This document shows positions 1 to 64,000 of a stretch of DNA of 64,000 bases, piece by piece. Both the position numbers and the translations under genes were made by a program. How positions within the stretch are numbered: the stretch's first letter is position 1; each line of letters starts with the position of its first letter. This stretch comes from Paenarthrobacter sp. PH39-S1 (GTDB lineage: Bacteria; Actinomycetota; Actinomycetes; Actinomycetales; Micrococcaceae), in assembly GCF_030063245.1 (NCBI RefSeq), contig NZ_JASISR010000021.1:1-64000 (forward strand), written 5' to 3'. Below the pieces are notes generated by a model. It saw only the letters and a program-made list of their open reading frames with translations. It was not told the origin of the DNA and searched no databases.

Positions 1-135
1 CACCGCCTCGGGTTCAAACCCCCGGAACCGCTTCCTGGCCCCGCCGTTGGCATCCATCGGCTCATCAACGGCCGGAGGCACGAGGGGCCCCACGAGCGAC
101 TCGGCGAACAAACCATCCTGGGAACCGACATCCAT
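1..135 (-). CDS. N-terminal fragment of an unknown protein, cut by the window edge
   Basis: A reading frame open from an ATG at 135 down to base 1 gives 45 residues starting MDVGSQDGLFAESLVG. A GGGAG stretch lies about 9 nt upstream of the ATG, which supports this start. The residues are Gly/Pro/Ala-rich, then basic (ARKRFRGF). I do not recognise a family. The rest of the gene lies outside the window, so neither function nor completeness can be judged. The two GC/AT-patterned repeats at 178-212 lie just upstream and may belong to its promoter region. Confidence 0.5.
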   Translation of the reverse strand, partial: MDVGSQDGLFAESLVGPLVPPAVDEPMDANGGARKRFRGFEPEAV

Positions 136-177
136 ACCCCAATTCTCCCAGCCCCACATCCGGCAGCCCGGCTAATC

Positions 178-212
178 CGCCGGCGTTTTAAATAATTCGC
201 CGGCGTTTTAAA
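178..212. repeat. Direct repeat CGCCGGCGTTTTAAA, two copies 20 bp apart
   Basis: The 15-mer CGCCGGCGTTTTAAA occurs at 178-192 and 198-212, separated by TAATT. Each copy joins a GC palindrome (CGCCGGCG) to an AT tract. The 20-bp period is about two helical turns, so both copies would face the same side of the DNA. It lies upstream of the unknown gene at 1-135 and downstream of the mini-ORF at 224-283. A protein-binding role is possible but only inferred. Confidence 0.6.
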
Positions 213-223
213 ACTAGGACGGA

Positions 224-283
224 CTACTGACCCACGCACCTAGGTTTCGAGCCGGTCATCGGCCGGGTCTGGATCTGTTTCAT
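224..283 (-). pseudogene. 19-codon ORF with intact promoter-like and RBS signals; probable decapitated gene
   Basis: ATG at 283 opens a 19-residue frame MKQIQTRPMTGSKPRCVGQ ended by TAG at 224. An AAGGAG ribosome-binding site lies 7 nt upstream, and a promoter-like region with a 13-bp palindrome lies about 35 nt further up. These expression signals are much better than expected for a random mini-ORF. The simplest reading is the surviving 5' end of a repressor-controlled gene whose body was deleted. A genuine leader peptide is the alternative. Confidence 0.35.
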
Positions 284-315
284 GTTCGGGCTCCTTCGGG
301 TCGTGCACTCAGCCT

Positions 316-343
316 ATGGTAAATCCGTACTTAGTACGATAAC
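316..343 (-). promoter_or_regulatory. Promoter with operator-like palindrome CGTACTTAGTACG
   Basis: CGTACTTAGTACG at 326-338 is a perfect palindrome around one central base. This pattern is common for TetR-family operators (general knowledge). On the minus strand it sits between a possible -35 (around 338-343) and a -10-like TACCAT (321-316). A repressor bound there would block RNA polymerase. The only gene start downstream is the 19-codon ORF at 283. No TetR-type regulator gene is in the window. Confidence 0.4.
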
Positions 344-420
344 GGTTTCGTGCCAAGCACGCGCACGGCTGTCCTTTTCCGAAGTCGTCTGCACGGTGCG
401 GCGGTTGGAGCCGCATTTCA

Positions 421-522
421 GTGTCAGTGGTTGATCCTTCAGCAGACAAAGATGCGGCCGTGCCTAGACCGGATGTGTCGAAGATCCTGGCCGCCCAGCA
501 CGATCTGGACTTTCCCGCTTAG
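421..522 (+). CDS. Possible 33-residue small ORF or gene remnant, unknown
   Basis: GTG at 421 preceded by TTGGAG at 405-410 (10 nt spacing) opens a 33-codon frame ending in TAG at 522. The predicted product runs VSVVDPSADKDAAVPRPDVS and ends HDLDFPA; it is acidic and unfamiliar. A second in-frame GTG is at 427. Its size and position in a scar region make a leftover N-terminus more likely than a working small protein. Confidence 0.2.
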   Translation: MSVVDPSADKDAAVPRPDVSKILAAQHDLDFPA

Positions 523-653
523 TACGTGGAATGTCGCGGGACGCTTACCGCCGCTCCTCCCGCGACACGATCAGCATTGGCGGCTCGCTCCGCCTTAGCG
601 AGCTCGTCCCCGCGCAGCCGCACCGAGACGACCGTCGAGACATCCTCGACCAC
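519..653 (-). pseudogene. Truncated ribbon-helix-helix (antitoxin-like) gene
   Basis: GTG at 653 follows GGGAGG by 6 nt and encodes 44 residues. The segment VSTVVSVRLRGDELAKAERA matches the strand plus first-helix pattern of ribbon-helix-helix antitoxins (strand TVVSVRL, helix start GDELAKAERAA). After that the sequence becomes low-complexity and ends at a stop in place of the second helix and toxin-binding tail. No toxin gene is adjacent. I read it as a type II antitoxin remnant; the call rests on about 20 residues. A longer frame from ATG 701 is possible but has weaker start signals. Confidence 0.35.
532..567. repeat. 10-bp inverted repeat (stem-loop)
   Basis: TGTCGCGGGA at 532-541 pairs perfectly with TCCCGCGACA at 558-567 across a 16-nt loop. 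It lies inside the truncated ribbon-helix-helix gene and just after the 421-522 ORF. There is no T-run on either side, so it is not a classical terminator. It may be a chance hairpin or a protein-binding site. Confidence 0.35.
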
Positions 654-822
654 GCTGGCCTCCCGATGAAACGGAGGGCTGCACTTCGGCCAGACGCGCA
701 TGGAGTCTTCGCCGTCTCATGCCGATCGGTGTCCGGGCACTTGTCCCTTCGTGGCGCGTGAGCGGCCAGAATAAAAAACTCAGGATCCGCTACCTAGGAC
801 CTTCATCAACCGACCTTACAGA

Positions 823-1809
823 TCAGCCGATCATCTGCATGAATTCCCCTTCGGAGAGCACCTCGATGCTTTGCCCGCGGCCGTGCAGTTCCAGCACGCG
901 ACGGGCTTTGGAGGTCAGGCGACCGCTGCGCAGATCCGCCGCCACGAAGCCGTCCCCCACCACCAGCACTGTGGTTTTCCGGGTGACGGAGCTGGCCGGC
1001 TGCGCGCCGAGCCCGGCTGCACGCTCCTTCGCGGCGCCGCGCGGCAGCTGCAGATTGCCGGTGAAGACCACCATCTGGCCAAACAGTGGATGGTGCGGAT
1101 CGGCGGCGGCGTCGGCTTCCGGATTCGGGCCTTCCTCCAGCCAGCCCTGCCAACCTTGCCAGCCGGAGGCTGCCGGGGCTTCACTCAGACGTTTGAGGGC
1201 GGTCCGCGTCGCCTTGGAAACATCATCCAAGCCGGGGAGATAGGCGTCCGCGCGCGGCAGCCGCAGTTTATGCACGGCGAACAGCTCCGCAACGCTGCCC
1301 GCGCCGTTGCGCCTGGCGATGTCCACCATGATGCCGGCGCAAGCCCGCGCATCCTCAACCGCATCGTGGTGGTTGACCAGCGGCACCCCGGCCGCCTCGG
1401 CCACAAACGGCAGGGAATAGGACGGCAGCGAATAATTCCGCCGGGACAGCATCACCGTGCAGGCGTAGTCGAAGGCCGGTCCGGGCAGTTCCGAGACTTC
1501 CAGCGCGGACCGGATCACACCCATATCAAAGGACGCGTTGTGGGCCACCAAGACATCGGCCCCGATGAAGCCGCCGATCTCCGCGAACAGCTCACCGAAC
1601 CGGGGCGCGGCCGCGACCTGGGCGGAGGTGAGACCATGAATCTGCACGTTGCGCGGGTCGAAATGGTCATGGCCGGCGGGGGGCCTCATCAGCCAGGACG
1701 CTTCTTCAACTATTTTTCCGTCGCGGACCTTACTGAGACCCACGGCGCACGGCGAACCGCGGAAGCCGTTGGCGGTCTCAAAATCGATTGCAGTAAACTC
1801 CAAAGCCAC
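823..1809 (-). CDS. DEDDh 3'-5' exonuclease with C-terminal BRCT domain (DNA polymerase III epsilon-like)
   Basis: This 328-residue protein begins with a DnaQ-type exonuclease domain (about 5-170). The acidic catalytic residues are visible: D9 and E11 in AIDFET, D95 in HNASFDMG, and H148/D153 in NHHDAVEDA. A linker with the duplicated WQGW motif (218-223) leads to a BRCT domain (about 240-328, FGQMVVFTGNL). Exonucleases of this kind act in DNA repair or proofreading. The BRCT domain, as in NAD-dependent DNA ligases, probably binds DNA or partner proteins. The GTG start at 1809 lies 6 nt after a TAATCT -10 box, so the mRNA is likely leaderless. It is monocistronic as far as can be seen. Confidence 0.85.
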   Translation of the reverse strand: MALEFTAIDFETANGFRGSPCAVGLSKVRDGKIVEEASWLMRPPAGHDHFDPRNVQIHGLTSAQVAAAPRFGELFAEIGGFIGADVLVAHNASFDMGVIRSALEVSELPGPAFDYACTVMLSRRNYSLPSYSLPFVAEAAGVPLVNHHDAVEDARACAGIMVDIARRNGAGSVAELFAVHKLRLPRADAYLPGLDDVSKATRTALKRLSEAPAASGWQGWQGWLEEGPNPEADAAADPHHPLFGQMVVFTGNLQLPRGAAKERAAGLGAQPASSVTRKTTVLVVGDGFVAADLRSGRLTSKARRVLELHGRGQSIEVLSEGEFMQMIG

Positions 1810-2287
1810 TGGGCAAGATTACCCCGCCTGCCGCGGCACGGGAGAACGCGGCGCGGCACGGGAGAACGCTCGCAGCACGCCGATCCGGCTAGCCCAGCAG
1901 TGAGACAATGATGGGCGCCGTCGAAGATTGACCACTTTCAGCAAGAGTCCCGGCCGAAAACCCGGCGTGTCTCCTAAACCTTCGGCGTGTTGCCGCGGAA
2001 CATGGTCAAACTTTGACGCATCCACGATGCGATGCCCCAATCGACCTCGGAAAATCAGGACGAGCCCATAATCCTCACTCCGGCTGAGCTAAACCGGATA
2101 TGCGCTCGCAGGCGTCTTTCGTTCCGCCGCCGTCGGTTCACCACGAACCGAGGTGGCGGACCGACGAGTGTTGGATCGGCGGTGACCGGCGCGATGCTGA
2201 CGGGTGACGTCATGCCGGGACGCGAGGAGGGTCGCCGCTGCGGCTGATCGTCTTGCGACCCGAGGGCGGACGCGCGAGAGTGGTTCC
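1810..2287. other. Intergenic stretch (478 bp) with a short tandem repeat
   Basis: Between the divergent exonuclease and methyltransferase genes no convincing gene is seen. An 18-bp motif containing GGCACGGGAGAACGC occurs twice in tandem (1832-1849 and 1852-1869, period 20). A 71-codon frame from an ATG at 2032 (MPQSTSENQDEPIILTPAEL...) has no clear ribosome-binding site. It turns arginine-rich and runs close to the next gene, so I do not call it. Confidence 0.5.
1816..1821 (-). promoter_or_regulatory. -10 box TAATCT for the exonuclease gene
   Basis: On the minus strand TAATCT ends 6 nt before the GTG at 1809. This spacing places the transcription start at or next to the start codon, as in leaderless actinobacterial mRNAs. 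Confidence 0.5.
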
Positions 2288-3076
2288 ATGCCGCATGCAG
2301 AACATCACGACCAGCACAATCCTCCCGCCGGAACGGCTGCGCCCGGGCCGCCCCCAGCGGCCGGCAACGGCGCAGCGAGCAAGGCCGGCCAGGAATTCTG
2401 GGATGACTTCTACCAGGCGCGCCCGAATATCTGGAGCGGACGCGTCAACCCGGTGCTGGCCGAAGAGACCGCCGGCCTTGCCTCAGGCAGCGCACTTGAT
2501 CTGGGCTGCGGGGAAGGTGCCGATGCCATCTGGCTGGCGCAGCATGGCTGGCGCGTTACGGCGATCGACGTGTCCGCCATCGCACTCGAACGCGCCGCAA
2601 GGCACGCCCAGGCAGCCGGAGCCAGCGACCGCATCACATGGGTGTGTGCGGACCTGTCTTCTTGGACGCCTCCGGAGCGCTATGACCTGGTCTCGGCGCA
2701 CTACCTGCATTCTCCCGAGCCGGCCGGTTACGCCCTGCTGCAGGCCGCCGCCGCCGCCGTCGCGGTCAACGGAACCCTGCTCGCCGTCGGGCACCACCCC
2801 GACGATGTCCTCCCCGGATCCGGTCCCCCCGGTCTGTGGACGCCCGACCAGCTCGAGGCGAATCTGACCCTGCCACCGGACCGGTGGCGCATCGACGTCC
2901 GGGAGTCGCGACGGCGCCCGCCCGGGGAATCCACCGGGACGTCGGGAACGCACTCAGCCGGGCACCGGGACGCGGATTCGTCCCCGGATCTTCCGGCCGG
3001 GGATCCCGGCGCCGGACATTCGAACGCCGCCAGGCACCGCACGGACAGCATCCTGCGGGCAACGCGGCTCCGCTGA
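2288..3076 (+). CDS. Class I SAM-dependent methyltransferase
   Basis: The 262-residue product has an FWDDFYQARPNIWSGRVNP entry segment and the AdoMet-binding glycine motif LDLGCGEGADAIWLA at about 69-83. An acidic end of strand 2 (AIDVS) and the later motif YDLVSAHYLH fit a Rossmann-like methyltransferase. It transfers a methyl group from AdoMet; the substrate cannot be read from the sequence. The C-terminal 70 residues are Pro/Gly/His-rich and look poorly structured. I place the start at ATG 2288, because residues encoded upstream in the open frame are not family-like. The downstream HAD gene has its own promoter-like box, so the two need not be co-transcribed. Confidence 0.75.
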   Translation: MPHAEHHDQHNPPAGTAAPGPPPAAGNGAASKAGQEFWDDFYQARPNIWSGRVNPVLAEETAGLASGSALDLGCGEGADAIWLAQHGWRVTAIDVSAIALERAARHAQAAGASDRITWVCADLSSWTPPERYDLVSAHYLHSPEPAGYALLQAAAAAVAVNGTLLAVGHHPDDVLPGSGPPGLWTPDQLEANLTLPPDRWRIDVRESRRRPPGESTGTSGTHSAGHRDADSSPDLPAGDPGAGHSNAARHRTDSILRATRLR

Positions 3077-3085
3077 CATCCGCGC

Positions 3086-3091
3086 TAGGCT
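3086..3091 (+). promoter_or_regulatory. -10 box TAGGCT for the HAD hydrolase gene
   Basis: TAGGCT ends 6 nt before ATG 3098, the leaderless spacing seen repeatedly in this window. It lies in the 21-bp gap after the methyltransferase stop. Confidence 0.45.
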
Positions 3092-3097
3092 GGCCCG

Positions 3098-3703
3098 ATG
3101 AACGCGGAAACGGCGCCCCCCATCTGGTATCTGTTCGACTACGGCATGGTGATTTCCACTGCCCCGGAACCGGAGGACTGGGAGGCCCTGCGGGAAGCCG
3201 CGGGCCTTCCGCTGGAGTCCCGGGACAGCAGCTACTGGCTGCATCGTCACGGATTCGACGCCGGCACACTGACCGCCCAGGACTACTGGACCCGGGTGCT
3301 GGGCCGGGAAATCGGTGCGGATCTGACGGCACGGCTGGAGACACTGGACGCCGATCAATGGTCACATCTGAATCCGGAAACCCTCGATGTCCTCGAGGAT
3401 CTGCATCTGGGCGGTGCGCGCCTGGCTTTGCTGTCCAATATGCCAGCCGGGATGGCCGCGCAATACTCCCGGAGCGCGCCGTGGGCCGGTTACTTCGACA
3501 AGCTGTTTTTCAGCGGCCAGCTGGGTCTGGCCAAGCCGGACCCGCAGATCTTCAGGGATGTGCTGGCGCATTTGGGGACGACGACGGCGCAGGTCACCTT
3601 TGTGGACGATGTCCAGGAAAACATCGACGCGGCCGCCGTGCTGGGCATGCGGACGGTGCTCCACCAGCCGGGGATTAATTTGCGGGCCGAACTGGGGCTG
3701 TAG
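3098..3703 (+). CDS. HAD-superfamily hydrolase (phosphatase-like)
   Basis: This 201-residue protein carries the four HAD motifs: LFDYGMV with nucleophile D14, LLSNMP, KPDPQIF with its lysine, and FVDDVQENIDAA with the metal-binding acids. The residue two after the nucleophile is Gly, not Asp, as in the YihX-like subgroup (FDLGN/FDFGG). Members dephosphorylate small metabolites such as sugar phosphates; the substrate is not predictable here. A helical cap lies between motifs I and II (about 25-95). Its 3' end overlaps the convergent apbE gene by 29 bp, so the two transcripts are partly antisense. Confidence 0.8.
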   Translation: MNAETAPPIWYLFDYGMVISTAPEPEDWEALREAAGLPLESRDSSYWLHRHGFDAGTLTAQDYWTRVLGREIGADLTARLETLDADQWSHLNPETLDVLEDLHLGGARLALLSNMPAGMAAQYSRSAPWAGYFDKLFFSGQLGLAKPDPQIFRDVLAHLGTTTAQVTFVDDVQENIDAAAVLGMRTVLHQPGINLRAELGL

Positions 3704-4463
3704 GACGCCGGACAAAACCGGGGGTCGCCAGCAGGCCTCCGTCGCAGCGGACGGCCAGCACGTCAATGGGCAGCTCCGAGCTGAAGCGGTGCAGAGCCGC
3801 ACTTCCCCCTGCAGTGATGGCCGTGGCCAGGACGTCGGCCGTAATGATGTCCGCGGCCCGGACGGTGACCTGCACAAATTCCATCGACGTCCCGGGCCGG
3901 CGCCAGATATGCTCCCCACGCTCGGCGCTGCCGGAGGTGGCGACCGCCGGAAGGGCGGCGGTCGCGGCGATGCTTCCCAGCAGGGATGTCCGGTCCGCCG
4001 GGTCCACAATCCCCACCTGCCACCCTCCGCCGTCGCCCGCGGTACCCGAACAAAGCACATCGCCACCTGCATTAAGGCACCAATCCCGGTGGCCCTCGCT
4101 GTGCAGCCACTCCCCCGCCACCGCAGCCGCCCAGGCCTTGACGACCCCGGACAGGTCCAGCACACCGTCGGGCCGGTGCGGCGTGAATTCCCCATTGGTG
4201 ACGGTCCGCCAGTGCAACGCCAACGCGTACATCCGCCGCACGGCGGGGCTGGAATCCGGCAGCGCCACGGCCCCGGCAGCGATCCGGCTCAACTCGGAGT
4301 CCGGCCGGTACAAACTGAATCTGCGGTCCGCGTCCGCGAAAATCCGCTCCACGCCGTCGGCCCAGCGCTCCTGCCGAGGCCCTTGGGACAGCGTCACGCT
4401 GACCACCGTTCCCATGGTTCTGAGCACCTGGACGGCAGCGGTTTCCATGGATCCGGCCGACAA
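3675..4463 (-). CDS. apbE: FAD:protein FMN transferase (ApbE family)
   Basis: The 262-residue product shows the ApbE core: MGTVVSVTL near the N-terminus, then DLSGVVKAWAA and LNAGGDVLCSG, with ADIITADVLATA in the C-terminal third where the magnesium-binding acidic region lies. ApbE transfers FMN from FAD to a Thr/Ser of target proteins. The gene directly upstream encodes an FMN-binding-domain protein, the expected substrate, and the one before that a ferric-reductase-like flavoprotein. I use TTG 4463, which follows GGGG by 8 nt; ATG 4448 (METAAVQVL) is an equally possible start. It is the last gene of a three-gene operon with overlaps or gaps of only a few bases. Confidence 0.85.
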   Translation of the reverse strand: MSAGSMETAAVQVLRTMGTVVSVTLSQGPRQERWADGVERIFADADRRFSLYRPDSELSRIAAGAVALPDSSPAVRRMYALALHWRTVTNGEFTPHRPDGVLDLSGVVKAWAAAVAGEWLHSEGHRDWCLNAGGDVLCSGTAGDGGGWQVGIVDPADRTSLLGSIAATAALPAVATSGSAERGEHIWRRPGTSMEFVQVTVRAADIITADVLATAITAGGSAALHRFSSELPIDVLAVRCDGGLLATPGFVRRPTAPVRPAN

Positions 4464-4467
4464 GGTT

Positions 4468-5076
4468 TCAGCCCCGGGAGTTCAGGCTGAATGACTGATC
4501 GGTCTGGAAGTGCGCGGCGTCCAGTGCCGCCTGCAGCGAGGTCAGATAGCCCTCGCTGGTGGCGGTCGCACCGCTGATGCTCTGCACGGCGGCGGACTGC
4601 GCTGCCAGAACCTGACTGCGGAGCACGGGGGCGGCATAGTTACTGATCTGGGCCGAGCGCTGGTCCCGGTCCGTCAGCTGCAGCGCGGTCACATCCTTGA
4701 TCGTCCCCGCGGCAATGGTGACCTGGACCTGAACCGCGCCGTAGCGGGTGCTGGCGCTGGTGCCCTTGAACGTGCCGCTGACCGCGGCATTGACGCCCTG
4801 CCCGGACGCAGCGGAACCCGTGGTAGGACCGGGTGCGGCGGAAGGGGCCGCCGTTTCGGGCGCTCCGCTCCCGCCGTCGTCGGCGTTACCGGAACTACCG
4901 GAACTACCGGAACTGCCGGCGCTACCTGTATTGCCGGAACCGCCCGGCAGGGAAGGACTCCCGACGACCGCCGCCGCGCCGACGTGGACCTGGTCCGCAC
5001 CGGTTCCGGCCTGCCAGCCGAGCAGGATAATCCCCGCCGACGCAGCAGAGGCGATGATGACTGCCCGGGCCCTCAC
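4468..5076 (-). CDS. Secreted/anchored FMN-binding domain protein, ApbE substrate
   Basis: The 202-residue product has an N-terminal membrane segment (about 4-22, VIIASAASAGIILLGW). A low-complexity Ser/Gly linker follows (about 42-95, including GSSGSSGSSG), then an FMN-binding domain (about 97-195). The motif SGATATSEGY matches the ApbE flavinylation consensus (S/T-G-A-T), and the second Thr is the expected covalent FMN site. It probably carries electrons outside the membrane as a covalent flavoprotein. The GTG start at 5076 overlaps the upstream stop in GTGA, so translation is probably coupled. The linker contains a 9-bp tandem repeat at about 4880-4920. Confidence 0.85.
   Translation of the reverse strand: MRARAVIIASAASAGIILLGWQAGTGADQVHVGAAAVVGSPSLPGGSGNTGSAGSSGSSGSSGNADDGGSGAPETAAPSAAPGPTTGSAASGQGVNAAVSGTFKGTSASTRYGAVQVQVTIAAGTIKDVTALQLTDRDQRSAQISNYAAPVLRSQVLAAQSAAVQSISGATATSEGYLTSLQAALDAAHFQTDQSFSLNSRG
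4880..4920. repeat. 9-bp tandem repeat inside the FMN-binding protein gene
   Basis: Repeats of GGAACTACC (plus strand) encode GSSGSSGSSG on the minus strand. They lie in the flexible linker and keep frame. This is one of nine coding minisatellites in the window. Confidence 0.6.
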
Positions 5077-6491
5077 CAGCTGAACCTCTCATGATGGATG
5101 GCCTCAGCCGGCACGCCGGCCGCGCGCGCCTGCGCCATCACCTGGGCGCTCCACTGTACGGGACCGCAGACGTACGCATCGGACGATGCCAGCGCGGGCG
5201 CATAACTGAGCAGCGAAAACCCTCTGTCCGCGGAGGCCGCCGGCAGCCAATGCGCCCGATCCGACGGTCGCGGGCCCGTCTCCAGATACAGGTATGCACC
5301 GCGGCTGCGGCACAGCTCGTCGATCTCGGCCAGCAGATAGAGCTCCTCCACCCTGCCGGCCCGCAGGATGACCGTGGCATCGCCGGGCGCAAAATCCGCC
5401 TCCTCCAGCAATGACCGGATCGGAGCGACACCGATTCCCGCGCCGACCATGACCAACCGTTCGCTGGTGCGCACCGTTTTGCTGAAGATTCCGTAGGGGC
5501 CCTCGACCACCACCTTGGTCCCAGGGCGGACGGTGAGCAGCTTCCGGGTCCCGCTCCCCAGCCCGCGGACGGTGATTTCCAACACACCGGCGGACGGCGC
5601 CGCCGAGAGCGAAAATGGGTGCGCGTGCCACCACAGGTCCGCTGACAGAAAACGCCACTGGAAGAACTGGCCGGCATGCACCGAAAGGGATTCAAGTCCG
5701 GCGCCGCTCATAGTGATCGTCACCGCATCCGTTCCCGCTCGGCGCACCCCGCTGACCACCAGCCGATACCGGGCACTGCGGGCCAGGGGAACCGCGATCC
5801 GGAAGACCAGGATGGAGCCGGTAACCGCCAGATAGAAGACCAGCCAATAGAGGCGCTGCCACGTCCCCGGCGCAAATACGGCACCATTGCTGAACTGATG
5901 GGGCAGCGCCGCCAGCACTGCGAGATAGGCGAGCAAATGAATTCCCAGCCAGGCCTCATACGGGAACCGGCGCTGCACGGCGACCACTGAGGTCACGACG
6001 ACGGCGAGCAGCAGTCCCAGCCCCATAAACGCCAAGGGCATGTCGGGTACAGTCAAAAAAAGCGTCAGCACCTCGGACACCGGATTGATTCCCTCGGTCA
6101 TCCCGTAGCCGGCGATCAACAGCCCGGTGTGTGACAGCAGCAGGTAGAGCACCGGCTTTCCGAGCTTCCGGTGCAGGGCAACCGCTCGGTCATGTCCATA
6201 GGCCCTGTCGATCACCGGCAACCGCGCAGTGAGCAGCAGCATCACGAGCAGCAGATCGGTGCCGACCAGACCCGCCGCGATCCCCAGCGACGTCAGGGTC
6301 TGGCCCACGGAGACAAAGCCGGCGGCCACGTCGTCGGCCAGGAACAAGGCGATGACGATGGCCACCGAAACCCAGCTGGCGATCAGCAGACTGTCCCGGC
6401 GGAGCAACCGGCGACGGGACGCCAGCACGCGGTCCGGCCCGACGCGTGGGGCGGGCCGTGCTCCAGTCCGCGGAAATGGTTGAATGGCCAT
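5073..6491 (-). CDS. Ferric-reductase-like transmembrane flavoprotein oxidoreductase
   Basis: The 472-residue product begins with a basic segment, then about six membrane helices (roughly 35-235). Histidines typical of haem-coordinating ferric-reductase domains appear, for example in LHRKLGK, LSHTGLL, LGIHLLAY and PHQFSN. A C-terminal FAD/NAD(P)H-binding part follows (about 240-472) with HPFSLSAAPS, VVEGPYGIFSK, VGAGIGVAPIRSLLE and YVCGPVQW. It should pass electrons from cytosolic NAD(P)H through FAD and haem across the membrane. It is the first gene of the operon with the FMN-binding protein and ApbE, so the external flavoprotein is the likely acceptor. Start ATG 6491 is the first ATG; GAGAG lies upstream. 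Confidence 0.85.
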   Translation of the reverse strand: MAIQPFPRTGARPAPRVGPDRVLASRRRLLRRDSLLIASWVSVAIVIALFLADDVAAGFVSVGQTLTSLGIAAGLVGTDLLLVMLLLTARLPVIDRAYGHDRAVALHRKLGKPVLYLLLSHTGLLIAGYGMTEGINPVSEVLTLFLTVPDMPLAFMGLGLLLAVVVTSVVAVQRRFPYEAWLGIHLLAYLAVLAALPHQFSNGAVFAPGTWQRLYWLVFYLAVTGSILVFRIAVPLARSARYRLVVSGVRRAGTDAVTITMSGAGLESLSVHAGQFFQWRFLSADLWWHAHPFSLSAAPSAGVLEITVRGLGSGTRKLLTVRPGTKVVVEGPYGIFSKTVRTSERLVMVGAGIGVAPIRSLLEEADFAPGDATVILRAGRVEELYLLAEIDELCRSRGAYLYLETGPRPSDRAHWLPAASADRGFSLLSYAPALASSDAYVCGPVQWSAQVMAQARAAGVPAEAIHHERFSW

Positions 6492-6708
6492 GCACTAACT
6501 CTCGCGTCGCCTGCTGTCAATGACCCCAAGGAAACCTGTGGGCCTCCTGTGCGGTGCATGTATGGATTTACCCTCCGGACCCACCCTCGGGCGACGCCTC
6601 GGACCTGCCCTCCGGACGCAACTTCGGCCTGAGCGCGGGCGCCCCCTCCCGGCATCTCCTCCGACGCATCTCATCCCGCGGGCTGAGCCGCTCCGCGCAG
6701 GTGTGCCG

Positions 6709-6714
6709 TAACCT
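6709..6714 (+). promoter_or_regulatory. -10 box TAACCT for the DedA gene
   Basis: TAACCT ends 6 nt before GTG 6721. The GGAGG between them touches the GTG and is too close to act as a ribosome-binding site, so a leaderless mRNA starting at 6721 is the better explanation. Confidence 0.5.
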
Positions 6715-6720
6715 TGGAGG

Positions 6721-7440
6721 GTGATTCCTTCAGCTATCAGTAACTCAGCCGCGCCCGCCATGCTTGGGTCCGGCCCCGCTCCCACCGGTTTCCTGCCGCC
6801 GTGGCTGGATCCTGCCGTCATCCTAGACAACCCCGCGTGGGGGCCCTGGGTCGTCCTGCTGGCCTGCGCGATCATTTTCGCTGAAACGGGGCTGCTGATC
6901 GGCTTTTTCCTGCCCGGGGATTCACTGTTGTTCACCGGCGGTCTGCTGGTGGCCACGGGAGTGATCCAGTTCAATATCTGGGCCGTGATGGGATTGCTCA
7001 TCCTCTCCGCCTTCATCGGCAACCAGGCCGGCTATCTGATCGGGCTGAAGGCCGGACCCGCCATCTTCAACAAACCCGATTCCCGGCTGTTCAAACGTGA
7101 AAACGTGCAGAAGGCGCACGCGTTCTTTGAAAAGCACGGCGGTAAAGCGCTGATTCTGGCCCGCTTTGTGCCGATCGTGCGGACCTTTGTGCCCGTGATT
7201 GTTGGCGTGGCAAGGATGGACCGCCGGCATTTCCTCATCTACAACGCCATTGGGGCCGTGCTGTGGGCCGGCGGCGTAACCCTGCTGGGCTTTATCCTCG
7301 GCGACCGGGTGCCGTGGGTGCAGAAGAATCTGGACCTGATCTTTATTCTCATCGTCCTGGCCTCCATCATCCCCATCATCGTGGAATTCATCAAGGGGTT
7401 CTCTGCCAGCCGCAGGGCCAAGCGCGCCATCGACAGTTGA
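6721..7440 (+). CDS. DedA-family membrane protein
   Basis: The 239-residue product has several hydrophobic helices and the DedA signatures: FAETGLLIGFFLPGDSLLFTGG, a GNQAGYLIGLKAG segment, and FEKHGGKALILARFVPIVRTFVPVIVG with the conserved arginines. DedA proteins are needed for envelope homeostasis, and some act as undecaprenyl-phosphate or phospholipid flippases. GTG 6721 is chosen because a -10 box sits 6 nt upstream; ATG 6760 (MLGSGPAP) is an alternative. It is divergent from the ferric-reductase gene and convergent with rdgB, from which a 28-bp palindrome separates it. Confidence 0.85.
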   Translation: MIPSAISNSAAPAMLGSGPAPTGFLPPWLDPAVILDNPAWGPWVVLLACAIIFAETGLLIGFFLPGDSLLFTGGLLVATGVIQFNIWAVMGLLILSAFIGNQAGYLIGLKAGPAIFNKPDSRLFKRENVQKAHAFFEKHGGKALILARFVPIVRTFVPVIVGVARMDRRHFLIYNAIGAVLWAGGVTLLGFILGDRVPWVQKNLDLIFILIVLASIIPIIVEFIKGFSASRRAKRAIDS

Positions 7441-7493
7441 CGCCCGCACCCATCCAAGCCACCCCGCCCTCCCCGCCGTTCCCGCAGGGCGTG

Positions 7494-7559
7494 CCCAAGT
7501 AGGTCGCAGATATCGCACTCAAAACCCGGAATGAGTGCGATATCTGCGACCTACTTGGG
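7494..7559. repeat. Perfect 28-bp inverted repeat between convergent genes; bidirectional terminator or dispersed palindrome
   Basis: Bases 7494-7521 are the exact reverse complement of 7532-7559, with a 10-nt loop. The core is GGTCGCAGATATCGCACT. The right arm contains the rdgB stop codon and its last two sense codons. The position between two converging genes fits a terminator for both, but a perfect 28-bp stem is unusually long and GC-moderate, with no clear T-run. A dispersed palindromic element (MITE/REP type) that supplied the rdgB stop is the alternative. Confidence 0.75.
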
Positions 7560-8237
7560 TTGGAGGGCCGCAATGATGTGCGGCAGCAGCTTCCGGAAGG
7601 CCTGGCCGCGGTGGCTAATGGCGTTTTTCTCCGCGCGGGCCAGCTCGGCGCAGCTGACGCATAAGCCATCCGGAACCAGGATCGGATCGTAACCGAAACC
7701 GCCGTCTCCGCGCGGTGCACGCAGCAACACCCCGGGCAATTCGCCGTGCTCCACCTGCTCAACGGCCAGGAGTTCGACGGCGGCAGGCGCGCTGCCCCCG
7801 CCGGCACCGGCCGCCGTGCCCGGCACCGCCAAAGCCGCGGCACAGACAAACCGCGCGCCGCGGTGCGCATCGTCGATGTCCGCCAGCTGGGCCAACAAGA
7901 GGGCCATATTGGCGCCGTCGTCCCCGTGCCGTCCGGCCCAGCGTGCGGAGAAGATCCCCGGCGCACCGCCCAGCACGTCCACGGCCAGCCCGGAATCGTC
8001 GGCCACGGCCGGCAGACCCGTCGCCTCCGCAACGGTCCGCGCCTTCAGCAGCGAATTCTCTGCAAAGGTCACCCCCGTTTCGGCCACATCGGGCGCCCCG
8101 GCCGCCGCCGCGTCCACGACTTGGGTGTCGACGTCGAGCCCCGGAATCTGGCCGCGCAGCAGCTCGCGGAACTCGCGCAGTTTGCCCTTATTGTGCGTCG
8201 CCAGCACAAGCCGCGGTTCGGCTGCGGCCATGGTCAC
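7551..8237 (-). CDS. rdgB: XTP/dITP diphosphatase (non-canonical purine NTP pyrophosphatase)
   Basis: The 228-residue product shows RdgB/HAM1 motifs: [17 protein letters not shown] at the N-terminus (substrate and metal binding), [19 protein letters not shown] (catalytic Asp region), [17 protein letters not shown] and SHRGQAF. It hydrolyses dITP/XTP and related nucleotides to the monophosphate plus pyrophosphate and so keeps them out of DNA and RNA. It lies directly after rph with overlap: GTG 8237 shares GTGA with the rph stop, and ATG 8231 is an alternative start. The rph-rdgB pair is common in Actinobacteria. The C-terminal codons are part of a 28-bp palindrome. Confidence 0.93.
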
Positions 8238-8992
8238 AACCCCAGCGTGTCCCGCTGGATCTGCGACAGCTGCCGCGTGCCCAGCAGGGCAAGATCCAGC
8301 AGCGCGTCCAGCTCGTCACGGTCAAAGGGCGCGCCCTCGGCCGTTCCCTGCACCTCCACGAACTTCCCGGAGCCGGTCACCACCACGTTCATGTCCGTTT
8401 CGGCGCGGACGTCCTCCACATACGGCAGGTCCAGCATCGGAATGCCGTCAATGATCCCGACCGAAACGGCGGCCACCGTGTCGATCAACGGCTGGGCGTT
8501 GCGGGCAATCAGCTTGTTCTCCCGCGCATAGTGGATCGCGTCGGCCAGCGCCACGTAGGCGCCAGTGATCGCCGCGGTCCGGGTGCCGCCGTCGGCCTGC
8601 AGCACGTCGCAGTCCAGCACAATCGTGTTCTCGCCGAGCGCCTTGGTATCAATGATGGAGCGCAGCGAGCGTCCGATCAGCCGGGAAATCTCGTGCGTGC
8701 GCCCGCCAATTTTGCCCTTGACGGATTCGCGGTCCGAGCGCGTATTCGTCGCCCTCGGCAGCATCGCATATTCGGCCGTCACCCACCCCCGGCCCTCGCC
8801 CTTGAGCCAGCGTGGGACGCCCGGAGTCAGCGACGCGGTGCACAGCACGCGGGTGTTGCCGAACTCGATCAGAGCGGACCCTTCGGCCTGTTGGGACCAG
8901 CCACGGGTGATGCTGATGTCGCGGAGCTGATCCGGCATGCGGCCGTCCGCACGGATCGTCGAGGTTGCCGCAGAAATTTCGCCTGTTGTCAT
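8234..8992 (-). CDS. rph: Ribonuclease PH
   Basis: The 252-residue product, of usual family length, begins with [21 protein letters not shown] and contains [33 protein letters not shown] and [23 protein letters not shown], all hallmarks of RNase PH. It is a phosphorolytic 3'-5' exoribonuclease that trims tRNA 3' ends. It is the first gene of the rph-rdgB operon and divergent from the aldo/keto reductase gene. ATG 8992 lies 6 nt after TAAGCT, so its mRNA is probably leaderless. Confidence 0.95.
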
Positions 8993-8998
8993 GGTTCC

Positions 8999-9004
8999 AG
9001 CTTA
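8999..9004 (-). promoter_or_regulatory. -10 box TAAGCT for rph
   Basis: On the minus strand TAAGCT ends 6 nt before ATG 8992. It is back-to-back with the reductase promoter at 9022-9027 in a 43-bp divergent gap. Confidence 0.5.
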
Positions 9005-9021
9005 GCCAATCCGCGCTGCGG

Positions 9022-9027
9022 TAAAGT
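9022..9027 (+). promoter_or_regulatory. -10 box TAAAGT for the aldo/keto reductase gene
   Basis: TAAAGT ends 8 nt before ATG 9036, which predicts a leader of 0-2 nt. Confidence 0.45.
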
Positions 9028-9035
9028 CATGCCGT

Positions 9036-9896
9036 ATGGACAGACAGCACGGCACCGTTAAGCTGCCCAGCGGCGAGGCAGTCCCCCGGCTCGGTCAGGG
9101 AACCTGGTACATGGGCGACGACGGCGGCGCCAGGGAGCAGGAAATCCGCACCTTGCGCACTGGTCTGGATCTGGGGCTGACGCTGATCGATACGGCGGAA
9201 ATGTACGGTGACGGCCGTGCCGAAGAACTCGTCGGCGAGGCCATCGCCGGCCGCCGGGATGAAGTTTTCCTGGTCAGCAAAGTCCTGCCGTCAAACGCCA
9301 GTGCGCGCGGCACGTCGCAGGCCCTGGCGGCGAGCCTGAAGCGTCTGCGCACGGACTATCTGGACCTGTACCTGCTGCATTGGCGCGGCGGCATCCCGCT
9401 GGCCGAGAGCATCGGCGCCCTGCAGGCGCTCGCCGGGGCCGGGAAAATCCGGCACTGGGGTGTCAGCAACCTGGATACCGACGACCTGCGTGAGCTCGAC
9501 ACGGTACCGCACGCCGGGCAGCTGCAGACCGATCAGCTGCTGTACAACTTGTCCCGGCGGGGCATTGAATATGACTTGCTGCCGATGCTGGCCGAACGGA
9601 ATGTCCCCGTGATGGCTTACTCGCCGATCGAACAGGGGAGGCTGCTGGCGCACGCGGAGCTGCGCCGGATCGCGGCTGAACACCCGGTTGGGGAAAATGC
9701 AGCGGTCGCTGCGCAGATCGCCCTGGCGTGGCTACTCCGGCGCCCGGATGTCATCGCCATCCCGAAGGCCTCCTCGGTGGAACATATACGGCAGAACCAC
9801 GCGGCCCAGGACATCGAGCTCAGCGGCGAAGAACTTGCCGCGCTCGATGCCGCTTTTCCGCCGCCGGTGCAGGCGGAGCCGCTGGAAATGCTGTAA
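9036..9896 (+). CDS. Aldo/keto reductase
   Basis: This 286-residue TIM-barrel enzyme carries the catalytic tetrad D52 and Y57 (IDTAEMYG), K82 (VSKVLP) and H115 (LLHWRG). A C-terminal NADP-binding motif IPKASSVEHIRQNHAA follows. It should reduce aldehydes or ketones with NADPH; the physiological substrate is unknown. VSNLDTDDL and AYSPIEQGRLL are further family motifs. Its length is normal. It is divergent from rph and convergent with the MBL-fold gene. Confidence 0.9.
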   Translation: MDRQHGTVKLPSGEAVPRLGQGTWYMGDDGGAREQEIRTLRTGLDLGLTLIDTAEMYGDGRAEELVGEAIAGRRDEVFLVSKVLPSNASARGTSQALAASLKRLRTDYLDLYLLHWRGGIPLAESIGALQALAGAGKIRHWGVSNLDTDDLRELDTVPHAGQLQTDQLLYNLSRRGIEYDLLPMLAERNVPVMAYSPIEQGRLLAHAELRRIAAEHPVGENAAVAAQIALAWLLRRPDVIAIPKASSVEHIRQNHAAQDIELSGEELAALDAAFPPPVQAEPLEML

Positions 9897-9982
9897 GCCG
9901 CGGTCCCGGCCAGATTGTGGCCCATCCCGGTCACGCATCTGGTCCACAGACGACGGGAAGATGCCGGCATCCGCCGGCCGGT

Positions 9983-10780
9983 TCAGATCGTGTAGTGCAC
10001 GCCCGCCACGGCCACCGCCACCTGGCCGTCGTATTCCGGCTGCGCCTCGGCAATGATCCGGTTGGGGTCCGTCCAGACCGGCAGATGGGTCAACAGCAGC
10101 CGACGCGCATTCGCCTTGGCCGCGGCCTGGGCCGCCCGCTTCCCGGTGAGATGGACGTCCTTGATGGCGTCGTCTCGGCCTTCCTCAAAGGCCGCTTCAC
10201 ACAGGAACAGGTGCGCATCCCGGGCCGCTTCGACCAGGCCGGGGCAGGAATCGGTGTCACCGGAGTAAGTCAGCACGGTGATCCTGTCCACCCCGGTGCC
10301 GTCGTACTCAGTCGCTTCCACGCGGAGGGCGTAAGCCTCCTCCACCGGATGGTTCACGGCATAGGGGGTGATCCGGAACGGGCCCAGCTGCACTGTTTCG
10401 CGGTCGGTCCACAGCCGGAAGTCGAATTCCCCGCTCATCCCGGGCACCGGGTCAAGCCCATAGGCGGTGGCCAGCCGGACCGCCGTCGCCGATGGTCCCC
10501 AGACCGGGATGCGGCCGGCCTTCCAGCCGTTCGGGTCCCAGCGGACGGCCACATGCAGCCCGCACAGATCCATGCAGTGGTCCGGGTGCAGGTGGGTCAG
10601 GAAGATGGCGTCAATGTCCTGCAGATCCATGTATTTCTGCACGGCCCCCAGTGCACCGCTGCCAAGATCCAACAGAATGCGCCAGGGCCGCACGCCGTCG
10701 TGGGCGGTCAAGAGGTAGCACGACGCCGGCGACTGTGGGCCCGGGAACGAGCCGCTGCAGCCCACAATGGTAAGTTTCAT
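9983..10780 (-). CDS. MBL-fold metal-dependent hydrolase (RNase Z-like)
   Basis: The 265-residue product starts [11 protein letters not shown] and has the metallo-beta-lactamase motif HLHPDH at 63-68. It also has a later Asp/His pair (YSGDTDSC and LTHLPVW). The closest architecture is the RNase Z or cyclic-phosphodiesterase branch, so an RNA or phosphodiester substrate is plausible, though inferred. The ATG at 10780 overlaps the murI stop in ATGA. The murI-MBL-rph-rdgB neighbourhood is conserved in Actinobacteria, though here an aldo/keto reductase gene is interposed on the other strand. Confidence 0.85.
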
Positions 10781-11871
10781 GGCTGCTCACCGGCCCCGCC
10801 GCCGTTGTGAACGCCGCCGGTGTAGGCGCCACCGGCCTTTACGCCGCCGGCGTAAACGCTTCCAGCGAGCCCGGCGTTGGAGGTCCACGGCCGGGCAGGG
10901 GAACGGGCGGCGGCCAGCATTTCCGGGCTGACCCGGGCCATCGAGCCCGTCGGATAATGCGCGGCGACGTGGTCCACCTGTTCGACGCTGAGCACCTCAG
11001 GACCAAGGAAACGGCGTGCCAGCACCTCGAAGGCGCCGGCATCCCCGGTGGCCAGGAAATTGTGCACCGGCGCAGCGGCCGCGGTGCGCTCCAGATCGTG
11101 GCTGACCAGGGCACGGTAAACGTCCTTGGCGGTTTCCTCCGCGCTGGAAACCAGGGTGACGCCGTCGCCCATGCAAAAGGAAATGACGCCGGTCAGCAGC
11201 GGGTAATGCGTGCAGCCGAGCACCAGCGTGTCCACATCCGCGGCCTTGAGCCCGGCCAGATAACCCTGCGCGGTGGAGAGCAGCTGCGCGCCTGCGGTGA
11301 TCCCGGATTCAACGAATTCCACGAAATCCGGACAGGCCACGGAGGTGATCTGCAGGGCGGGAGCGGCGGCGAATGTGTCCTCATAGGCGCGCGAGCCGAT
11401 GGTGGCGGAGGTCCCGATGACTCCGACGCGGCCGGTCCTGGTGGCCGCCACCGCACGGCGCACCGCGGGCTGGATCACTTCGATGACGGGAATCCCGTAC
11501 CGCGCGGTGTAGCGTTCCCGGGCATCGCGCAGCACGGCGGCGGAAGCGGAATTACAGGCGATGACCAACAGTTTGACGCCGGAGTCCACCAGCTCGTCCA
11601 TCACGCCAAGGGCGTTGGCACGGACCTCTGCAATGGGCAGCGGGCCGTAGGGGCCGTTGGCGGTGTCGCCGACGTAAAGAATGGATTCATTGGGCAGCTG
11701 ATCGATCACTGCCCGGGCCACCGTTAGCCCGCCAACGCCGGAATCGAAAATGCCGATGGGCCGGGCCGAGCGTTCGGATCCGGAGGTATCCGTCCCTAAC
11801 CGCGTGACGGCGGCCCGGCCGGGACCTGCTGCAGCGGCGGGAAGGGAGCTGTGACTCGATGCTGAGCTCAT
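10777..11871 (-). CDS. murI: Glutamate racemase with N- and C-terminal extensions
   Basis: The 364-residue product is about 90 longer than usual. The racemase core (about 36-310) has [14 protein letters not shown] with D43/S44, the catalytic cysteine C106 in ACNSAS, and C220 in VLGCTHYPL. It supplies D-glutamate for peptidoglycan. The first 35 residues are Ser/Ala-rich. The last 25 or so are Gly-rich repeats ([17 protein letters not shown]) from a short tandem DNA repeat near 10800-10860. The ATG at 11871 follows TAGTCT with a 9-nt gap. It overlaps the MBL gene by 4 bp, so translation is likely coupled. Confidence 0.92.
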
Positions 11872-11955
11872 GATCGTCCCAGACTAGATGCTCCCGGGCT
11901 CCGGCGTGAACTTTCGCCGGCGTCGGCTTGGTCACACCGCCAGGCCGTGCTGATC

Positions 11956-12534
11956 TCAGTCACCGTCCTTCAGGCTCAAGAGCATGGCCTGGACCAGCGC
12001 TTCCTGCAGCCAGGAGACGAAGTTGTAGACCAGCGCCAGGTAAGAGTCGACGTCGTCGGCCTGGGACCAGTCCTGCAGCTGGTGAATCCGTTCGGCATCC
12101 GCTTCGCCACGGATGCTGAGCCGTTCGGCGAGCACAAGCCGGACGTCGTTGAGCGCCATGGCCCAGTGCTTGGCACGCTCGCCATCCAGGACCAGCTTGT
12201 CCGAGTCCAGGTCCAGGGCAGCGGCCCGCAGGGCACCGATTTTGGTCTCCCGCAGCGAGCGTTCGGTCAGCTGCCGGAACTCCAAGGCGGCGCCGGCAGT
12301 TGCCGCGTCCACGGCCTTGACCACATCGGGAAGCAACCGCTTGAGGGCCGGATCCGTGGGAACGCTCACGTCCATGTCCAGCCCGATCATCGCAGCCAGC
12401 GGGTCTGCATGGGCCGGGGAATCCGGTTCCAGCATGTCCACAATGTCAGCAAAAAGATTGCGGAGCAGGTCGCGCTCGGCATGCTCCAGCTGCCCGGTGA
12501 TTCCCTTGCGGCCGTACTTGAAGGCTTTAGCCAC
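11956..12534 (-). CDS. DUF2017 family protein
   Basis: The 192-residue product begins MAKAFKYGRKGITGQLEHAERDLLRNLF and is mostly helical and acidic. This matches the actinobacterial DUF2017 family by order and content. Function is unknown; the family almost always sits right after clpS, as here with a 3-bp gap. A link to ClpS-dependent protein degradation is therefore a reasonable inference, but nothing catalytic is visible. The sequence is regular, with no frameshift. Confidence 0.8.
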   Translation of the reverse strand: MAKAFKYGRKGITGQLEHAERDLLRNLFADIVDMLEPDSPAHADPLAAMIGLDMDVSVPTDPALKRLLPDVVKAVDAATAGAALEFRQLTERSLRETKIGALRAAALDLDSDKLVLDGERAKHWAMALNDVRLVLAERLSIRGEADAERIHQLQDWSQADDVDSYLALVYNFVSWLQEALVQAMLLSLKDGD

Positions 12535-12537
12535 CGG

Positions 12538-12849
12538 TCAGCCCCTCGCGTTCATGTCGTCTTTTTGCACGGTGGCCCACAGCCCAAAACCGTGCATGGC
12601 AGCGGCGTCGGCCTCCATCTTTTCCTTGCCGCCGTGCGCCACGGCGGACCGCCCCTCGGTGTGCACCTGCATCATCAGCTTCCCCGCCTTAGCCTCCGAA
12701 TAGCCGAAGTAGCTCTGGAAAACGTAGCTGACGTAGCTCATCAGGTTCACCGGATCATTCCAGACAACCAGCACCCAGGGAATATCAGGGGCGCTGCGCT
12801 CTTGGACATGGGTTTCCCGGGCAAGATCGGGAGCGGTGCTGACGGTCAT
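12538..12849 (-). CDS. clpS: ATP-dependent Clp protease adaptor ClpS
   Basis: The 103-residue product has the ClpS core: WVLVVWNDPVNLMSYVSYVF, the helix GYSEAKAGKLMMQVHTEGRS, and GKEKMEADAAAMHGFGLWATVQ. ClpS delivers proteins with destabilising N-terminal residues to the Clp ATPase. The N-terminal tail of about 20 residues is flexible, as usual. ATG 12849 lies 6 nt after TAGAAT, so the mRNA is probably leaderless. It forms an operon with DUF2017 and is divergent from pncB across only 37 bp. Confidence 0.95.
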   Translation of the reverse strand: MTVSTAPDLARETHVQERSAPDIPWVLVVWNDPVNLMSYVSYVFQSYFGYSEAKAGKLMMQVHTEGRSAVAHGGKEKMEADAAAMHGFGLWATVQKDDMNARG

Positions 12850-12855
12850 ATGTCC

Positions 12856-12861
12856 ATTCTA
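12856..12861 (-). promoter_or_regulatory. -10 box TAGAAT for clpS
   Basis: TAGAAT on the minus strand ends 6 nt before ATG 12849. Together with the pncB box at 12874-12879 it forms a very tight pair of divergent promoters whose -35 regions must overlap the other promoter. Confidence 0.55.
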
Positions 12862-12873
12862 GTGCGGCCGCAT

Positions 12874-12879
12874 TAGAGT
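12874..12879 (+). promoter_or_regulatory. -10 box TAGAGT for pncB
   Basis: TAGAGT ends 7 nt before GTG 12887. The upstream GTG at 12878 overlaps this box, which argues that 12887 is the true start. Confidence 0.5.
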
Positions 12880-12886
12880 GAATTTC

Positions 12887-14215
12887 GTGACTACCACGCC
12901 CCCTTGGGACCATCCCGCCACATCTTTGTACACGGACCACTATGAACTGACCATGCTGCAGGCCGCATTGCACTCGGGAGCCGCCCACCGCCGGAGCGTC
13001 TTCGAGGCGTTTGCGAGGCGGCTGCCGGACGGTCGCGGTTATGGGGTGGTGGGCGGCACCGGCCGGCTGCTGGAGGGAATCGAGCGGTTCCGGTTTGGGG
13101 CGCCGGAACTGGAATTCCTGTCCCGGAATAAGGTGGTCAATGACCAGACGCTGGCGTGGCTGGCCGATTTCAAATTTTCCGGCAGCATTTACGGCTACGC
13201 CGAGGGGGACGCATACTTTCCCAACTCCCCCATCCTGATTCTCGAGGCGCCCTTTGCCGAGGCCTGCGTGCTGGAGACCTATGTGCTCTCCGTCCTCAAC
13301 CATGACAGTGCCATCGCCTCCGCCGCCTCCCGGATGGTGGGCGCCGCCGGTGGACGGCCGTGCATTGAAATGGGCTCGCGGCGCACGCAGGAGGAATCCG
13401 CGGTCGCCGCGTCCCGCGCCGCCGTCATTGCCGGATTCGCCAGCACCTCGAATCTGGAGTGCGGCCGCCGCTATGGCGTGCAGACCGTTGGGACCGCCGC
13501 GCATTCCTTCACACTGCTGCATGACACGGAACGCGCGGCTTTTGCGGCGCAGCTTCAGTCCCTGGGCGCGGACACCACCTTGCTGGTCGACACCTACGAC
13601 GTCGAAGCTGCGGTGCGCACGGCGGTGGAACTCGCGGGCCCTGAGCTGGGCGGAGTCCGGCTCGATTCCGGCGATCTGTTGGCTCAGGCCCGGGAGGTGC
13701 GGACGCTGCTGGACTCGCTGGGAAACACCGGGACGCGGATCACCGTGACGTCGGATCTGGATGAATATGCCATTGCCGCGCTCGCCGCCGCCCCGGTGGA
13801 TTCCTACGGTGTGGGCACGTCGCTGGTGACCGGTTCCGGCGCGCCCACGGCGAGTATGGTCTACAAGCTGGTCAGCCGCGAGGCCGACGACGGCACTTTC
13901 GTCCCGGTGGCCAAAGCGGCCAAGAACAAAATTTCAGTCGGCGGGCGTAAATACGCGCTGCGCCGGCGCGATGCCCGGGGTACCGCCACGGCGGAGATTG
14001 TCGGCATCGGGCACCCGCCGCAGGACGACGGCGACGACCGGCCGCTGATGCACGAATTCATGATCGACGGCGTCCGCGCGCCCGGCTGGACCGGCCGCGA
14101 GGGTGTGCTCCGCGCCGTCGAACAACACCGTGCGTCGATGGCCGAGCTGCCCGGAACGGCTCGACGGCTGCAGCGCGGTGAACCGGTAATCCCAACGGAA
14201 TTTGAGGTGGCGTAA
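12887..14215 (+). CDS. pncB: Nicotinate phosphoribosyltransferase
   Basis: The product of about 442 residues starts MTTTPPWDHPATSLYTDHYELTM. It contains GSRRTQEESAVAASRAAVIAGFASTSN, GTAAHSFTLLH with the catalytic-site His, GGVRLDSGDL and VGTSLVTGSG, typical of PncB. It makes nicotinate mononucleotide from nicotinate and PRPP in NAD salvage. GTG 12887 is chosen over GTG 12878, because the latter overlaps the -10 box. Its stop shares one base with the pncA start (TAATG), so pncB and pncA form a translationally coupled nicotinamide-to-NaMN operon. Confidence 0.93.
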   Translation: MTTTPPWDHPATSLYTDHYELTMLQAALHSGAAHRRSVFEAFARRLPDGRGYGVVGGTGRLLEGIERFRFGAPELEFLSRNKVVNDQTLAWLADFKFSGSIYGYAEGDAYFPNSPILILEAPFAEACVLETYVLSVLNHDSAIASAASRMVGAAGGRPCIEMGSRRTQEESAVAASRAAVIAGFASTSNLECGRRYGVQTVGTAAHSFTLLHDTERAAFAAQLQSLGADTTLLVDTYDVEAAVRTAVELAGPELGGVRLDSGDLLAQAREVRTLLDSLGNTGTRITVTSDLDEYAIAALAAAPVDSYGVGTSLVTGSGAPTASMVYKLVSREADDGTFVPVAKAAKNKISVGGRKYALRRRDARGTATAEIVGIGHPPQDDGDDRPLMHEFMIDGVRAPGWTGREGVLRAVEQHRASMAELPGTARRLQRGEPVIPTEFEVA

Positions 14216-14856
14216 TGGCACAGGCATTGCTGATTGTCGATGTTCAGAACGATTTCTGCGAAGGCGGTTCGCTGGCCGTGGCCGGCGGGGCGGCGCTGGC
14301 CGCGGAGATCAGCGAGCTGCTCGATGCCACCACGGATTTTGACTATGTGGTGGCCACCCAGGACTGGCATATCGATCCTGGTGCGCATTTCTCCGAGTCC
14401 CCCGACTTCGTGCACAGCTGGCCGGTCCATTGCGTGGCGGACAGCCGCGGTGCCGCACTGCATCCGGATCTGGACACCGAAACCATCGACGCCTATTTCC
14501 GCAAGGGCCGGTTTGCTGCCGCCTATTCCGGATTTGAGGGTCTCTTGGCGCCGGAGGATGAGGTGCGGGCGGGGGAACGCTCGGCCGGAGATTCCGACGA
14601 GAACGACGGCGATGACGACGCCGGGGCGGAGGGTGCCGTCACGCTGGACGACTGGCTCCGGGAGCACGACGTCGACGCCGTCACCATCGTGGGCATCGCC
14701 ACCGACCACTGCATCCTGGCCACCGCGCTGGATGCCATCGAGGCCGGCTATGACACGACCGTCCTGACGGATCTGATTGCCGGTGTCAGCGCCGGGCCCA
14801 CCGAAGCCGCACTGGACAAGCTCGCCGCCGCAGGAGTGGAGCTTCGCCGCTCCTGA
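14215..14856 (+). CDS. pncA: Nicotinamidase (isochorismatase family)
   Basis: The 213-residue product has the catalytic triad D9 (LLIVDVQNDF), K97 (FRKGRF) and C166 (GIATDHCILAT). The metal ligands of the DxH...H pattern are D50, H52, H58 and H72. It converts nicotinamide to nicotinate, the substrate of the PncB encoded just upstream. An acidic, probably disordered insertion (about 115-142, rich in Asp/Glu/Gly) lies between Lys and Cys and is longer than in most homologues. The end is convergent with the helicase gene, with 109 bp between. Confidence 0.93.
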   Translation: MAQALLIVDVQNDFCEGGSLAVAGGAALAAEISELLDATTDFDYVVATQDWHIDPGAHFSESPDFVHSWPVHCVADSRGAALHPDLDTETIDAYFRKGRFAAAYSGFEGLLAPEDEVRAGERSAGDSDENDGDDDAGAEGAVTLDDWLREHDVDAVTIVGIATDHCILATALDAIEAGYDTTVLTDLIAGVSAGPTEAALDKLAAAGVELRRS

Positions 14857-14965
14857 CCGGGACCGCAATCCCCATCGACTGAGCAGCAGCCCGGCCAAAA
14901 CCCAGAGCCCACCAGCCTCAGGTGCTGGAGCCGGCTGCACGGCTGAATGGACCATCAACCCAGGC

Positions 14966-16741
14966 CTACTTTCGGCCGATGAACCAGCCCTGCAGCTTCT
15001 TCAGCCGTTCCTGCAGCTGCCCCTCGTTGGCCTGCGCCACCGGCGGCCCGCCGCATTTGCGCCGCAGTTCGCTGTGCACCATGCCGTGCGGCATCCCCGA
15101 TCTGGCGGACCACGCGGAGACGTTCTTGGCAAGCTCGTTGCGCAGCTCCGTCAGCATCCGATGGTCGATCACGGCCGGGGCCGCCGAAACCGCTTCCACA
15201 GCACCTGGCGCCTTGCGGCGCCGCGACTGCTGCTCGGCCTGGCGCTGGCGCAGCAGGACGCTGACCTGATCGGCGTCCAGCAGGCCTGGAATGCCGAGGA
15301 AATCAAGCTCATCCTCACTGCCCATCTCACCCCCGGTGCCGAACTCGCCGCCGTCGAACAACACCCGGTCAAAGGACGCCTGCGACTCCAGCGCCTCAAA
15401 CTTGAATTTCTCCAGCGTGTCCGAGCCCTTTTCCTCCCGGTTCGCCTCCAGCATCTCGGCGTCCTCGGTGACAAACCCGTCCGGCTCGGTGTCGGGGCGG
15501 TCCAGGGCGTGGTCGCGCTCAACCTCCAGCTGGTTGGCCAGCGCCATCAGGTTCGGCACCGAGGGCAGGAAGACCGACGCCGTCTCGCCCCTCTTGCGGG
15601 CGCGCACAAACCGTCCCACCGCCTGGGCGAAGAAGAGCGGTGTCGCCGTGGAGGTCGCGTACACGCCCACGGCCAGACGCGGGACGTCCACCCCTTCGGA
15701 AACCATCCGCACGGCGACCATCCAGCGCTTCTCCCCGGCCGAAAACTCCTCGATCTTGTGCGAGGCCTTCGCGTCATCGGACAGGATCACTGTCGGCGAT
15801 TCCCCGGTGATCTTTTTCAGCGTGCCGGCGTACGCCCGCGCATCATCGTGGTCGGTGGCAATCACCATCGCACCGGCGTCGGGGACGGAGCGGCGCACCT
15901 CGGTGAGCCGCTTGTCCGCGGCGGCCAGGACGGAGGGAATCCATTCGCCGGTGGGGTTCAGCGCCGTCCGCCAGGCCTGCGAGGTAATGTCCTTGGTCAC
16001 CGGCGCCCCCAGCGAGGCTGACATCTCCTCACCGGTCCCGGTGCGCCAGCGCATCTGGCCCGAATAGGCCATAAACATCACCGGCCGGACCACATGGTCC
16101 TTCAGCGCCTCCCCATAACCGTAGGTGTAGTCCGCCCGCGAACGGCGGATCCCCTCCCGGTCCTCGACGTACTCAACGAACGGAATGGCGGCGGTGTCCG
16201 AGCGGAACGGAGTCCCGGTCAGCGCCAGGCGCCGCGCGGCCGGTTCAAAGGCTTCCCTGATCCCGTCACCCCAGGACAGCGCGTCGCCGCCGTGATGGAT
16301 CTCGTCCAGAATCACCAGGGTCCGGGCTGCCTCGGTCTTGGCCCGGTGCAGCATCGGCTTGCTGGCCACTTGCGCATACGTCACGGCCACCCCCACGAAG
16401 CCGCGGCCGTGCTTGCCGTCGGCGTTTTTGAAGTTCGGATCGATCGCGATGCCCACCCGGGCCGCCGCGTCCGACCACTGCCGCTTCAAGTGGTCGGTCG
16501 GTGTTACGATCGTCACCCGATTCACCACTCCGCGCTCAATCAGCTCCGCGGCGATCCGCAGCGCAAAGGTCGTCTTTCCTGCGCCGGGGGTTGCGACGGC
16601 CAGAAAGTCCTGTGGCTCCGTGGCAAAATAACTTTCCATTGCCTGGGCCTGCCAGGCGCGCAGCTTCGGGGCGGTCCCCCACGCAGCGCGTTCCGGATAC
16701 GCCGGGGGCAGCGCGGGGCCGCCAAAAAGAGTCTCTGTCAC
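14966..16741 (-). CDS. Superfamily 2 DEAD/DEAH-box helicase
   Basis: This protein of about 590 residues has helicase motifs in order: Walker A TPGAGKTTFA, TPTDHLKRQW, Walker B DEIHH, LTGTPFRSD, then SEGVDVPRLAVGVYA and QAVGRFVRARKRGE in the second RecA lobe. It probably unwinds or remodels nucleic acid; the exact role is unknown. The C-terminal 170 residues are charged and helical. I choose GTG 16741 because GGGGGA lies 9 nt upstream; ATG 16768 would add nine residues but has no ribosome-binding site. It lies next to DUF3039 in the same direction, as often in Actinobacteria. Confidence 0.85.
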   Translation of the reverse strand: MTETLFGGPALPPAYPERAAWGTAPKLRAWQAQAMESYFATEPQDFLAVATPGAGKTTFALRIAAELIERGVVNRVTIVTPTDHLKRQWSDAAARVGIAIDPNFKNADGKHGRGFVGVAVTYAQVASKPMLHRAKTEAARTLVILDEIHHGGDALSWGDGIREAFEPAARRLALTGTPFRSDTAAIPFVEYVEDREGIRRSRADYTYGYGEALKDHVVRPVMFMAYSGQMRWRTGTGEEMSASLGAPVTKDITSQAWRTALNPTGEWIPSVLAAADKRLTEVRRSVPDAGAMVIATDHDDARAYAGTLKKITGESPTVILSDDAKASHKIEEFSAGEKRWMVAVRMVSEGVDVPRLAVGVYATSTATPLFFAQAVGRFVRARKRGETASVFLPSVPNLMALANQLEVERDHALDRPDTEPDGFVTEDAEMLEANREEKGSDTLEKFKFEALESQASFDRVLFDGGEFGTGGEMGSEDELDFLGIPGLLDADQVSVLLRQRQAEQQSRRRKAPGAVEAVSAAPAVIDHRMLTELRNELAKNVSAWSARSGMPHGMVHSELRRKCGGPPVAQANEGQLQERLKKLQGWFIGRK

Positions 16742-16830
16742 AGCTGGTTGTCCCCCATCATGGCGCACGGAACCAAGACCCGTCCCGTGCCGTCAGCGGT
16801 CACCTGCGGGTCTGCATCATCCGTCAGCAC

Positions 16831-17148
16831 TTATTTATCGGAGCCCGGCTTGTCTTTGCCTTTGCCGGGGCGCAATCCGTTATAGATGGCCTTGCACTCG
16901 GGGCAGACCGGAAATTTTTCCGGGTCACGTCCGGGCGTCCATACCTTGCCGCAGAGGGCGATCACCGGCTCGCCTGAGAGGGCGGATTCCATGATCTTTT
17001 CCTTGCGGACGTAGTGCGCAAAGCGTTCCCGGTCCCCCGGTTCCACGTCTTCGCGCAGTTCCTCGCGCTCAATGGTGGCGGTGGAACCGCCAGGGCCGGC
17101 CGGAGTCCGCATCGGATCAGTTTCGAATGGATCTGGAGGCATACTCAT
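16831..17148 (-). CDS. DUF3039 family protein
   Basis: The product of about 105 residues starts MSMPPDPFETDP and has the conserved segment ERFAHYVRKEKIMESALSGEPVIALCGKVWTPGRDPEKFPVCPEC. The cysteines in ALCGK and VCPEC suggest a small zinc-binding site. Function is unknown. ATG 17148 is preferred because TAAGAT lies 7 nt upstream. A longer frame from ATG 17184 adds MAAAESEDKMEG, which is less family-like. The 3' side faces the helicase gene. Confidence 0.8.
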   Translation of the reverse strand: MSMPPDPFETDPMRTPAGPGGSTATIEREELREDVEPGDRERFAHYVRKEKIMESALSGEPVIALCGKVWTPGRDPEKFPVCPECKAIYNGLRPGKGKDKPGSDK

Positions 17149-17532
17149 GCCTTCCATCTTATCCTCTGACTCAGCTGCGGCCATGCGCTAAACTACGACG
17201 GCGCCGGCCCGGCCGGGGTTCCCAAGCACCTGCCGCCGTCGTGCTTCGAGCGCCAGCACCGCGGACCGCCAACCAGAGCGGCGGTATCAGCCGCCGTCGT
17301 ACTTTGAGCGGCAGCACCGCGGTACGCGCCAACCAGAGCGGCGGATTCAGCCGCCGTCGAACGTTGCGTGCGGGTCGACGAACGAGGCGTGCCGTAGTGG
17401 ACCCGACCGGCAGAGCTGCCCCCACACCCCCAAACGGACGGACGCGTCCGCTGCACGCCACGTGCCAAGAGGCATCTGTCCGCAGCTGGTGCCCGGGCGC
17501 CCGTCGGGCCCGCGCGATCCAGCGGCCAGGGG
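17149..17532. repeat. Non-coding stretch with a 58-60 bp tandem repeat
   Basis: Between DUF3039 and nagB I see no gene. A unit starting GCCGCCGTCG begins at 17232, 17290 and 17350 (periods 58 and 60): two full copies and a partial third. Each copy carries ACCAGAGCGGCGG followed by CAGCCGCCG, an inverted repeat able to form a hairpin. The long open frames across it are GC-bias artefacts. The repeat may be a dispersed intergenic element; its AAAGTACG/CGGCGG words resemble the repeat at 63913-64000. Confidence 0.6.
17156..17161 (-). promoter_or_regulatory. -10 box TAAGAT for the DUF3039 gene
   Basis: TAAGAT on the minus strand ends 7 nt before ATG 17148. It lies inside the longer alternative frame from 17184, so it also helps choose the start. 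Confidence 0.4.
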
Positions 17533-18315
17533 TCAGAATCCCTGCCACTCCGGCTTGTTGTCATAGGTGTGACGGTAAAAGTCCGCAAGCTGCAGCGATG
17601 ACGCCGCCGCCTCGTCCAACATGACCGTGGCATGCGGGTGGAACTGCAGCACAGAGGCGGCGCAGATGGCGGCGACCGGCCCCTCGATGAAATCCCGGAC
17701 GGCCTGCGCCTTGTGGGCCCCGGTGGCCACCAGCAGCACATGCCGGGCGTCCATGATGGTGCCCAGCCCCTGGGTGACGACATGATGGGGAACCTGGTCC
17801 AGGTGCTCAAAGAACCGCGCATTGTCCTTGCGGGTCTGTTCCAGCAGCGTTTTGATCCGCGTGCGCGATGCCAGGGACGAGCCTGGCTCGTTGAATCCGA
17901 TGTGCCCGTCCGTGCCGACGCCAAGAATCTGCAGGTCCACGCCACCGGCGGCCTTGATGGCGACCTCGTATGCCTGACACGCTGCCAGGACATCATCGGC
18001 GGAGCCGTCCGGGCCATGCACATTCTCCGGCGCGATGTCCACCCGGTTGGTGAACTCGCGGCGGATCACTTCCCGGTAGGACTCATGATGGCCGGCCGGC
18101 AGCCCTACGTACTCGTCCAGCGCAAAGCCCTGCGCCCGCGCAAAGCTGAGCCCGGTCTCGTCGTGGCGGCGAGCCAACTCATCGTAGATCGGCAGCGGGG
18201 ACGAGCCTGTTGCCAGACCCAGCACGGCCTCCGGTTTGCGGCGAACCAGCGCCTCGATGGCGTCCGCGGCCCGAGCGCCGATTTCCTTACTGCTGGGGAG
18301 GATTACTACCTCCAT
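17533..18315 (-). CDS. nagB: Glucosamine-6-phosphate deaminase
   Basis: The 260-residue product has NagB signatures: VLGLATGSSPLPIYDEL, FALDEYVGL with the catalytic Asp, and LQILGVGTDGHIGFNEPGSS with its His. It also has the C-terminal ATGAHKAQAV and SVLQFHPHATVMLDEAA. It converts glucosamine-6-phosphate to fructose-6-phosphate and ammonia in amino-sugar use. NagA, the preceding step, is encoded at 31529, so the pathway is split in this window. AGGAAAGG lies about 9 nt before ATG 18315, so this start uses a normal ribosome-binding site. Confidence 0.95.
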   Translation of the reverse strand: MEVVILPSSKEIGARAADAIEALVRRKPEAVLGLATGSSPLPIYDELARRHDETGLSFARAQGFALDEYVGLPAGHHESYREVIRREFTNRVDIAPENVHGPDGSADDVLAACQAYEVAIKAAGGVDLQILGVGTDGHIGFNEPGSSLASRTRIKTLLEQTRKDNARFFEHLDQVPHHVVTQGLGTIMDARHVLLVATGAHKAQAVRDFIEGPVAAICAASVLQFHPHATVMLDEAAASSLQLADFYRHTYDNKPEWQGF

Positions 18316-18423
18316 GGATCCCTACCTTTCCTGGCCGGGTTTAACTCCGGCACAGCATGTGACGATGCCGACAAAAAACGTGCTCTTCTCGAAGATATCC
18401 CATGTCCCATGTGCACGCCACCG

Positions 18424-19995
18424 CTAGGCGTCCCTGGACACCGCCAACAGCAGTTCCGGTGCCCGCCGGGTATACAGCCGTCCGCCAACGCGGAGTCCGC
18501 CGGCGAACAGCACCCCGCCAAGGACCAGTCCCACGGCCAGGGCCAGCCAGGCGAAGAGCACTTGCCGGGTCCCCTGGGCAACCACGACCAGGACCAGCTC
18601 AGGCAGAACCAGCACACCGAAACCGGCAAACCCGGCCAGCTGCATTAGCCCTGCGGCAAATCCGTTCCCGGGGCGGGACTTGAACGGGCTGTCGCCGGGG
18701 GCCGGCGCGTTGAAGGTGAACCGGGCGGAGAATACGCTGACCAGCCCCAGCCCGCTGAGCAGGGTTCCGATCATCAGGCCTAGGGAACCGGGCAGGAACG
18801 CCCAGGTTCCATTGACCGCTGCACCGACCAGCGCGTAGAGCAGTCCCAGCGGCAGCGCCAACACCGCACAGGCCAAGGCTCGCCCGGCGCGGTCGGCCGT
18901 ACCGCTGACACCGGTGGCAACGTGCAGCGCAAAGGCCGTGTTGTCGTAGGAAATGTCCGCCGAAATCGACCAGACCAGCAGGCCGACGGCGATGGCTGCG
19001 GCGAAGTCCAGCACCGCGTAGTTGCCGCTTCCGGCCCCGCTGATCATAAAGACCAACGGCAGGACCGGTGCAATGATCAACCCCATGGAATAACGCGGAT
19101 CCCTGAACCAGTAAGTCAGCGACCGGGCCGCCACCGCTCCGGTCGGTGTGCCGGGGAAGAGCTTGAAGAAACCGAGCCGACCGCCTCCGCGACTCACCCC
19201 ACTGCTGTGGGCCGGGGTGACCAACGCCTTGGCCAGCGAGATCTTCCACAGCCAGGTCAGGGCTGCCAGCGTTCCCACGGCCATGAGGAATTTAAGCCCG
19301 GCCTCGCCGTAGGCGCCGGCGGCCAGGTCCGCAGGGACGGACCAGGCCGCACCGAGCGGCGTCCATGAAACGGTCCGCGCCAACGCCGGAAGATACTCAG
19401 CCAAGTTGGTCAATCCCTGGGACAGGCTGGTGATGATCGGGCCCAACAGCACCAGCGGAACAATCAGCACCACACCGCTCAGGTCCTTGAACCGCCGGGA
19501 CGAGGCCAGATTGGCGCTGGCAGAGGTCATCGCCCGCGAGGCCACGATGCAGGTGAGGACCGCCAGCACGGCGCAGACCAGCGCCGCCGGCATCGCCGCT
19601 GGGTGTTTCCACCACGTACCGATCGTGCCCAGCGCCGCGAGCAAAGTAATGGCTCCGGGGACCCCCAGGAAACCGGACAGGGCCAGACCGGTCAGCAGCT
19701 CCCGCATTGGAACCGCGAAGGTGACAAACCTCGCCGGGTCGAGCGTCGTGTCCACGCCGGCCGCCAGGACGGGAATCACCAGCCAGCCGACGAGAACGGC
19801 CGCCCCGGCCAGGACGACCACGGTTTTGGCCACCTCAAGCTCCACGGCGCTGAGGGCGGCGAGACCCACGATGGCGAGCACGAGGATGCCCAGACCATAG
19901 AGACCAGCAACCACAATGCCCACCAGCTGCATCGGAGAGCGGCGCAGCGAATTACGCAGCAGTAACAGCTTGAGCCTCAGGAGGTGCGCAACCAT
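18424..19995 (-). CDS. ABC transporter permease, multi-spanning
   Basis: The 523-residue product is strongly hydrophobic, with about twelve predicted helices and a cytosolic N-terminus (MVAHLLRLKLLLLRNSLRRSP). No specific motif reveals the substrate. It overlaps the upstream ATP-binding gene by 19 bp, so the two make one exporter. Architecture and coupling fit ABC-2 type exporters of drugs, lipids or peptides; this is an inference. A start at ATG 19995 gives a good amphipathic N-terminus. Confidence 0.75.
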   Translation of the reverse strand: MVAHLLRLKLLLLRNSLRRSPMQLVGIVVAGLYGLGILVLAIVGLAALSAVELEVAKTVVVLAGAAVLVGWLVIPVLAAGVDTTLDPARFVTFAVPMRELLTGLALSGFLGVPGAITLLAALGTIGTWWKHPAAMPAALVCAVLAVLTCIVASRAMTSASANLASSRRFKDLSGVVLIVPLVLLGPIITSLSQGLTNLAEYLPALARTVSWTPLGAAWSVPADLAAGAYGEAGLKFLMAVGTLAALTWLWKISLAKALVTPAHSSGVSRGGGRLGFFKLFPGTPTGAVAARSLTYWFRDPRYSMGLIIAPVLPLVFMISGAGSGNYAVLDFAAAIAVGLLVWSISADISYDNTAFALHVATGVSGTADRAGRALACAVLALPLGLLYALVGAAVNGTWAFLPGSLGLMIGTLLSGLGLVSVFSARFTFNAPAPGDSPFKSRPGNGFAAGLMQLAGFAGFGVLVLPELVLVVVAQGTRQVLFAWLALAVGLVLGGVLFAGGLRVGGRLYTRRAPELLLAVSRDA

Positions 19996-20807
19996 GTCAG
20001 CCCCTCGGTCTGGTTGCGTCCGCCCACCAGTTCAACAAACTTATCTTCCAGGCTCATGGCACCGCGGACGTCATCCACCGTCCCCGCCGCCAGCACGTTT
20101 CCGCCGGCGATCACCGCAACGTGGTCGCACATGCGCTGCACCAGATCCATGACGTGGCTGGAAACAATGACGGTACCACCGGAACTGACATAGCCCTGCA
20201 GAATGTCACGGATGTTCGCCGCCGAAATCGGGTCGACCGATTCGAACGGCTCATCAAGGACCAACAGCCGCGGAGCGTGGATCAGCGCGGAGGCGAGCGC
20301 GATCTTCTTGGTCATCCCCGCGGAGTAATCAACCACCAGAGTGCCGGCGTCCTTGGCCAGATCGAGCGCCGCCAGCAGGTCTTTCACGCGTTCCGCCACG
20401 GTCTCCCGGTCCATCCCGCGCAGCAGCCCCGCATAGGTCACCAGCTGCTCACCGGACAACCTGTCAAAGAGCCGGACGCCGTCTGGCAGTATTCCCATCA
20501 GCTTCTTGGCTTGCAGCTGGTGGTCCCAGACGTTGACCCCGTGCACCCAAACGCTGCCGTAATCCGGGCGGAGCAGTCCGGTGGCCATGGACAGCGACGT
20601 GGTTTTACCGGCGCCGTTGGGTCCAACGAGTCCGTAAAACGAGCCGGACGGCACGTCCAGGTCGATGCCGTTGACGGCGATTTTCCCGCCGAACCGCTTG
20701 GCCAGTCCCCTGATGACGAGTGCCGGCGGGGCGTCGATCCCGCCCGTAGCGGCCGGCAGGGGGGCAGGACGCGGCGGGGAAGCGGAATTTTTCGGGGCGT
20801 CGGTCAT
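19977..20807 (-). CDS. ABC transporter ATP-binding protein
   Basis: The 276-residue product has Walker A VGPNGAGKTTSLS, a Q-loop near MGILPDGVRLF, a degenerate signature DYSAGMTKKIALASAL, Walker B LLVLDEPFESVDP and the switch VSSHVMDLVQRMCDH. The first 25 residues are Pro/Ala-rich. It powers the permease encoded downstream. The YSAGM variant of LSGGQ is common in ABC-2 type exporters. ATG 20807 lies 6 nt after TAGCGT. Confidence 0.9.
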   Translation of the reverse strand: MTDAPKNSASPPRPAPLPAATGGIDAPPALVIRGLAKRFGGKIAVNGIDLDVPSGSFYGLVGPNGAGKTTSLSMATGLLRPDYGSVWVHGVNVWDHQLQAKKLMGILPDGVRLFDRLSGEQLVTYAGLLRGMDRETVAERVKDLLAALDLAKDAGTLVVDYSAGMTKKIALASALIHAPRLLVLDEPFESVDPISAANIRDILQGYVSSGGTVIVSSHVMDLVQRMCDHVAVIAGGNVLAAGTVDDVRGAMSLEDKFVELVGGRNQTEGLTWLRTS

Positions 20808-20813
20808 ACCGCC

Positions 20814-20819
20814 ACGCTA
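20814..20819 (-). promoter_or_regulatory. -10 box TAGCGT for the ABC operon
   Basis: TAGCGT on the minus strand ends 6 nt before ATG 20807, again a leaderless arrangement. Confidence 0.45.
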
Positions 20820-20885
20820 GCAGCCGACCCGGCAGGGGCAAGACATCAAAAAGGATGATTTCATCCCGGCCCCGCTCCGCCACCG

Positions 20886-21992
20886 CTAGTATTTCCCCCT
20901 GTTGGCGGCCGCCCTTTCGTACTGCGGAGCCCACTGCAGATCCGCACCCAAATCATGGGCCGCGCGCTGCCACCAGTGCGGATCCCGCAGCGCCGCGCGC
21001 GCCAGAAAGATGCCGTCCGCCTGGCCGGTGGCCAGCAGGTGCTCCGCCTGGTCCGCAGTCGAAATGAGGCCGACGGCGCCGACGCTCAGGTCCGTTTCGC
21101 GGCGGATCTGCTCGGCGAAGGCCGTCTGGTATCCGGGGCCCACCGGGATCTTCGCCCCGGGAACGGCTCCGCCGCTGGAAACATCGATCAGGTCCACCCC
21201 ATGATCCGCAGCGCGGCGGGCCAGCCGGACCGAGCTGTCCGCATCCAGACCGCCGGATATCCAGTCCGTAGCGGAGATCCGCAGCAGCAACGGCATGCCG
21301 TCCGGAATGCGGGCGCGCACGGCGTCAATGACGTCCAGCGTCAGCCTGCTGCGGCTTTCCTCGTCTCCGCCCCACGCATCCGTGCGGGTATTGACCAGCG
21401 GACTGAGGAACTGGTGCAGCAGATAGCCGTGCGCCGCGTGGATCTCCACGGTATCGAAGCCGGCCAGCACGGCCCGGTCGGCGGCAGCGGCAAAGTCATC
21501 GATGACGGCATTAATTTCCCCTTCAGTCATGGCCCGCGGCGCGGCATAACCGTCAAAGGACTCATCCGTGGCGCCTACGGCTTGCCAGCCATGGTCCGTT
21601 GCCGGCACGCTCCCGTTGCGTCCGGAGAATGGCCAGTATGTGGAGGCCTTCCGTCCGGCATGCGCCAGCTGCACACCGATTTTGGTCTGTACCGAGCCGG
21701 TGGAGTGCACAAACTCCGTGATCCGGTGCCATGCCCGGCCCTGCTCATCGTTGTAGATGCCGGCATCCCGCGGGCTGATCCGCCCCTCAGCGTTAACGGC
21801 GCTGGCCTCGGTGAGGATCAGTGCCGCTCCCCCGGCGGCGAACTGCCCCAGATGCATCAGGTGCCAGTCCGTGGGAACCCCGGGGGCTGCCTCCGGATCG
21901 GCGGAATACTGGCACATCGGCGAAACCCAACCGCGGTGCGAGAGGTCCATGGAGCGCAGCGTCATCGGGGTGAAGAGTTTTGAGTTGGTCAC
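20886..21992 (-). CDS. NADH:flavin oxidoreductase / old yellow enzyme (YqjM-like)
   Basis: The product of about 368 residues begins VTNSKLFTPMTLRSMDLSHRGWVSPMCQYS, with the YqjM-type active-site Cys in MCQYS. Further motifs are QLAHAGRKA, HAAHGYLLHQFLSPLVNTRTDAWGG (His pair that binds substrate), and the FMN-phosphate site near VGAVGLISTADQAEHLLATGQAD. These enzymes reduce activated C=C bonds with NAD(P)H. I choose GTG 21992, because the 50 codons further upstream in the open frame are not family-like and run into the pseudogene region. Confidence 0.88.
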   Translation of the reverse strand: MTNSKLFTPMTLRSMDLSHRGWVSPMCQYSADPEAAPGVPTDWHLMHLGQFAAGGAALILTEASAVNAEGRISPRDAGIYNDEQGRAWHRITEFVHSTGSVQTKIGVQLAHAGRKASTYWPFSGRNGSVPATDHGWQAVGATDESFDGYAAPRAMTEGEINAVIDDFAAAADRAVLAGFDTVEIHAAHGYLLHQFLSPLVNTRTDAWGGDEESRSRLTLDVIDAVRARIPDGMPLLLRISATDWISGGLDADSSVRLARRAADHGVDLIDVSSGGAVPGAKIPVGPGYQTAFAEQIRRETDLSVGAVGLISTADQAEHLLATGQADGIFLARAALRDPHWWQRAAHDLGADLQWAPQYERAAANRGKY

Positions 21993-22083
21993 ACCGAGGG
22001 TAACGCCCCTGCTGCGCCGGACATTCCGCCCGCACATCGCAACATGGAAGGCTTCGTCCCCGCCCCGCATCTGAGGTGCTGAC

Positions 22084-22587
22084 ATGGGGGTGTTTTGCCG
22101 GAAACGCCCCAGGGCCGACGCGGGCATGCCGATCGATGACATGCTCGAGGGCCTGAGCCCGGATCAGTGGGAGCAGCCGTCGCTGTGCGCGCGATGGCGC
22201 GTCCGGGATGTTGCGGCGCACGTAGCCATGACGCCGACCGCACCGACGGTTCCGGTCCTGGCCGCGGCGTTGGTTCGTGCGGGCGGCAACTTGCGGATGG
22301 CCGGCGCGCTAATTGCGATTGATCATGCGCGGGCGCCCAACCGGGACCATCGTTGAGGAGTTGCGTCAGGACGCGGCGGCTCGCGCGATGCCGGCGATTA
22401 CCATGAGGACAACCTCCTCATGGACGCACTGGTGCACAGCCAGGATATCGCCGTCCCGCTGGGAATTCGGCGGCCCATGCCACTTGACGCGACGCATGCG
22501 GGCTTCGAGCCTGCCCCGGCTCCGGGGACCCGGGGTCGGCCCGGTACCGGCTTGAGCCGAACCAGTGCGACCAGCAAAGGATACTAA
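22084..22587 (+). pseudogene. Frameshifted maleylpyruvate isomerase/mycothiol-dependent-type gene
   Basis: In frame from 22084 the sequence reads IDDMLEGLSPDQWEQPSLCA and RWRVRDVAAHVAM, typical of the N-terminal domain of mycothiol-dependent (DinB-like) enzymes. The frame then breaks. GTIVEELRQDAAAR continues in a second frame (about 22338-22395), and EDNLLMDALVHSQDIAVPLG returns in the first, ending at TAA 22587. Two compensating frameshifts near 22330 and 22398, plus an odd tail after GIRRPMPLDA, show decay. An intact gene would be a small helical enzyme. It lies close to the divergent old yellow enzyme gene. Confidence 0.7.
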
Positions 22588-22725
22588 CAGCAGCGGAGCG
22601 CCGAGAACGTCCCCAGTCTACGGACGGGCGAGTCCGTCAATACCGTCTTAAACTCCTGCTGCGAGCGCACACCGAATTCCAGCGGGGTGCAGCCGGTCCC
22701 ACCAGTCTTAAGCGATTGCGTGGGC

Positions 22726-23730
22726 CTAAAAGAGCGCGCGGGCCAGCGTCTGCCGGGCCTTCGCCACGCGCGGATCGCCCACGCCGACGACGTCGAACAG
22801 TTCCAGCAGGCGGACCCGTGCAGTTTCACGCTCGGGACCGAAATGGCCGGCAATGAAGGAAAGGATCCGGCCGAAGCCCTCCTCCACGTGGCCGCCGACA
22901 ATGTCCAGATCCGCTACGGCCAGCTGAACTTCCGTATCATCCTTGTCCTCCGCCGCCTGGCGGCGCAGGACGTCGGCGCGATCGGTATCGATCACGGCGG
23001 TGCGCTGCATAAGCTGCACCTGCGCCAGACCGATCTTGGCGTCGGCGTCGGCAGGTTGTTCCGCCAGGGCCTGGCGGTACGCCGTCCCGGCCGCGTCGTA
23101 GTCCCCGGCCTCGATGGCGTCGTAGGCGGCCTGGTGCAGCGGCGGCAGCGCCGCGGCAGGGACCTCCCCCTCGGCGCCTGCCTCCGCGTCCTGCCCTAGG
23201 CTGCCGTTAACGCCATTGGCGGCGGCCACCTTCAGCAGCTCGTCGAGCAGGCGCCCGACCTGTTCCTGTGGCATCTCGCCCTCGAAAAGGGGTACCGGCT
23301 GGCCGTTGATCAGCGCCACCACCGTAGGGATCGCCTGGGCGCCGAAGGCCTGGGCAATCTGCGGGCTTGCTTCGGCGTCGACCCGGGCCAGCAGCAGCCG
23401 GCCGGCATAACCGGTCACCAGCCGCTCCAACATGAGGTTCAAACTGCTCGACTGCCCCGACCAGGCAGCGCCCAACGACACCACAACGGGCACCTGAGCG
23501 GAGACCTGAACGAGCTCCTGGAAGCTCTGCTCGGTGACATCGACCGCGTAGGCGCTGGCGGGGGCACCGCCCCCGGCCTGTTGGTCCTCCGGCCCGGCGT
23601 CGGTACCCGGCGGGGCAGGAACGGGCGCCGCGGGACGCGGATTCTTCAGCGCGGACAGGTCCACCGCGCCGCGGAGGTTGATGCCCGAGGCGAAAGCGGG
23701 ATTGACAGGAAGGGAACCTGGTTGACTCAT
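22726..23730 (-). CDS. Thioredoxin-fold/TPR protein (YbbN/CnoX-like) without active-site cysteines
   Basis: The 334-residue product has a thioredoxin-like domain (about 62-170) with the fold signatures VVVSLGAAWSGQSSSLNLMLE and QAIPTVVALINGQPV. Where thioredoxins have WCxxC it has WSGQSS. A C-terminal part (about 195-334) has TPR-like helices (AYDAIEAGDYDAAGTAYRQAL). This is the arrangement of YbbN/CnoX, a co-chaperone that protects proteins under stress and does not act as a reductase. The Pro/Ala-rich N-terminal 60 residues are probably disordered. ATG 23730 lies 6 nt after TAGAGT. Confidence 0.85.
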   Translation of the reverse strand: MSQPGSLPVNPAFASGINLRGAVDLSALKNPRPAAPVPAPPGTDAGPEDQQAGGGAPASAYAVDVTEQSFQELVQVSAQVPVVVSLGAAWSGQSSSLNLMLERLVTGYAGRLLLARVDAEASPQIAQAFGAQAIPTVVALINGQPVPLFEGEMPQEQVGRLLDELLKVAAANGVNGSLGQDAEAGAEGEVPAAALPPLHQAAYDAIEAGDYDAAGTAYRQALAEQPADADAKIGLAQVQLMQRTAVIDTDRADVLRRQAAEDKDDTEVQLAVADLDIVGGHVEEGFGRILSFIAGHFGPERETARVRLLELFDVVGVGDPRVAKARQTLARALF

Positions 23731-23736
23731 GGTTTT

Positions 23737-23742
23737 ACTCTA
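23737..23742 (-). promoter_or_regulatory. -10 box TAGAGT for the YbbN-like gene
   Basis: TAGAGT on the minus strand ends 6 nt before ATG 23730. It follows the GC-rich hairpin region at 23778-23820. Confidence 0.5.
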
Positions 23743-23777
23743 TCTGTGGCAGTACCGCGGGCGTAACCAGTGGACCT

Positions 23778-23820
23778 CCGGACCGCGGTCCGGACCGGGC
23801 CCCGGGCCGCGCCCGGACCG
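23778..23820. terminator. GC-rich palindromes, possible terminator of the 23853-25739 gene
   Basis: CCGGACCGCGGTCCGG (23778-23793) is a perfect 16-bp palindrome. It is followed at once by overlapping GC inverted repeats such as CCGGGCCCCGGG. The block lies just after the minus-strand stop at 23853. There is no U-run, so intrinsic termination is only suggested by position and stem strength. Confidence 0.4.
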
Positions 23821-23852
23821 AATGGCCAGCCCGCGGACCAGCCAGCGAAGAC

Positions 23853-25739
23853 CTACTTGAAGCTGGCACCGATCAGGCCGCGGGTAGCCGACAGCAGGAT
23901 CATATTACCCGTGGAACCGGCCGGCGGGACATAGAGGACCACGGGTTCGCCGAAGTTGAGCACAAACCCCTTGGTCGTTTCCGTGCCACCGGCGAAGACC
24001 GCCGCGTCCGCTCCCACGGTCAGCTTGGCCTCGGCCTGGGACGTTGCGTCGACATTAAAGTGGACGTCGGCAATCACCAGAGCGCCGCCGTCGGCCGTCC
24101 GCAGAACGCGGCCGGTACCCGGCACCGGAGTGTGCGAGAAAGCGTACGTCGCGTCCGGACCCTTCGCGGCAATGTCGGCTTTGTAGGAATCCACGTCCGG
24201 TATATAGACGGGATCGGTGATCTTGTCCTTCCACTGGCTGTCCGACTTGGTCAACCGGTCGCTCAGTGCGGCCAGCGCCACATCCGGGGACATTTGGAGC
24301 GCGGTCTTGTCGTCCATAGCCAAGGTGCCGGCGCCCTTCTTGTCGACGCCGGGGAAGGTCTGCCCGGGCAGCAGCGGTGTCGCCTGATCCAGCCGGTAGG
24401 GGTCCCGCGGCGTGTTCTGCACCAATGTCAGCAGCTGAGGGACCGGATTGTCCCCGCCCTGGGTGACCGCCATGACGGTGCGCGGCCAGGACCGGCTGGT
24501 GCTGACCACCTTGGTCAGCAGCTTCGAACTTGCCACCGGCGTGACGGCCGGGTAGTCGGCGACCTGCGAGCGGATCCTGTAGTTCGCGCCGCGCAGTTCC
24601 AGAGCCGAACCGGATACCCGGTCCTGCAGCTTTCCGGCGTCCTTCGCCGCGTCTCCGCCGGCCACCGTATTGGCGACGGCGTCAAGAATACGGCTGAATT
24701 GCCCGTCCAGCAGCACGGGAACCTCGGCCGGAGCCGATGCGTCGGCCATTGCGGTGCCGGTGCCCGACGACGACGGCGACGGCGAACCGCTCGTCGCAGC
24801 GCTTGGGGAGGCGGAGCCGGTGTCGGACGACGGCGGCGTGGTCGCGGCGCTGGCGGCCGGAACCACCGTGCCGGTCAACAGCAGTGCCGCCACAGCGGCC
24901 GTGAGTGGAGCCCGCCCCGCGAAAAGAGATTTCCCGGACTCACCCTTGGATTTGTCCGCCGGCCTGTCAACGGGCTTTTCGTCCGGCTGGCCAGCGGGCT
25001 TGTCCGCGGATTTTTCGGCCGGAGCGACTGCCGGCCCATCAACAGGGCCGCCGGCCCGCGCATCAGTGGACCTGCTTACGGACCTACTGGCGGTCTTCCC
25101 CGACCGCGTCCCGGTGGCTGGCGTCCCCACCAGGCTGCGCCGGCCCCTTTTGGGCCGGAACAACAGCATCAGCACGCCAGCGACCAGGATCAACGCCCCG
25201 ATCACCATCAGCGGGACCGCCCACGGCGTGTCGGTGTCGTTGGGTGCGGTCAGCGAAATATCCGTTGGAGCGGCGGCGGTGCCGTCGGAGGCGATCAGCA
25301 GCGACCAGTTGCCATCGGCCGGCGGTGTCCACTGATACCTCAGCTCGCCGCTGGCGGTTTCCTGCTGGGTCCACAGATCGGATCCGGTGGGGTTGGGAAC
25401 GGTGGCCTCGCCCTCGGTGCTCGTTGTCGTGAGAGTCTTGTAATCGGAGTCGGCCCCCGTTACGCTCAGGTGCGCGGCCTTGCCAACCCAGGCGTCAACG
25501 TCGTCGGAACGGCCCGCAACCAGCACAATAGGACCGGCGGACTTCACATGGAGGGTGACGGGGATGCCGTGCAGGGTCCGGACGCCGGAATCAACAACGG
25601 TCACCGGAGCGCTTTTCGCGCCCTGGGCCACAGATGCCGTGACGGTATCCGGCGGGAGCCAGAGAGTCCGCTGCCCGATCCCGAGCCCCAGGAGCAACAG
25701 GCCCAGAATGGCCAGGGCAATTGCTGTCTTAGAACGCAC
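23853..25739 (-). CDS. Large membrane-anchored secreted protein, function unknown
   Basis: The 628-residue product has an N-terminal signal-anchor (about 5-22), then an extracytoplasmic region (30-172) and a membrane helix (about 175-198, VPLMVIGALILVAGVLMLLF). A charged cytosolic segment rich in Lys/Asp/Pro follows (200-278), then another helix (about 283-305, LTAAVAALLLTGTVVPAASAA). A Ser/Pro/Thr-rich linker leads to a C-terminal domain (about 345-628) with VIADVHFNVDATSQAEAKLT and DYPAVTPVASSKLLTKVV. It resembles conserved actinobacterial proteins of unknown role; I recall a DUF8094-type C-terminal domain but cannot confirm it. GTG 25739 is the start; no clear ribosome-binding site. Confidence 0.7.
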   Translation of the reverse strand: MRSKTAIALAILGLLLLGLGIGQRTLWLPPDTVTASVAQGAKSAPVTVVDSGVRTLHGIPVTLHVKSAGPIVLVAGRSDDVDAWVGKAAHLSVTGADSDYKTLTTTSTEGEATVPNPTGSDLWTQQETASGELRYQWTPPADGNWSLLIASDGTAAAPTDISLTAPNDTDTPWAVPLMVIGALILVAGVLMLLFRPKRGRRSLVGTPATGTRSGKTASRSVSRSTDARAGGPVDGPAVAPAEKSADKPAGQPDEKPVDRPADKSKGESGKSLFAGRAPLTAAVAALLLTGTVVPAASAATTPPSSDTGSASPSAATSGSPSPSSSGTGTAMADASAPAEVPVLLDGQFSRILDAVANTVAGGDAAKDAGKLQDRVSGSALELRGANYRIRSQVADYPAVTPVASSKLLTKVVSTSRSWPRTVMAVTQGGDNPVPQLLTLVQNTPRDPYRLDQATPLLPGQTFPGVDKKGAGTLAMDDKTALQMSPDVALAALSDRLTKSDSQWKDKITDPVYIPDVDSYKADIAAKGPDATYAFSHTPVPGTGRVLRTADGGALVIADVHFNVDATSQAEAKLTVGADAAVFAGGTETTKGFVLNFGEPVVLYVPPAGSTGNMILLSATRGLIGASFK

Positions 25740-26048
25740 TAATATGCCTAACGTCGGCTGAAAAAGACGATTTTTCTTCCCATAAGCCTAACCGTTTTGC
25801 TATATCATGGGGATTTCCGAAGCGTTTTAGGGCTGTTTCGACCCCGTCATACGCCGCTCCGGCGGAACCAGCCGCGGCCGGGCGGACCCGCGCTGACGCG
25901 GATGTACAGCAGATGCCGCGGGAGTGTGCGGCCCCAATGAGGCATTGCTCACCCTTGTCCGGCTGATAATGTTTGGCACGAAGAGCCACCGGTCCCGATG
26001 CCTGCCTCCGGTGACCCGTAACGTCAAATGTGAAAGCAGCGAACCCTC
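25740..26048. promoter_or_regulatory. Divergent promoter region (309 bp)
   Basis: This gap lies between the divergent secreted-protein gene and the AI-2E-type transporter gene. The left 90 bp are unusually AT-rich for this DNA (AAAAAGACGATTTTTC, GCTATATCATG) and should contain the minus-strand promoter. TAACGT at 26019-26024 is a good -10 for the transporter. An 86-codon minus-strand frame (25989-25729) ends with ALKRFGNPHDIAKRLGLWEE, which looks almost coding. It has no ribosome-binding site and overlaps the neighbour's start, so I do not call it. Confidence 0.45.
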
Positions 26049-27320
26049 TTGAGCTCAGCAGATGATCCCATCCAACCGCAACAGGACCCCGTCCCGGTGG
26101 AGGTCGCGTCGGTCCTGACCTCCGCGCGCCCCGGATTCTTCAAGCGGTCGATTGTTCAGCTCCACCGTCCCATTCCCGGTGCCCAGCCGCGCCGCCGGTT
26201 CGAAATGCCGCCCGAGGCCGCACCGGATTCCGCCGGTCCGGCGGAATCCGAGAACACCAGATTCGGCGCCCCGGGCCCACGGATGTCCGTGCAGCACCCG
26301 ATCTACATGGGCTTCATGGCCGCCGTCGGAATCGGCCTGGCGCTGTTCCTTTACTACATGCTCACCAACACCGCGCAGCTTCTGCTGTGGATCCTGGCCG
26401 CGCTGTTCATCGCATTGGGGCTTGATCCGGTGGTCCGCTGGCTCGAGGCCCGCAAGGTGCCCCGACCCCTCGGCATCCTGATCTCGGTGGCGGTCCTGGT
26501 CGCCATAGTTGCCGGGTTCTTCGCCACCCTGATTCCCACCATCGGGGAACAGACGACCCAGCTCATCGACAGGGCACCCATCTGGATCACGGACTTCCTG
26601 AATTCGGACTTCTTCAAGAACGTGGACAGTCAATACCACGTGCGCGACAGGATCACTGAGTCAGTCGCCAAGTTCTTCCAGGATTCCCAGGCCGTGGGCG
26701 GCATCTTCGGTGGCGTCGTGGGAGTCGGCAGCACCATCGCCAACGGCCTGTTCGGCGCGCTGGTGGTCCTGGTTCTGAGCCTGTATTTCCTGGCATCGCT
26801 GCCGGCGATGAAGCGCTGGGGCTACCGGCTGGCGCCGCGCTCGCGGCGTGCCAGAGTGCAAAGGCTGAGTGAAGAAATCACCCGCTCGGTCGGCAATTAC
26901 GTGATTGGGCAGGTCTGCGTCGCAGTCATTAACGCGACCTTCGCCTTCATTCTGATGACCGTTCTTGGCGTCCCGTTCAGCGTTCTGCTGGCATTCGTCG
27001 TCGCGCTTCTGGCCTTCATTCCACTGGTCGGCGGTATGATTGCCGCCATCGTGGTGATCCTGGTTTCGCTCACCGCGGGCTGGCAGACGGCGGTATTCTT
27101 CGCCATCTTCTACTTCGCCTATCTGCAGTTCGAGGCGTACTTCATCTCGCCGCGGATCATGCAGAAGGCGGTGGCCGTGCCGGGCGCCGTCGCGGTGATA
27201 TCGGTGATCGCCGGCGGCAGCCTGCTGGGGGTGCTCGGCGCGCTGATTGCCATTCCCACCGCCGCCGCCGTGATGCTGCTGATCAAGGAAGTGTACATAG
27301 CGCGCCAGGATAAGCATTAG
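26049..27320 (+). CDS. AI-2E family transporter (permease)
   Basis: The 423-residue product has a cytosolic N-terminus of about 85 residues, then about eight membrane helices (two near 90-145, further ones from 235 on). It carries the family motifs LIPTIGEQ and LLAFIPLVGGMIAAIVVILVSL, and ISPRIMQKAVAVPGAVAVISVIAGGSLLGVLGALIAIP. Members move small molecules or ions (some export AI-2, others act as Na+/H+ antiporters); the substrate here is unknown. The start is TTG 26049, the only reasonable one in frame. A TAACGT -10 at 26019 predicts a leader of about 20 nt. Confidence 0.85.
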   Translation: MSSADDPIQPQQDPVPVEVASVLTSARPGFFKRSIVQLHRPIPGAQPRRRFEMPPEAAPDSAGPAESENTRFGAPGPRMSVQHPIYMGFMAAVGIGLALFLYYMLTNTAQLLLWILAALFIALGLDPVVRWLEARKVPRPLGILISVAVLVAIVAGFFATLIPTIGEQTTQLIDRAPIWITDFLNSDFFKNVDSQYHVRDRITESVAKFFQDSQAVGGIFGGVVGVGSTIANGLFGALVVLVLSLYFLASLPAMKRWGYRLAPRSRRARVQRLSEEITRSVGNYVIGQVCVAVINATFAFILMTVLGVPFSVLLAFVVALLAFIPLVGGMIAAIVVILVSLTAGWQTAVFFAIFYFAYLQFEAYFISPRIMQKAVAVPGAVAVISVIAGGSLLGVLGALIAIPTAAAVMLLIKEVYIARQDKH

Positions 27321-27401
27321 GCGCCGCAGGCACGACGGCGGACGGCCAGGCCAGCGGGCGGCTGACGTCGGGTGTCCGGGCACCCAGGGACTGCAGGCCC
27401 G

Positions 27402-28196
27402 CTATTGAGCCGCCGATGACAGCGGCCCATCCCATTCGCCGGGCAGCACCGTGCCGGGAGAGCCGAGCACCGCGGACGCAATCTCGTTCAATGCCCTCGC
27501 CGTGAATTTCTCGCCGACCCACAAGTGCTTGCCACCGTCGATGCCGATGACCGCGGCCTGCGGAATCCGGGCAAACCGCGCGGCGGCCTCCACCGGGCGA
27601 AGATAGTCATCGAATTCGGGGACCAGCGCGGTCAGTGGCTTTCGCCCGGCGGCCCAGGCATCCAGGTCCTCATCGGTGGCCCGATGCAGCGGGGGCGACA
27701 ACAGCACCGCTCCTTCGACGGCGCTGGCCACGGGTTCACGCGAGCCGTATTTGAGCACCAGCTCGGTGCCGAAAGACCAGCCGACCAGCCACCGGTTCGG
27801 CAGCCGCCGTCGGAGCGCAAAATCCACCGCGGCTGCCACGTCGGCCCGCTCCGAGATACCCCCATCGAACGATCCGTCGCTCTGACCGCGCGGAGAGGAT
27901 GTGCCTCTGGTGTTGAATCGCAGCACGGCGATCCCGGCCAGTGCCGGCAGCCGGTACGACGCCTTCCGAAATACATGGGAATCCATGAACCCGCCGTGCG
28001 TGGGCAGCGGGTGGAGGGTAATCACGGTCCCCCTGATCTCTCCCGACTCAGGGACCGCCAGCTCTCCCACCAGGCGCAGCCCGTCGTCCGTCGTCAGCTC
28101 GATGTTCTCGCGCCGGGCCGGGAGCACGGAAGCGGCACGGATTAGCTCCGGCACTCCCGATATGGAATATACAAACGATGCAGGGTCGAAAGTCAT
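27402..28196 (-). CDS. Alpha/beta hydrolase
   Basis: The product of about 264 residues starts MTFDPASFVYSISGVPELIR. It shows the oxyanion region HPLPTHGGFMDSHVF, the nucleophile elbow VGWSFGTEL (Ser) and a late His in GGKHLWVGEKF. It should hydrolyse an ester or related bond; the substrate is unknown. ATG 28196 is chosen because TAAACT lies 7 nt upstream; the open frame extends further, but its residues are not family-like. It is convergent with the AI-2E-type gene. Confidence 0.8.
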   Translation of the reverse strand: MTFDPASFVYSISGVPELIRAASVLPARRENIELTTDDGLRLVGELAVPESGEIRGTVITLHPLPTHGGFMDSHVFRKASYRLPALAGIAVLRFNTRGTSSPRGQSDGSFDGGISERADVAAAVDFALRRRLPNRWLVGWSFGTELVLKYGSREPVASAVEGAVLLSPPLHRATDEDLDAWAAGRKPLTALVPEFDDYLRPVEAAARFARIPQAAVIGIDGGKHLWVGEKFTARALNEIASAVLGSPGTVLPGEWDGPLSSAAQ

Positions 28197-28203
28197 GCGT
28201 CTC

Positions 28204-28209
28204 AGTTTA
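28204..28209 (-). promoter_or_regulatory. -10 box TAAACT for the alpha/beta hydrolase
   Basis: TAAACT on the minus strand ends 7 nt before ATG 28196, and so also supports this start over the longer frame. Confidence 0.5.
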
Positions 28210-28409
28210 GCGGCGCCAACAGGCACATTACGCCCATCAGCGGCGGGTTGGCGGCGTGGTCGGCACGAAGTGGCAAGGACGCTTAAACCGTTCAATCGAA
28301 ATCAATTGAACGCCGCCTGCGCCTTGCAATCACTCGCCCCCGATCTTGATACCTGGCCCGATTCCATACAAATCGGAGGATTTCCCCCTGCACAGGGACC
28401 GGTGATTAC

Positions 28410-28421
28410 GGGGGGGGGGGG
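28410..28421. repeat. G12 homopolymer tract upstream of the HNH gene
   Basis: Twelve consecutive G lie 43 nt upstream of the -10 box of the DUF222/HNH gene, in the 279-bp gap after the divergent hydrolase. Such tracts change length by slippage. Their position near the -35/upstream element could tune promoter activity; this is inference. Assembly error in homopolymers is also possible. Confidence 0.7.
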
Positions 28422-28463
28422 TCACAGCTTGGGTCCCGACCCGGTTTTGTCAGTGCCGCTGGA

Positions 28464-28469
28464 TAAAAT
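28464..28469 (+). promoter_or_regulatory. -10 box TAAAAT for the DUF222/HNH gene
   Basis: TAAAAT ends 6 nt before ATG 28476. The intervening GAGG is only 1 nt from the ATG and so cannot serve as a ribosome-binding site. A leaderless mRNA is likely. Confidence 0.5.
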
Positions 28470-28475
28470 TGAGGC

Positions 28476-30236
28476 ATGAGTACACAAGGAATGGCAGGCG
28501 TGATGGACACCGTGGAACTGGCGGCGGCCGTTGACGTGGTCAGGTCCTTCGTTGCCGGTTATGCCGGCAGCGCCCTGGTAATGACGAAGAACTCGGTGCT
28601 GGCAAGCGCCGACCTGCTGGAGAGAATGTTCCGCTACGTGCAGCAGGGCCAAATCATTGCCGCGCACGCCATAGACACCCAGAATCTCCACGCCACCGGG
28701 GATACTGACACCGCCTTTACCTGGGACAGCCCGGTAACCGCCTGCGACGCCGATGCCCATAATGATGCCGACACTACAGAAGTGCCGGCCCCGTTCGGCG
28801 GTGAGCCGGCCTCGTTCGGCTGGGACACGGCTCCGGCGGGGGAGCCAGCTGCACCCGACACGACTGCGCCGGACACGACTGCGCCGGACACCACTGCGCC
28901 GGACACCACTGCGCCGGACACCACTGCGCCGGACACCACTGTGGCGGGAGCAGTGTCCGGCGGAAGCCCTGGGTCCCACGGGACCGGCCAGGTCGTTGCT
29001 GCAGCTGCTGCTCCCGCGGGTTCCCTCGTCGGCGCCGTGCCCGCTCACGGGGAAACGGAGGCGATGCCGTCTCCAGGGACGGGCCCGGCGATTCGGGCGG
29101 GACGGAAGAAGTCGCCGTACCGCAGTGTGCAGGAATTCCTGGTCTGCCGGCTAAGGATCTCCTACTCGGAAGCGAACCGCCGGGTGTTCCTGGGCCGGGA
29201 TCTTCTGCCTGCACTGTCCCTTACTGGGGAAATGATTGCGCCGAAGTTTCCGGCCCTGGCAGCTGCGGCGGCCAGCGGGGACGCATCCATTGAGTCCCTG
29301 ATCAGGGTCTCCCGTGCCCTGCACAAGATGAAGCTCAAAACCGACCCGCACTCCCTTACCATCATCGAGGGCGCACTCGCCGAGCAAACGAGGCTCACGG
29401 ACCCGGATTGCCTGGATCCGCAGATCCGTCAATGGGTACTGGGGGTCGACCAGAACGGGACCTCACCGACAGAAACCGAGCTGCAGGCCAGGCAGGGCGT
29501 GCACTACAAAGGCCTGTACCGCGGACTCCACCACCTGGAAATCCATGCGGACCAGACACAGTATGAGACGCTACTGACGGTGATGAATACCGGCACGAAC
29601 CCGCGGTCCTTGACAGTCGTGGAAAGCGCGATGGATACCCGCACGCGGCAGCAACGCCTGCTCGATGCGCTGGTGACCGGGTGTGGTATCGCGCTACAGA
29701 CCGGTGACCTGCCTGAAGCGGGCGGTCACCGGCCCAACATCATGGTAACCATCGATTACCATGAACTCTTCAACCGGCTGGAGACCGGGCGCTCGACGGG
29801 CCGGTTCGCCTTCACGGGGCCCGTTGACGCCGGCAACATCCGCCGGCTTGCCTGCGATGCCAATCTGATCCCGATCGTGCTCGGCGGGAGTGGCCAGATT
29901 CTCAACTACGGGCGCCGGCGACGATTCCATACCCGGGCCCAGCGTCTGGCGATCATTGCAAGGGACAAAGGCTGTATTCGGCCCGGCTGCACGATGCCCG
30001 CAGCATGGACCGAAGTCCATCACATCGATTTCTGGGAAAACGGCGGGGAAACCGATGTCAACACAGGAGCTTTAACGTGTTCCTTCGATCACCATGTCGT
30101 CCATGCTGGTCAGGCGAAGATCATCCTCATCGATGACATACCTCATTGGGTGGCATCTCCGGAGGTCGACCCTGCCCAAAAACCGCGCCGCAACAGATTC
30201 TTCAATCCACCCGCCCTCTCCGGTCCCGTGCCGTGA
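28476..30236 (+). CDS. DUF222/HNH endonuclease-domain protein (13E12-type)
   Basis: The 586-residue product has a DUF222 region (about 205-440, with QEFLVCRLRISYSEANRRV) and an HNH nuclease domain near 515-555: CIRPGCTMPAAWTEVHHIDF and NTGALTCSFDHHVVH, with zinc-type cysteines and the catalytic His pair. Actinobacteria carry many such genes; their biological role is unclear, and some are linked to mobile DNA. Residues 126-155 are six perfect APDTT repeats encoded by a 15-bp minisatellite. A G12 tract lies upstream. Confidence 0.88.
   Translation: MSTQGMAGVMDTVELAAAVDVVRSFVAGYAGSALVMTKNSVLASADLLERMFRYVQQGQIIAAHAIDTQNLHATGDTDTAFTWDSPVTACDADAHNDADTTEVPAPFGGEPASFGWDTAPAGEPAAPDTTAPDTTAPDTTAPDTTAPDTTAPDTTVAGAVSGGSPGSHGTGQVVAAAAAPAGSLVGAVPAHGETEAMPSPGTGPAIRAGRKKSPYRSVQEFLVCRLRISYSEANRRVFLGRDLLPALSLTGEMIAPKFPALAAAAASGDASIESLIRVSRALHKMKLKTDPHSLTIIEGALAEQTRLTDPDCLDPQIRQWVLGVDQNGTSPTETELQARQGVHYKGLYRGLHHLEIHADQTQYETLLTVMNTGTNPRSLTVVESAMDTRTRQQRLLDALVTGCGIALQTGDLPEAGGHRPNIMVTIDYHELFNRLETGRSTGRFAFTGPVDAGNIRRLACDANLIPIVLGGSGQILNYGRRRRFHTRAQRLAIIARDKGCIRPGCTMPAAWTEVHHIDFWENGGETDVNTGALTCSFDHHVVHAGQAKIILIDDIPHWVASPEVDPAQKPRRNRFFNPPALSGPVP
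28851..28940. repeat. Six 15-bp in-frame repeats (APDTT) in the HNH gene
   Basis: Units of GC(A/G)CC(C/G)GACAC(C/G)ACT run six times without interruption and encode APDTT. They lie in the linker before DUF222. Copies three to six are nearly identical, which indicates recent expansion. Confidence 0.8.
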
Positions 30237-30368
30237 CCGTTAACCAGTCCAATGGCGCGGTCATGCGCGAACGCGCCCCGTCGTGCCACGGCCAGCAACC
30301 GCGCAAGGTTCCGCCACGACCCGGCGCTGCGCGGATTCGGCCACAACCGGGATCGCCGGGAGATTCAT

Positions 30369-30698
30369 TCAACGGTATTTGTAGCTTCGTGACTGCCAGC
30401 AGTTGGTGTGCCAATGCCGGCGGTCCGTCAGGGCGGATGCCGCGCCGAAGAGGGAGTCTTCCTGCCACACGACCAGGTGTGCCACGCCGGGCTGGACGGG
30501 CCTGTGGCAGCCCGGGCAGGTGTAGATTTTGGCGGCGTTCCGCGCCGTGACGGGCCGCACCATCCACTCGCCGTCGGGCGCGGACTCGCGGTGCGGGAAG
30601 CCCGAGCGGGCCCGCTCCAGATCGAGGTCTTCGGGAGCGGCGTTCTGCTGGGCCGCCCTGCCGCCAGCGGCGCGGCGGGGGCGGTTGGAACGGGGCAT
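30369..30698 (-). CDS. Conserved small Cys/His protein next to nucS
   Basis: The 109-residue product has a basic, disordered N-terminus, then a compact end: [28 protein letters not shown], and RRHWHTNCW. The CPGC pair, the HWH motif and the last Cys could hold one zinc ion, HNH-like in spacing. I recall similar proteins in other Actinobacteria, but the function is unknown. It is divergent from nucS across 92 bp, so a shared regulatory region and a role near mismatch repair are possible. ATG 30698 has GGATCC just before and CAGAAT 6 nt further up, a weaker -10. Confidence 0.7.
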
Positions 30699-30777
30699 GG
30701 ATCCATTCTGCCTTAGTTCAGCCAGAAGCCGGACGGACTTGGGACCGGTCGGAAGGATGCGGACCCGGGCGGGACGG

Positions 30778-30783
30778 TAGAGT
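30778..30783 (+). promoter_or_regulatory. -10 box TAGAGT for nucS
   Basis: TAGAGT ends 7 nt before GTG 30791, consistent with a leaderless nucS mRNA. Confidence 0.5.
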
Positions 30784-30790
30784 ACTGTGC

Positions 30791-31486
30791 GTGCGTTTAG
30801 TTATAGCTCGTTGTTCCGTAGATTACGTCGGCCGCCTTAAGGCTCATCTGCCGTTGGCCATCCGGCTGCTGTTGGTCAAAGCGGACGGCTCGGTCCTGGT
30901 CCATTCCGACGGCGGCTCCTATAAGCCGCTGAACTGGATGAGTCCCCCGGCGACGGTCAGGAGGACGACGCCGGCACAAACAGAGCTGGAGGAGGGCGTC
31001 CGGGAGCAATGGGTGGTCCAGTCGGCCAAGACCGATGACCGGCTGATCATCAATATATATGAGCAGCTCCATGACAGCAGCCACGATCTGGGAGTCGATC
31101 CGGGCCTGATCAAGGACGGGGTTGAAGCCGATCTGCAGCGTCTGCTGGCCGCGCAGATCCATACTTTGGGCGATGGCTTCACGCTGATCCGCCGCGAGTA
31201 TTTCACGGCAATCGGACCGGTGGATATCCTGGCCCGGGACGCAACGGGTGGCACTGTCGCCGTGGAACTCAAGCGCCGGGGCGATATTGACGGCGTGGAG
31301 CAGCTGACTCGTTACCTTGAGCTGCTGAACCGGGACCCGCTGCTGGCGCCGGTCCGCGGCGTGTTTGCCGCGCAGCAAATCAAGCCGCAGGCCAAGGTAC
31401 TGGCCGTTGACCGCGGGATCGAGTGCCTCACGCTGGATTATGACGCTATGCGCGGAGTGGATGACACCTCCTCTCGGTTGTTCTAG
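30791..31486 (+). CDS. nucS: Mismatch-specific endonuclease NucS (EndoMS)
   Basis: The 231-residue product begins [20 protein letters not shown] and has a C-terminal RecB-like nuclease core: GPVDILARD (metal-binding Asp), [24 protein letters not shown] (Glu and Lys). NucS makes double-strand breaks at G-T, G-G and T-T mismatches and replaces MutS/MutL in most Actinobacteria. The last residues DDTSSRLF resemble the C-terminal clamp-binding peptide through which NucS works with the beta clamp. GTG 30791 is preceded by a -10 box at 7 nt. It is the first gene of its strand run, followed by nagA with its own promoter. Confidence 0.95.
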
Positions 31487-31516
31487 CGGGATTCAAGAGC
31501 CGACCGGCAGGCTGAC

Positions 31517-31522
31517 TAGAAT
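31517..31522 (+). promoter_or_regulatory. -10 box TAGAAT for nagA
   Basis: TAGAAT ends 6 nt before ATG 31529, within the 42-bp gap after nucS. Confidence 0.5.
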
Positions 31523-31528
31523 CGAAGC

Positions 31529-32881
31529 ATGACTTCAACTGCATCGCCCGGGCAGGACAGCGGCAGCCTGGACAGGAAACTGTTGGCCGGCACGCTGGTG
31601 ACGGACGGGACCATTACCGACGACGGCGTCCTGGCCATCGAGGGCGACAGGATTATTTACGCCGGCCCGGCTTCCGGTTATGACAGCTCGGTTTTTGACG
31701 GTGCAGGTTTTGACCGTGCAGGTTTTGACGGTGCAGGTTTTGACTGTGCCGGTTTTGACGGTGCGGACACGACGGCGGCCGGAAGCCCGGAAGGCTCCGG
31801 CGGCATCGAACGGCTGGAGCTGCCCGGCGGCTCGTTGATCCTTCCCGGCCTGATCGACGTTCACAACCACGGCGGCAACGGCGGCGATTTTCCGGGGGCA
31901 GAGGAAGCCTCGGCACGTAAGGCGGTGGATTTCCTGCACCGCAGCGGCACCACGACGCTGCTGGCCAGCATGGTGACCGCATCGCGGGAGGACCTATTGA
32001 GGGGAATCGGCGTATATCTCGACATGACTCTTGAGGGGCTGCTGGCGGGCATCCATCTGGAAGGCCCGTTCCTCTCGCACGCCCGGTGCGGGGCTCAGGA
32101 CCCGCAGTGGCTCCGTGAGCCCGATCTGGAGCTGATGGCGGAACTGATCGACGCAGGGCAGGGTGAGATTGTCACGATGACCTACGCACCCGAGCTTCCG
32201 GGGGCGGCCGCGCTGGTGGACCTGCTGACCGTACATGGGATTACGCCGTCCCTGGGACACACGGACTGCGATACAGCCACGGCGGCGGCGTCGCTGGCGC
32301 AGGCGCGTGACGGCCTTTCCTCCACGGGCTTCGACGGCACGAGCGGGAGGCCGACCGTCACCCATCTGTTCAACGGTATGCCGCCGATGCATCACCGCTC
32401 CCCCGGTCCCGTGGCCGCGTGCCTGACCGCGGCCAAATCCGGCTATGCCGCCGTCGAGCTCGTCGCGGACGGCACCCATCTCGACCCGCAGACGGTCCGA
32501 ATGGTGTTCGAGCTGGTCGGCGCCGCCAATGTCCTGCTGGTGACGGACTCGATGGCTGCGGCCGGGCTCTCCGACGGCCGCTACATGCTCGGTCCCTCAC
32601 CTGTCACGGTCACCGGCGGGGTGGCCACCCTTGACGCGACCGGCTCGATTGCCGGCGGCACCGCGACGTTGCTCGATGTTCTGCGGCGCACGATTGCCGC
32701 GGGGATACCGCTGCAGGACGCGGTGCTCTCGGCAACGGCGGTTCCTGCCGGTGTCCTGGGGTTGTCGGACGAGGTTGGGGGGCTGCGGCGTGGGCTGCGC
32801 GCCGACGCCATCGTGGTGGATGCGGACCTGAGGCTTTCGGCGGTGCTGCGGCAAGGGGCGTGGCTGCAGGCCTGGTCCTGA
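31529..32881 (+). CDS. nagA: N-acetylglucosamine-6-phosphate deacetylase with repeat insertion
   Basis: The 450-residue product has the amidohydrolase motifs PGLIDVHNHGGNGGDF, IHLEGPFLS (metal Glu), LGHTD (His), THLFNGMPPMHHR (His) and LVTDSMAAAGLSDG (catalytic Asp). It removes acetate from GlcNAc-6-phosphate; NagB (17533-18315) then makes fructose-6-phosphate. It is about 60 residues longer than usual because of a loop at about 52-95, part of which is five 5-residue repeats (GFDGA type) from a DNA minisatellite. The catalytic residues are all present, so the enzyme should be active. Confidence 0.93.
   Translation: MTSTASPGQDSGSLDRKLLAGTLVTDGTITDDGVLAIEGDRIIYAGPASGYDSSVFDGAGFDRAGFDGAGFDCAGFDGADTTAAGSPEGSGGIERLELPGGSLILPGLIDVHNHGGNGGDFPGAEEASARKAVDFLHRSGTTTLLASMVTASREDLLRGIGVYLDMTLEGLLAGIHLEGPFLSHARCGAQDPQWLREPDLELMAELIDAGQGEIVTMTYAPELPGAAALVDLLTVHGITPSLGHTDCDTATAAASLAQARDGLSSTGFDGTSGRPTVTHLFNGMPPMHHRSPGPVAACLTAAKSGYAAVELVADGTHLDPQTVRMVFELVGAANVLLVTDSMAAAGLSDGRYMLGPSPVTVTGGVATLDATGSIAGGTATLLDVLRRTIAAGIPLQDAVLSATAVPAGVLGLSDEVGGLRRGLRADAIVVDADLRLSAVLRQGAWLQAWS
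31692..31766. repeat. Five 15-bp in-frame repeats in nagA
   Basis: Units like TTTTGACGGTGCAGG repeat five times with a few substitutions and encode FDGAG. They sit between the first beta strands and the DVHNH motif, in a loop absent from typical NagA. Confidence 0.75.
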
Positions 32882-33212
32882 GCGGTACTGTATCTCATCA
32901 GCCGCTAGGTCGTCGGTCCTTTGTCACACCTCGACCGCTTAGGACAGATTAGAATACCCATTTCGCCGGGGAAATTGACCGAAACAGTTAACAAATGGGG
33001 GAATACTTCTCCCGTTCGTTGACCGGTGGAATGAGTCATGTAATGCTTATCCCAGTCTTTGTGTACGTGGTTTTCGTGCTCGCAAGACGTGTTGCGAGCG
33101 TGGAGCTCTCCGGATGAACGGACGTCCGTTTCACCCGGCTTTCCTCCCGCGGTGTGACTAGGTTCCGGACGAAATGTGCGGAGCTGAACAGTTCCAATAT
33201 GAGGAGAAATAC
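32882..33212 (+). promoter_or_regulatory. cspA promoter and structured 5' leader (331 bp, no gene)
   Basis: A promoter-like pair TTGACC (33019-33024) and TAATGC (33041-33046, 16-bp spacer) would start an mRNA near 33053. The leader would be about 160 nt before cspA. The leader holds a perfect 8-bp stem GCTCGCAA/TTGCGAGC (33078-33099, 6-nt loop) and a 14-bp palindrome AACGGACGTCCGTT (33117-33130). Cold-shock genes often have long leaders that refold with temperature; that role here is inferred. The rest of the gap holds no gene. Confidence 0.5.
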
Positions 33213-33416
33213 ATGGCACAGGGAACCGTCAAGTGGTTCAACGCAGAAAAGGGCTTCGGCTTCATCACTCCCGATGATGCAGATGGCGACGTGTTCGTTC
33301 ATTACTCTGAGATTCAATCCGGCGGCTTCAAGAGCCTGGAAGAGAACCAGCGGGTTCAGTTCGAGATCGGTCAGGGCGCCAAGGGCCCCCAGGCCACCGG
33401 GGTAACCCCTCTCTAA
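33213..33416 (+). CDS. cspA: Cold shock protein
   Basis: The 67-residue product is a single cold-shock domain with RNP1 KGFGFIT and RNP2 VFVHYSEI, plus the N-terminal [11 protein letters not shown]. It binds single-stranded RNA and DNA and acts as an RNA chaperone. The start at ATG 33213 follows GAGGAG by 6 nt, one of the best ribosome-binding sites in the window. It is a single-gene transcript: a long structured leader lies before it and a strong terminator follows at 33469. Confidence 0.96.
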
Positions 33417-33468
33417 GTGCCGTCGGTCCCCTGACCGTGCCGTTCTCCGGCAGTGTCAGGGCCAGCGG

Positions 33469-33506
33469 ACAGACGATCCCCGGCCGGCGCCGGGGATCGT
33501 CTGTTT
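33469..33506 (+). terminator. Intrinsic terminator after cspA
   Basis: ACAGACGATCCCCGG (33469-33483) pairs perfectly with 33490-33504 across a 6-nt loop, and TTTAATT follows. It is the only hairpin here with the full stem plus T-tract form and lies 52 bp after the cspA stop. Confidence 0.85.
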
Positions 33507-33511
33507 AATTA

Positions 33512-33590
33512 TCTGCAGCTTAAATACCCGCGGCGGACCGCTCAGGTGTTCCCTTGTCTGCAGCTTAAATTCCTGCATTGGACCGCTCAG
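33512..33590. repeat. 45-bp imperfect tandem repeat
   Basis: TCTGCAGCTTAAAT occurs at 33512 and 33557, and GGACCGCTCAG at 33535 and 33580, both with a period of 45 bp. The repeat lies right after the cspA terminator and before the convergent lysyltransferase-type gene. No role can be read. Confidence 0.6.
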
Positions 33591-33659
33591 CGGCAACATG
33601 GATCCGGAAGCATACGGGCTCTTCGGCGGAAGCTGATGACGGTCCGCATTGGGACAGCG

Positions 33660-36338
33660 TCAGGAGACCAGCGTGCGCAGCAGTCGCGCAGTCTGCCGGA
33701 CCGATAGGTCCGGCAGATACGCCGAAGACAGCGCCCGTCCAACCGCCGGCAGCGTCAGCGGATCGGGGTACATCATGTACAGGGTGCGGTATTCCGGCTG
33801 GAAACGGGATTTGAAGTGCGCCAGTGAACGGAATCCGTACACGGGTTCCAAGGCCTTTCCCACAATGTTGAGCAGCCGTGCCAAGGCGGCGTCCTGCAGC
33901 GGCAGGTCCGCGCCGCCGGATCGCGCGTCTCCAGATCCCGCGTCTCCAGATCCCGCGTCTCCCGCCCCAGCGTCTCCCGCCCCAGCGTCACCGGATCCAG
34001 CGTCACCGGATCCCGCAGCCCCGCCGCCGCCTCCATCTCTGGTTTCGCCGCGTTCCGGAGCCAGCGGCGAACCGGACAGCGAAATGACCTCCACCGAGTC
34101 GCGCAGCTTCAATACGGCGGAGGCAATGAGAAACTCCATCACGCCGGAGAAGCCGTCGCTACGGCGCCGCATGAAGTCCAGGGTCCAGCTGACCACGGCC
34201 CCGTCGGCAAACACCGGGAGCCAGCTGGCGACCCCGTGCACGCTGCCGTCCCCGTCCACGGCCAGCGCGCAGAGCACGTCGTCGTCCTTCAGCTCCTCAA
34301 GACCACCCAGGGTGAAGCCCATTTCCGGAACCGGCTTCCGGGCGGCCCATTCCTCGGAGACCTCGGAGAGCTGTTGGCGCAGGTGGCCCGGCAGCTCCCG
34401 GTACGAGGACCACCGCACGCTGATGCCCAGTTTCCGGGCCTTATTCAGCGCGGTCCGGACGTTCTGCCACTCTTTGCCCTTGAACTCGAGCTCACCGATG
34501 CGCAGCCGTGTTTCCTGTGCCACCGGCGCCCGGTTGAATCCCGCGGCCCGCAGCTGCGGCCACAATGTCCCGGTCACGGAGTAAAAGCACGGCGTGAGCG
34601 CCCGTTCGGCGCAGTAGTCCAGGAATCCTTCCACCGCGCCGACCTGCGCCGCGGGTTCGCCGAACGGTCCGGCCACGGTCAGGGCCACGGTGCCGTGCTC
34701 CTGATAGGCGAGCCCGGCCTTGCCGTCGGCGGTAAACCAGTATTCGTTGTTCCGCCACAGCGCCATCCAGGAGAGGGAATCGCCGCCGGTGCGGATCAGC
34801 CGGCGAGCCCGGTCCAACGCACCTTCCTCCCGCAGCCGGCGCCGGCCCTGCAGCAGGAACGCGGTCAGAACCCCCAGCAGGACCACGGTCCAGAACAGTG
34901 GACCGCAGAGATGGAAGAGCAGCGACTCCAGTGCGTCCCGGCGGGCGAAGGCGCCCCCCAGCTGTTCCGGGAGCGGCAGCGGCAGATACTGGCGCGCCAG
35001 CTCGGCCAGCAGCGGACGAAGCCCCCCGGGCGGCCGTTGCAGTCCGCCGTTTGAGATCCACGCGGCACTGTAGCTGCCTGTCAGCGCCAGTCCGGTGACC
35101 ACAATCAGCGCCAGCAGACGCTGCCAGACCCGACGAGAGGTAAACACCGTGAACCGCCGACGGTACAGAAACAGCACGACGGCGATCAGCAGGGGAGTCA
35201 GCGCCACCGGCAAAAAATGGGCGAAGCCGGAGCCCAGCATCGTGGTGTGCGAATGCGGCACGTAAAGCGGGACCCGGGAAATGAGCCAGAGGTAAGTGAA
35301 GGAAAGGGCGGCGACGAGGGTCTGGACGCCGACGACGATCCAGACAGCCAGCCGGTGTCCACGGCGCAGACCCTCGGCGCACACCAGCAGCAGGAGCGCG
35401 GGGACGACGGCGAGTCCCAAGGTCAGGGTGCCACCCAGGCCGCCGGCCGTCTGCGCGAGCTGCAGGCAGGACGCGTCGATGGTGGAGCCACAGCTGGCCT
35501 GCAGCTCGTTCACCGTCGGCACGGGGTTGAGCACAATGTCCCGCACGATCGTCAGCGGTCCCGACGGGCTCTTGGCCACCGCCGCCAACAATGGACCGGC
35601 GGCGAAGACCGCCACCACGATCGAGAGCATATTCCTTATTTCACGGGCGGACGAACGGTGGAACCGGATCTCCGCCGTGTCCGTCGTGGTCCACCGTCCA
35701 ATGGCCAGTCCCGCCAGCGCACCGGCCAGCGCCAGGACCGTTTCCGCATGTCCGACGTACAGGACGAGCATCAGGGCGACGGCGAACACTCCGACCCGCA
35801 GCCGGCGTCGCCACAGCGGGCCGAGCCGGGCGGCGGCCGCCAGTGCACAGGCCGCCACCGCTGGATAAGGCCCCAGCTGTGCCGCGTCCGCCATCTGTCC
35901 CAGCCAGCCGTCCCCGGCGTATCGTGCCAGCTGCGTGACCACCGAGAACACAAGGACCGCTGCGACATTCCCGCCGAAATATGTCAATGCCGCCGGCAGG
36001 GAACCGGCCCGCCGCTCAAGCAAACCGACGGCCCCGGCGATGAGCACGGTGGACACGATGTACGCCGCCGGATTGGTGGCGAAGAAGATGGCCGTGAACA
36101 GGGTCCACCAGTGCCCATCCCGGTAATGCTGCAGCTGGCCGCTGATCTCGTTGAGCTGGCCCGACCCCGGTCCGGCCAACAGGCTGCCGGTGAGGGCGGC
36201 CAGCCCCCAGAAAATCACCAGGACGGCCACCGTGAAGGGCGTGCGCCGGAACGGCCAGCCCAGCCGCTTACTCCAGCGTGCTCGGCGCTGCGCCGCAACG
36301 GCACCGGTGGCCAGGCCCAGTTTTGTCAGCAGGTCCAC
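33660..36338 (-). CDS. Phosphatidylglycerol lysyltransferase-domain membrane protein (MprF-like)
   Basis: The 892-residue product has many membrane helices in its first 530 residues; the start (about 35-220) resembles a rhomboid-like fold. A soluble C-terminal GNAT-type domain follows (about 560-892) with LVRTGGDSLSWMALW, RILE-like LRIGELEFKGKEW, NVRTALNKARKLG and ALAVDGDGSVHGVASWLPVF, typical of MprF/LPG synthase. The family transfers amino acids from tRNA to membrane lipids and flips them, which lowers envelope negative charge; the substrate here is not proven. Residues about 775-810 are 5-residue repeats (GDAGS/GDAGA) inside the catalytic domain. It starts 8 bp after DUF2550 and is probably in the same operon. 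Confidence 0.8.
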   Translation of the reverse strand: MDLLTKLGLATGAVAAQRRARWSKRLGWPFRRTPFTVAVLVIFWGLAALTGSLLAGPGSGQLNEISGQLQHYRDGHWWTLFTAIFFATNPAAYIVSTVLIAGAVGLLERRAGSLPAALTYFGGNVAAVLVFSVVTQLARYAGDGWLGQMADAAQLGPYPAVAACALAAAARLGPLWRRRLRVGVFAVALMLVLYVGHAETVLALAGALAGLAIGRWTTTDTAEIRFHRSSAREIRNMLSIVVAVFAAGPLLAAVAKSPSGPLTIVRDIVLNPVPTVNELQASCGSTIDASCLQLAQTAGGLGGTLTLGLAVVPALLLLVCAEGLRRGHRLAVWIVVGVQTLVAALSFTYLWLISRVPLYVPHSHTTMLGSGFAHFLPVALTPLLIAVVLFLYRRRFTVFTSRRVWQRLLALIVVTGLALTGSYSAAWISNGGLQRPPGGLRPLLAELARQYLPLPLPEQLGGAFARRDALESLLFHLCGPLFWTVVLLGVLTAFLLQGRRRLREEGALDRARRLIRTGGDSLSWMALWRNNEYWFTADGKAGLAYQEHGTVALTVAGPFGEPAAQVGAVEGFLDYCAERALTPCFYSVTGTLWPQLRAAGFNRAPVAQETRLRIGELEFKGKEWQNVRTALNKARKLGISVRWSSYRELPGHLRQQLSEVSEEWAARKPVPEMGFTLGGLEELKDDDVLCALAVDGDGSVHGVASWLPVFADGAVVSWTLDFMRRRSDGFSGVMEFLIASAVLKLRDSVEVISLSGSPLAPERGETRDGGGGGAAGSGDAGSGDAGAGDAGAGDAGSGDAGSGDARSGGADLPLQDAALARLLNIVGKALEPVYGFRSLAHFKSRFQPEYRTLYMMYPDPLTLPAVGRALSSAYLPDLSVRQTARLLRTLVS
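33920..34015. repeat. 15-bp in-frame repeats in the MprF-like gene
   Basis: About six units such as CCAGATCCCGCGTCT encode GDAGS/GDAGA on the minus strand. They interrupt the C-terminal catalytic domain between SLSGSPLAPERG and the last helical part, probably in a surface loop. Confidence 0.75.
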
Positions 36339-36345
36339 GGCAGAA

Positions 36346-36777
36346 CTACCGCCAGGTTCCGATGCCTATGACTGGGCCGGCTTCCAGCCAGGACGACAGG
36401 CCGGCGTAGGCGTCGAACTTCATGGCCATCAGCATTTCCCGGCCCTCGTAGCTCAAGGTGACGATGACGACGTCGGGCTGTACCTTAATGCGCTCGGATT
36501 CAGTGGGCTGCCGGCGCCCCAACAGCACGATCGAGCTGCGCCGGAAACTGTACCGCGCCCGCGGGCTCAAGGACAGCAGCCGGAACCATTCCAGGTCCGC
36601 ATCCTGATAACGACAAACCCCCATCTGCCACCGGTCTCCCGGCGAGCAAATGGAGGCGTCTACCGTGCCCAGGGCGCGCTGCAGTTGGAAGCGGCGCACC
36701 CCGAACAGGCACAGGACAAAAACAAACAGCAGGAAAAGCGCTGCGATGGCGATGAACGTGGTCCCAGGATCGTTCAT
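36346..36777 (-). CDS. DUF2550 family membrane protein
   Basis: The 143-residue product starts MNDPGTTFIAIAALFLLFVFVLCLF (one membrane helix, about 7-27), then a PH-like soluble domain with RYQDADLEWFRLLSLSPRARYSFRR. The family follows atpC in most Actinobacteria, as here with a 10-bp gap. Its function is unknown; location suggests expression with ATP synthase. ATG 36777 matches the family start, and the longer open frame upstream is antisense-like. Confidence 0.85.
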   Translation of the reverse strand: MNDPGTTFIAIAALFLLFVFVLCLFGVRRFQLQRALGTVDASICSPGDRWQMGVCRYQDADLEWFRLLSLSPRARYSFRRSSIVLLGRRQPTESERIKVQPDVVIVTLSYEGREMLMAMKFDAYAGLSSWLEAGPVIGIGTWR

Positions 36778-36787
36778 CTGCCGGAAG

Positions 36788-37081
36788 CTATCGGATCCCC
36801 GCGTTGGCTGAACCGGCTGAGTCTTCCAACTGAGCGTTATCAGCAACGATGACGACCCGGTCGCTGTCCACCGAGAAGAACCCGCCGTCAACGGTCACGG
36901 AGATCCGGGCGCCGTCAACCGGCTCGATTGCCAGTTCACCTTCGGCCAGAATAGCCAGCAGCGGAGCGTGTCCGGGCAGGATTCCGATCTCGCCGTCGCT
37001 GGTGCGGCCCTTGACCATCTTCGCTGCGCCGGACCAGACGAAATGGTCCGCCGCAACGATTTCAACCTCAAGTTGAGCCAT
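36788..37081 (-). CDS. atpC: ATP synthase epsilon subunit
   Basis: The 97-residue product begins MAQLEVEIVAADHFVWSG and has GEIGILPGHAPLLAILAEGEL. This is the beta-sandwich domain of epsilon; the C-terminal helical hairpin is nearly absent, which is common in Actinobacteria of this group. It links the rotor to F1 and regulates hydrolysis. It is the last ATP synthase gene, one base after the atpD stop. Confidence 0.94.
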   Translation of the reverse strand: MAQLEVEIVAADHFVWSGAAKMVKGRTSDGEIGILPGHAPLLAILAEGELAIEPVDGARISVTVDGGFFSVDSDRVVIVADNAQLEDSAGSANAGIR

Positions 37082-37082
37082 C

Positions 37083-39505
<2,423 letters not shown>

Positions 39506-39535
39506 AGTCTTCCTTTCCTGTGCTCCCGGTGGTTA

Positions 39536-39570
39536 AGCCTGTCGAAACCGCTCAAGGGTTCCGACAGGCT
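39536..39570. repeat. REP-like palindrome between atpA and atpG
   Basis: AGCCTGTCG (39536-39544) pairs with CGACAGGCT (39562-39570); after one mismatch the stem continues AACC/GGTT. This GTTTCGACAGGCTCA type of sequence is one I associate with dispersed intergenic palindromes in Micrococcales (general knowledge, not checked). It lies inside the ATP synthase operon and could stabilise or process the mRNA between atpA and atpG. Confidence 0.65.
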
Positions 39571-39586
39571 CAATCAGCGAATGAAA

Positions 39587-41224
39587 TCAGCGCTTCTGCT
39601 TGACGATTTTCTCTTGATCAACGTCGGAGCCGGACAGTGCGTCGTGCTCCTCATGTCCGGCACCCACCAGGCGGTCGTCGCCCTCGCCGAAGAAACCCTT
39701 CTTGAACTCCACAATGGAGGTCTTCAGCGCTTCGGCGGTGTCGTCGTCGAGCACATTGGTCTGCGCCAATGTGGTCAGCACCGACGAGCTGTGCCGCAGG
39801 TGCTCCAAGAACTCGGCTTCGAAGCGGCGAACGTCCTCCACCGGGACATCATCGAGGTAACCCTTGGTGCCAGCCCAGATGGAGACCACCTGGTCCTCGA
39901 TCGGGAACGGCGAGTACTGGCCCTGCTTGAGCAGTTCCATCAGCCGCGCACCGCGGGTCAGCTGCTGGCGTGATGCGGCGTCCAGGTCCGAGGCAAACAT
40001 GGCGAATGCCTGCATGTCGCGGTACTGGGCCAGGTCCAGCTTCAACGTTCCGGAAACCTTCTTCATCGACTTCACCTGCGCAGCGCCACCCACCCGGGAG
40101 ACGGAGACACCGACGTCCACGGCGGGCCGCTGGTTGGCGTTGAAGAGGTCCGACTGCAGGAAGATCTGGCCGTCGGTGATGGAGATAACGTTGGTCGGGA
40201 TGTAGGCGGAGACGTCGTTCGCCTTCGTCTCGATCAGCGGCAGGCCCGTCATGGAACCCGCGCCGAGCTCGTCGGAGAGCTTGGCACAACGCTCCAGCAG
40301 ACGGGAGTGCAGGTAGAACACATCGCCCGGGTAGGCCTCGCGGCCCGGCGGACGGCGCAGCAGCAGCGACACGGCGCGGTAGGCCTCGGCCTGCTTGGAC
40401 AGGTCATCGAAGACGATCAGGACGTGCTTGCCGCCGTACATCCAGTGCTGGCCGATGGCCGAGCCTGCATACGGGGCCAAGTACTTAAAGCCGGCCGGGT
40501 CGGACGCCGGGGAGGCGACGATGGTGGTGTACTCCAGCGCTCCGTTGTCCTCAAGGGTCTGCCGCACCGCGGCAATGGTGGACGCCTTCTGGCCGATGGC
40601 CACGTAGATGCAGCGGACCTGCTTCTGCACGTCCCCGGAGGCCCAGTTGGCCTTCTGGTTGATGATCGTGTCAATGGCGATCGCCGACTTACCCGTCTGG
40701 CGGTCCCCGATGATCAGCTGACGCTGGCCGCGGCCGATCGGAATCATGGCGTCGATCGCCTTGAGACCGGTCTGCATCGGTTCGTGGACCGACTTGCGCT
40801 GTGTTACGCCGGGAGCCTGCAACTCCAGTGCGCGCCGTCCCTCGGCCTGTATCTCGCCCAGGTCATCAATCGGGACGCCCAGCGGGTCAACAACGCGGCC
40901 CATAAACCCGTCGCCGACGGGTACGGACAGAACCTCACCGGTACGGTGAACCTCCTGGCCCTCTTCGATGCCGGCGAAGTCACCAAGAACAATGACGCCG
41001 ATTTCGCGTACGTCAAGGTTCTGGGCCAGCCCCAGCGTTCCGTCCTCAAAGCGCAGCAGCTCGTTGGCCATGACGGAGGGAAGACCCTCCACACGGGCGA
41101 TGCCATCGCCGGCCGAGGTTACTCGGCCAACTTCAACGCGCTCGGCGTTGCCAGGCTCGTAGGACGCCGCAAACTCGTTCAACGCATTACGGACGTCGTC
41201 GGCGTTGATGGTCAATTCGGCCAT
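39587..41224 (-). CDS. atpA: ATP synthase alpha subunit
   Basis: The 545-residue product has Walker [70 protein letters not shown] and the Arg-finger region [11 protein letters not shown]...[13 protein letters not shown]. It is the non-catalytic partner of beta. The C-terminus is extended by a charged tail ([21 protein letters not shown]), as in related Actinobacteria. The ATG at 41224 is 110 bp after atpH. Confidence 0.98.
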
Positions 41225-41334
41225 CTGCAGTCCCTGCTCTCCTATTTCGCGATCACCGTTTGTTCACGATGACCTAGCTTTGACCGGTGCGGCTCAGATG
41301 ACCGACGGTCGGTTTCGTCTCTTGCTGTTAGTGC

Positions 41335-42207
41335 CTAGCCGGCCAGCTGGCGGCGAAGCTCGCCGAGCCGGGAGATTACCGAAGCATCCACTACTTCATC
41401 CCCCACCCGCACGCGTACTCCCCCGATCAGCGTCGGATCAACGATGGTGTTGATCTTCAGCTCACGGCCGTAAAGGCCGTTGAGGCCCGCCTGCAGCCGG
41501 TCGGTCTGCTGCGCCGTCAAGGCGCGGCTCACGCTGACGTTGGCAATCCAGCGCTGCTGACGCCGCGCAGCCAGGACACCGAAGCGCTCAATGAGCTTCG
41601 TGACCTTGACCCCTCGTGGATTCACTATGGCCTGGCTGATCAACGTCCGGGCTTCCTCGCCTGCAGCAGGAACCAGCTTCAGAGCCAACGCGGTTTTAGC
41701 TGCATCACTGGCCTGCGGCTCCGCCAGTGCCCGCTGCACCTCGTGGCTTGATTCAACGGTCTGGTTGAAGGCGAACAAGTCGTTTTCCAAACGCTCCAGC
41801 CCGGTGAGGCCGGAAGCAGCGCCACCGGAGGCAGATCCGCCTGCAGCCGGGGCACCGGAAACTGCGGTTCCCGTCCGGTTTTCCGCAACGGCAATGGCCA
41901 CGGTTGCGGCCACGGTTTCGAGTGCATCGCCGATGTCACGGGCAGCCGCCCAGCGCGATGCCGCAAGCTTGCCGACAATATCGCTCGCCTGCGCGGAGAC
42001 CTTGCCGTTGACCAACTCGGCGACCAGTGCCGACTTCGAAGCACCGCTCCGGGACGGATCCGTCAGCGCGCGCCGCAGACCGGCCGAGCTGTCGACCGCA
42101 CCGAGGACGCCGAAAAGCTCCTGCGCCAACGCCAGCGAGCCGGTTGGAAGCTGCACCTCCAGTTCGGCCAGCGCCGTGGTCAGCGATTCGCTCGATACAC
42201 CTGCCAT
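41335..42207 (-). CDS. atpH: ATP synthase delta subunit
   Basis: The 290-residue product has an N-terminal helical domain (SLALAQELFGVLGAVD), a central Ala/Gly-rich insertion (AVSGAPAAGGSASGGAASG, about 118-136) and the conserved C-terminal part RQQRWIANVSVSRALTAQQ and INTIVDPTLIGGVRVRVGDEVVDASV. It joins F1 to the peripheral stalk. It is about 15-20 residues longer than usual because of the insertion. It overlaps the last base of atpF. Confidence 0.94.
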   Translation of the reverse strand: MAGVSSESLTTALAELEVQLPTGSLALAQELFGVLGAVDSSAGLRRALTDPSRSGASKSALVAELVNGKVSAQASDIVGKLAASRWAAARDIGDALETVAATVAIAVAENRTGTAVSGAPAAGGSASGGAASGLTGLERLENDLFAFNQTVESSHEVQRALAEPQASDAAKTALALKLVPAAGEEARTLISQAIVNPRGVKVTKLIERFGVLAARRQQRWIANVSVSRALTAQQTDRLQAGLNGLYGRELKINTIVDPTLIGGVRVRVGDEVVDASVISRLGELRRQLAG

Positions 42208-42776
42208 TACTGGACTGCACCTGCGTTCTGCGTCGGCGTGCTCTGCTCTTCAAGGTCCGCCAGAAAACGGTCGACCACTCGGGTGGAACGCTCGTCGTCG
42301 TTGAGCGACTCGCCCACAATGCGGCCGGCAAGCGTCGTTGCCAGCGTGCCAACCTCGGCCCGCAGGGACACGACGGCAGCCTGACGCTCGGCGGCGATGG
42401 CCACCTGTGCCTGCTCCGTGATGCGGGCGGACTCGGCCGCAGCCTTGTCCTTGAGATCGGCCAGAATCCGGGCACCCTCGGCACGGGCTTCCTCGCGGAT
42501 GCGATTGGCTTCGGCGCGGGCGTCCGTGAGCTGCTGCTTGTATTCACTCAGCGCCGCGGTTGCCTCGGCCTGTGCTTTCTCGGCCTTGGCAATGCCGCCT
42601 TCGATGGCTTCCGTGCGCTCGGCGAAGGTCTTCTCGAACATCGGTACAACAAATTTGAACACGATGAACATGAGGACCGCGAAGCCCACGGCAACAACCA
42701 GGATTTCCCACCCGTTAGGCACCAGGGGATTCTCGGCAGCCGCTTCAGAGGCGGCGGAAATCATGAGGTTTTTCAT
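42207..42776 (-). CDS. atpF: ATP synthase b subunit
   Basis: The 189-residue product has an N-terminal membrane helix (about 27-45, ILVVAVGFAVLMFIVFKFVV), then a long charged coiled coil (50-140, with KAEKAQAEATAALSEYKQQL). It forms the peripheral stalk that holds F1 still. It is in the standard position between atpE and atpH and overlaps atpH by one base. Confidence 0.95.
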   Translation of the reverse strand: MKNLMISAASEAAAENPLVPNGWEILVVAVGFAVLMFIVFKFVVPMFEKTFAERTEAIEGGIAKAEKAQAEATAALSEYKQQLTDARAEANRIREEARAEGARILADLKDKAAAESARITEQAQVAIAAERQAAVVSLRAEVGTLATTLAGRIVGESLNDDERSTRVVDRFLADLEEQSTPTQNAGAVQ

Positions 42777-42821
42777 ATTTCGCCCGTCCTATCTACTCGC
42801 GATTGAAGTGTTGCTGTCTCT

Positions 42822-43040
42822 TTACTTGAGAACGAACGCGAACACGAGGCCGAGGATGGCGAGGGCTTCGGTCAAGGCCAGGCCAAGGAAGGCGATGGGC
42901 TGCAGTACGCGCTGAGCTTCCGGCTGGCGCGCTACACCATTGATGTAGGCCGCGAACACCAGACCCACACCGATGGCTCCACCGATCGCGGAAAGGCCGT
43001 AGCCGACGAGGTTGATCGAGCCGTTGATTGTGCCGTTCAT
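42822..43040 (-). CDS. atpE: ATP synthase c subunit
   Basis: The 72-residue proteolipid has two membrane helices. The first is Gly-rich ([20 protein letters not shown]) and the second carries the proton-binding glutamate E59 in [12 protein letters not shown]. Copies form the rotor ring. ATG 43040 (MNGTINGS) is chosen because AAAGGAAC lies 4 nt upstream; an ATG at 43055 would precede the ribosome-binding site. Confidence 0.96.
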
Positions 43041-43112
43041 AAAAGTTCCTTTCAAGATGCCCGCAGGCAGGTTGTTTGGTTCGATTTATCCCCCGGGGGA
43101 AATGCTGGAAAG

Positions 43113-43907
43113 TCAGTGCGTGTCCGCGTGGACAGCGCCCTCAATGTAGATCGCCGTGAGCAGGACAAAAACGTACGCCTGCAGCACCATGATCAATGCT
43201 TCAAGCATGTACATCGCTATCGATCCGGCGAGCACCAGGACTGAGGCACCCTTCATCAATACACTTTCCTGCATGATGAGGAATTCAATGCCGGAGCCAG
43301 CAATCAGCACGATCAGGTGTCCGGCCAGCATGGTCGCGAACAAACGCAGGCTGTGCGTCATCGGGCGGACCAGGAAGTTGGAGATGATTTCGATCGGAAC
43401 CACCAGCGGCAGAATGTACCACGGCACGCCCGAGGGCACAACGGCCAGTTTCAGGTAACGAAGGCCGTTCGCCTTGATGCCGACGCCGATCCAGATCACG
43501 TAGACAAGTGCCGCGAGGAAATAGGCTCCACCGACATGCGAGAAACTGGGCAACTGGATGAGCGGAATGGCGCCGTAAATGTTGTTGATCAGGATGAAGA
43601 AGAACAGCGAGAACAGCAGCGGCACGTACTTCATGAAGTCCTTGCCGCCGATCACATCCTTGGCCACCGAGTTGCGAACAAAGTTGTAACCCACTTCGCC
43701 GGCGAACTGCAGTTTCCCCGGGACAAGTTTGCCCTGCCGTGCCGCGGCCACAAAGAACCAGGAGATCAGGGCAACGGACAGGAGGACCAGCAGCATCTGC
43801 TTGGTGAACTCGAAATCTCCGATGGTGAAGAGCGGTGCCAAGTGGCTGTTGACGCCGGGCGGGTTGAACGATCCACCCTCTTGGGCGGGGAGCGTAAGCG
43901 CGATCAA
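43113..43907 (-). CDS. atpB: ATP synthase a subunit
   Basis: The 264-residue membrane protein has five or six helices and the essential Arg in THSLRLFATMLAGHLIVL, next to the c-ring. It also has GEVGYNFVRNSVAKDVIGG and PLLFSLFFFILINNIYG. It forms the proton half-channels. The start is TTG 43907, supported by AGAGGAAA 4 nt upstream. Confidence 0.96.
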   Translation of the reverse strand: MIALTLPAQEGGSFNPPGVNSHLAPLFTIGDFEFTKQMLLVLLSVALISWFFVAAARQGKLVPGKLQFAGEVGYNFVRNSVAKDVIGGKDFMKYVPLLFSLFFFILINNIYGAIPLIQLPSFSHVGGAYFLAALVYVIWIGVGIKANGLRYLKLAVVPSGVPWYILPLVVPIEIISNFLVRPMTHSLRLFATMLAGHLIVLIAGSGIEFLIMQESVLMKGASVLVLAGSIAMYMLEALIMVLQAYVFVLLTAIYIEGAVHADTH

Positions 43908-44004
43908 CGCGTTTCCTCTCTGCAGGGTCCGTACTCGGGCATGGGCCGGGGAAGCGGGCCTGCGGCCGCACCGTTACCCCCGGTGATGGTGAAAACTTGT
44001 GGCA

Positions 44005-44340
44005 TTACGGGTGCTCAGATTTCTTTGTGCCCTCGACCGGCTGCGTTCCGGCAGCATCATTGGTGCGGTTGCGGAGGAGGCGGCGAGCGAAGGACAGATA
44101 GAAACCGCCGGCCAGACCTACGAAGGCTCCGGCCAGAACGAACCAGTTGGTTCCCAGCGCATTATCCAATCCCCACCCTATCAAACTCCAGACGAGGGTT
44201 CCGCCAAGTACGTAGCTGAAAACGGCCAGTCCGGCGTTGTACCCGCCGTTGCCGGCGGGATCGGTGGTGCCCGACGAAGCGACCGAGACCCGCTCCCCGG
44301 CGCGGCCGTGCACGCCGTGGCTGCGATGGTGTTTAGACAC
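44005..44340 (-). CDS. AtpZ/AtpI-like small membrane protein
   Basis: The 111-residue product has a basic N-terminus and two membrane helices: NAGLAVFSYVLGGTLVWSLIGWGLDNALG and WFVLAGAFVGLAGGFYLSFARR. The GWGLD pattern is typical of AtpZ-type proteins encoded before ATP synthase genes; they may help c-ring assembly or Mg2+ entry. GTG 44340 follows GGAGG by 8-9 nt and overlaps the end of the upstream gene by 8 bp. Confidence 0.8.
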   Translation of the reverse strand: MSKHHRSHGVHGRAGERVSVASSGTTDPAGNGGYNAGLAVFSYVLGGTLVWSLIGWGLDNALGTNWFVLAGAFVGLAGGFYLSFARRLLRNRTNDAAGTQPVEGTKKSEHP

Positions 44341-44857
44341 TTTGCCCGTCCTCCGGCGTACTCCTGTTATCGGCAGCGAGAGTCCCGGCGCGGTGGGGCG
44401 CGGGATCATTGTAGAGCTGGTGGCGGGTGCGGCTGAAGGCGAAAACTTCGGTCGCCTGCCAGACAAGGACAATTACGACGGCGGCAATAAAGAACCACGT
44501 GCCGTTCAGCCAGCCGGGGGCACCGAAAAAAAACAGCACCGCGGCGAAGCCGACAACCTTGACGAGATAAGTGACGAGAAAAACGCCGATGGCTCCCGAG
44601 GGGTTTTTTCGACCTACGAAGTGACCCACCAATAAACTGATGGCGAAGAAAAGCACCACGACTGCGGCCCCGAAGAGTACGCTGAGCACCCCCATTCCCC
44701 CGCTGGTGACGGCGGAGACGGCCGTCAGGATGACGACGACCGCCACGGCGGACACCGAGCAATATGCCAGGATGCGCAGCCACGGGGACGAGGTGGGTCC
44801 GGAGACAACGATCCGGCCCGGGGGCACTTGGCCGCCGGTGGCACTGGAGTCGTTCAT
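44333..44857 (-). CDS. ATP synthase-operon membrane protein (AtpI-like)
   Basis: The 174-residue product has four hydrophobic helices (from about residue 28: LAYCSVSAVAVVVILTAVSAV, VLFGAAVVVLFFAISLLVG, IGVFLVTYLVKVVGFAAVLFF, WFFIAAVVIVLVWQATEVFAF). Its place as first gene of the ATP synthase operon matches the AtpI-like proteins of Actinobacteria. Exact function is unknown. ATG 44857 is the family-like start; the longer open frame upstream is low-complexity. Confidence 0.78.
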   Translation of the reverse strand: MNDSSATGGQVPPGRIVVSGPTSSPWLRILAYCSVSAVAVVVILTAVSAVTSGGMGVLSVLFGAAVVVLFFAISLLVGHFVGRKNPSGAIGVFLVTYLVKVVGFAAVLFFFGAPGWLNGTWFFIAAVVIVLVWQATEVFAFSRTRHQLYNDPAPHRAGTLAADNRSTPEDGQSV

Positions 44858-44905
44858 GAAAAAACCAATTCTCTTCAGGCTTTGGGCTGGAAGCCAGCGA
44901 AACAG

Positions 44906-44923
44906 GCGGCGTTTTTGCGCCGC
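44906..44923 (-). terminator. Weak hairpin before the ATP synthase operon
   Basis: GCGGCG (44906-44911) pairs with CGCCGC (44918-44923) across a 6-nt loop with five T on the plus strand. It lies about 150 bp after the minus-strand stop of the WecA-like gene and before the operon, so it could separate the two. The stem is short. Confidence 0.3.
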
Positions 44924-45070
44924 TTGAAATTCTACACGAGATAGAACTGATGCCCGCGCAACGACAGCCGACTCAACGGCTTCCGGCACAACTGCTTCCG
45001 GCTCAGCGACTGCCCGCACAACGGCTTCGCCGTCGCTCTGGTGCTGCCGGCCGGCGGACAGGATCTCATG

Positions 45071-46084
45071 CTACCCCTGCGCAGCCGCGCGGCGGCGGAT
45101 AATCCGCTGAAAAATCGTGGGCGTGCGCAGATACAGCAGGACGACGACAGCGCAGAGAATCCCCATCGGCACCGACGCCGCCGCGCCACCCCTGGCTGCC
45201 AGCACTCCAAGGATGCCGGTCGCCACCGTGGCGGCTGTGACGACGGCCGTCGCCTGCAGATGGCTGAGCCCCACGATGGTCAGCCGCTGGTAGGCGTGCT
45301 GGCGGTGCGGCGCGTACCAGCGCTCCCCCGCGGCAATCCGCCGGATCAGCGTGACGAAGGTGTCCGCCAGATAGATCAGCACGGGCGAGAAGATGTACTC
45401 CACCGAAACGCCCGCCAGGAACGCCGCGACGGCGGTCACGGAAACCGCGGCGCCCAGCAGATAGCTGCCCACATCCCCGAGGAACACGGCACCCCGGCCC
45501 AGGTTCCAGGGCAGAAATCCAGCGAACGCCGCGCCGATGGCCAGCCCCGCGTAAACCAGCCAGTCGTGCCCAGTGAAGTGTCCGGCCAGGGCATAGAACA
45601 CCCCGACCACCAGGCCGTGCAGGCCGGAGATGCCATTGATTCCGTCCATGAAGTTGGCAACGTTGATGTAGGCAGCCACGGCGATGGCGCCGGCCGGGAT
45701 CCACCAGAAGGCGTGTCCGGGCGCCACCGTGGCCAGAGCCGCGGTGGAAACCAGGCCCAGGCCCAGCTGAAGGGCGGCCCGGATCCGCACGCCCAGCCCG
45801 CGCAGATCCTCAATCCAGCCGATGGTCGCCGCGGCCACCATCACGGCCAGGGCCACCAGCAGGGTAACGCGGTCAGCCGGGTCCAGCGGCGCAAAAAGGG
45901 CCGCAATCATCGCCGCGGCCAGTGCCCCGGCAACTGTGATGCCCATGCCGCGGATGGTGGGGATGCTGTGCGACGACCTGTCCGAGGGGATGTCGAGCAC
46001 GCCGCGCCGCAGCAGCCAGGGCTTGACCGCCAAGGGCAGCAGCAGACTCAGGGCCAGTGCAAGCGCCGCAACCAGGACGGCCAC
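45071..46084 (-). CDS. Undecaprenyl-phosphate sugar-1-phosphate transferase (WecA/MraY family)
   Basis: The 337-residue product has about ten membrane helices and the family motifs: DIPSDRSSHSIPTIRGMGI, NVANFMDGINGISGLHG (Mg-binding Asp), GDVGSYLLG, and the His loop RQHAYQRL. It attaches a sugar-1-phosphate, probably GlcNAc-1-P, to undecaprenyl phosphate and starts a cell-wall polymer. Its start overlaps the last base of the CapD-like gene, so the two are coupled. Confidence 0.88.
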   Translation of the reverse strand: MAVLVAALALALSLLLPLAVKPWLLRRGVLDIPSDRSSHSIPTIRGMGITVAGALAAAMIAALFAPLDPADRVTLLVALAVMVAAATIGWIEDLRGLGVRIRAALQLGLGLVSTAALATVAPGHAFWWIPAGAIAVAAYINVANFMDGINGISGLHGLVVGVFYALAGHFTGHDWLVYAGLAIGAAFAGFLPWNLGRGAVFLGDVGSYLLGAAVSVTAVAAFLAGVSVEYIFSPVLIYLADTFVTLIRRIAAGERWYAPHRQHAYQRLTIVGLSHLQATAVVTAATVATGILGVLAARGGAAASVPMGILCAVVVLLYLRTPTIFQRIIRRRAAAQG

Positions 46085-47922
46085 TATGCGCCCGCTGCCA
46101 GATCGTCGTCGGACTCGTCCAGCTCCTCGGCTGCCGGTCCGGACTCCAGCCTGCAGCGCCGCAGCCAGGTGTCCAGGCTGAGGACCTCGGGAGCCAGCGG
46201 AACGGCAGTGGTGTGGGAAATCTTCGGATGCAGGGGTTTGGCATCATCCTCACCCATGCCGACCAGCTGTTCGTGCATCTTCTCACTGGGGCGCAGCCCG
46301 GTGTAGACAATCTCGATGTCCTTGCCGGACATCGCGATCATCCGCTGCGCCACGTCCAGAATTTTCACCGGCTCGCCCATGTCAAGGATCAGCACGTCGC
46401 CGCCGTGGCCGATGGCACCGGCCTGGATCACGAGCTGGCAAGCCTCGGGAATCGTCATGAAAAAGCGGGTCACGTCCGGATGCGTGACCGTGACCGGACC
46501 GCCGGCTTTGATCTGCTCGGTGAAGAGCGGCAGCATGGAACCCCGGCTGCCGATCACGTTGCCGAAGCGCACAGAAACGTACCGCCGACCGGTCTGCTGC
46601 GCCATCCAGGCCGTCAGCTTTTCTGCCGCCCGCTTGGAGTGGCCCAGCGCCGTCGTGGGACTTGCTGCCTTGTCGGTGGAGACGTTGACATAGGTCTGCA
46701 CCGACACGGACTGTGCCGCGCGGAGCACGTTAAGCGAACCCAATGTGTTGGTTTTCCAGCCCTCCTCCGGGTACTGCTGCAGCAGCGGGGCGTGCTTGAG
46801 CGCGGCGGCGTGGAAGACCACCTCCGGACGGCGTTCACGGAAGATCCGGTTCAAGGCCTCCGGGTCGCGGATATCGGCCAGCACGGTGTCCTTGCCGTTG
46901 AGCAGGCCGTGGCCGGAAATGGAAATCTGGGTATGCTGCAGACCGGTTTCATCATGGTCCAGCATGATCAGTTCCGCAGGGCTGAAGCCGGAGAGCTGGC
47001 GGCACAATTCGGAGCCGATCGATCCACCGGCACCGGTGACGAGCACCCGCTTGCCGGCCACGTAGCCGGCGATCTGATCCAGCTTGATGTCCACCGGACG
47101 CCGGCCGATCAGGTCCGCGACATCAATTTCACGGAAATCCGACAGCCCCGCATTGTCCCCTGCGAGCATGTCCTTCAACGGCGGCAGCACCAGCACCCGG
47201 ATGTGCAGCCCGGCGACGGCGTCGGAGATCTCCCGCACCTTGGCGGCCTCCACATGCGCGAAGGCCAGCACCAGCACCGTCGCCTTCGTCCGGCGGATGA
47301 CGTCGGGCAGGTCCTCGCCCCGGCCCAGCACAGAAACCGAGGAGAGCCGCAAATGCTTTTTGCCGGCGTCGTCATCGATCAGGCCAACCGGGAAGTACGG
47401 CGACTCCTGATCCTGGAGCATACGGTTAATCAGGGAATTACCGAGGAAACCGGCACCGTAAACCAGCGTTTTCTGGGTACCCTCACCAGGTTTGGATTTG
47501 CCCTCCACATAGAGCCGCTTCAAATACCGGATGGCGGCCATAAACAGACAGGCAAAGGGGAAAGCGATGGCACCGACGCTGCGCGCGATGTGGATTTCAC
47601 TGACCAGCAGGTACAGGAAAATGAACATCACTGCCGCCACGATCAGGGTGACGACGACAAGAATCCTGGCCTCATGAAAACTGCCGAAGGCATATCTGCC
47701 GCGGTACAGCGCCAAGGTCCAGCCCGCGACCAGCTGTGTCACGATGGCCACAATCATCAACATGACCGTGCCGCCGACGTGGATCAGCGTGACATCAAGC
47801 TCGTACCGCAGCAGCAGCGCCAACGCGATGGCCACCACCCAGGCCAGGGAATCCAGCGCAAACTGGGACCATAACCATAGCGCCGGCCTGCCGTCGGATT
47901 TACTGTCGCTGACCACACTCAC
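46084..47922 (-). CDS. Nucleoside-diphosphate-sugar dehydratase/epimerase (CapD/PglF-like)
   Basis: The product of about 612 residues has four N-terminal membrane helices (about 15-145), a CoA-binding-like domain (KTLVYGAGFLGNSLINRML), then a short-chain dehydrogenase domain with VLVTGAGGSIGSELCRQL, VFHAAALKHAPLLQQYPEEG, STDKAASPTTALGHSKRAAE and RFGNVIGSRGSMLP. Members dehydrate UDP-GlcNAc to the 4-keto-6-deoxy sugar. I choose GTG 47922 because GGGA lies 8 nt upstream and the 29 codons before it are not family-like; GTG 48009 is the longer alternative. Confidence 0.85.
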   Translation of the reverse strand: MSVVSDSKSDGRPALWLWSQFALDSLAWVVAIALALLLRYELDVTLIHVGGTVMLMIVAIVTQLVAGWTLALYRGRYAFGSFHEARILVVVTLIVAAVMFIFLYLLVSEIHIARSVGAIAFPFACLFMAAIRYLKRLYVEGKSKPGEGTQKTLVYGAGFLGNSLINRMLQDQESPYFPVGLIDDDAGKKHLRLSSVSVLGRGEDLPDVIRRTKATVLVLAFAHVEAAKVREISDAVAGLHIRVLVLPPLKDMLAGDNAGLSDFREIDVADLIGRRPVDIKLDQIAGYVAGKRVLVTGAGGSIGSELCRQLSGFSPAELIMLDHDETGLQHTQISISGHGLLNGKDTVLADIRDPEALNRIFRERRPEVVFHAAALKHAPLLQQYPEEGWKTNTLGSLNVLRAAQSVSVQTYVNVSTDKAASPTTALGHSKRAAEKLTAWMAQQTGRRYVSVRFGNVIGSRGSMLPLFTEQIKAGGPVTVTHPDVTRFFMTIPEACQLVIQAGAIGHGGDVLILDMGEPVKILDVAQRMIAMSGKDIEIVYTGLRPSEKMHEQLVGMGEDDAKPLHPKISHTTAVPLAPEVLSLDTWLRRCRLESGPAAEELDESDDDLAAGA

Positions 47923-48090
47923 GCTCTTTTCCCATCCTTCTGGTGGCACATAGAACCGCCTCCTCCTACTACCCCGGGAAGCGCTGCTGCCGGATCGGTG
48001 CCGGACCACCCTTCTAAAAGTACATCCAATGGTCGGTCTGGCTGCGCAGCGGGCCGGGGCCTGTCGCCATCCGTGGTACTGGTGTGGCCG

Positions 48091-49968
48091 TCATGCATGC
48101 GGACGGGCCGCTCCGGCAATCAAGCGCCGGTAGGCTCCCCTCCGACACGCTGTCGGCAGGAACCGGTACCCGCCACGCACGGCAATGTTGCGCAGGTACT
48201 GGAACCGGGACGTGTAGCCGGCCGCAAAGAGTCTGGACTGCAGGGCCAGTTCAGCCCGGAAGACAGCGGGGCCGCCGCGGCGTTCGTATGACCCGGCGCT
48301 CACCCGGTACAGCACCAACGGTTCGTTGACATTTTCCACGTTGGCACCGGCTGCGAGCATCCGCATCCACAGCCAGTAATCCTCAGCCTGCGGGACGTGC
48401 TGGTAGCCGCCCACCCGCTGAGCCGCGGATATCCGGAAGACCGCCGTCGGGTGGTTGATCGGGTTACGCATTATGGCAGCCCGCCGGATGGCGGTCCGGC
48501 CAACGGCCACCGTGCGCAGCGCCAGCAGGTCCGATTCGCTGTCTCCGACCTCCTGCATGCCCGCCCCGACGAGGTCGGCACCGGCGGCAATGAGCGGCAG
48601 CTGACGCTCAAAACGCTGCGGCAAGGAGACATCATCCGCATCGGCCCGGGCCGCGATGTCATGGCTGCAGTGCGTCAGACCGATCGACAGTGCGGCGGTC
48701 AGGCCGGCGTTCTCCGCGAGGACAATCCGCTTGACCGGGATCCGGGACCCGGCGGCGAGTCCATCCAGGACCACCGCAAGCTCAGCGTCCACCGGCCCGT
48801 CCTGGACAACCACGACCTCGTGCGGCGGCATATTCTGCTGCCAACTGCTGGAGTCAAAGGCCCGGCGGAAGCGCTCCGCGGAGTCACCGGCGTAGACCGG
48901 CATCAACAGTGTGAAGGGAAGTTCAGCTGCCAAGGTCCCGGTCGGCTGTCCCTCTTGCAGGGGTTTTTGGTCCTGCTGCAGGGGTTGTGGCACGGATCCG
49001 GCCTCACCGGGCAGCTCCGAAATCGGATAGATTCCGGCGAAGACCTCCCTGTTGGGCCGGGGCGGCCGGGCGGCGTCGCGCAGTCCGCGGGCCAGTCCGT
49101 CGAGCAGGACCCGGCGGTTCCCGGAGCGGGAAATCGCCCCGATCCACATGCGGATGGTGGCACCGAGGTAAAGGAACTTCTCCCAGCCGGCCAGCGACCT
49201 TGAGCGGCTGAATGTCCAGAGTTTATTGCGGACGTCGTAGTAAAAACGCGGTCCGGGATCAACGTCGGAGCTGCCGAATTTCGCCGTGTGATGGATCACC
49301 CGCGATGCCGGGACCTGGATCGCATCACCGAACCGGGCCAGCCTGCTGGTGAATTCAAAGTCATCGTTCCAAATGAAGTAGTCCGCAAGCGGCAGTCCTG
49401 CCTGACGGATCGCCGAACCGCTCATCATCGCGGAAACAAATGACGCGGAGCGGATCGGTTTTGCCCGGACCCGCGCAGCGGCCCGTATTTGCGCCGCCGT
49501 CGCGCCGAGCCGCTGGCGCATCGAATTCATCGGATGATCGCGCCCGTCCACCCAGACCACACGGCTGGCCACCAAGGACGGTCTACGTTCGGGAGCTGGC
49601 GAATAGTCCAGCCACGCATTCACCAGTGCGCGCAGGGATTCCTCCTGCGGCTCCGTATCATCGTCCATGACCCAGACAAGATCCGCTGCATGCTTGATCA
49701 CGGCGCGTTCGATTCCGGCGGTAAACCCGCCCGCTCCCCCGAGATTCTTCGACAGTTCCAGCAGATCCACCGGGTAGGGCAGTTCAGCGTCGCGGACGAA
49801 GCCGGCCGAGCCATCCGTGGACGCGTTGTCGACGACCACCGCCACATCCGGCAGAAGCGAACCGGTGGCAATACCGTCGAGTGTTTTGGCGAGGAGCTCC
49901 TTGCGGTTGTAGCTGACTACTACAGCAACAACGCGCGGCTCATCCACGCCGAGATACGGGGAATTCAT
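48091..49968 (-). CDS. Tandem double-domain GT2 glycosyltransferase
   Basis: The 625-residue product contains two family 2 glycosyltransferase domains. The first (about 12-260) has AVVVSYNRKELLAKTL, VVDNASTDGS, WVMDDDTEP and IWNDDFEFTSRLARFG, like galactofuranosyl or rhamnosyl transferases. The second (about 350-560) has TLLMPVYAGDSAERFRRAFDS, VVVQDGP, ARADADDVSLPQRFERQ and AEDYWLWMRML. Two sugar-transfer sites in one chain could add alternating units of a wall polysaccharide. ATG 49968 follows GAGGA. It is upstream of the CapD- and WecA-like genes, so all three probably make one polymer. Confidence 0.85.
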   Translation of the reverse strand: MNSPYLGVDEPRVVAVVVSYNRKELLAKTLDGIATGSLLPDVAVVVDNASTDGSAGFVRDAELPYPVDLLELSKNLGGAGGFTAGIERAVIKHAADLVWVMDDDTEPQEESLRALVNAWLDYSPAPERRPSLVASRVVWVDGRDHPMNSMRQRLGATAAQIRAAARVRAKPIRSASFVSAMMSGSAIRQAGLPLADYFIWNDDFEFTSRLARFGDAIQVPASRVIHHTAKFGSSDVDPGPRFYYDVRNKLWTFSRSRSLAGWEKFLYLGATIRMWIGAISRSGNRRVLLDGLARGLRDAARPPRPNREVFAGIYPISELPGEAGSVPQPLQQDQKPLQEGQPTGTLAAELPFTLLMPVYAGDSAERFRRAFDSSSWQQNMPPHEVVVVQDGPVDAELAVVLDGLAAGSRIPVKRIVLAENAGLTAALSIGLTHCSHDIAARADADDVSLPQRFERQLPLIAAGADLVGAGMQEVGDSESDLLALRTVAVGRTAIRRAAIMRNPINHPTAVFRISAAQRVGGYQHVPQAEDYWLWMRMLAAGANVENVNEPLVLYRVSAGSYERRGGPAVFRAELALQSRLFAAGYTSRFQYLRNIAVRGGYRFLPTACRRGAYRRLIAGAARPHA

Positions 49969-50240
49969 TCCTCGTCAAATACCTTCCAGCCGTCCAAAAT
50001 CGGTCATCCCGGCTGGCCGAGGGAACCCCCTGACGCCTTCCCTGAAAGCGAACGGCCGCCAACGGGCCGGTAGCATCGTTTCGGTCACCGGTAATCAGTC
50101 TAACCCGGGACTTTTTTCAGCCTGCCCGGCACCACACCGATACCGGTGAGTTCGGTCGTCGCGCCGGCTTGCTTTACCCCCGAAACGCTGTAGCGGGGGC
50201 CGGGACCTGCAATTGTGCTTTACCCGTGACCGCCTGAGCG

Positions 50241-51491
50241 TTACCGAGGAGCCGTCGGCCGTGGGATTGCTTCCTCATCCGCCGGCGGCAGCCGTTGCCC
50301 GGCAGGCGACCGAGACGCATCGCCGGCAGCGGAAGGCTGCACCGGTGGCATGACAGCGTCGGCCACGGCAACGGGGGCGTCCGCGGCAACGGGGGCGTCC
50401 GCGGCAACGGGGGCGTCCGTGGCAACAGGTGCGCCCGCGGCAACAGGTGCGCCAGCGGCAACGGGGGCGTCCGCGGCACCAGCGGCAAGTCCGGTCAGCT
50501 CGTCCGACTGAGGTTCCTGCACCACATAGGGTTCCGTCTCGGTCGCCGGTGATTCCGGCTCCGTCGGGGCGTTCGGTACGGCAGCGTCTGTCGGTTCGAC
50601 GTGTGTTTCTCCCCCGGCAGCGCCTTCCAGCTCCACGGGAGTGTCCAGCCCTACCGGGCTTTCCGGCACCGCCGGTAGCGCGGCGTCGGCTAGCGGGACT
50701 GCCGCGGCTTCGGCTAGCGGGACTGCCGCGGCTTCGGCTAGCGGGACTGCCGCGGCTTCGGCCGTCACCGGCTCTGCGCCGTCGTCGGCCGTCACCGGCT
50801 CTGCGCCGTCGTCGGCCGTCACCGGCTCCTCACCCAGCCCAACAATGGACGGCACAACCTCGCGCAGCCGCTCCAAGGAGATAGCCCCGGCCCGCACCAC
50901 GCGCAAAACCTCCGCGGTCGCGTCAACGATGGTTGATGGCAGCGGCTCGGTACCCTCGAGCGGCCTGAAACCGGCCTCCAGGTAGACCTCTACTGATTCA
51001 GCCAGCTGGACCCGGGCTTCCGACGCAGTCTGTGCCGCGGCCTGCCCCGTCCGGTTGGCCGACGAAACCGCCAGCGGACCGGTAATGGTCAGCAGATCCA
51101 AGGCGAGTTTGTCGTCGGGCATGCGCAGGGCAACGGTGCCCATCGTGTCACCCAAGTCCCAGGTCAGGGACGGCTGCGCATGGCAAATCAGCGTAAGGCC
51201 GCCGGGCCAGAAGTGCTCTGCGAGCTTGCGGGCATCCGCGGGAACGTCCGCCGCGAGCCCGTCCATCGTGTTCAGCCGCGGAATCAGCACCGGCGGCGGC
51301 ATGGAACGGCCGCGACCCTTGGCCGCCAGCAAGGTGGCAACCGCCTGCGGGGAAAACGCGTCCGCGGCGATCCCGTAGACGGTGTCCGTGGGCATGACAA
51401 CAACCTGCTTGGCGGCGATCGCCTTTTGCGCGTGGGCCAGTCCCTCCGCGCGCTGTTCATTGGAGGTGCAGTTATAGGATGTGGTGCTCAC
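50241..51491 (-). CDS. L-threonylcarbamoyladenylate synthase with repeat-rich C-terminal extension
   Basis: Residues 1-225 are a complete YrdC/Sua5 domain: VVVMPTDTVYGIAADAF, the ATP/threonine site region KGRGRSMPPPVLI, GGLTLICHA, TGPLAVSSANRTGQ and PSTIVDAT. It makes threonylcarbamoyl-AMP for the t6A modification of tRNAs. The 190-residue C-terminus is low complexity (Ala/Val/Pro/Glu), with three kinds of in-frame repeats. It is absent from standard homologues (about 220 residues) and is probably disordered. The gene order prfA-prmC-sua5 is typical for Actinobacteria. Confidence 0.92.
   Translation of the reverse strand: MSTTSYNCTSNEQRAEGLAHAQKAIAAKQVVVMPTDTVYGIAADAFSPQAVATLLAAKGRGRSMPPPVLIPRLNTMDGLAADVPADARKLAEHFWPGGLTLICHAQPSLTWDLGDTMGTVALRMPDDKLALDLLTITGPLAVSSANRTGQAAAQTASEARVQLAESVEVYLEAGFRPLEGTEPLPSTIVDATAEVLRVVRAGAISLERLREVVPSIVGLGEEPVTADDGAEPVTADDGAEPVTAEAAAVPLAEAAAVPLAEAAAVPLADAALPAVPESPVGLDTPVELEGAAGGETHVEPTDAAVPNAPTEPESPATETEPYVVQEPQSDELTGLAAGAADAPVAAGAPVAAGAPVATDAPVAADAPVAADAPVAVADAVMPPVQPSAAGDASRSPAGQRLPPADEEAIPRPTAPR
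50367..50476. repeat. 18-bp repeats in the sua5 extension
   Basis: About six units of GCAACGGGGGCGTCCGCG encode ADAPVA/AGAPVA on the minus strand. Four copies are nearly identical, which suggests recent duplication. Confidence 0.8.
50692..50830. repeat. 24-bp and 27-bp repeats in the sua5 extension
   Basis: Three copies of GGCTAGCGGGACTGCCGCGG (24-bp period, AEAAAVPL) adjoin two to three copies of a 27-bp unit starting TCACCGGCTCTGCGCC (EPVTADDGA). Both keep frame. Confidence 0.8.
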
Positions 51492-51509
51492 GTAGCCATT
51501 CTTTCATCA

Positions 51510-52700
51510 TCATCGCCATTCCCCGGTGCCTGCGCTCCGGACTCCGCTGGTGGCGCGGTCCCTGCCGTTCAGGTCGCGGTGGGTGCGGATGTCAATCCAG
51601 CAACCGGAAGCCGCCAGCAGGGATGCCATCTGCTCCGCCTGAACTTCCGCGTGTTCCAGCACAAAGTATCCGCCCGGTTTGAGCAGCCGCGCCGCTGTGG
51701 CGGCCGCGGCCGCGGGCAGTTCCATGCCGTCAGCGCCGCCGCCGTAGAGGGCAAGCTGCGGATCATGGTTGGCAACCTCGGGCTCGCGCGGAACCGCGCC
51801 CGCGGGGATGTACGGCGGGTTGGACACCACCACCTCACACCGACCGTCCAGCTCCGGAAAGGCTGTGCGCAGATCGCCTTGGACGAGCGACACCGGGAGC
51901 GCGGCCAGGTTCCGCTGCGCGAAGGCGTAGGCCTTGGCACTCAGTTCCACGGCGTATACCCGCGCCCGGGGGACCTCATATGCCACCGATCCTGCGATGG
52001 CTCCGGATCCCGTGCCCAGATCGACGACCACCGGCGCGCCGGGCATGTCCGGTGAGTCCTGCACGTCCTGGCCGCCCGGCACGCCGGGGCCACGTGCTTC
52101 ACTTGAGCCGTATGACCCTGTTGCACTCGACGCTTGCGCCAGCACTTCTGCCAGCCGGTCCACGGCCAGCTGCACCACAGATTCCGTCTCCGGGCGCGGG
52201 ATAAAGACCCCAGGCCCCACGGCTAATTCAAGGTGGCGGAAGTACGCCGTGCCGGTCAGATGCTGCAGCGGAACCCGCCGAGCCCGCTGCTCGACCAGGG
52301 CCCAATAGTTATTCGGCTCGGGGGCATCCCCAAGCAGCAGGGCACGGAGCCTCCCGAGGCCGACTCCCAGCAGATGATCCGCCAGCAGCTCGGCGTCAAC
52401 TCGAGGCGAGGGAACGCCGGCAGCACTGAGTACCGCGGTGGCCTCGGCGACCGCTTGGGCCAGCGTGCGCTGAGGCTCCGGAGGGTGTTTACCCGCCGAA
52501 GTCCGGGCTGGCGCCTTGGTCTCCTGCCAGTCCCGGGCCGCGTCGACTGCGTCGCCGACCCGGGTCGCGTCCAGGGGGTTACCAGCCCGGGTCGCGTCCA
52601 GGGGGTTACCAGCCCGGGTCGCGTCCAGGGGGTTACCAGCCCGGGTCGCGTCCACCGGGCTGGCGGCCTGCTCCGGGATATCCGCGTTGTCCGCCGGCAT
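51510..52700 (-). CDS. prmC: Release factor glutamine methyltransferase with N-terminal repeats
   Basis: The 396-residue product has the HemK/PrmC core (about 82-390): LADHLLGVGLGRLRALLL, the FIPRPETE motif, VVDLGTGSGAIAGSVA and the substrate motif VVSNPPYIP. It methylates the GGQ glutamine of release factors; prfA is directly upstream (the TAA of prfA abuts this ATG). The first 80 residues are extra, including three perfect copies of a 9-residue repeat (DATRAGNPL). A second insertion (about 200-225, SSATGSYGSSEARGPGVPGG) lies before the AdoMet motif. Confidence 0.93.
   Translation of the reverse strand: MPADNADIPEQAASPVDATRAGNPLDATRAGNPLDATRAGNPLDATRVGDAVDAARDWQETKAPARTSAGKHPPEPQRTLAQAVAEATAVLSAAGVPSPRVDAELLADHLLGVGLGRLRALLLGDAPEPNNYWALVEQRARRVPLQHLTGTAYFRHLELAVGPGVFIPRPETESVVQLAVDRLAEVLAQASSATGSYGSSEARGPGVPGGQDVQDSPDMPGAPVVVDLGTGSGAIAGSVAYEVPRARVYAVELSAKAYAFAQRNLAALPVSLVQGDLRTAFPELDGRCEVVVSNPPYIPAGAVPREPEVANHDPQLALYGGGADGMELPAAAAATAARLLKPGGYFVLEHAEVQAEQMASLLAASGCWIDIRTHRDLNGRDRATSGVRSAGTGEWR
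52559..52650. repeat. 27-bp perfect repeats in prmC
   Basis: A 27-bp unit containing GGTCGCGTCCAGGGGGTTAC starts at about 52562, 52589 and 52616 without differences and encodes DATRAGNPL. A fourth, diverged copy (DATRVGDAV) adjoins. Identity at the DNA level shows very recent expansion. Confidence 0.85.
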
Positions 52701-53780
52701 TTACTCGCCGATGGCGTCCAGCCGCGCCTGCTCGTCCATCTCGATGGCCGACTGCACTACGGGTTCCAAGTCCCCGTTCATCACCTGGTCCAGGTTGTAG
52801 GCCTTGTAGCCGGTCCGGTGGTCAGCGATGCGGTTTTCCGGATAGTTGTAGGTCCGGATCCGTTCGGACCGGTCCATCGTCCTGATCTGGGACTTGCGGA
52901 CCGCGGAGTTTTCGGCGTCTACGATAGCCTGCTGGTGAGCCAGGATTCGAGCCCGGAGCACACGCATGCCGGCCTCGCGGTTCTGCAGCTGGGACTTCTC
53001 GTTCTGCATCGCCACCACAATACCGGTGGGAAGGTGCGTGATGCGGACGGCGGAGTCCGTGGTGTTAACCGACTGACCTCCGGGGCCGGAGGAACGGTAA
53101 ACATCGATCTTCAGATCGTTCTGGCTGATCGCGACCTCCTCGGGCTCGTCCACCTCGGGCAGAACCAGCACGCCGGCGGCGGACGTGTGGATGCGTCCCT
53201 GCGACTCGGTGACGGGCACCCGCTGGACCCGGTGCACGCCGCCTTCAAACTTGAGCCGCGCGAAAACGCCCTCGGCCGGATCATTCGACCGTCCCTTGAC
53301 GGCGATCGAAATGTCCTTATAGCCGCCCAGATCTGACTCGGTGGCGGAAATGATTTCGGTCTTCCACCCCCGGTTCTCCGCATAACGGGTATACATCCGG
53401 ACCAGATCCGCGGCGAACAGCGCCGACTCATCTCCCCCCTCGCCGGCCTTAACCTCAAGAATCACATCACGGGCATCATCGGGATCCCGCGGAATCAGCA
53501 GCCGGCGCAGCTTTTCCTGAGCGCCCAGCAGCGCCTCTTCCAGGACGGGAACCTCGGCAGCGAACTCCGCGTCTTCGGCAGCCATCTCCTTCGCTGCGGC
53601 GAGATCGTCGGTGAGGGTCTCCACCTGGTGATAGCCCTCGACAATACCGCTCAGCTCGGCGTAGCGCCGGCCCAGCTTCCGCGCAAGCCCCTGATCCGCG
53701 TGCACTGCGGGATCACTCAGGCGCAACTGGAGTTCCGCGTGCTCATCCAAAAGCCCCTGGATGGATTCAAACATATTCAA
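52701..53780 (-). CDS. prfA: Peptide chain release factor 1
   Basis: The 359-residue product has RF1 features: the stop-codon recognition tripeptide PVT in [15 protein letters not shown], the catalytic [19 protein letters not shown], and the long N-terminal helical domain. It releases peptides at UAA and UAG. An AGAGG lies about 8 nt before ATG 53780. prmC, which methylates its GGQ, follows with no gap. Confidence 0.97.
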
Positions 53781-53831
53781 ACCTCTTTCGACTCACACCT
53801 GAGTCTAATGACGACGACTGAGTACAAAAGC

Positions 53832-53852
53832 GACGACGACGACGACGACGAC
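53832..53852. repeat. (GAC)7 microsatellite
   Basis: Seven GAC triplets in a row lie between the rho terminator and prfA. This 265-bp gap holds no gene; rpmE, present here in many Actinobacteria, is absent. The repeat lies about 50-70 bp upstream of prfA, near its promoter. Confidence 0.7.
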
Positions 53853-53983
53853 GGCCGCCGTGTTAAAGTTTGACCATCATCCAACCGGCCGTCCCGGCGA
53901 TTCCTGCCAACACGCCGGGAATAGGTGCTCAGTGCTCCCGCAATGTGGTCAGTCTTTGACGCCGGCCGGCGGCGGCCATGACA

Positions 53984-54036
53984 AAGCCGCCGTAGTTGTG
54001 ATGGGGTGATAGTCCCCATCACAACGGAGGCGGCTT
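53984..54036 (-). terminator. Terminator hairpin after rho
   Basis: GTTGTGATGGGG (53995-54006) pairs with CCCCATCACAAC (54014-54025), and the outer AAGCCGCC (53984-53991) pairs with GGCGGCTT (54029-54036). The long two-part stem begins 10 bp after the rho stop. The T-run is weak, but the stem is the strongest in this region. Confidence 0.7.
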
Positions 54037-54045
54037 CGGCACTAA

Positions 54046-56527
54046 CTATTTGTCGTCGTCGGAGCGCGCACCCAGCGTCGTCTTCTGCACCTGCATGAGG
54101 AACTCAACGTTTGACTGAGTTTCACGCATCTTGGACATCAGTAATTCAAGCGACTGCTGCTGCTCGAGTCCGGACAGGACCCGGCGCAGCTTCCACATGA
54201 TCTTAACCTCATCCGGGGACAGCAGGTTTTCCTCGCGGCGCGTACCGGACGCGTTCACGTCCACGGCCGGGAAGATCCGCTTATCCGCCAGCTGGCGGGA
54301 CAGACGGAGCTCCATATTTCCGGTGCCCTTGAACTCCTCGAAGATGACCTCGTCGGCCTTGGACCCGGTTTCCACCAGTGCCGTGGCCAAAATGGTCAGC
54401 GAGCCGCCGTTTTCAATATTGCGGGCCGCACCGAAGAAACGCTTCGGCGGGTACAGCGCGGCAGCGTCGACACCACCGGAGAGGATGCGTCCGGAGGAAG
54501 GAGCGGAGTTGTTGTACGCGCGGCCCAGTCGGGTCATCGAATCCAGCAGCACCACCACGTCCATGCCCATTTCCACCAGGCGCTTGGCGCGCTCGATGGA
54601 GAGCTCGGCAACCTGCGTGTGGTCGCCGGAGGGACGGTCGAAGGTGGAGGCAATGACCTCACCCTTGACGGTGCGCTGCATGTCGGTGACTTCTTCCGGA
54701 CGCTCGTCCACCAGCACCATCATGAGGTGGACCTCAGGATTATTTATGGTGATGGCGTTGGCGATTGCCTGCAGGATGAGCGTCTTTCCGGCCTTCGGCG
54801 GGGAGACGATCAGTCCGCGCTGCCCCTTGCCGATTGGGGCGACCAGGTCGATGACGCGGGGACCAATCTTCTTGGGGTCCGTTTCCAAGCGCAGTCGCTC
54901 GGACGGGTACAGCGGAACCAGCTTGGAGAACTCGACGCGGTCCTTGAGCTCCTCCGGTGTCTTGCCGTTCACGCTGGTCACGCGGACCAGAGCGTTGAAC
55001 TTCTGACGTGCGCTCTGACCCGTGTTCTGGCTGCGGTCCTCGCCGTCGCGAGGTGCCCGGATAGCGCCGACGACGGCGTCGCCCTTGCGCAGGTTGTACT
55101 TCTTCACCTGCGCAAGGGAGACATAGACGTCGTTGGAACCCGGCAGGTACCCGGAGGTCCGCACGAATGCGTAGCTGTCGAGCAGGTCCAGGATGCCGGC
55201 GACGGGCAGCAGCACGTCGTCCTCGGTCACCTCAACATCGTCGAAGTCCGGTCCCTGGCTGCGGCCGCGGCGCCGCTCATTGCGGTCGTTCCGATCATTA
55301 CGGTCACGGAAACGGTCATTGCGCGGGCTGCTGTCCTGGCCGCCGGAACGGTCGTTGCGGTCCCGACGGGTACGGCGGTTGCGGCTGTTGCGCGATCCGT
55401 CGTCATCGTCGTTGCGCAGCTCGCCGCGGTTATTGTCCCCGCGCTGCTCGACGCGGCCATTGTCGCCGCGCTGCTCGTTGCGGTTGTTGTCATTACGGCC
55501 ACTGCGCTGATTGCGCTGGCCGTCCTGACCGTCCTGGTTGCGCTGGCTCTCCTGGTTGCGCTGGCCGCGTTGGTTGCGCTGGCCGTCCTGACCGGTTTCG
55601 GTGCGCTGGTTACGCTGATCGGCGCCCTCGCTGGAATCGGCCGCGGAGTTTTCCTGCTGCTGCGCCGGTTCCTCGGTGGCCTTCGACGCGCTGTTCTGCC
55701 CCTCGGCCTGCGCGTCGGCGCGGGCCTCGCCGTTGCGGCGGTTACGGGTGCGCTGGGGACGGCGGTTGCCCTCGTTCTGCGCGGTGTCGGTGTTCTGCGC
55801 GGTGTCGGTGTTCTGCGCGGTGTCGGTGTTCTGCGCGGTGTCGGTGTTCTGCGCGGTGTCGGTGTTCTGCGCGGTGTCGGTGTTCTGCGCGGTGTCGGTG
55901 TTCTGCGCGGTGTCGGTGTTTCTGCGCGGCTCCGTCGTGCTGCGCAGCACGTCCGCCGGCTACACGCCCGTTGGATGCACGCCCGTTGGATGACCTGCCG
56001 TTGGACGTGTTGTCGCTGTCGCCCTGTACCGTCGGCTCGGCTGCGGCGCCGGCCTGCTCGGCCCCGGCGGCGATGACGCCATCGCTCACGGCGCGGCGGC
56101 TGCGGCCACGGCCACGGGCCGGGCGCTCGGCGCCGGCTTCGGTCTGCGCTTCGGGAGCGGCTTCGCCCACGGTTGCGGCCTCGGTTGTCTCGGCGACGGG
56201 GGCCGCCTGCTGATGCTGGGCCGCTCCGTTCCGGCTGCTGCGTGCGCCGGCACGCTTGCCGGGCTCACGCTCTGCTGCTCCGGCCGTCTGGGCAACGGCG
56301 GGCTTCGCGGCGCGGTCCGCCACGGACGAGCCCCGCTGATGGTCAGAAATCGCGGATACGAGGTCACCCTTGCGCATCCGGGAACCGCCGGTGATACCGA
56401 GCTGACCGGCGAGCGCCTGAAGCTGCGCCAGCTTAAGGCCGGCCAGTCCACTGCTCTTGGCCGGTGCTGCATCAGCTGAATTGACGGTATCGCTCAAACC
56501 TGCAGTCAGGTTTGTGGTGTCTGTCAC
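54046..56527 (-). CDS. rho: Transcription termination factor Rho, split by a one-base frameshift
   Basis: From GTG 56527 (GGGGGAAGGA, 6-nt spacing) the frame encodes the Rho N-terminal domain (SSGLAGLKLAQLQALAGQLG, SRMRKGDLVSAISDHQ) and a Glu/Ala/Arg-rich linker. It then enters an 18-bp repeat in the wrong frame (KHRHRAEHRHRAE) and would stop near 55742. The rest is in the +1 frame: NTDTAQ repeats, an Arg/Asn/Asp-rich RNA-binding insert, the cold-shock-like domain (ILDLLDSYAFVRTSGYLPG), Walker A SPPKAGKTLILQAIA, LLDSMTRLGRAYN (Walker B region) and the C-terminal ATPase. One extra A at 55919-55921 (minus sense CAGAAACACC instead of CAGAACACC) explains the break. Joined, it makes 826 residues. 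GTG 55950 could start a 634-residue form lacking the N-terminal domain. A sequencing error is the main alternative. Confidence 0.85.
55775..55918. repeat. Eight perfect 18-bp repeats in rho
   Basis: TTCTGCGCGGTGTCGGTG is repeated eight times without a mismatch; on the minus strand each unit encodes NTDTAQ. A ninth partial unit starts TTTCTGCGC with one extra T (plus strand), which causes the rho frameshift. Changes in copy number would keep frame; only the homopolymer change breaks it. Confidence 0.9.
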
Positions 56528-56886
56528 GAAGGATCCTTCCCCCTCGAGGGCGATCTGCTTTGAGATCGCGGTGATTGGTCCCAGACCATGACCAAAGGCG
56601 CTTGAAGCACCCCGGACAGTGTGGTCTGGTCTCCGTTCCCTGCCGCCGTAGATAGCGGCAAAGTCGGTTGTGGAACACCTTCGGGCTGTAATCGTTTCGC
56701 CCGGTAGCGGGCTGGTGACGCATAGAGTGACTCTGTGGTGTCCGCGACAGGCCTGTGAAGGTGGCATCGGTAAATACCCGGTATGTGTGCAGCTGACTCT
56801 TTGTGCCGGTAACTGTTGATACAGTGACCGGTTTGTACAGTAGCTAGCTGTACAGCCGACTGATGCATATATCCGCTAGGCGGTTC
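56528..56886 (-). promoter_or_regulatory. rho leader region (359 bp) with palindrome
   Basis: No gene is visible between thrB and rho. TGTACAG (56834-56840) and CTGTACA (56848-56854) form an inverted repeat around the AGCTAGCT palindrome, shaped like an operator or stem. A small hairpin CCGC-TAG-GCGG (56873-56883) just after the thrB stop may weaken read-through. rho genes are often autoregulated in their leaders, so the long gap probably carries the rho promoter and a Rho-sensitive leader. This is inference. Confidence 0.45.
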
Positions 56887-57906
56887 CTACCGCCGATGCA
56901 CTTCCACTTTAGCACCCTCGGAGTCAACATCGAGCCTTAGAACACGCCAGATACCGGCGGAATACTCCGCGTCATCCGTAGCTGTGCCGCCGGTCGTGCC
57001 AAACCCGGCAATGAAATCCGCCGCCCGCTGCGCCGCGTCGGCACCATCTGCCAGGGTCATCACCGTCGGGCCGGCCCCGGAGATGAAGGCCGCGAAGCCC
57101 TCTGCCCGCAGGGCGTCCATCAGCTCGGCGCTGCGGGTCATGGCCTGCGCGCGGAACCGCTGGTGCAGGAAGTCCTCGGTGCCGGCCAGCAGCATGGCGG
57201 GTTCATCCTTGAGCGCGTGGATCAGCAGCGCTGCCCGTCCGGCATTGTCGGCGGCGCTCCGGTGCGGGATCGACGACGGCAGCATGGCGCGGGCGGTTTC
57301 GGTGGAAAGTTCGACGGCGGGCACGGCGGCTATCGGGATGACCCGCGGTGACGGCGTGACGCGGACGGACCGGTACACCGGACCCTCCTGCCAGGAAATG
57401 GCCACGGCTCCGAAAATGGCCGGCGCCACGTTATCGGGATGCCCTTCCAGCTCCGAGGCCAGCTGCAGCACCCATTGTCTGTCCTGCTGGTCGGCCGTCG
57501 GGACCAGCGCGTTGGCTGCGGTGACGGCTGCGACGATCGCCGAGGCGGAGGAGCCAAGTCCACGGCCGTGCGGCAGGACGTTCTCAGCGGTGATCTTCAG
57601 GCCGCCGCGGCGGTAACCCAGCCGGGCGAATGCCGCATCCATGGCGCGCACGGCCAGGTGCGAGGCATCCCGCGGAAGCCCGGCCGCGCCCTCGCCGCTG
57701 AGCTCAAAGGACAACCGGTCCTGACCGGGAACACCCGTCCCGCCGTCGAGCGTTTCAACCGTCAGCGAGTCGTAAAGCGACACCGCCAAACCCAGGCTGT
57801 CAAAGCCCGGGCCCAAGTTGGCGGTCGTTGCGGGCACCCGGACGCTGACGCGCTGGCCGGCCCCGATGACCCTCCCGACTGCTGCGGATGCGTGATCCGC
57901 AACCAT
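56887..57906 (-). CDS. thrB: Homoserine kinase
   Basis: The product of about 339 residues has GHMP-kinase motifs: VRVPATTANLGPGFDSLGLAVSLYD, the ATP loop VLPHGRGLGSSASAIVAAVTAA and the C-terminal FAAFISGAGPTVMTLAD. It phosphorylates homoserine, the step before thrC. I use ATG 57906, one nt after the thrC stop; ATG 57921 (overlapping thrC) is possible. It is the last gene of the argS-lysA-hom-thrC-thrB run. Confidence 0.94.
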   Translation of the reverse strand: MVADHASAAVGRVIGAGQRVSVRVPATTANLGPGFDSLGLAVSLYDSLTVETLDGGTGVPGQDRLSFELSGEGAAGLPRDASHLAVRAMDAAFARLGYRRGGLKITAENVLPHGRGLGSSASAIVAAVTAANALVPTADQQDRQWVLQLASELEGHPDNVAPAIFGAVAISWQEGPVYRSVRVTPSPRVIPIAAVPAVELSTETARAMLPSSIPHRSAADNAGRAALLIHALKDEPAMLLAGTEDFLHQRFRAQAMTRSAELMDALRAEGFAAFISGAGPTVMTLADGADAAQRAADFIAGFGTTGGTATDDAEYSAGIWRVLRLDVDSEGAKVEVHRR

Positions 57907-57907
57907 G

Positions 57908-59020
57908 CTAGGCAGCGCCATCGTCAAGCCCGAGGGCGGCGGCGACGGTGACGACGTCGAACGCCACACTCTGCGGCTCGACCGGGCTTCCGTCCGCATT
58001 CTTCAGGGCCCAGTCCGGATCCTTCAGGCCGTGGCCGGTGACCGTGATGACGATCGTCTTGCCCGAGGGCACCTCGCCCGCGGCATGCTTCTTGATGATC
58101 CCCGCGACCCCGGCGGCGGAGGCAGGCTCCACGAAGACGCCCTCCTTGGCCGAAAGCCAGCGGTGCGCCTGCAGGATCTGCTCGTCCGTGACGGAATCGA
58201 TCAGGCCGCCGGACTCGTCCCGGGCCGCGACGGCGGGGTCCCAGGATGCGGGATTGCCGATCCGGATGGCCGTGGCGATGGTGTCCGGCTCGGTGATCGG
58301 ATGGCCGGCCACGAACGGAGCAGCACCGGCGGCCTGGAAGCCCCACATGAGCGGCGTTTTGGTGGAAACGGCCGGCAGGGTGCCGGCGGTGGCGGATTCA
58401 TAGGGAGCGGCATACTCCTTGTAACCCTTCCAATACGCGCTGATATTGCCCGCGTTGCCGACCGGCAGGACGTGGATGTCCGGGGCATCGCCGAGGCTGT
58501 CCACGACTTCAAAGGCGCCCGTCTTCTGGCCCTCGATCCGGGCCGGGTTGACCGAGTTGACCAGGAACACCGGGTAGGAATCGGCCAGCTTCCGGGCAAC
58601 GTCGAGGCAGTTGTCGAAGTTGCCGTCCACCTGCAGCAGGGTGGCGCCGTGGGCTACCGCCTGGCTGAGTTTGCCCATCGAGATTTTGCCCGCCGGGACC
58701 AACACCGCGCAGGTCAGGCCCGCCGCCGTCGCATACGCGGCCGCCGACGCCGAGGTGTTTCCGGTGGACGCGCAGACTACTGCCTTGGCGCCGGCCGCGA
58801 CGGCCGCCGTCATCGCCATGGTCATGCCGCGGTCCTTGAAGCTCCCGGTCGGGTTCATCCCCTCAACCTTGAGATACACCTCGGATCCGGTCAGCGCGGA
58901 CAGCGCCCGGGCGTGCACCAGCGGGGTGCCGCCCTCCCCCAGCGTGATCACCCGGGTGGTCTCGGTTACCGGCAAACGCTCTGCATATTCACGGATCACT
59001 CCGCGCCACTGGTGAGCCAT
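57908..59020 (-). CDS. thrC: Threonine synthase
   Basis: The 370-residue PLP enzyme has the Schiff-base lysine in [16 protein letters not shown]. Further motifs are [33 protein letters not shown] and [13 protein letters not shown]. It turns O-phosphohomoserine into threonine. Its ATG shares one base with the hom stop (TGATG), which indicates coupling. Confidence 0.96.
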
Positions 59021-60459
59021 CAGACTCCCTCCACCCTCAGTACACTCGTTACAGAATTGACGATGTCCAGGCCGGTAATGGCCTGGACGGTTGCCGCCAG
59101 CGCGGCCTCGGAGGCGAGATGGGTCACGATCCGCAGTTCGGCGGAGCCGGGCGTAACGCCCGGGACTTCGCGGTGGATTGTCTGGCGCATTGTTTCAATG
59201 GAGACGCGGTTCTCCGCAAAAAGCTGCGCGATCCGGGCCAGCACTCCGGGCTGGTCCGCGACGTCCAAGCCGACGCAGTAGCTGGTGCGCACCGCGTCGA
59301 TGCCCAGCGCCGGCACGTGGCCGGTGGTGGTTTCGGTCCGCCCGGGACCACCGAGCACCAAACGACGCGCCGCCGAGACGACGTCGCCGAGCACGGCGGA
59401 CGCAGTCGGCGTTCCGCCCGCGCCCTGCCCATAGAACATCAGCTCCCCGGCCGACTCGGCCTCGATGAACACCGCATTAAAGGCACCCCGCACGGTGGCC
59501 AGCGGGTGTTCACGCGGCAGCAGCGTGGGGTGGACACGCACGCACACACCTTCGGTGCCACCGTCGGCCGCTGAAACGCTCAGCTTCTCGGCAATGGCCA
59601 ACAGTTTAATGACGAAGCCCGCGTCCTTGGCGGCGGCGATGTCCGCGGCCGTGACCGAACTGATGCCCTGGCAGTGCACGTTTTCCAGGGCAAATCGGGT
59701 GTGAAATGACAGCGAGGCCAGGATCGCGGCCTTCGCGGCCGCATCATGGCCCTCGACGTCCGCCGTCGGATCCGCCTCGGCGTAGCCCAACCGCTGGGCC
59801 TCCTTCAGCGCGTCGTCGAACTGCGCACCGGTGGAGTCCATCTGATCAAGGATGAAGTTCGTGGTGCCGTTGACAATGCCAAGCACGCGGGTGATCTTAT
59901 CCCCGGCCAGGCTGTCGCGGATGGGACGCAGGATCGGAACGGCCCCTGCCACGGCCGCCTCATAGGAAAGCTGGACGCCGGCGGCATCGGCCTTCTCATA
60001 CAGCGTCGGTCCGTCGGCGGCCAGCAGCGCCTTGTTGCCCGTCACCACACAGGCACCGTGCTCGATGGCGCTCAGAATCAGGGTCCGGGCCGGTTCGATC
60101 CCGCCCAGGAGCTCGATGACAATGTCCGCGCTCTTCACCAGCGCGGCGGCGTCCGTGGTGAACAGTTCCCGCGGCAGCTCCGCGCCGCGCGGCGCGTCGA
60201 TGGTCCGGACGGCAATACCGGAAAGTTCGAGCCGTGCGCCGGTGCGGGCGGCCAGTGCGTCCGCGTCCTCGAGCAGGATGCGCGCAACCTGTGAGCCCAC
60301 GTTGCCGCAGCCCAGCAGTGCGACCTTCAGGGTCTTCACGTTCGTTGTCTTCACCTTTTGTGCCTGCACCTTCGGTGATAGTGGTGATGTCTGCTGTGGT
60401 GATGTCTGCTGTCGTGATCTCTGCGCGCCCCGGCGCAGGGAAGTGTCGAGCTCCGTCAA
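59020..60459 (-). CDS. hom: Homoserine dehydrogenase
   Basis: The 479-residue product has [21 protein letters not shown] (NAD(P) site), [35 protein letters not shown] and a C-terminal ACT domain (about 395-475, [27 protein letters not shown]), which usually binds threonine for feedback control. The first 40 residues are extra and contain 15-bp repeats (QQTSP twice). A start at GTG 60339 ([10 protein letters not shown]) would give the standard length; TTG 60459 lies 4 nt after lysA. It branches from aspartate semialdehyde to threonine and methionine. Confidence 0.94.
60381..60413. repeat. 15-bp repeats at the 5' end of hom
   Basis: GGTGATGTCTGCTGT occurs twice in tandem (and once more diverged) and encodes QQTSP on the minus strand. 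It lies in the N-terminal extension of Hom. Confidence 0.6.
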
Positions 60460-60463
60460 GGTA

Positions 60464-62158
60464 TTAGGCCCCTAAATCGCGTGCCAGTAAGTCGTCTTCT
60501 GTTTCTCCGCGCACTATCAGCCGTGCGGCACCGTCCCGGACCGCCACCACCGGTGGCCGGGGAACGTAATTGTAGTTACTGGCCAGTGCCCAGCAGTACG
60601 CGCCCGTCCCGGGAACCGCGAGCAGATCCCCCGCTGCGACGTCATCGGGCAGATATACATCTCTAACAACAATGTCACCGCTCTCGCAATGTTTGCCCAC
60701 CACTCGGGACAGTGCAGGCGCTGCCGTCGAGCTGCGGCCGGCCAGCACCGCCGAATATTCCGCGTCGTAGAGCACCGGTCGGGCGTTATCGCTCATACCG
60801 CCGTCCACCGACACATAACGCCTTGGCCGCGTAACCTGAGCTTGATCAATAGGGGCAGTGGCAGGCATTTCCACGTTAACCGTCTTCAGCGTGCCCGCCT
60901 CGTACAGCGTGAAGGTGGTGCTGCCCACGATGGCGCGGCCCGGTTCGATCGAGATCCGCGGGGCGGTGATATCGAGGGCCGTGCAGGTTTTACGGACGAC
61001 GGCGGCCATGGCCTGTGCAATCTCGGCGGCCGGGCGCGGGGTGTCCGCTGCCGTATAGGCGATTCCGTAGCCGCCACCCAGATCCAGCTCCGGCAACGTG
61101 ATGGCGTACTTGCTCTGCATGCGCGCCAGGAAGGTCAGCAACCGCTCTGCGGCAAGCTCAAAGCCTTCCGGTTCAAAGATCTGCGACCCGATGTGGCAAT
61201 GCAGTCCGAGCAGTTCGATACCCGGAGCCGCTGCCGCCATCGCCACGGCCTGTTCCGCAGCGCTCATTGCCTCGGGGCCACCCCATGCAGCGGACAGGCC
61301 TTGTGTAGCTGAGGTAGCCGCGGTGGGGCCGATTCCCGAATTTCGCCCCGTCCCGGGCACGTCAGATACCGGTGAATCTGCGGCCATGGAGAGGCCGAAC
61401 TTCTGGTCCTCGTGGGCGGTGGCGATGAATTCGTGCGTATGTGCGTGTACTCCAGGGGTCAGCCGCAGCAGCACCTTCGCACGCTCGCCGCGTCCGCCGG
61501 CGATGGCCGCCAGCCGCTCCAGCTCGGGCAGGCTGTCCACCACGATGCGGCCCAGCTTCATGTCCAGCGCACGGTTGATCTCGGCGTCGGACTTGTTATT
61601 GCCGTGGAGGCCCAGCTTGTTTCCGCTCAGCCCGGCGCGCGCCGCCACGGCCAGCTCACCGCCAGAGCAGGTGTCCAGGCGCAGGCCCTCGCTGTCCACC
61701 CAGCGGGCGATCTCGATGCTCAGGAACGCCTTGCCCGCGTAATAGACGTCCACCCCGCCGCAGATGTCCGCGAAGGCGGCCTCAAAGGAATCCTTGAAAT
61801 CCCGGGCACGCCGGCGGAAGTCCGCCTCGGAGACCACAAAGAGCGGCGTCCCGAATTCCTTTTTCAGGTCCGCCACGGTGACCCCCGCCGCGGTGAGCTG
61901 ACCATCAGACCCCCGGACGACGTCGTGCGCCCACATCACCGGCGTGAGCTCGTTGACGTCAGTCGGGTACGGCAGCCAAGCCGGCGCCAGCTCGGACCCG
62001 GACGATGCCCGATTCACAGGCATTGTCGGATCAGGCATTGTCGGATCAGCCACTGTCGGATCAGGCGCTGTCGGATCAGGCGCTGTCGGATCAGGCGCTG
62101 TCGGATCAGGCGCTGTCGGCACTGGCACTGCCGGATTCACGGATATCCCCTCAGCCAT
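60464..62158 (-). CDS. lysA: Diaminopimelate decarboxylase with N-terminal repeats
   Basis: The 564-residue product has the PLP lysine in VDVYYAGKAFLSIEIARW, plus GLHGNNKSDAEI, GLHCHIGSQIF, LDLGGGYGI, ISIEPGRAIVG and DGGMSDNARPVLYDAEY. It makes lysine from meso-diaminopimelate. It is longer than usual (about 470) because of an N-terminal repeat region (about 13-47, APDPT units). A second insertion (about 262-300, SPVSDVPGTGRNSGIGPTAA) lies near the active-site barrel. It lies 6 bp after argS and before hom. Confidence 0.94.
   Translation of the reverse strand: MAEGISVNPAVPVPTAPDPTAPDPTAPDPTAPDPTVADPTMPDPTMPVNRASSGSELAPAWLPYPTDVNELTPVMWAHDVVRGSDGQLTAAGVTVADLKKEFGTPLFVVSEADFRRRARDFKDSFEAAFADICGGVDVYYAGKAFLSIEIARWVDSEGLRLDTCSGGELAVAARAGLSGNKLGLHGNNKSDAEINRALDMKLGRIVVDSLPELERLAAIAGGRGERAKVLLRLTPGVHAHTHEFIATAHEDQKFGLSMAADSPVSDVPGTGRNSGIGPTAATSATQGLSAAWGGPEAMSAAEQAVAMAAAAPGIELLGLHCHIGSQIFEPEGFELAAERLLTFLARMQSKYAITLPELDLGGGYGIAYTAADTPRPAAEIAQAMAAVVRKTCTALDITAPRISIEPGRAIVGSTTFTLYEAGTLKTVNVEMPATAPIDQAQVTRPRRYVSVDGGMSDNARPVLYDAEYSAVLAGRSSTAAPALSRVVGKHCESGDIVVRDVYLPDDVAAGDLLAVPGTGAYCWALASNYNYVPRPPVVAVRDGAARLIVRGETEDDLLARDLGA
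62019..62119. repeat. 15-bp in-frame repeats in lysA
   Basis: Seven units of GTCGGATCAGGCGCT type repeat in tandem and encode PDPTA/PDPTM. Copies in the middle are identical. They lie just after the start codon, before the conserved domain. Confidence 0.8.
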
Positions 62159-62164
62159 GGCCGG

Positions 62165-63811
62165 TTACATCCGCTCCGGCGCCGAAACACCGAGCAGGCC
62201 CAGGCCATTGGCGAGCACCTGCTCCGTGGCGTCATTGAGCCACAGGCGCGTGCGATTGATATCGGTGATCTCCGCATCGCCCACCGGCGCGACGCGGCAG
62301 ACGTCATACCAGCGGTGGTACGAACCGGCAATGACTTCCAGGTGCCGGGCTACGCGGTGCGGCTCGCGGAACCGCGCAGCGTCGGCGACGACGGACGGGT
62401 AGGCGCCCAGCCGGGCCAACAATTCTGACTCCGTCGCATGGTTCAGTGCGCCGGCGTCGAACGCCGTCCGCTGCACCCCGGCAGCCCCGGCATTACGCGC
62501 CACCGCGCTCGTGCGGGCGTGCGCATACTGGACGTAGAAGACCGGATTTTCATTCGTGTTCTTCTGCAGCACCTCGGGCTCCAGAGACATTGGCGAATTG
62601 GCCGGTGAGCGGCCCAGCGAGTATCGCAGCGCGTCGGCGCCGAGCCAGTCCAGCAGATCCCGCAGCTCCACTATATTGCCGGCGCGCTTGGACAGCCGCG
62701 CACCGTTGACCGAGACCATCTGCCCGATCAGCACCTCAATGTTGACGTCCGGATCATCCCCCGCACAGGCCGCAATGGCCTTGAGTCGGCCGATGTATCC
62801 GTGGTGGTCGGCGCCCAGCAGGTAAATTTTCTCCGTGAAGCCGCGGTCCTTCTTCGACAGGTAATACGCGGCATCGGCGGCGAAATACGTCGGCTCGCCG
62901 TTGGCCCGAATCAGCACCCTGTCCTTGTCGTCGCCGAAATCCGTAGTGCGCAGCCAGACCGCGCCCTCTTCGTCAAAAACGTGGCCCTGGACGCGCAGCC
63001 GGTCCACCGCCGCCTCGATGGCGCCATTGTGCAGATTCTGCTCGGCAAAGTAAACGTCGAATTCCACCCCGAAATCTGCCAGTGTTTCCCGGATATCCGC
63101 CATCTGCGCCTGGTAGGCGGCGGCGCGCACCACCGGCAGCGCCGCTTCGTCGGTCAGCTCGCGGATACCCGGATGGGCGGTGAGCACCTGCTTGGCCAGA
63201 TCGTCAATGTAACGGCCCGGGTAGCCTCCCTCCGGCGTCGGCTTTCCCTGGATGGAAGCCAGCACGGAAGCGCCGAAATTATTCATCTGGGAGCCTGCAT
63301 CATTGATGTAGTACTCCTTGGTCACCTGCGCGCCGCTGGCTGCCAGCACGCGGGCAATGGAATCGCCGACGGCGGCCCAACGGGTATGCGCCAGGTGCAG
63401 CGGACCGGTGGGGTTAGCTGAGACGAACTCCATATTAATAACGTGGCCGGCCAGCGCATCGTTCACGCCGTAGTCGTGCCCAGCCTCCACGATGGCCTTC
63501 GCCAGGGCGCCGGCAGCGGCGGCTTCCACCGTGATGTTCAGAAATCCGGGGCCGGCGATTTCCACTTTGGCCACGCCCGCGATGTCCGCCAGCCGCGTGC
63601 TGAGAATTTCGGCAACCTTCCGCGGCGGAATACCCGCCGGCTTGGCCAGCTGCAGGGCGATGCTGGTGGCCCAATCGCCGTGCTCACGGCTCTTCGGGCG
63701 CTCCACCCGTACCTCATCGGGGACGGCTCCGGTCGGGACGATCAGGTCACCGGCGTCGACGGCGGCTTTGAGGCAGGCGGTAATGGCGGCAGAAAGTTCT
63801 TCAGGAGTCAC
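62165..63811 (-). CDS. argS: Arginyl-tRNA synthetase
   Basis: The 548-residue class I synthetase has FVSANPTGPLHLAHTRWAAVGDSIARVL, with the HIGH-like HLAH, and LSKRAGNIVELRDLLDWLGADALRY, with the KMSKS-like loop, as usual for ArgRS. The DALR-type anticodon domain fills the C-terminal part (ending APERM). It charges tRNA-Arg. GTG 63811 follows TATGAT by 6 nt, so the gene and perhaps the whole downstream lysA-hom-thrC-thrB operon start with a leaderless mRNA. Confidence 0.96.
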   Translation of the reverse strand: MTPEELSAAITACLKAAVDAGDLIVPTGAVPDEVRVERPKSREHGDWATSIALQLAKPAGIPPRKVAEILSTRLADIAGVAKVEIAGPGFLNITVEAAAAGALAKAIVEAGHDYGVNDALAGHVINMEFVSANPTGPLHLAHTRWAAVGDSIARVLAASGAQVTKEYYINDAGSQMNNFGASVLASIQGKPTPEGGYPGRYIDDLAKQVLTAHPGIRELTDEAALPVVRAAAYQAQMADIRETLADFGVEFDVYFAEQNLHNGAIEAAVDRLRVQGHVFDEEGAVWLRTTDFGDDKDRVLIRANGEPTYFAADAAYYLSKKDRGFTEKIYLLGADHHGYIGRLKAIAACAGDDPDVNIEVLIGQMVSVNGARLSKRAGNIVELRDLLDWLGADALRYSLGRSPANSPMSLEPEVLQKNTNENPVFYVQYAHARTSAVARNAGAAGVQRTAFDAGALNHATESELLARLGAYPSVVADAARFREPHRVARHLEVIAGSYHRWYDVCRVAPVGDAEITDINRTRLWLNDATEQVLANGLGLLGVSAPERM

Positions 63812-63817
63812 CTGTCA

Positions 63818-63823
63818 ATCATA
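63818..63823 (-). promoter_or_regulatory. -10 box TATGAT for the argS operon
   Basis: TATGAT on the minus strand ends 6 nt before GTG 63811. It is the best match to the -10 consensus in the window and probably drives argS-lysA-hom-thrC-thrB. Confidence 0.6.
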
Positions 63824-63912
63824 GGGTGGGCCGTCCTGGCGCCCGTAATCGCGTCTGTTCCTGCGGATGGCCTCGACAGCGGCGGTGTCAAAGCGTCTGC
63901 TCTACGTCGAAA

Positions 63913-64000
63913 GTACGGCGGCGAATGTACGGCCGGGAACGTACGGCCGGGAACGTAAGGCGGCGAATGTACGGCCGGGAACGTACGGCCGGGCTGCCGC
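63913..64000. repeat. 14-bp tandem repeat cut by the window end
   Basis: Six 14-bp units run from 63913: GTACGGCGGCGAAT, twice GTACGGCCGGGAAC, then GTAAGGCGGCGAAT and the same pair again. This makes a 42-bp higher-order repeat. No gene is in this part. The array lies upstream of argS and resembles the words of the repeat at 17232-17370. Confidence 0.75.

What the first reader, a model, noticed from the sequence alone, without database searches (positions are those of the whole stretch)
55742..56527. rho is interrupted by a single extra base at the edge of an 18-bp minisatellite
The Rho N-terminal domain (from GTG 56527) and the repeat/RNA-binding/ATPase part (to 54046) are in different frames. 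All eight 18-bp units agree, and only the junction unit has TTT where the others have TT, so a one-base insertion is the exact cause. Rho is essential in several Actinobacteria. If the sequence is right, cells must use +1 frameshifting, transcriptional slippage at the A run, or an internal start at GTG 55950 that gives Rho without its N-terminal domain. A reversible frame switch in a global terminator would be new.
Basis: partly seen in the sequence, partly recalled or inferred. Interest (0 to 1): 0.8.

Follow-up and report, generated by a model that had tools for sequence, protein, structure and literature searches.

The report
Frame break in rho, probably artefact
In this Arthrobacter-like draft genome the gene for the transcription terminator Rho is split into two reading frames by one extra base at the edge of a short repeat, and because the assembly was ambiguous at that repeat this is more likely an assembly error or a private recent mutation than a new kind of switch.

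Summary
On the minus strand the Rho N-terminal domain (GTG 56527 to stop 55742) and the RNA-binding/ATPase core (54046-55950) are in different frames, and the change maps to a TTT at 55919-55921, at the edge of an 18-bp array. The switch reading is not supported. Of 148 other Micrococcaceae genomes 142 have both halves in one frame, 5 have them on separate contigs and 1 has a 100-N gap between them. All 47 array rows in rho of 80 relatives have units divisible by three. There is no long homopolymer and no conserved internal start, and both halves are under purifying selection. Contig ends share at most 127 bases, as a k=127 short-read assembly leaves, and the array holds the only same-strand repeated 127-mers of this 86-kb contig. 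Best reading: sequence or assembly artefact (about 0.6). Main rival: a real, recent, private one-base insertion (about 0.3). No reads were available, so it is not settled. Interest is low.

The parts
55742..56527 (-). N-terminal frame of rho (GTG start, 261 codons, stop 55744-55742)
   Evidence: the 20 bases upstream of the start are the same in 6 of 6 relatives examined
56342..56446 (-). Rho_N domain (PF07498), residues 28-62 of the N frame
   Evidence: E 7.4e-9
55774..55929 (-). 18-bp minisatellite, unit NTDTAQ in the core frame and HRHRAE in the N frame; perfect run 55774-55920 (147 bp)
   Evidence: a 21-bp stretch of it matches exactly in 1 of 120 family genomes, this one
55919..55921 (-). 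AAA (TTT on +) where the other units have AA: the frame break
54046..55950 (-). core frame of rho, 634 codons from GTG 55950 to stop 54046
54952..55203 (-). Rho RNA-binding domain (PF07497)
   Evidence: residues 250-333
54247..54864 (-). Rho ATPase domain (PF00006)
   Evidence: residues 363-568
55948..55950 (-).
   Evidence: -5.9 kcal/mol, 21% of 3686 ATG/GTG sites as strong
55213..55215 (-). GTG just before the RNA-binding domain with a strong Shine-Dalgarno match, not conserved
   Evidence: -11.3 kcal/mol (1% of sites as strong); GTG at this place in 13 of 79 relatives, GTG plus strong match in 3 of 79

Best explanation
The split is most likely a sequence or assembly artefact. The genome looks like a short-read de Bruijn draft with k=127. 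The 18-bp array in the disordered linker of rho is just too long for that k, so the graph had a loop there, and the consensus at the edge of the loop carries one base too many. In the organism rho would then be one ordinary frame with a Rho_N domain, a long hydrophilic linker and the RNA-binding/ATPase core, like its relatives. Shown: the split, its absence from assessable relatives, the 127-base signature and the over-long repeat. Inferred: that the extra base is not in the DNA, and the step that introduced it.
For: Among 50 contig ends, 19 pairs share 30 bases or more; 16 of them share 123-127 bases that end at, or within 4 bases of, both termini, and none shares more than 127. In the 86,239-bp contig the only 127-mers that occur twice on one strand are three inside this array, and none recurs as a reverse complement. 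The perfect run is 147 bp = 129 + 18, above the 144 bp that k=127 resolves at period 18; no other perfect tandem run (periods 6-69) in 375 kb of this genome exceeds its own limit. Of 148 other family genomes, 142 have Rho_N and core in one frame; in 5 the two lie on different contigs and in 1 (G038) a run of 100 N in the linker separates them, so assemblies fail here in other genomes too. Of 80 named loci, 76 have Rho_N in the frame of the core and 4 are cut at a contig edge. Both halves are constrained: dN/dS 0.050 over 75 codons of the N domain and 0.054 over 404 codons of the core against G004. Rho is stated to be essential in Micrococcus luteus, of the same family (passages of PMC8828861; taxonomy).
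Against: A collapsed array changes the length by multiples of 18 and does not by itself add one base; in a k-mer graph the extra base should have read support unless a later polishing or gap step made it (general knowledge). AAA is not an error-prone homopolymer. Three contig-end pairs share 51, 79 and 111 bases away from the termini and do not follow the 127 pattern. The breaks in other genomes are not clearly more frequent than contig counts predict: 5 seen, 1.5-2.3 expected, and two of the five core contigs begin inside the core. Other broken-looking genes in this genome lie in non-repeated sequence and look like real pseudogenes, so real frameshifts do occur here.
Confidence: 0.6

Rival explanations
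1. A real, recent, strain-private one-base insertion. The cell makes an N-terminal fragment, and the core, if made at all, from an internal start (GTG 55950 or GTG 55215), giving Rho without its N-terminal domain.
For: k-mer assemblies seldom invent a base (general knowledge). The genome holds other broken-looking genes. GTG 55215 has a strong Shine-Dalgarno match and would start just before the RNA-binding domain. M. tuberculosis Rho lacking residues 76-219 is active in vitro (passages of PMC4499133).
Against: Rho is stated to be essential in M. luteus. The GTG at 55215 is a start codon in only 13 of 79 relatives, with a strong match in 3. No trace of relaxed constraint in either half, although a very recent mutation would leave none. 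An M. tuberculosis rho deletant without the subdomain did not complement E. coli rho, but the full-length gene did not either (passages of PMC4167861).
Confidence: 0.3
2. The frame is restored in the cell by +1 ribosomal frameshifting or transcriptional slippage, so that full-length Rho is made at some level.
For: Both frames are open over about 200 bp, and both halves are conserved.
Against: The longest runs in the overlap are CCCC and AAA, and no stop codon marks a slip site at the break. The two-frame layout was not found in any of 142 assessable family genomes.
Confidence: 0.03
3. A reversible phase switch of rho driven by the repeat.
For: An array of near-identical units, found exactly only in this genome of 120 searched, lies at the break.
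Against: Unit of 18 bp; 47 of 47 array rows, in 34 of 80 relatives, have units divisible by three; only AAA at the break, no contingency-type tract.
Confidence: 0.02

Closest known systems
Actinobacterial Rho with a large disordered N-terminal insertion (M. luteus, M. tuberculosis Rho)
   Same: Order of domains: Rho_N, long hydrophilic linker, RNA-binding domain, ATPase; the insertion of actinobacterial Rho is described as rich in Arg, Asp, Asn and Gly and as disordered (passages of PMC4167861 and PMC8828861).
   Different: In this assembly the first part is in another frame; in the 142 assessable family genomes it is not.
Phase-variable contingency genes with coding repeats (recalled)
   Same: A tandem repeat inside a coding region next to a frame break.
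   Different: Unit divisible by three and no long homopolymer, so copy-number change keeps the frame.
Assembly artefacts at tandem repeats longer than the k-mer (recalled)
   Same: A perfect repeat above the k=127 limit exactly at the anomaly.
   Different: The usual outcome is a wrong copy number, not one extra base.
Programmed +1 frameshift genes (prfB type, recalled)
   Same: Two overlapping open frames.
   Different: No slippery run or stop at the shift, and no conservation of the layout.

Membership tests
Rho transcription terminator | Rho_N, Rho_RNA_bind and ATPase domains in gene order | tested here: met
   on two frames
Rho transcription terminator | one open frame across the three domains | tested here: not met
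   met in 76 of 80 named loci, the other 4 cut at a contig edge
Phase-variable repeat locus | repeat unit not divisible by three, or a long homopolymer | tested here: not met
   18-bp unit, runs of at most four bases in the overlap
Phase-variable repeat locus | mixed frame states in a population | not testable with these tools
   no reads available
Programmed frameshift gene | two-frame layout conserved in relatives | tested here: not met
   both halves in one frame in 142 of 142 assessable family genomes
Programmed frameshift gene | slippery run or stop codon at the shift | tested here: not met
   no stop at the break and no run above four bases in the overlap
Programmed frameshift gene | stimulating RNA structure | not tested
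   no folding was run
Assembly artefact at an over-long repeat | perfect repeat longer than the graph can resolve at the anomaly | tested here: met
Assembly artefact at an over-long repeat | raw reads disagree with the consensus | not testable with these tools
   no reads available

The most novel reading that the evidence does not exclude
The extra base is real and fixed, and the strain lives with a two-piece Rho: a separate N-terminal RNA-binding tail and a core made from an internal start, or a low level of full-length Rho through recoding, so that termination is globally retuned by a repeat-edge indel.
Probability: 0.06. Interest if true: 0.7.

Novelty: not a real feature. Interest (0 to 1): 0.13.

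Why it matters
If real, it would show that a global terminator held to be essential in a relative can be cut into two pieces and still serve the cell, and would give a natural test of what the disordered N-terminal part of actinobacterial Rho does. As it stands it is mainly a caution: between Rho_N and core, 5 of 148 other family genomes have an assembly break and 1 has a run of 100 N, so a frame break found there needs checking against reads before any biology is built on it.

Tried and rejected
Repeat copy number as a frame switch: rejected, units divisible by three (the 47 are TRF rows, and overlapping rows may describe one array). Transcriptional slippage: judged unlikely, longest runs CCCC and AAA. 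Conserved internal start giving a short Rho: rejected, GTG before the RNA-binding domain in 13 of 79 and with a strong match in 3 of 79; one of 80 lacked the motif used. A second rho elsewhere: not found; the other two matches have 31% and 22% identity, but contigs under 3 kb came back as N. Loss of constraint: not seen; dN to G003 is 0.0254 for this genome, 0.0248 for G004 and 0.0266 for G002, though the core's dN/dS to G004 and G002 (0.054, 0.053) is above that between those two (0.026). A second split rho: G038 looked like one (frames 724 and 267 aa on one contig), but a run of 100 N lies in its linker, so it cannot be judged. The count of 142 rests on comparing the open-frame lengths by eye: 141 are equal; G063 differs (1187 with a stop read through, against 801), and its two matches are 903 bases apart, so in one frame. 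A generally bad assembly: tblastn against syntenic relatives covered 53.5 kb of the window and gave 17 frame-change rows, 2 of them at rho and both on antisense frames. That screen did not list rho's own sense frame, so its silence is weak evidence. The reverse control gave 16 rows. I examined 11 of the 17 by codon-position GC and a helicase case by its ORFs and did not resolve each of the rest. A coding-potential detector on 375 kb flagged 7 places, rho among them; by eye three others look broken, one is a gap between two genes flagged at like sizes in G002 and G004, and two are false alarms. It flagged 4 places in 195 kb of relatives, all within 10 bases of an upstream stop. First settings found nothing; three scripts failed and were rewritten. 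Literature: rho with frameshift and Arthrobacter, with phase variation and tandem repeat, with programmed frameshifting: 0 papers each in the held library, which lacks most subscription journals.

Full report
What is there. The finding's coordinates hold. On the minus strand, GTG 56527 opens a 261-codon frame with a Rho_N domain that ends at 55742; the frame 55950-54046 carries the Rho RNA-binding and ATPase domains. The genome, G000, has 4,649,047 bases in 135 contigs, 99.4% completeness and one rho. The core frame is closed upstream of 55962 and the N frame is closed at 55744, so the change lies between. At its downstream edge the array continues into QNEGNRRP, which relatives L018 and L019 have in nearly the same form in their single frame, so the array belongs to the core frame and the break is at its gene-sense 5' edge, where one unit reads AAA for AA.

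How unusual is it. Of 398 relatives found, the best 80 were kept; 76 have Rho_N in the open frame of the core and 4 are cut at a contig edge. In 149 family genomes including this one I searched the core and, separately, the 75-codon N domain. Of the other 148, 142 have both in one frame; in 5 (G032, G033, G075, G105, G147) the two halves lie on different contigs; in one, G038, they seemed to be in different frames, but a run of 100 N lies in the linker there, so that case cannot be judged. It could be an assembly gap or a withheld stretch; 100 N is the usual size of a scaffold gap (general knowledge). This genome is thus the only one with a demonstrable split. A 21-bp stretch of the array matches exactly in this genome alone of 120; 17 others have scattered hits with one or two mismatches.

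Is it a switch. In 34 of 80 relatives the rho frame holds tandem arrays (2.5 copies or more, 90% match or more); all 47 TRF rows have unit lengths divisible by three. The linker grows and shrinks in frame, and a change of copy number cannot move the frame. No run longer than four lies in the overlap. The proposed start GTG 55950 has a Shine-Dalgarno energy of -5.9 kcal/mol, matched by 21% of 3686 ATG/GTG sites; the true start has -10.7, with identical upstream bases in 6 of 6 relatives checked. GTG 55215 scores -11.3 but is not conserved. The anti-Shine-Dalgarno letters used were recalled.

Is either half decaying. Against G004 dN/dS is 0.050 for 75 codons of the N domain and 0.054 for 404 codons of the core; over all pairs of seven genomes the core ranges from 0.026 to 0.089 and the N domain from 0.050 to 0.332. 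A relative-rate look at the core (dN to G003: 0.0254 here, 0.0248 for G004, 0.0266 for G002) shows no excess. This fits an artefact or a very recent mutation equally.

The assembly. Fifty contig ends (300 bases each) were compared. Sixteen pairs share 123-127 bases that end at or within four bases of both termini, none shares more than 127, and three pairs share 51, 79 and 111 bases elsewhere. I read this as the mark of a de Bruijn assembly with k=127 (general knowledge), hence of short reads. In the whole contig only three 127-mers occur twice on one strand, all in the rho array, and none recurs as a reverse complement. The perfect run is 147 bp, 129 + 18, just over the 144 bp that k=127 can resolve at period 18. 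No other perfect tandem run in the 375 kb examined exceeds its own limit. So the break sits at the edge of the one place in the contig where the graph looped on itself. This fits an artefact, but a long array is also where real slippage is likeliest, and a collapsed repeat alone would not add a single base. It does not settle the case.

Other broken-looking genes. A detector that found rho flagged six other places in 375 kb. By eye three look broken: a GH3-type gene on the same contig beyond the window, whose fragment matches open frames in G001 and G003 and nothing in G002 and G004; a nitrate-reductase-like frame that changes frame and then runs out beside a nirB-like frame, with an open homologue in G001; and a gene of unknown function on C80. 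The names are recalled from the look of the sequences and were not searched against family libraries. They show that real frame breaks are plausible in this genome.

What is known. Actinobacterial Rho proteins carry large N-terminal insertions that raise RNA affinity and are predicted to be disordered, and Rho is stated to be essential in M. luteus and M. tuberculosis (passages of PMC8828861). Deleting the insertion from M. tuberculosis Rho leaves an active enzyme with an RNA-binding defect and less early termination (passages of PMC4499133); its N-terminal 229 residues bind RNA on their own (passages of PMC4167861). Disordered parts of Rho are also linked to condensates in Bacteroides and to a prion-like domain in Clostridium (search listings and starts of abstracts only). 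A two-piece Rho is therefore not absurd, but nothing here favours it.

Verdict. Artefact about 0.6, real private mutation about 0.3, recoding or switch about 0.05, the rest unassigned. Raw reads decide it.

Noticed in passing
window 52559-52654 (ORF 51510-52700, -): A perfect 27-bp in-frame array (DATRAGNPL repeated) in the N-terminal part of a PrmC-like methyltransferase ORF (name recalled from the sequence) downstream of rho.
   Followed up: no
window 28849-28941, 50679-50762, 52559-52654, 55774-55929, 62024-62119: This genome seems rich in strong tandem arrays: 10 with TRF score 140 or more in 375 kb, against 1 in 195 kb of syntenic relatives; overall array density is alike (69 and 72 per Mb).
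   Followed up: partly
L117 18673-19996 (contig C49, about 82.7-84.0 kb, beyond the window): A GH3-type glycosidase-like gene that looks broken by a stop and frame changes; its fragment matches open frames in G001 and G003.
   Followed up: partly
L141 11032-14640: A nitrate-reductase-like frame that changes frame near 12471 and ends beside a nirB-like frame, as if a deletion had fused the two; open homologue in G001.
   Followed up: partly
L150 6473-7515: A gene of unknown function on contig C80 whose coding signal changes frame.
   Followed up: partly
window 63909-63993: A tandem array with a 14-bp unit, not divisible by three, and a 42-bp higher order, near the window end.
   Followed up: no
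window 55213-55215: In-frame GTG with a strong Shine-Dalgarno match right before the Rho RNA-binding domain; GTG at this place in 13 of 79 relatives.
   Followed up: yes
L207 (G038) and L197-L201: Other assemblies fail at rho too: a run of 100 N in the linker of G038, and in five genomes Rho_N and core on different contigs; three of the five core contigs begin in the linker and two inside the core.
   Followed up: partly
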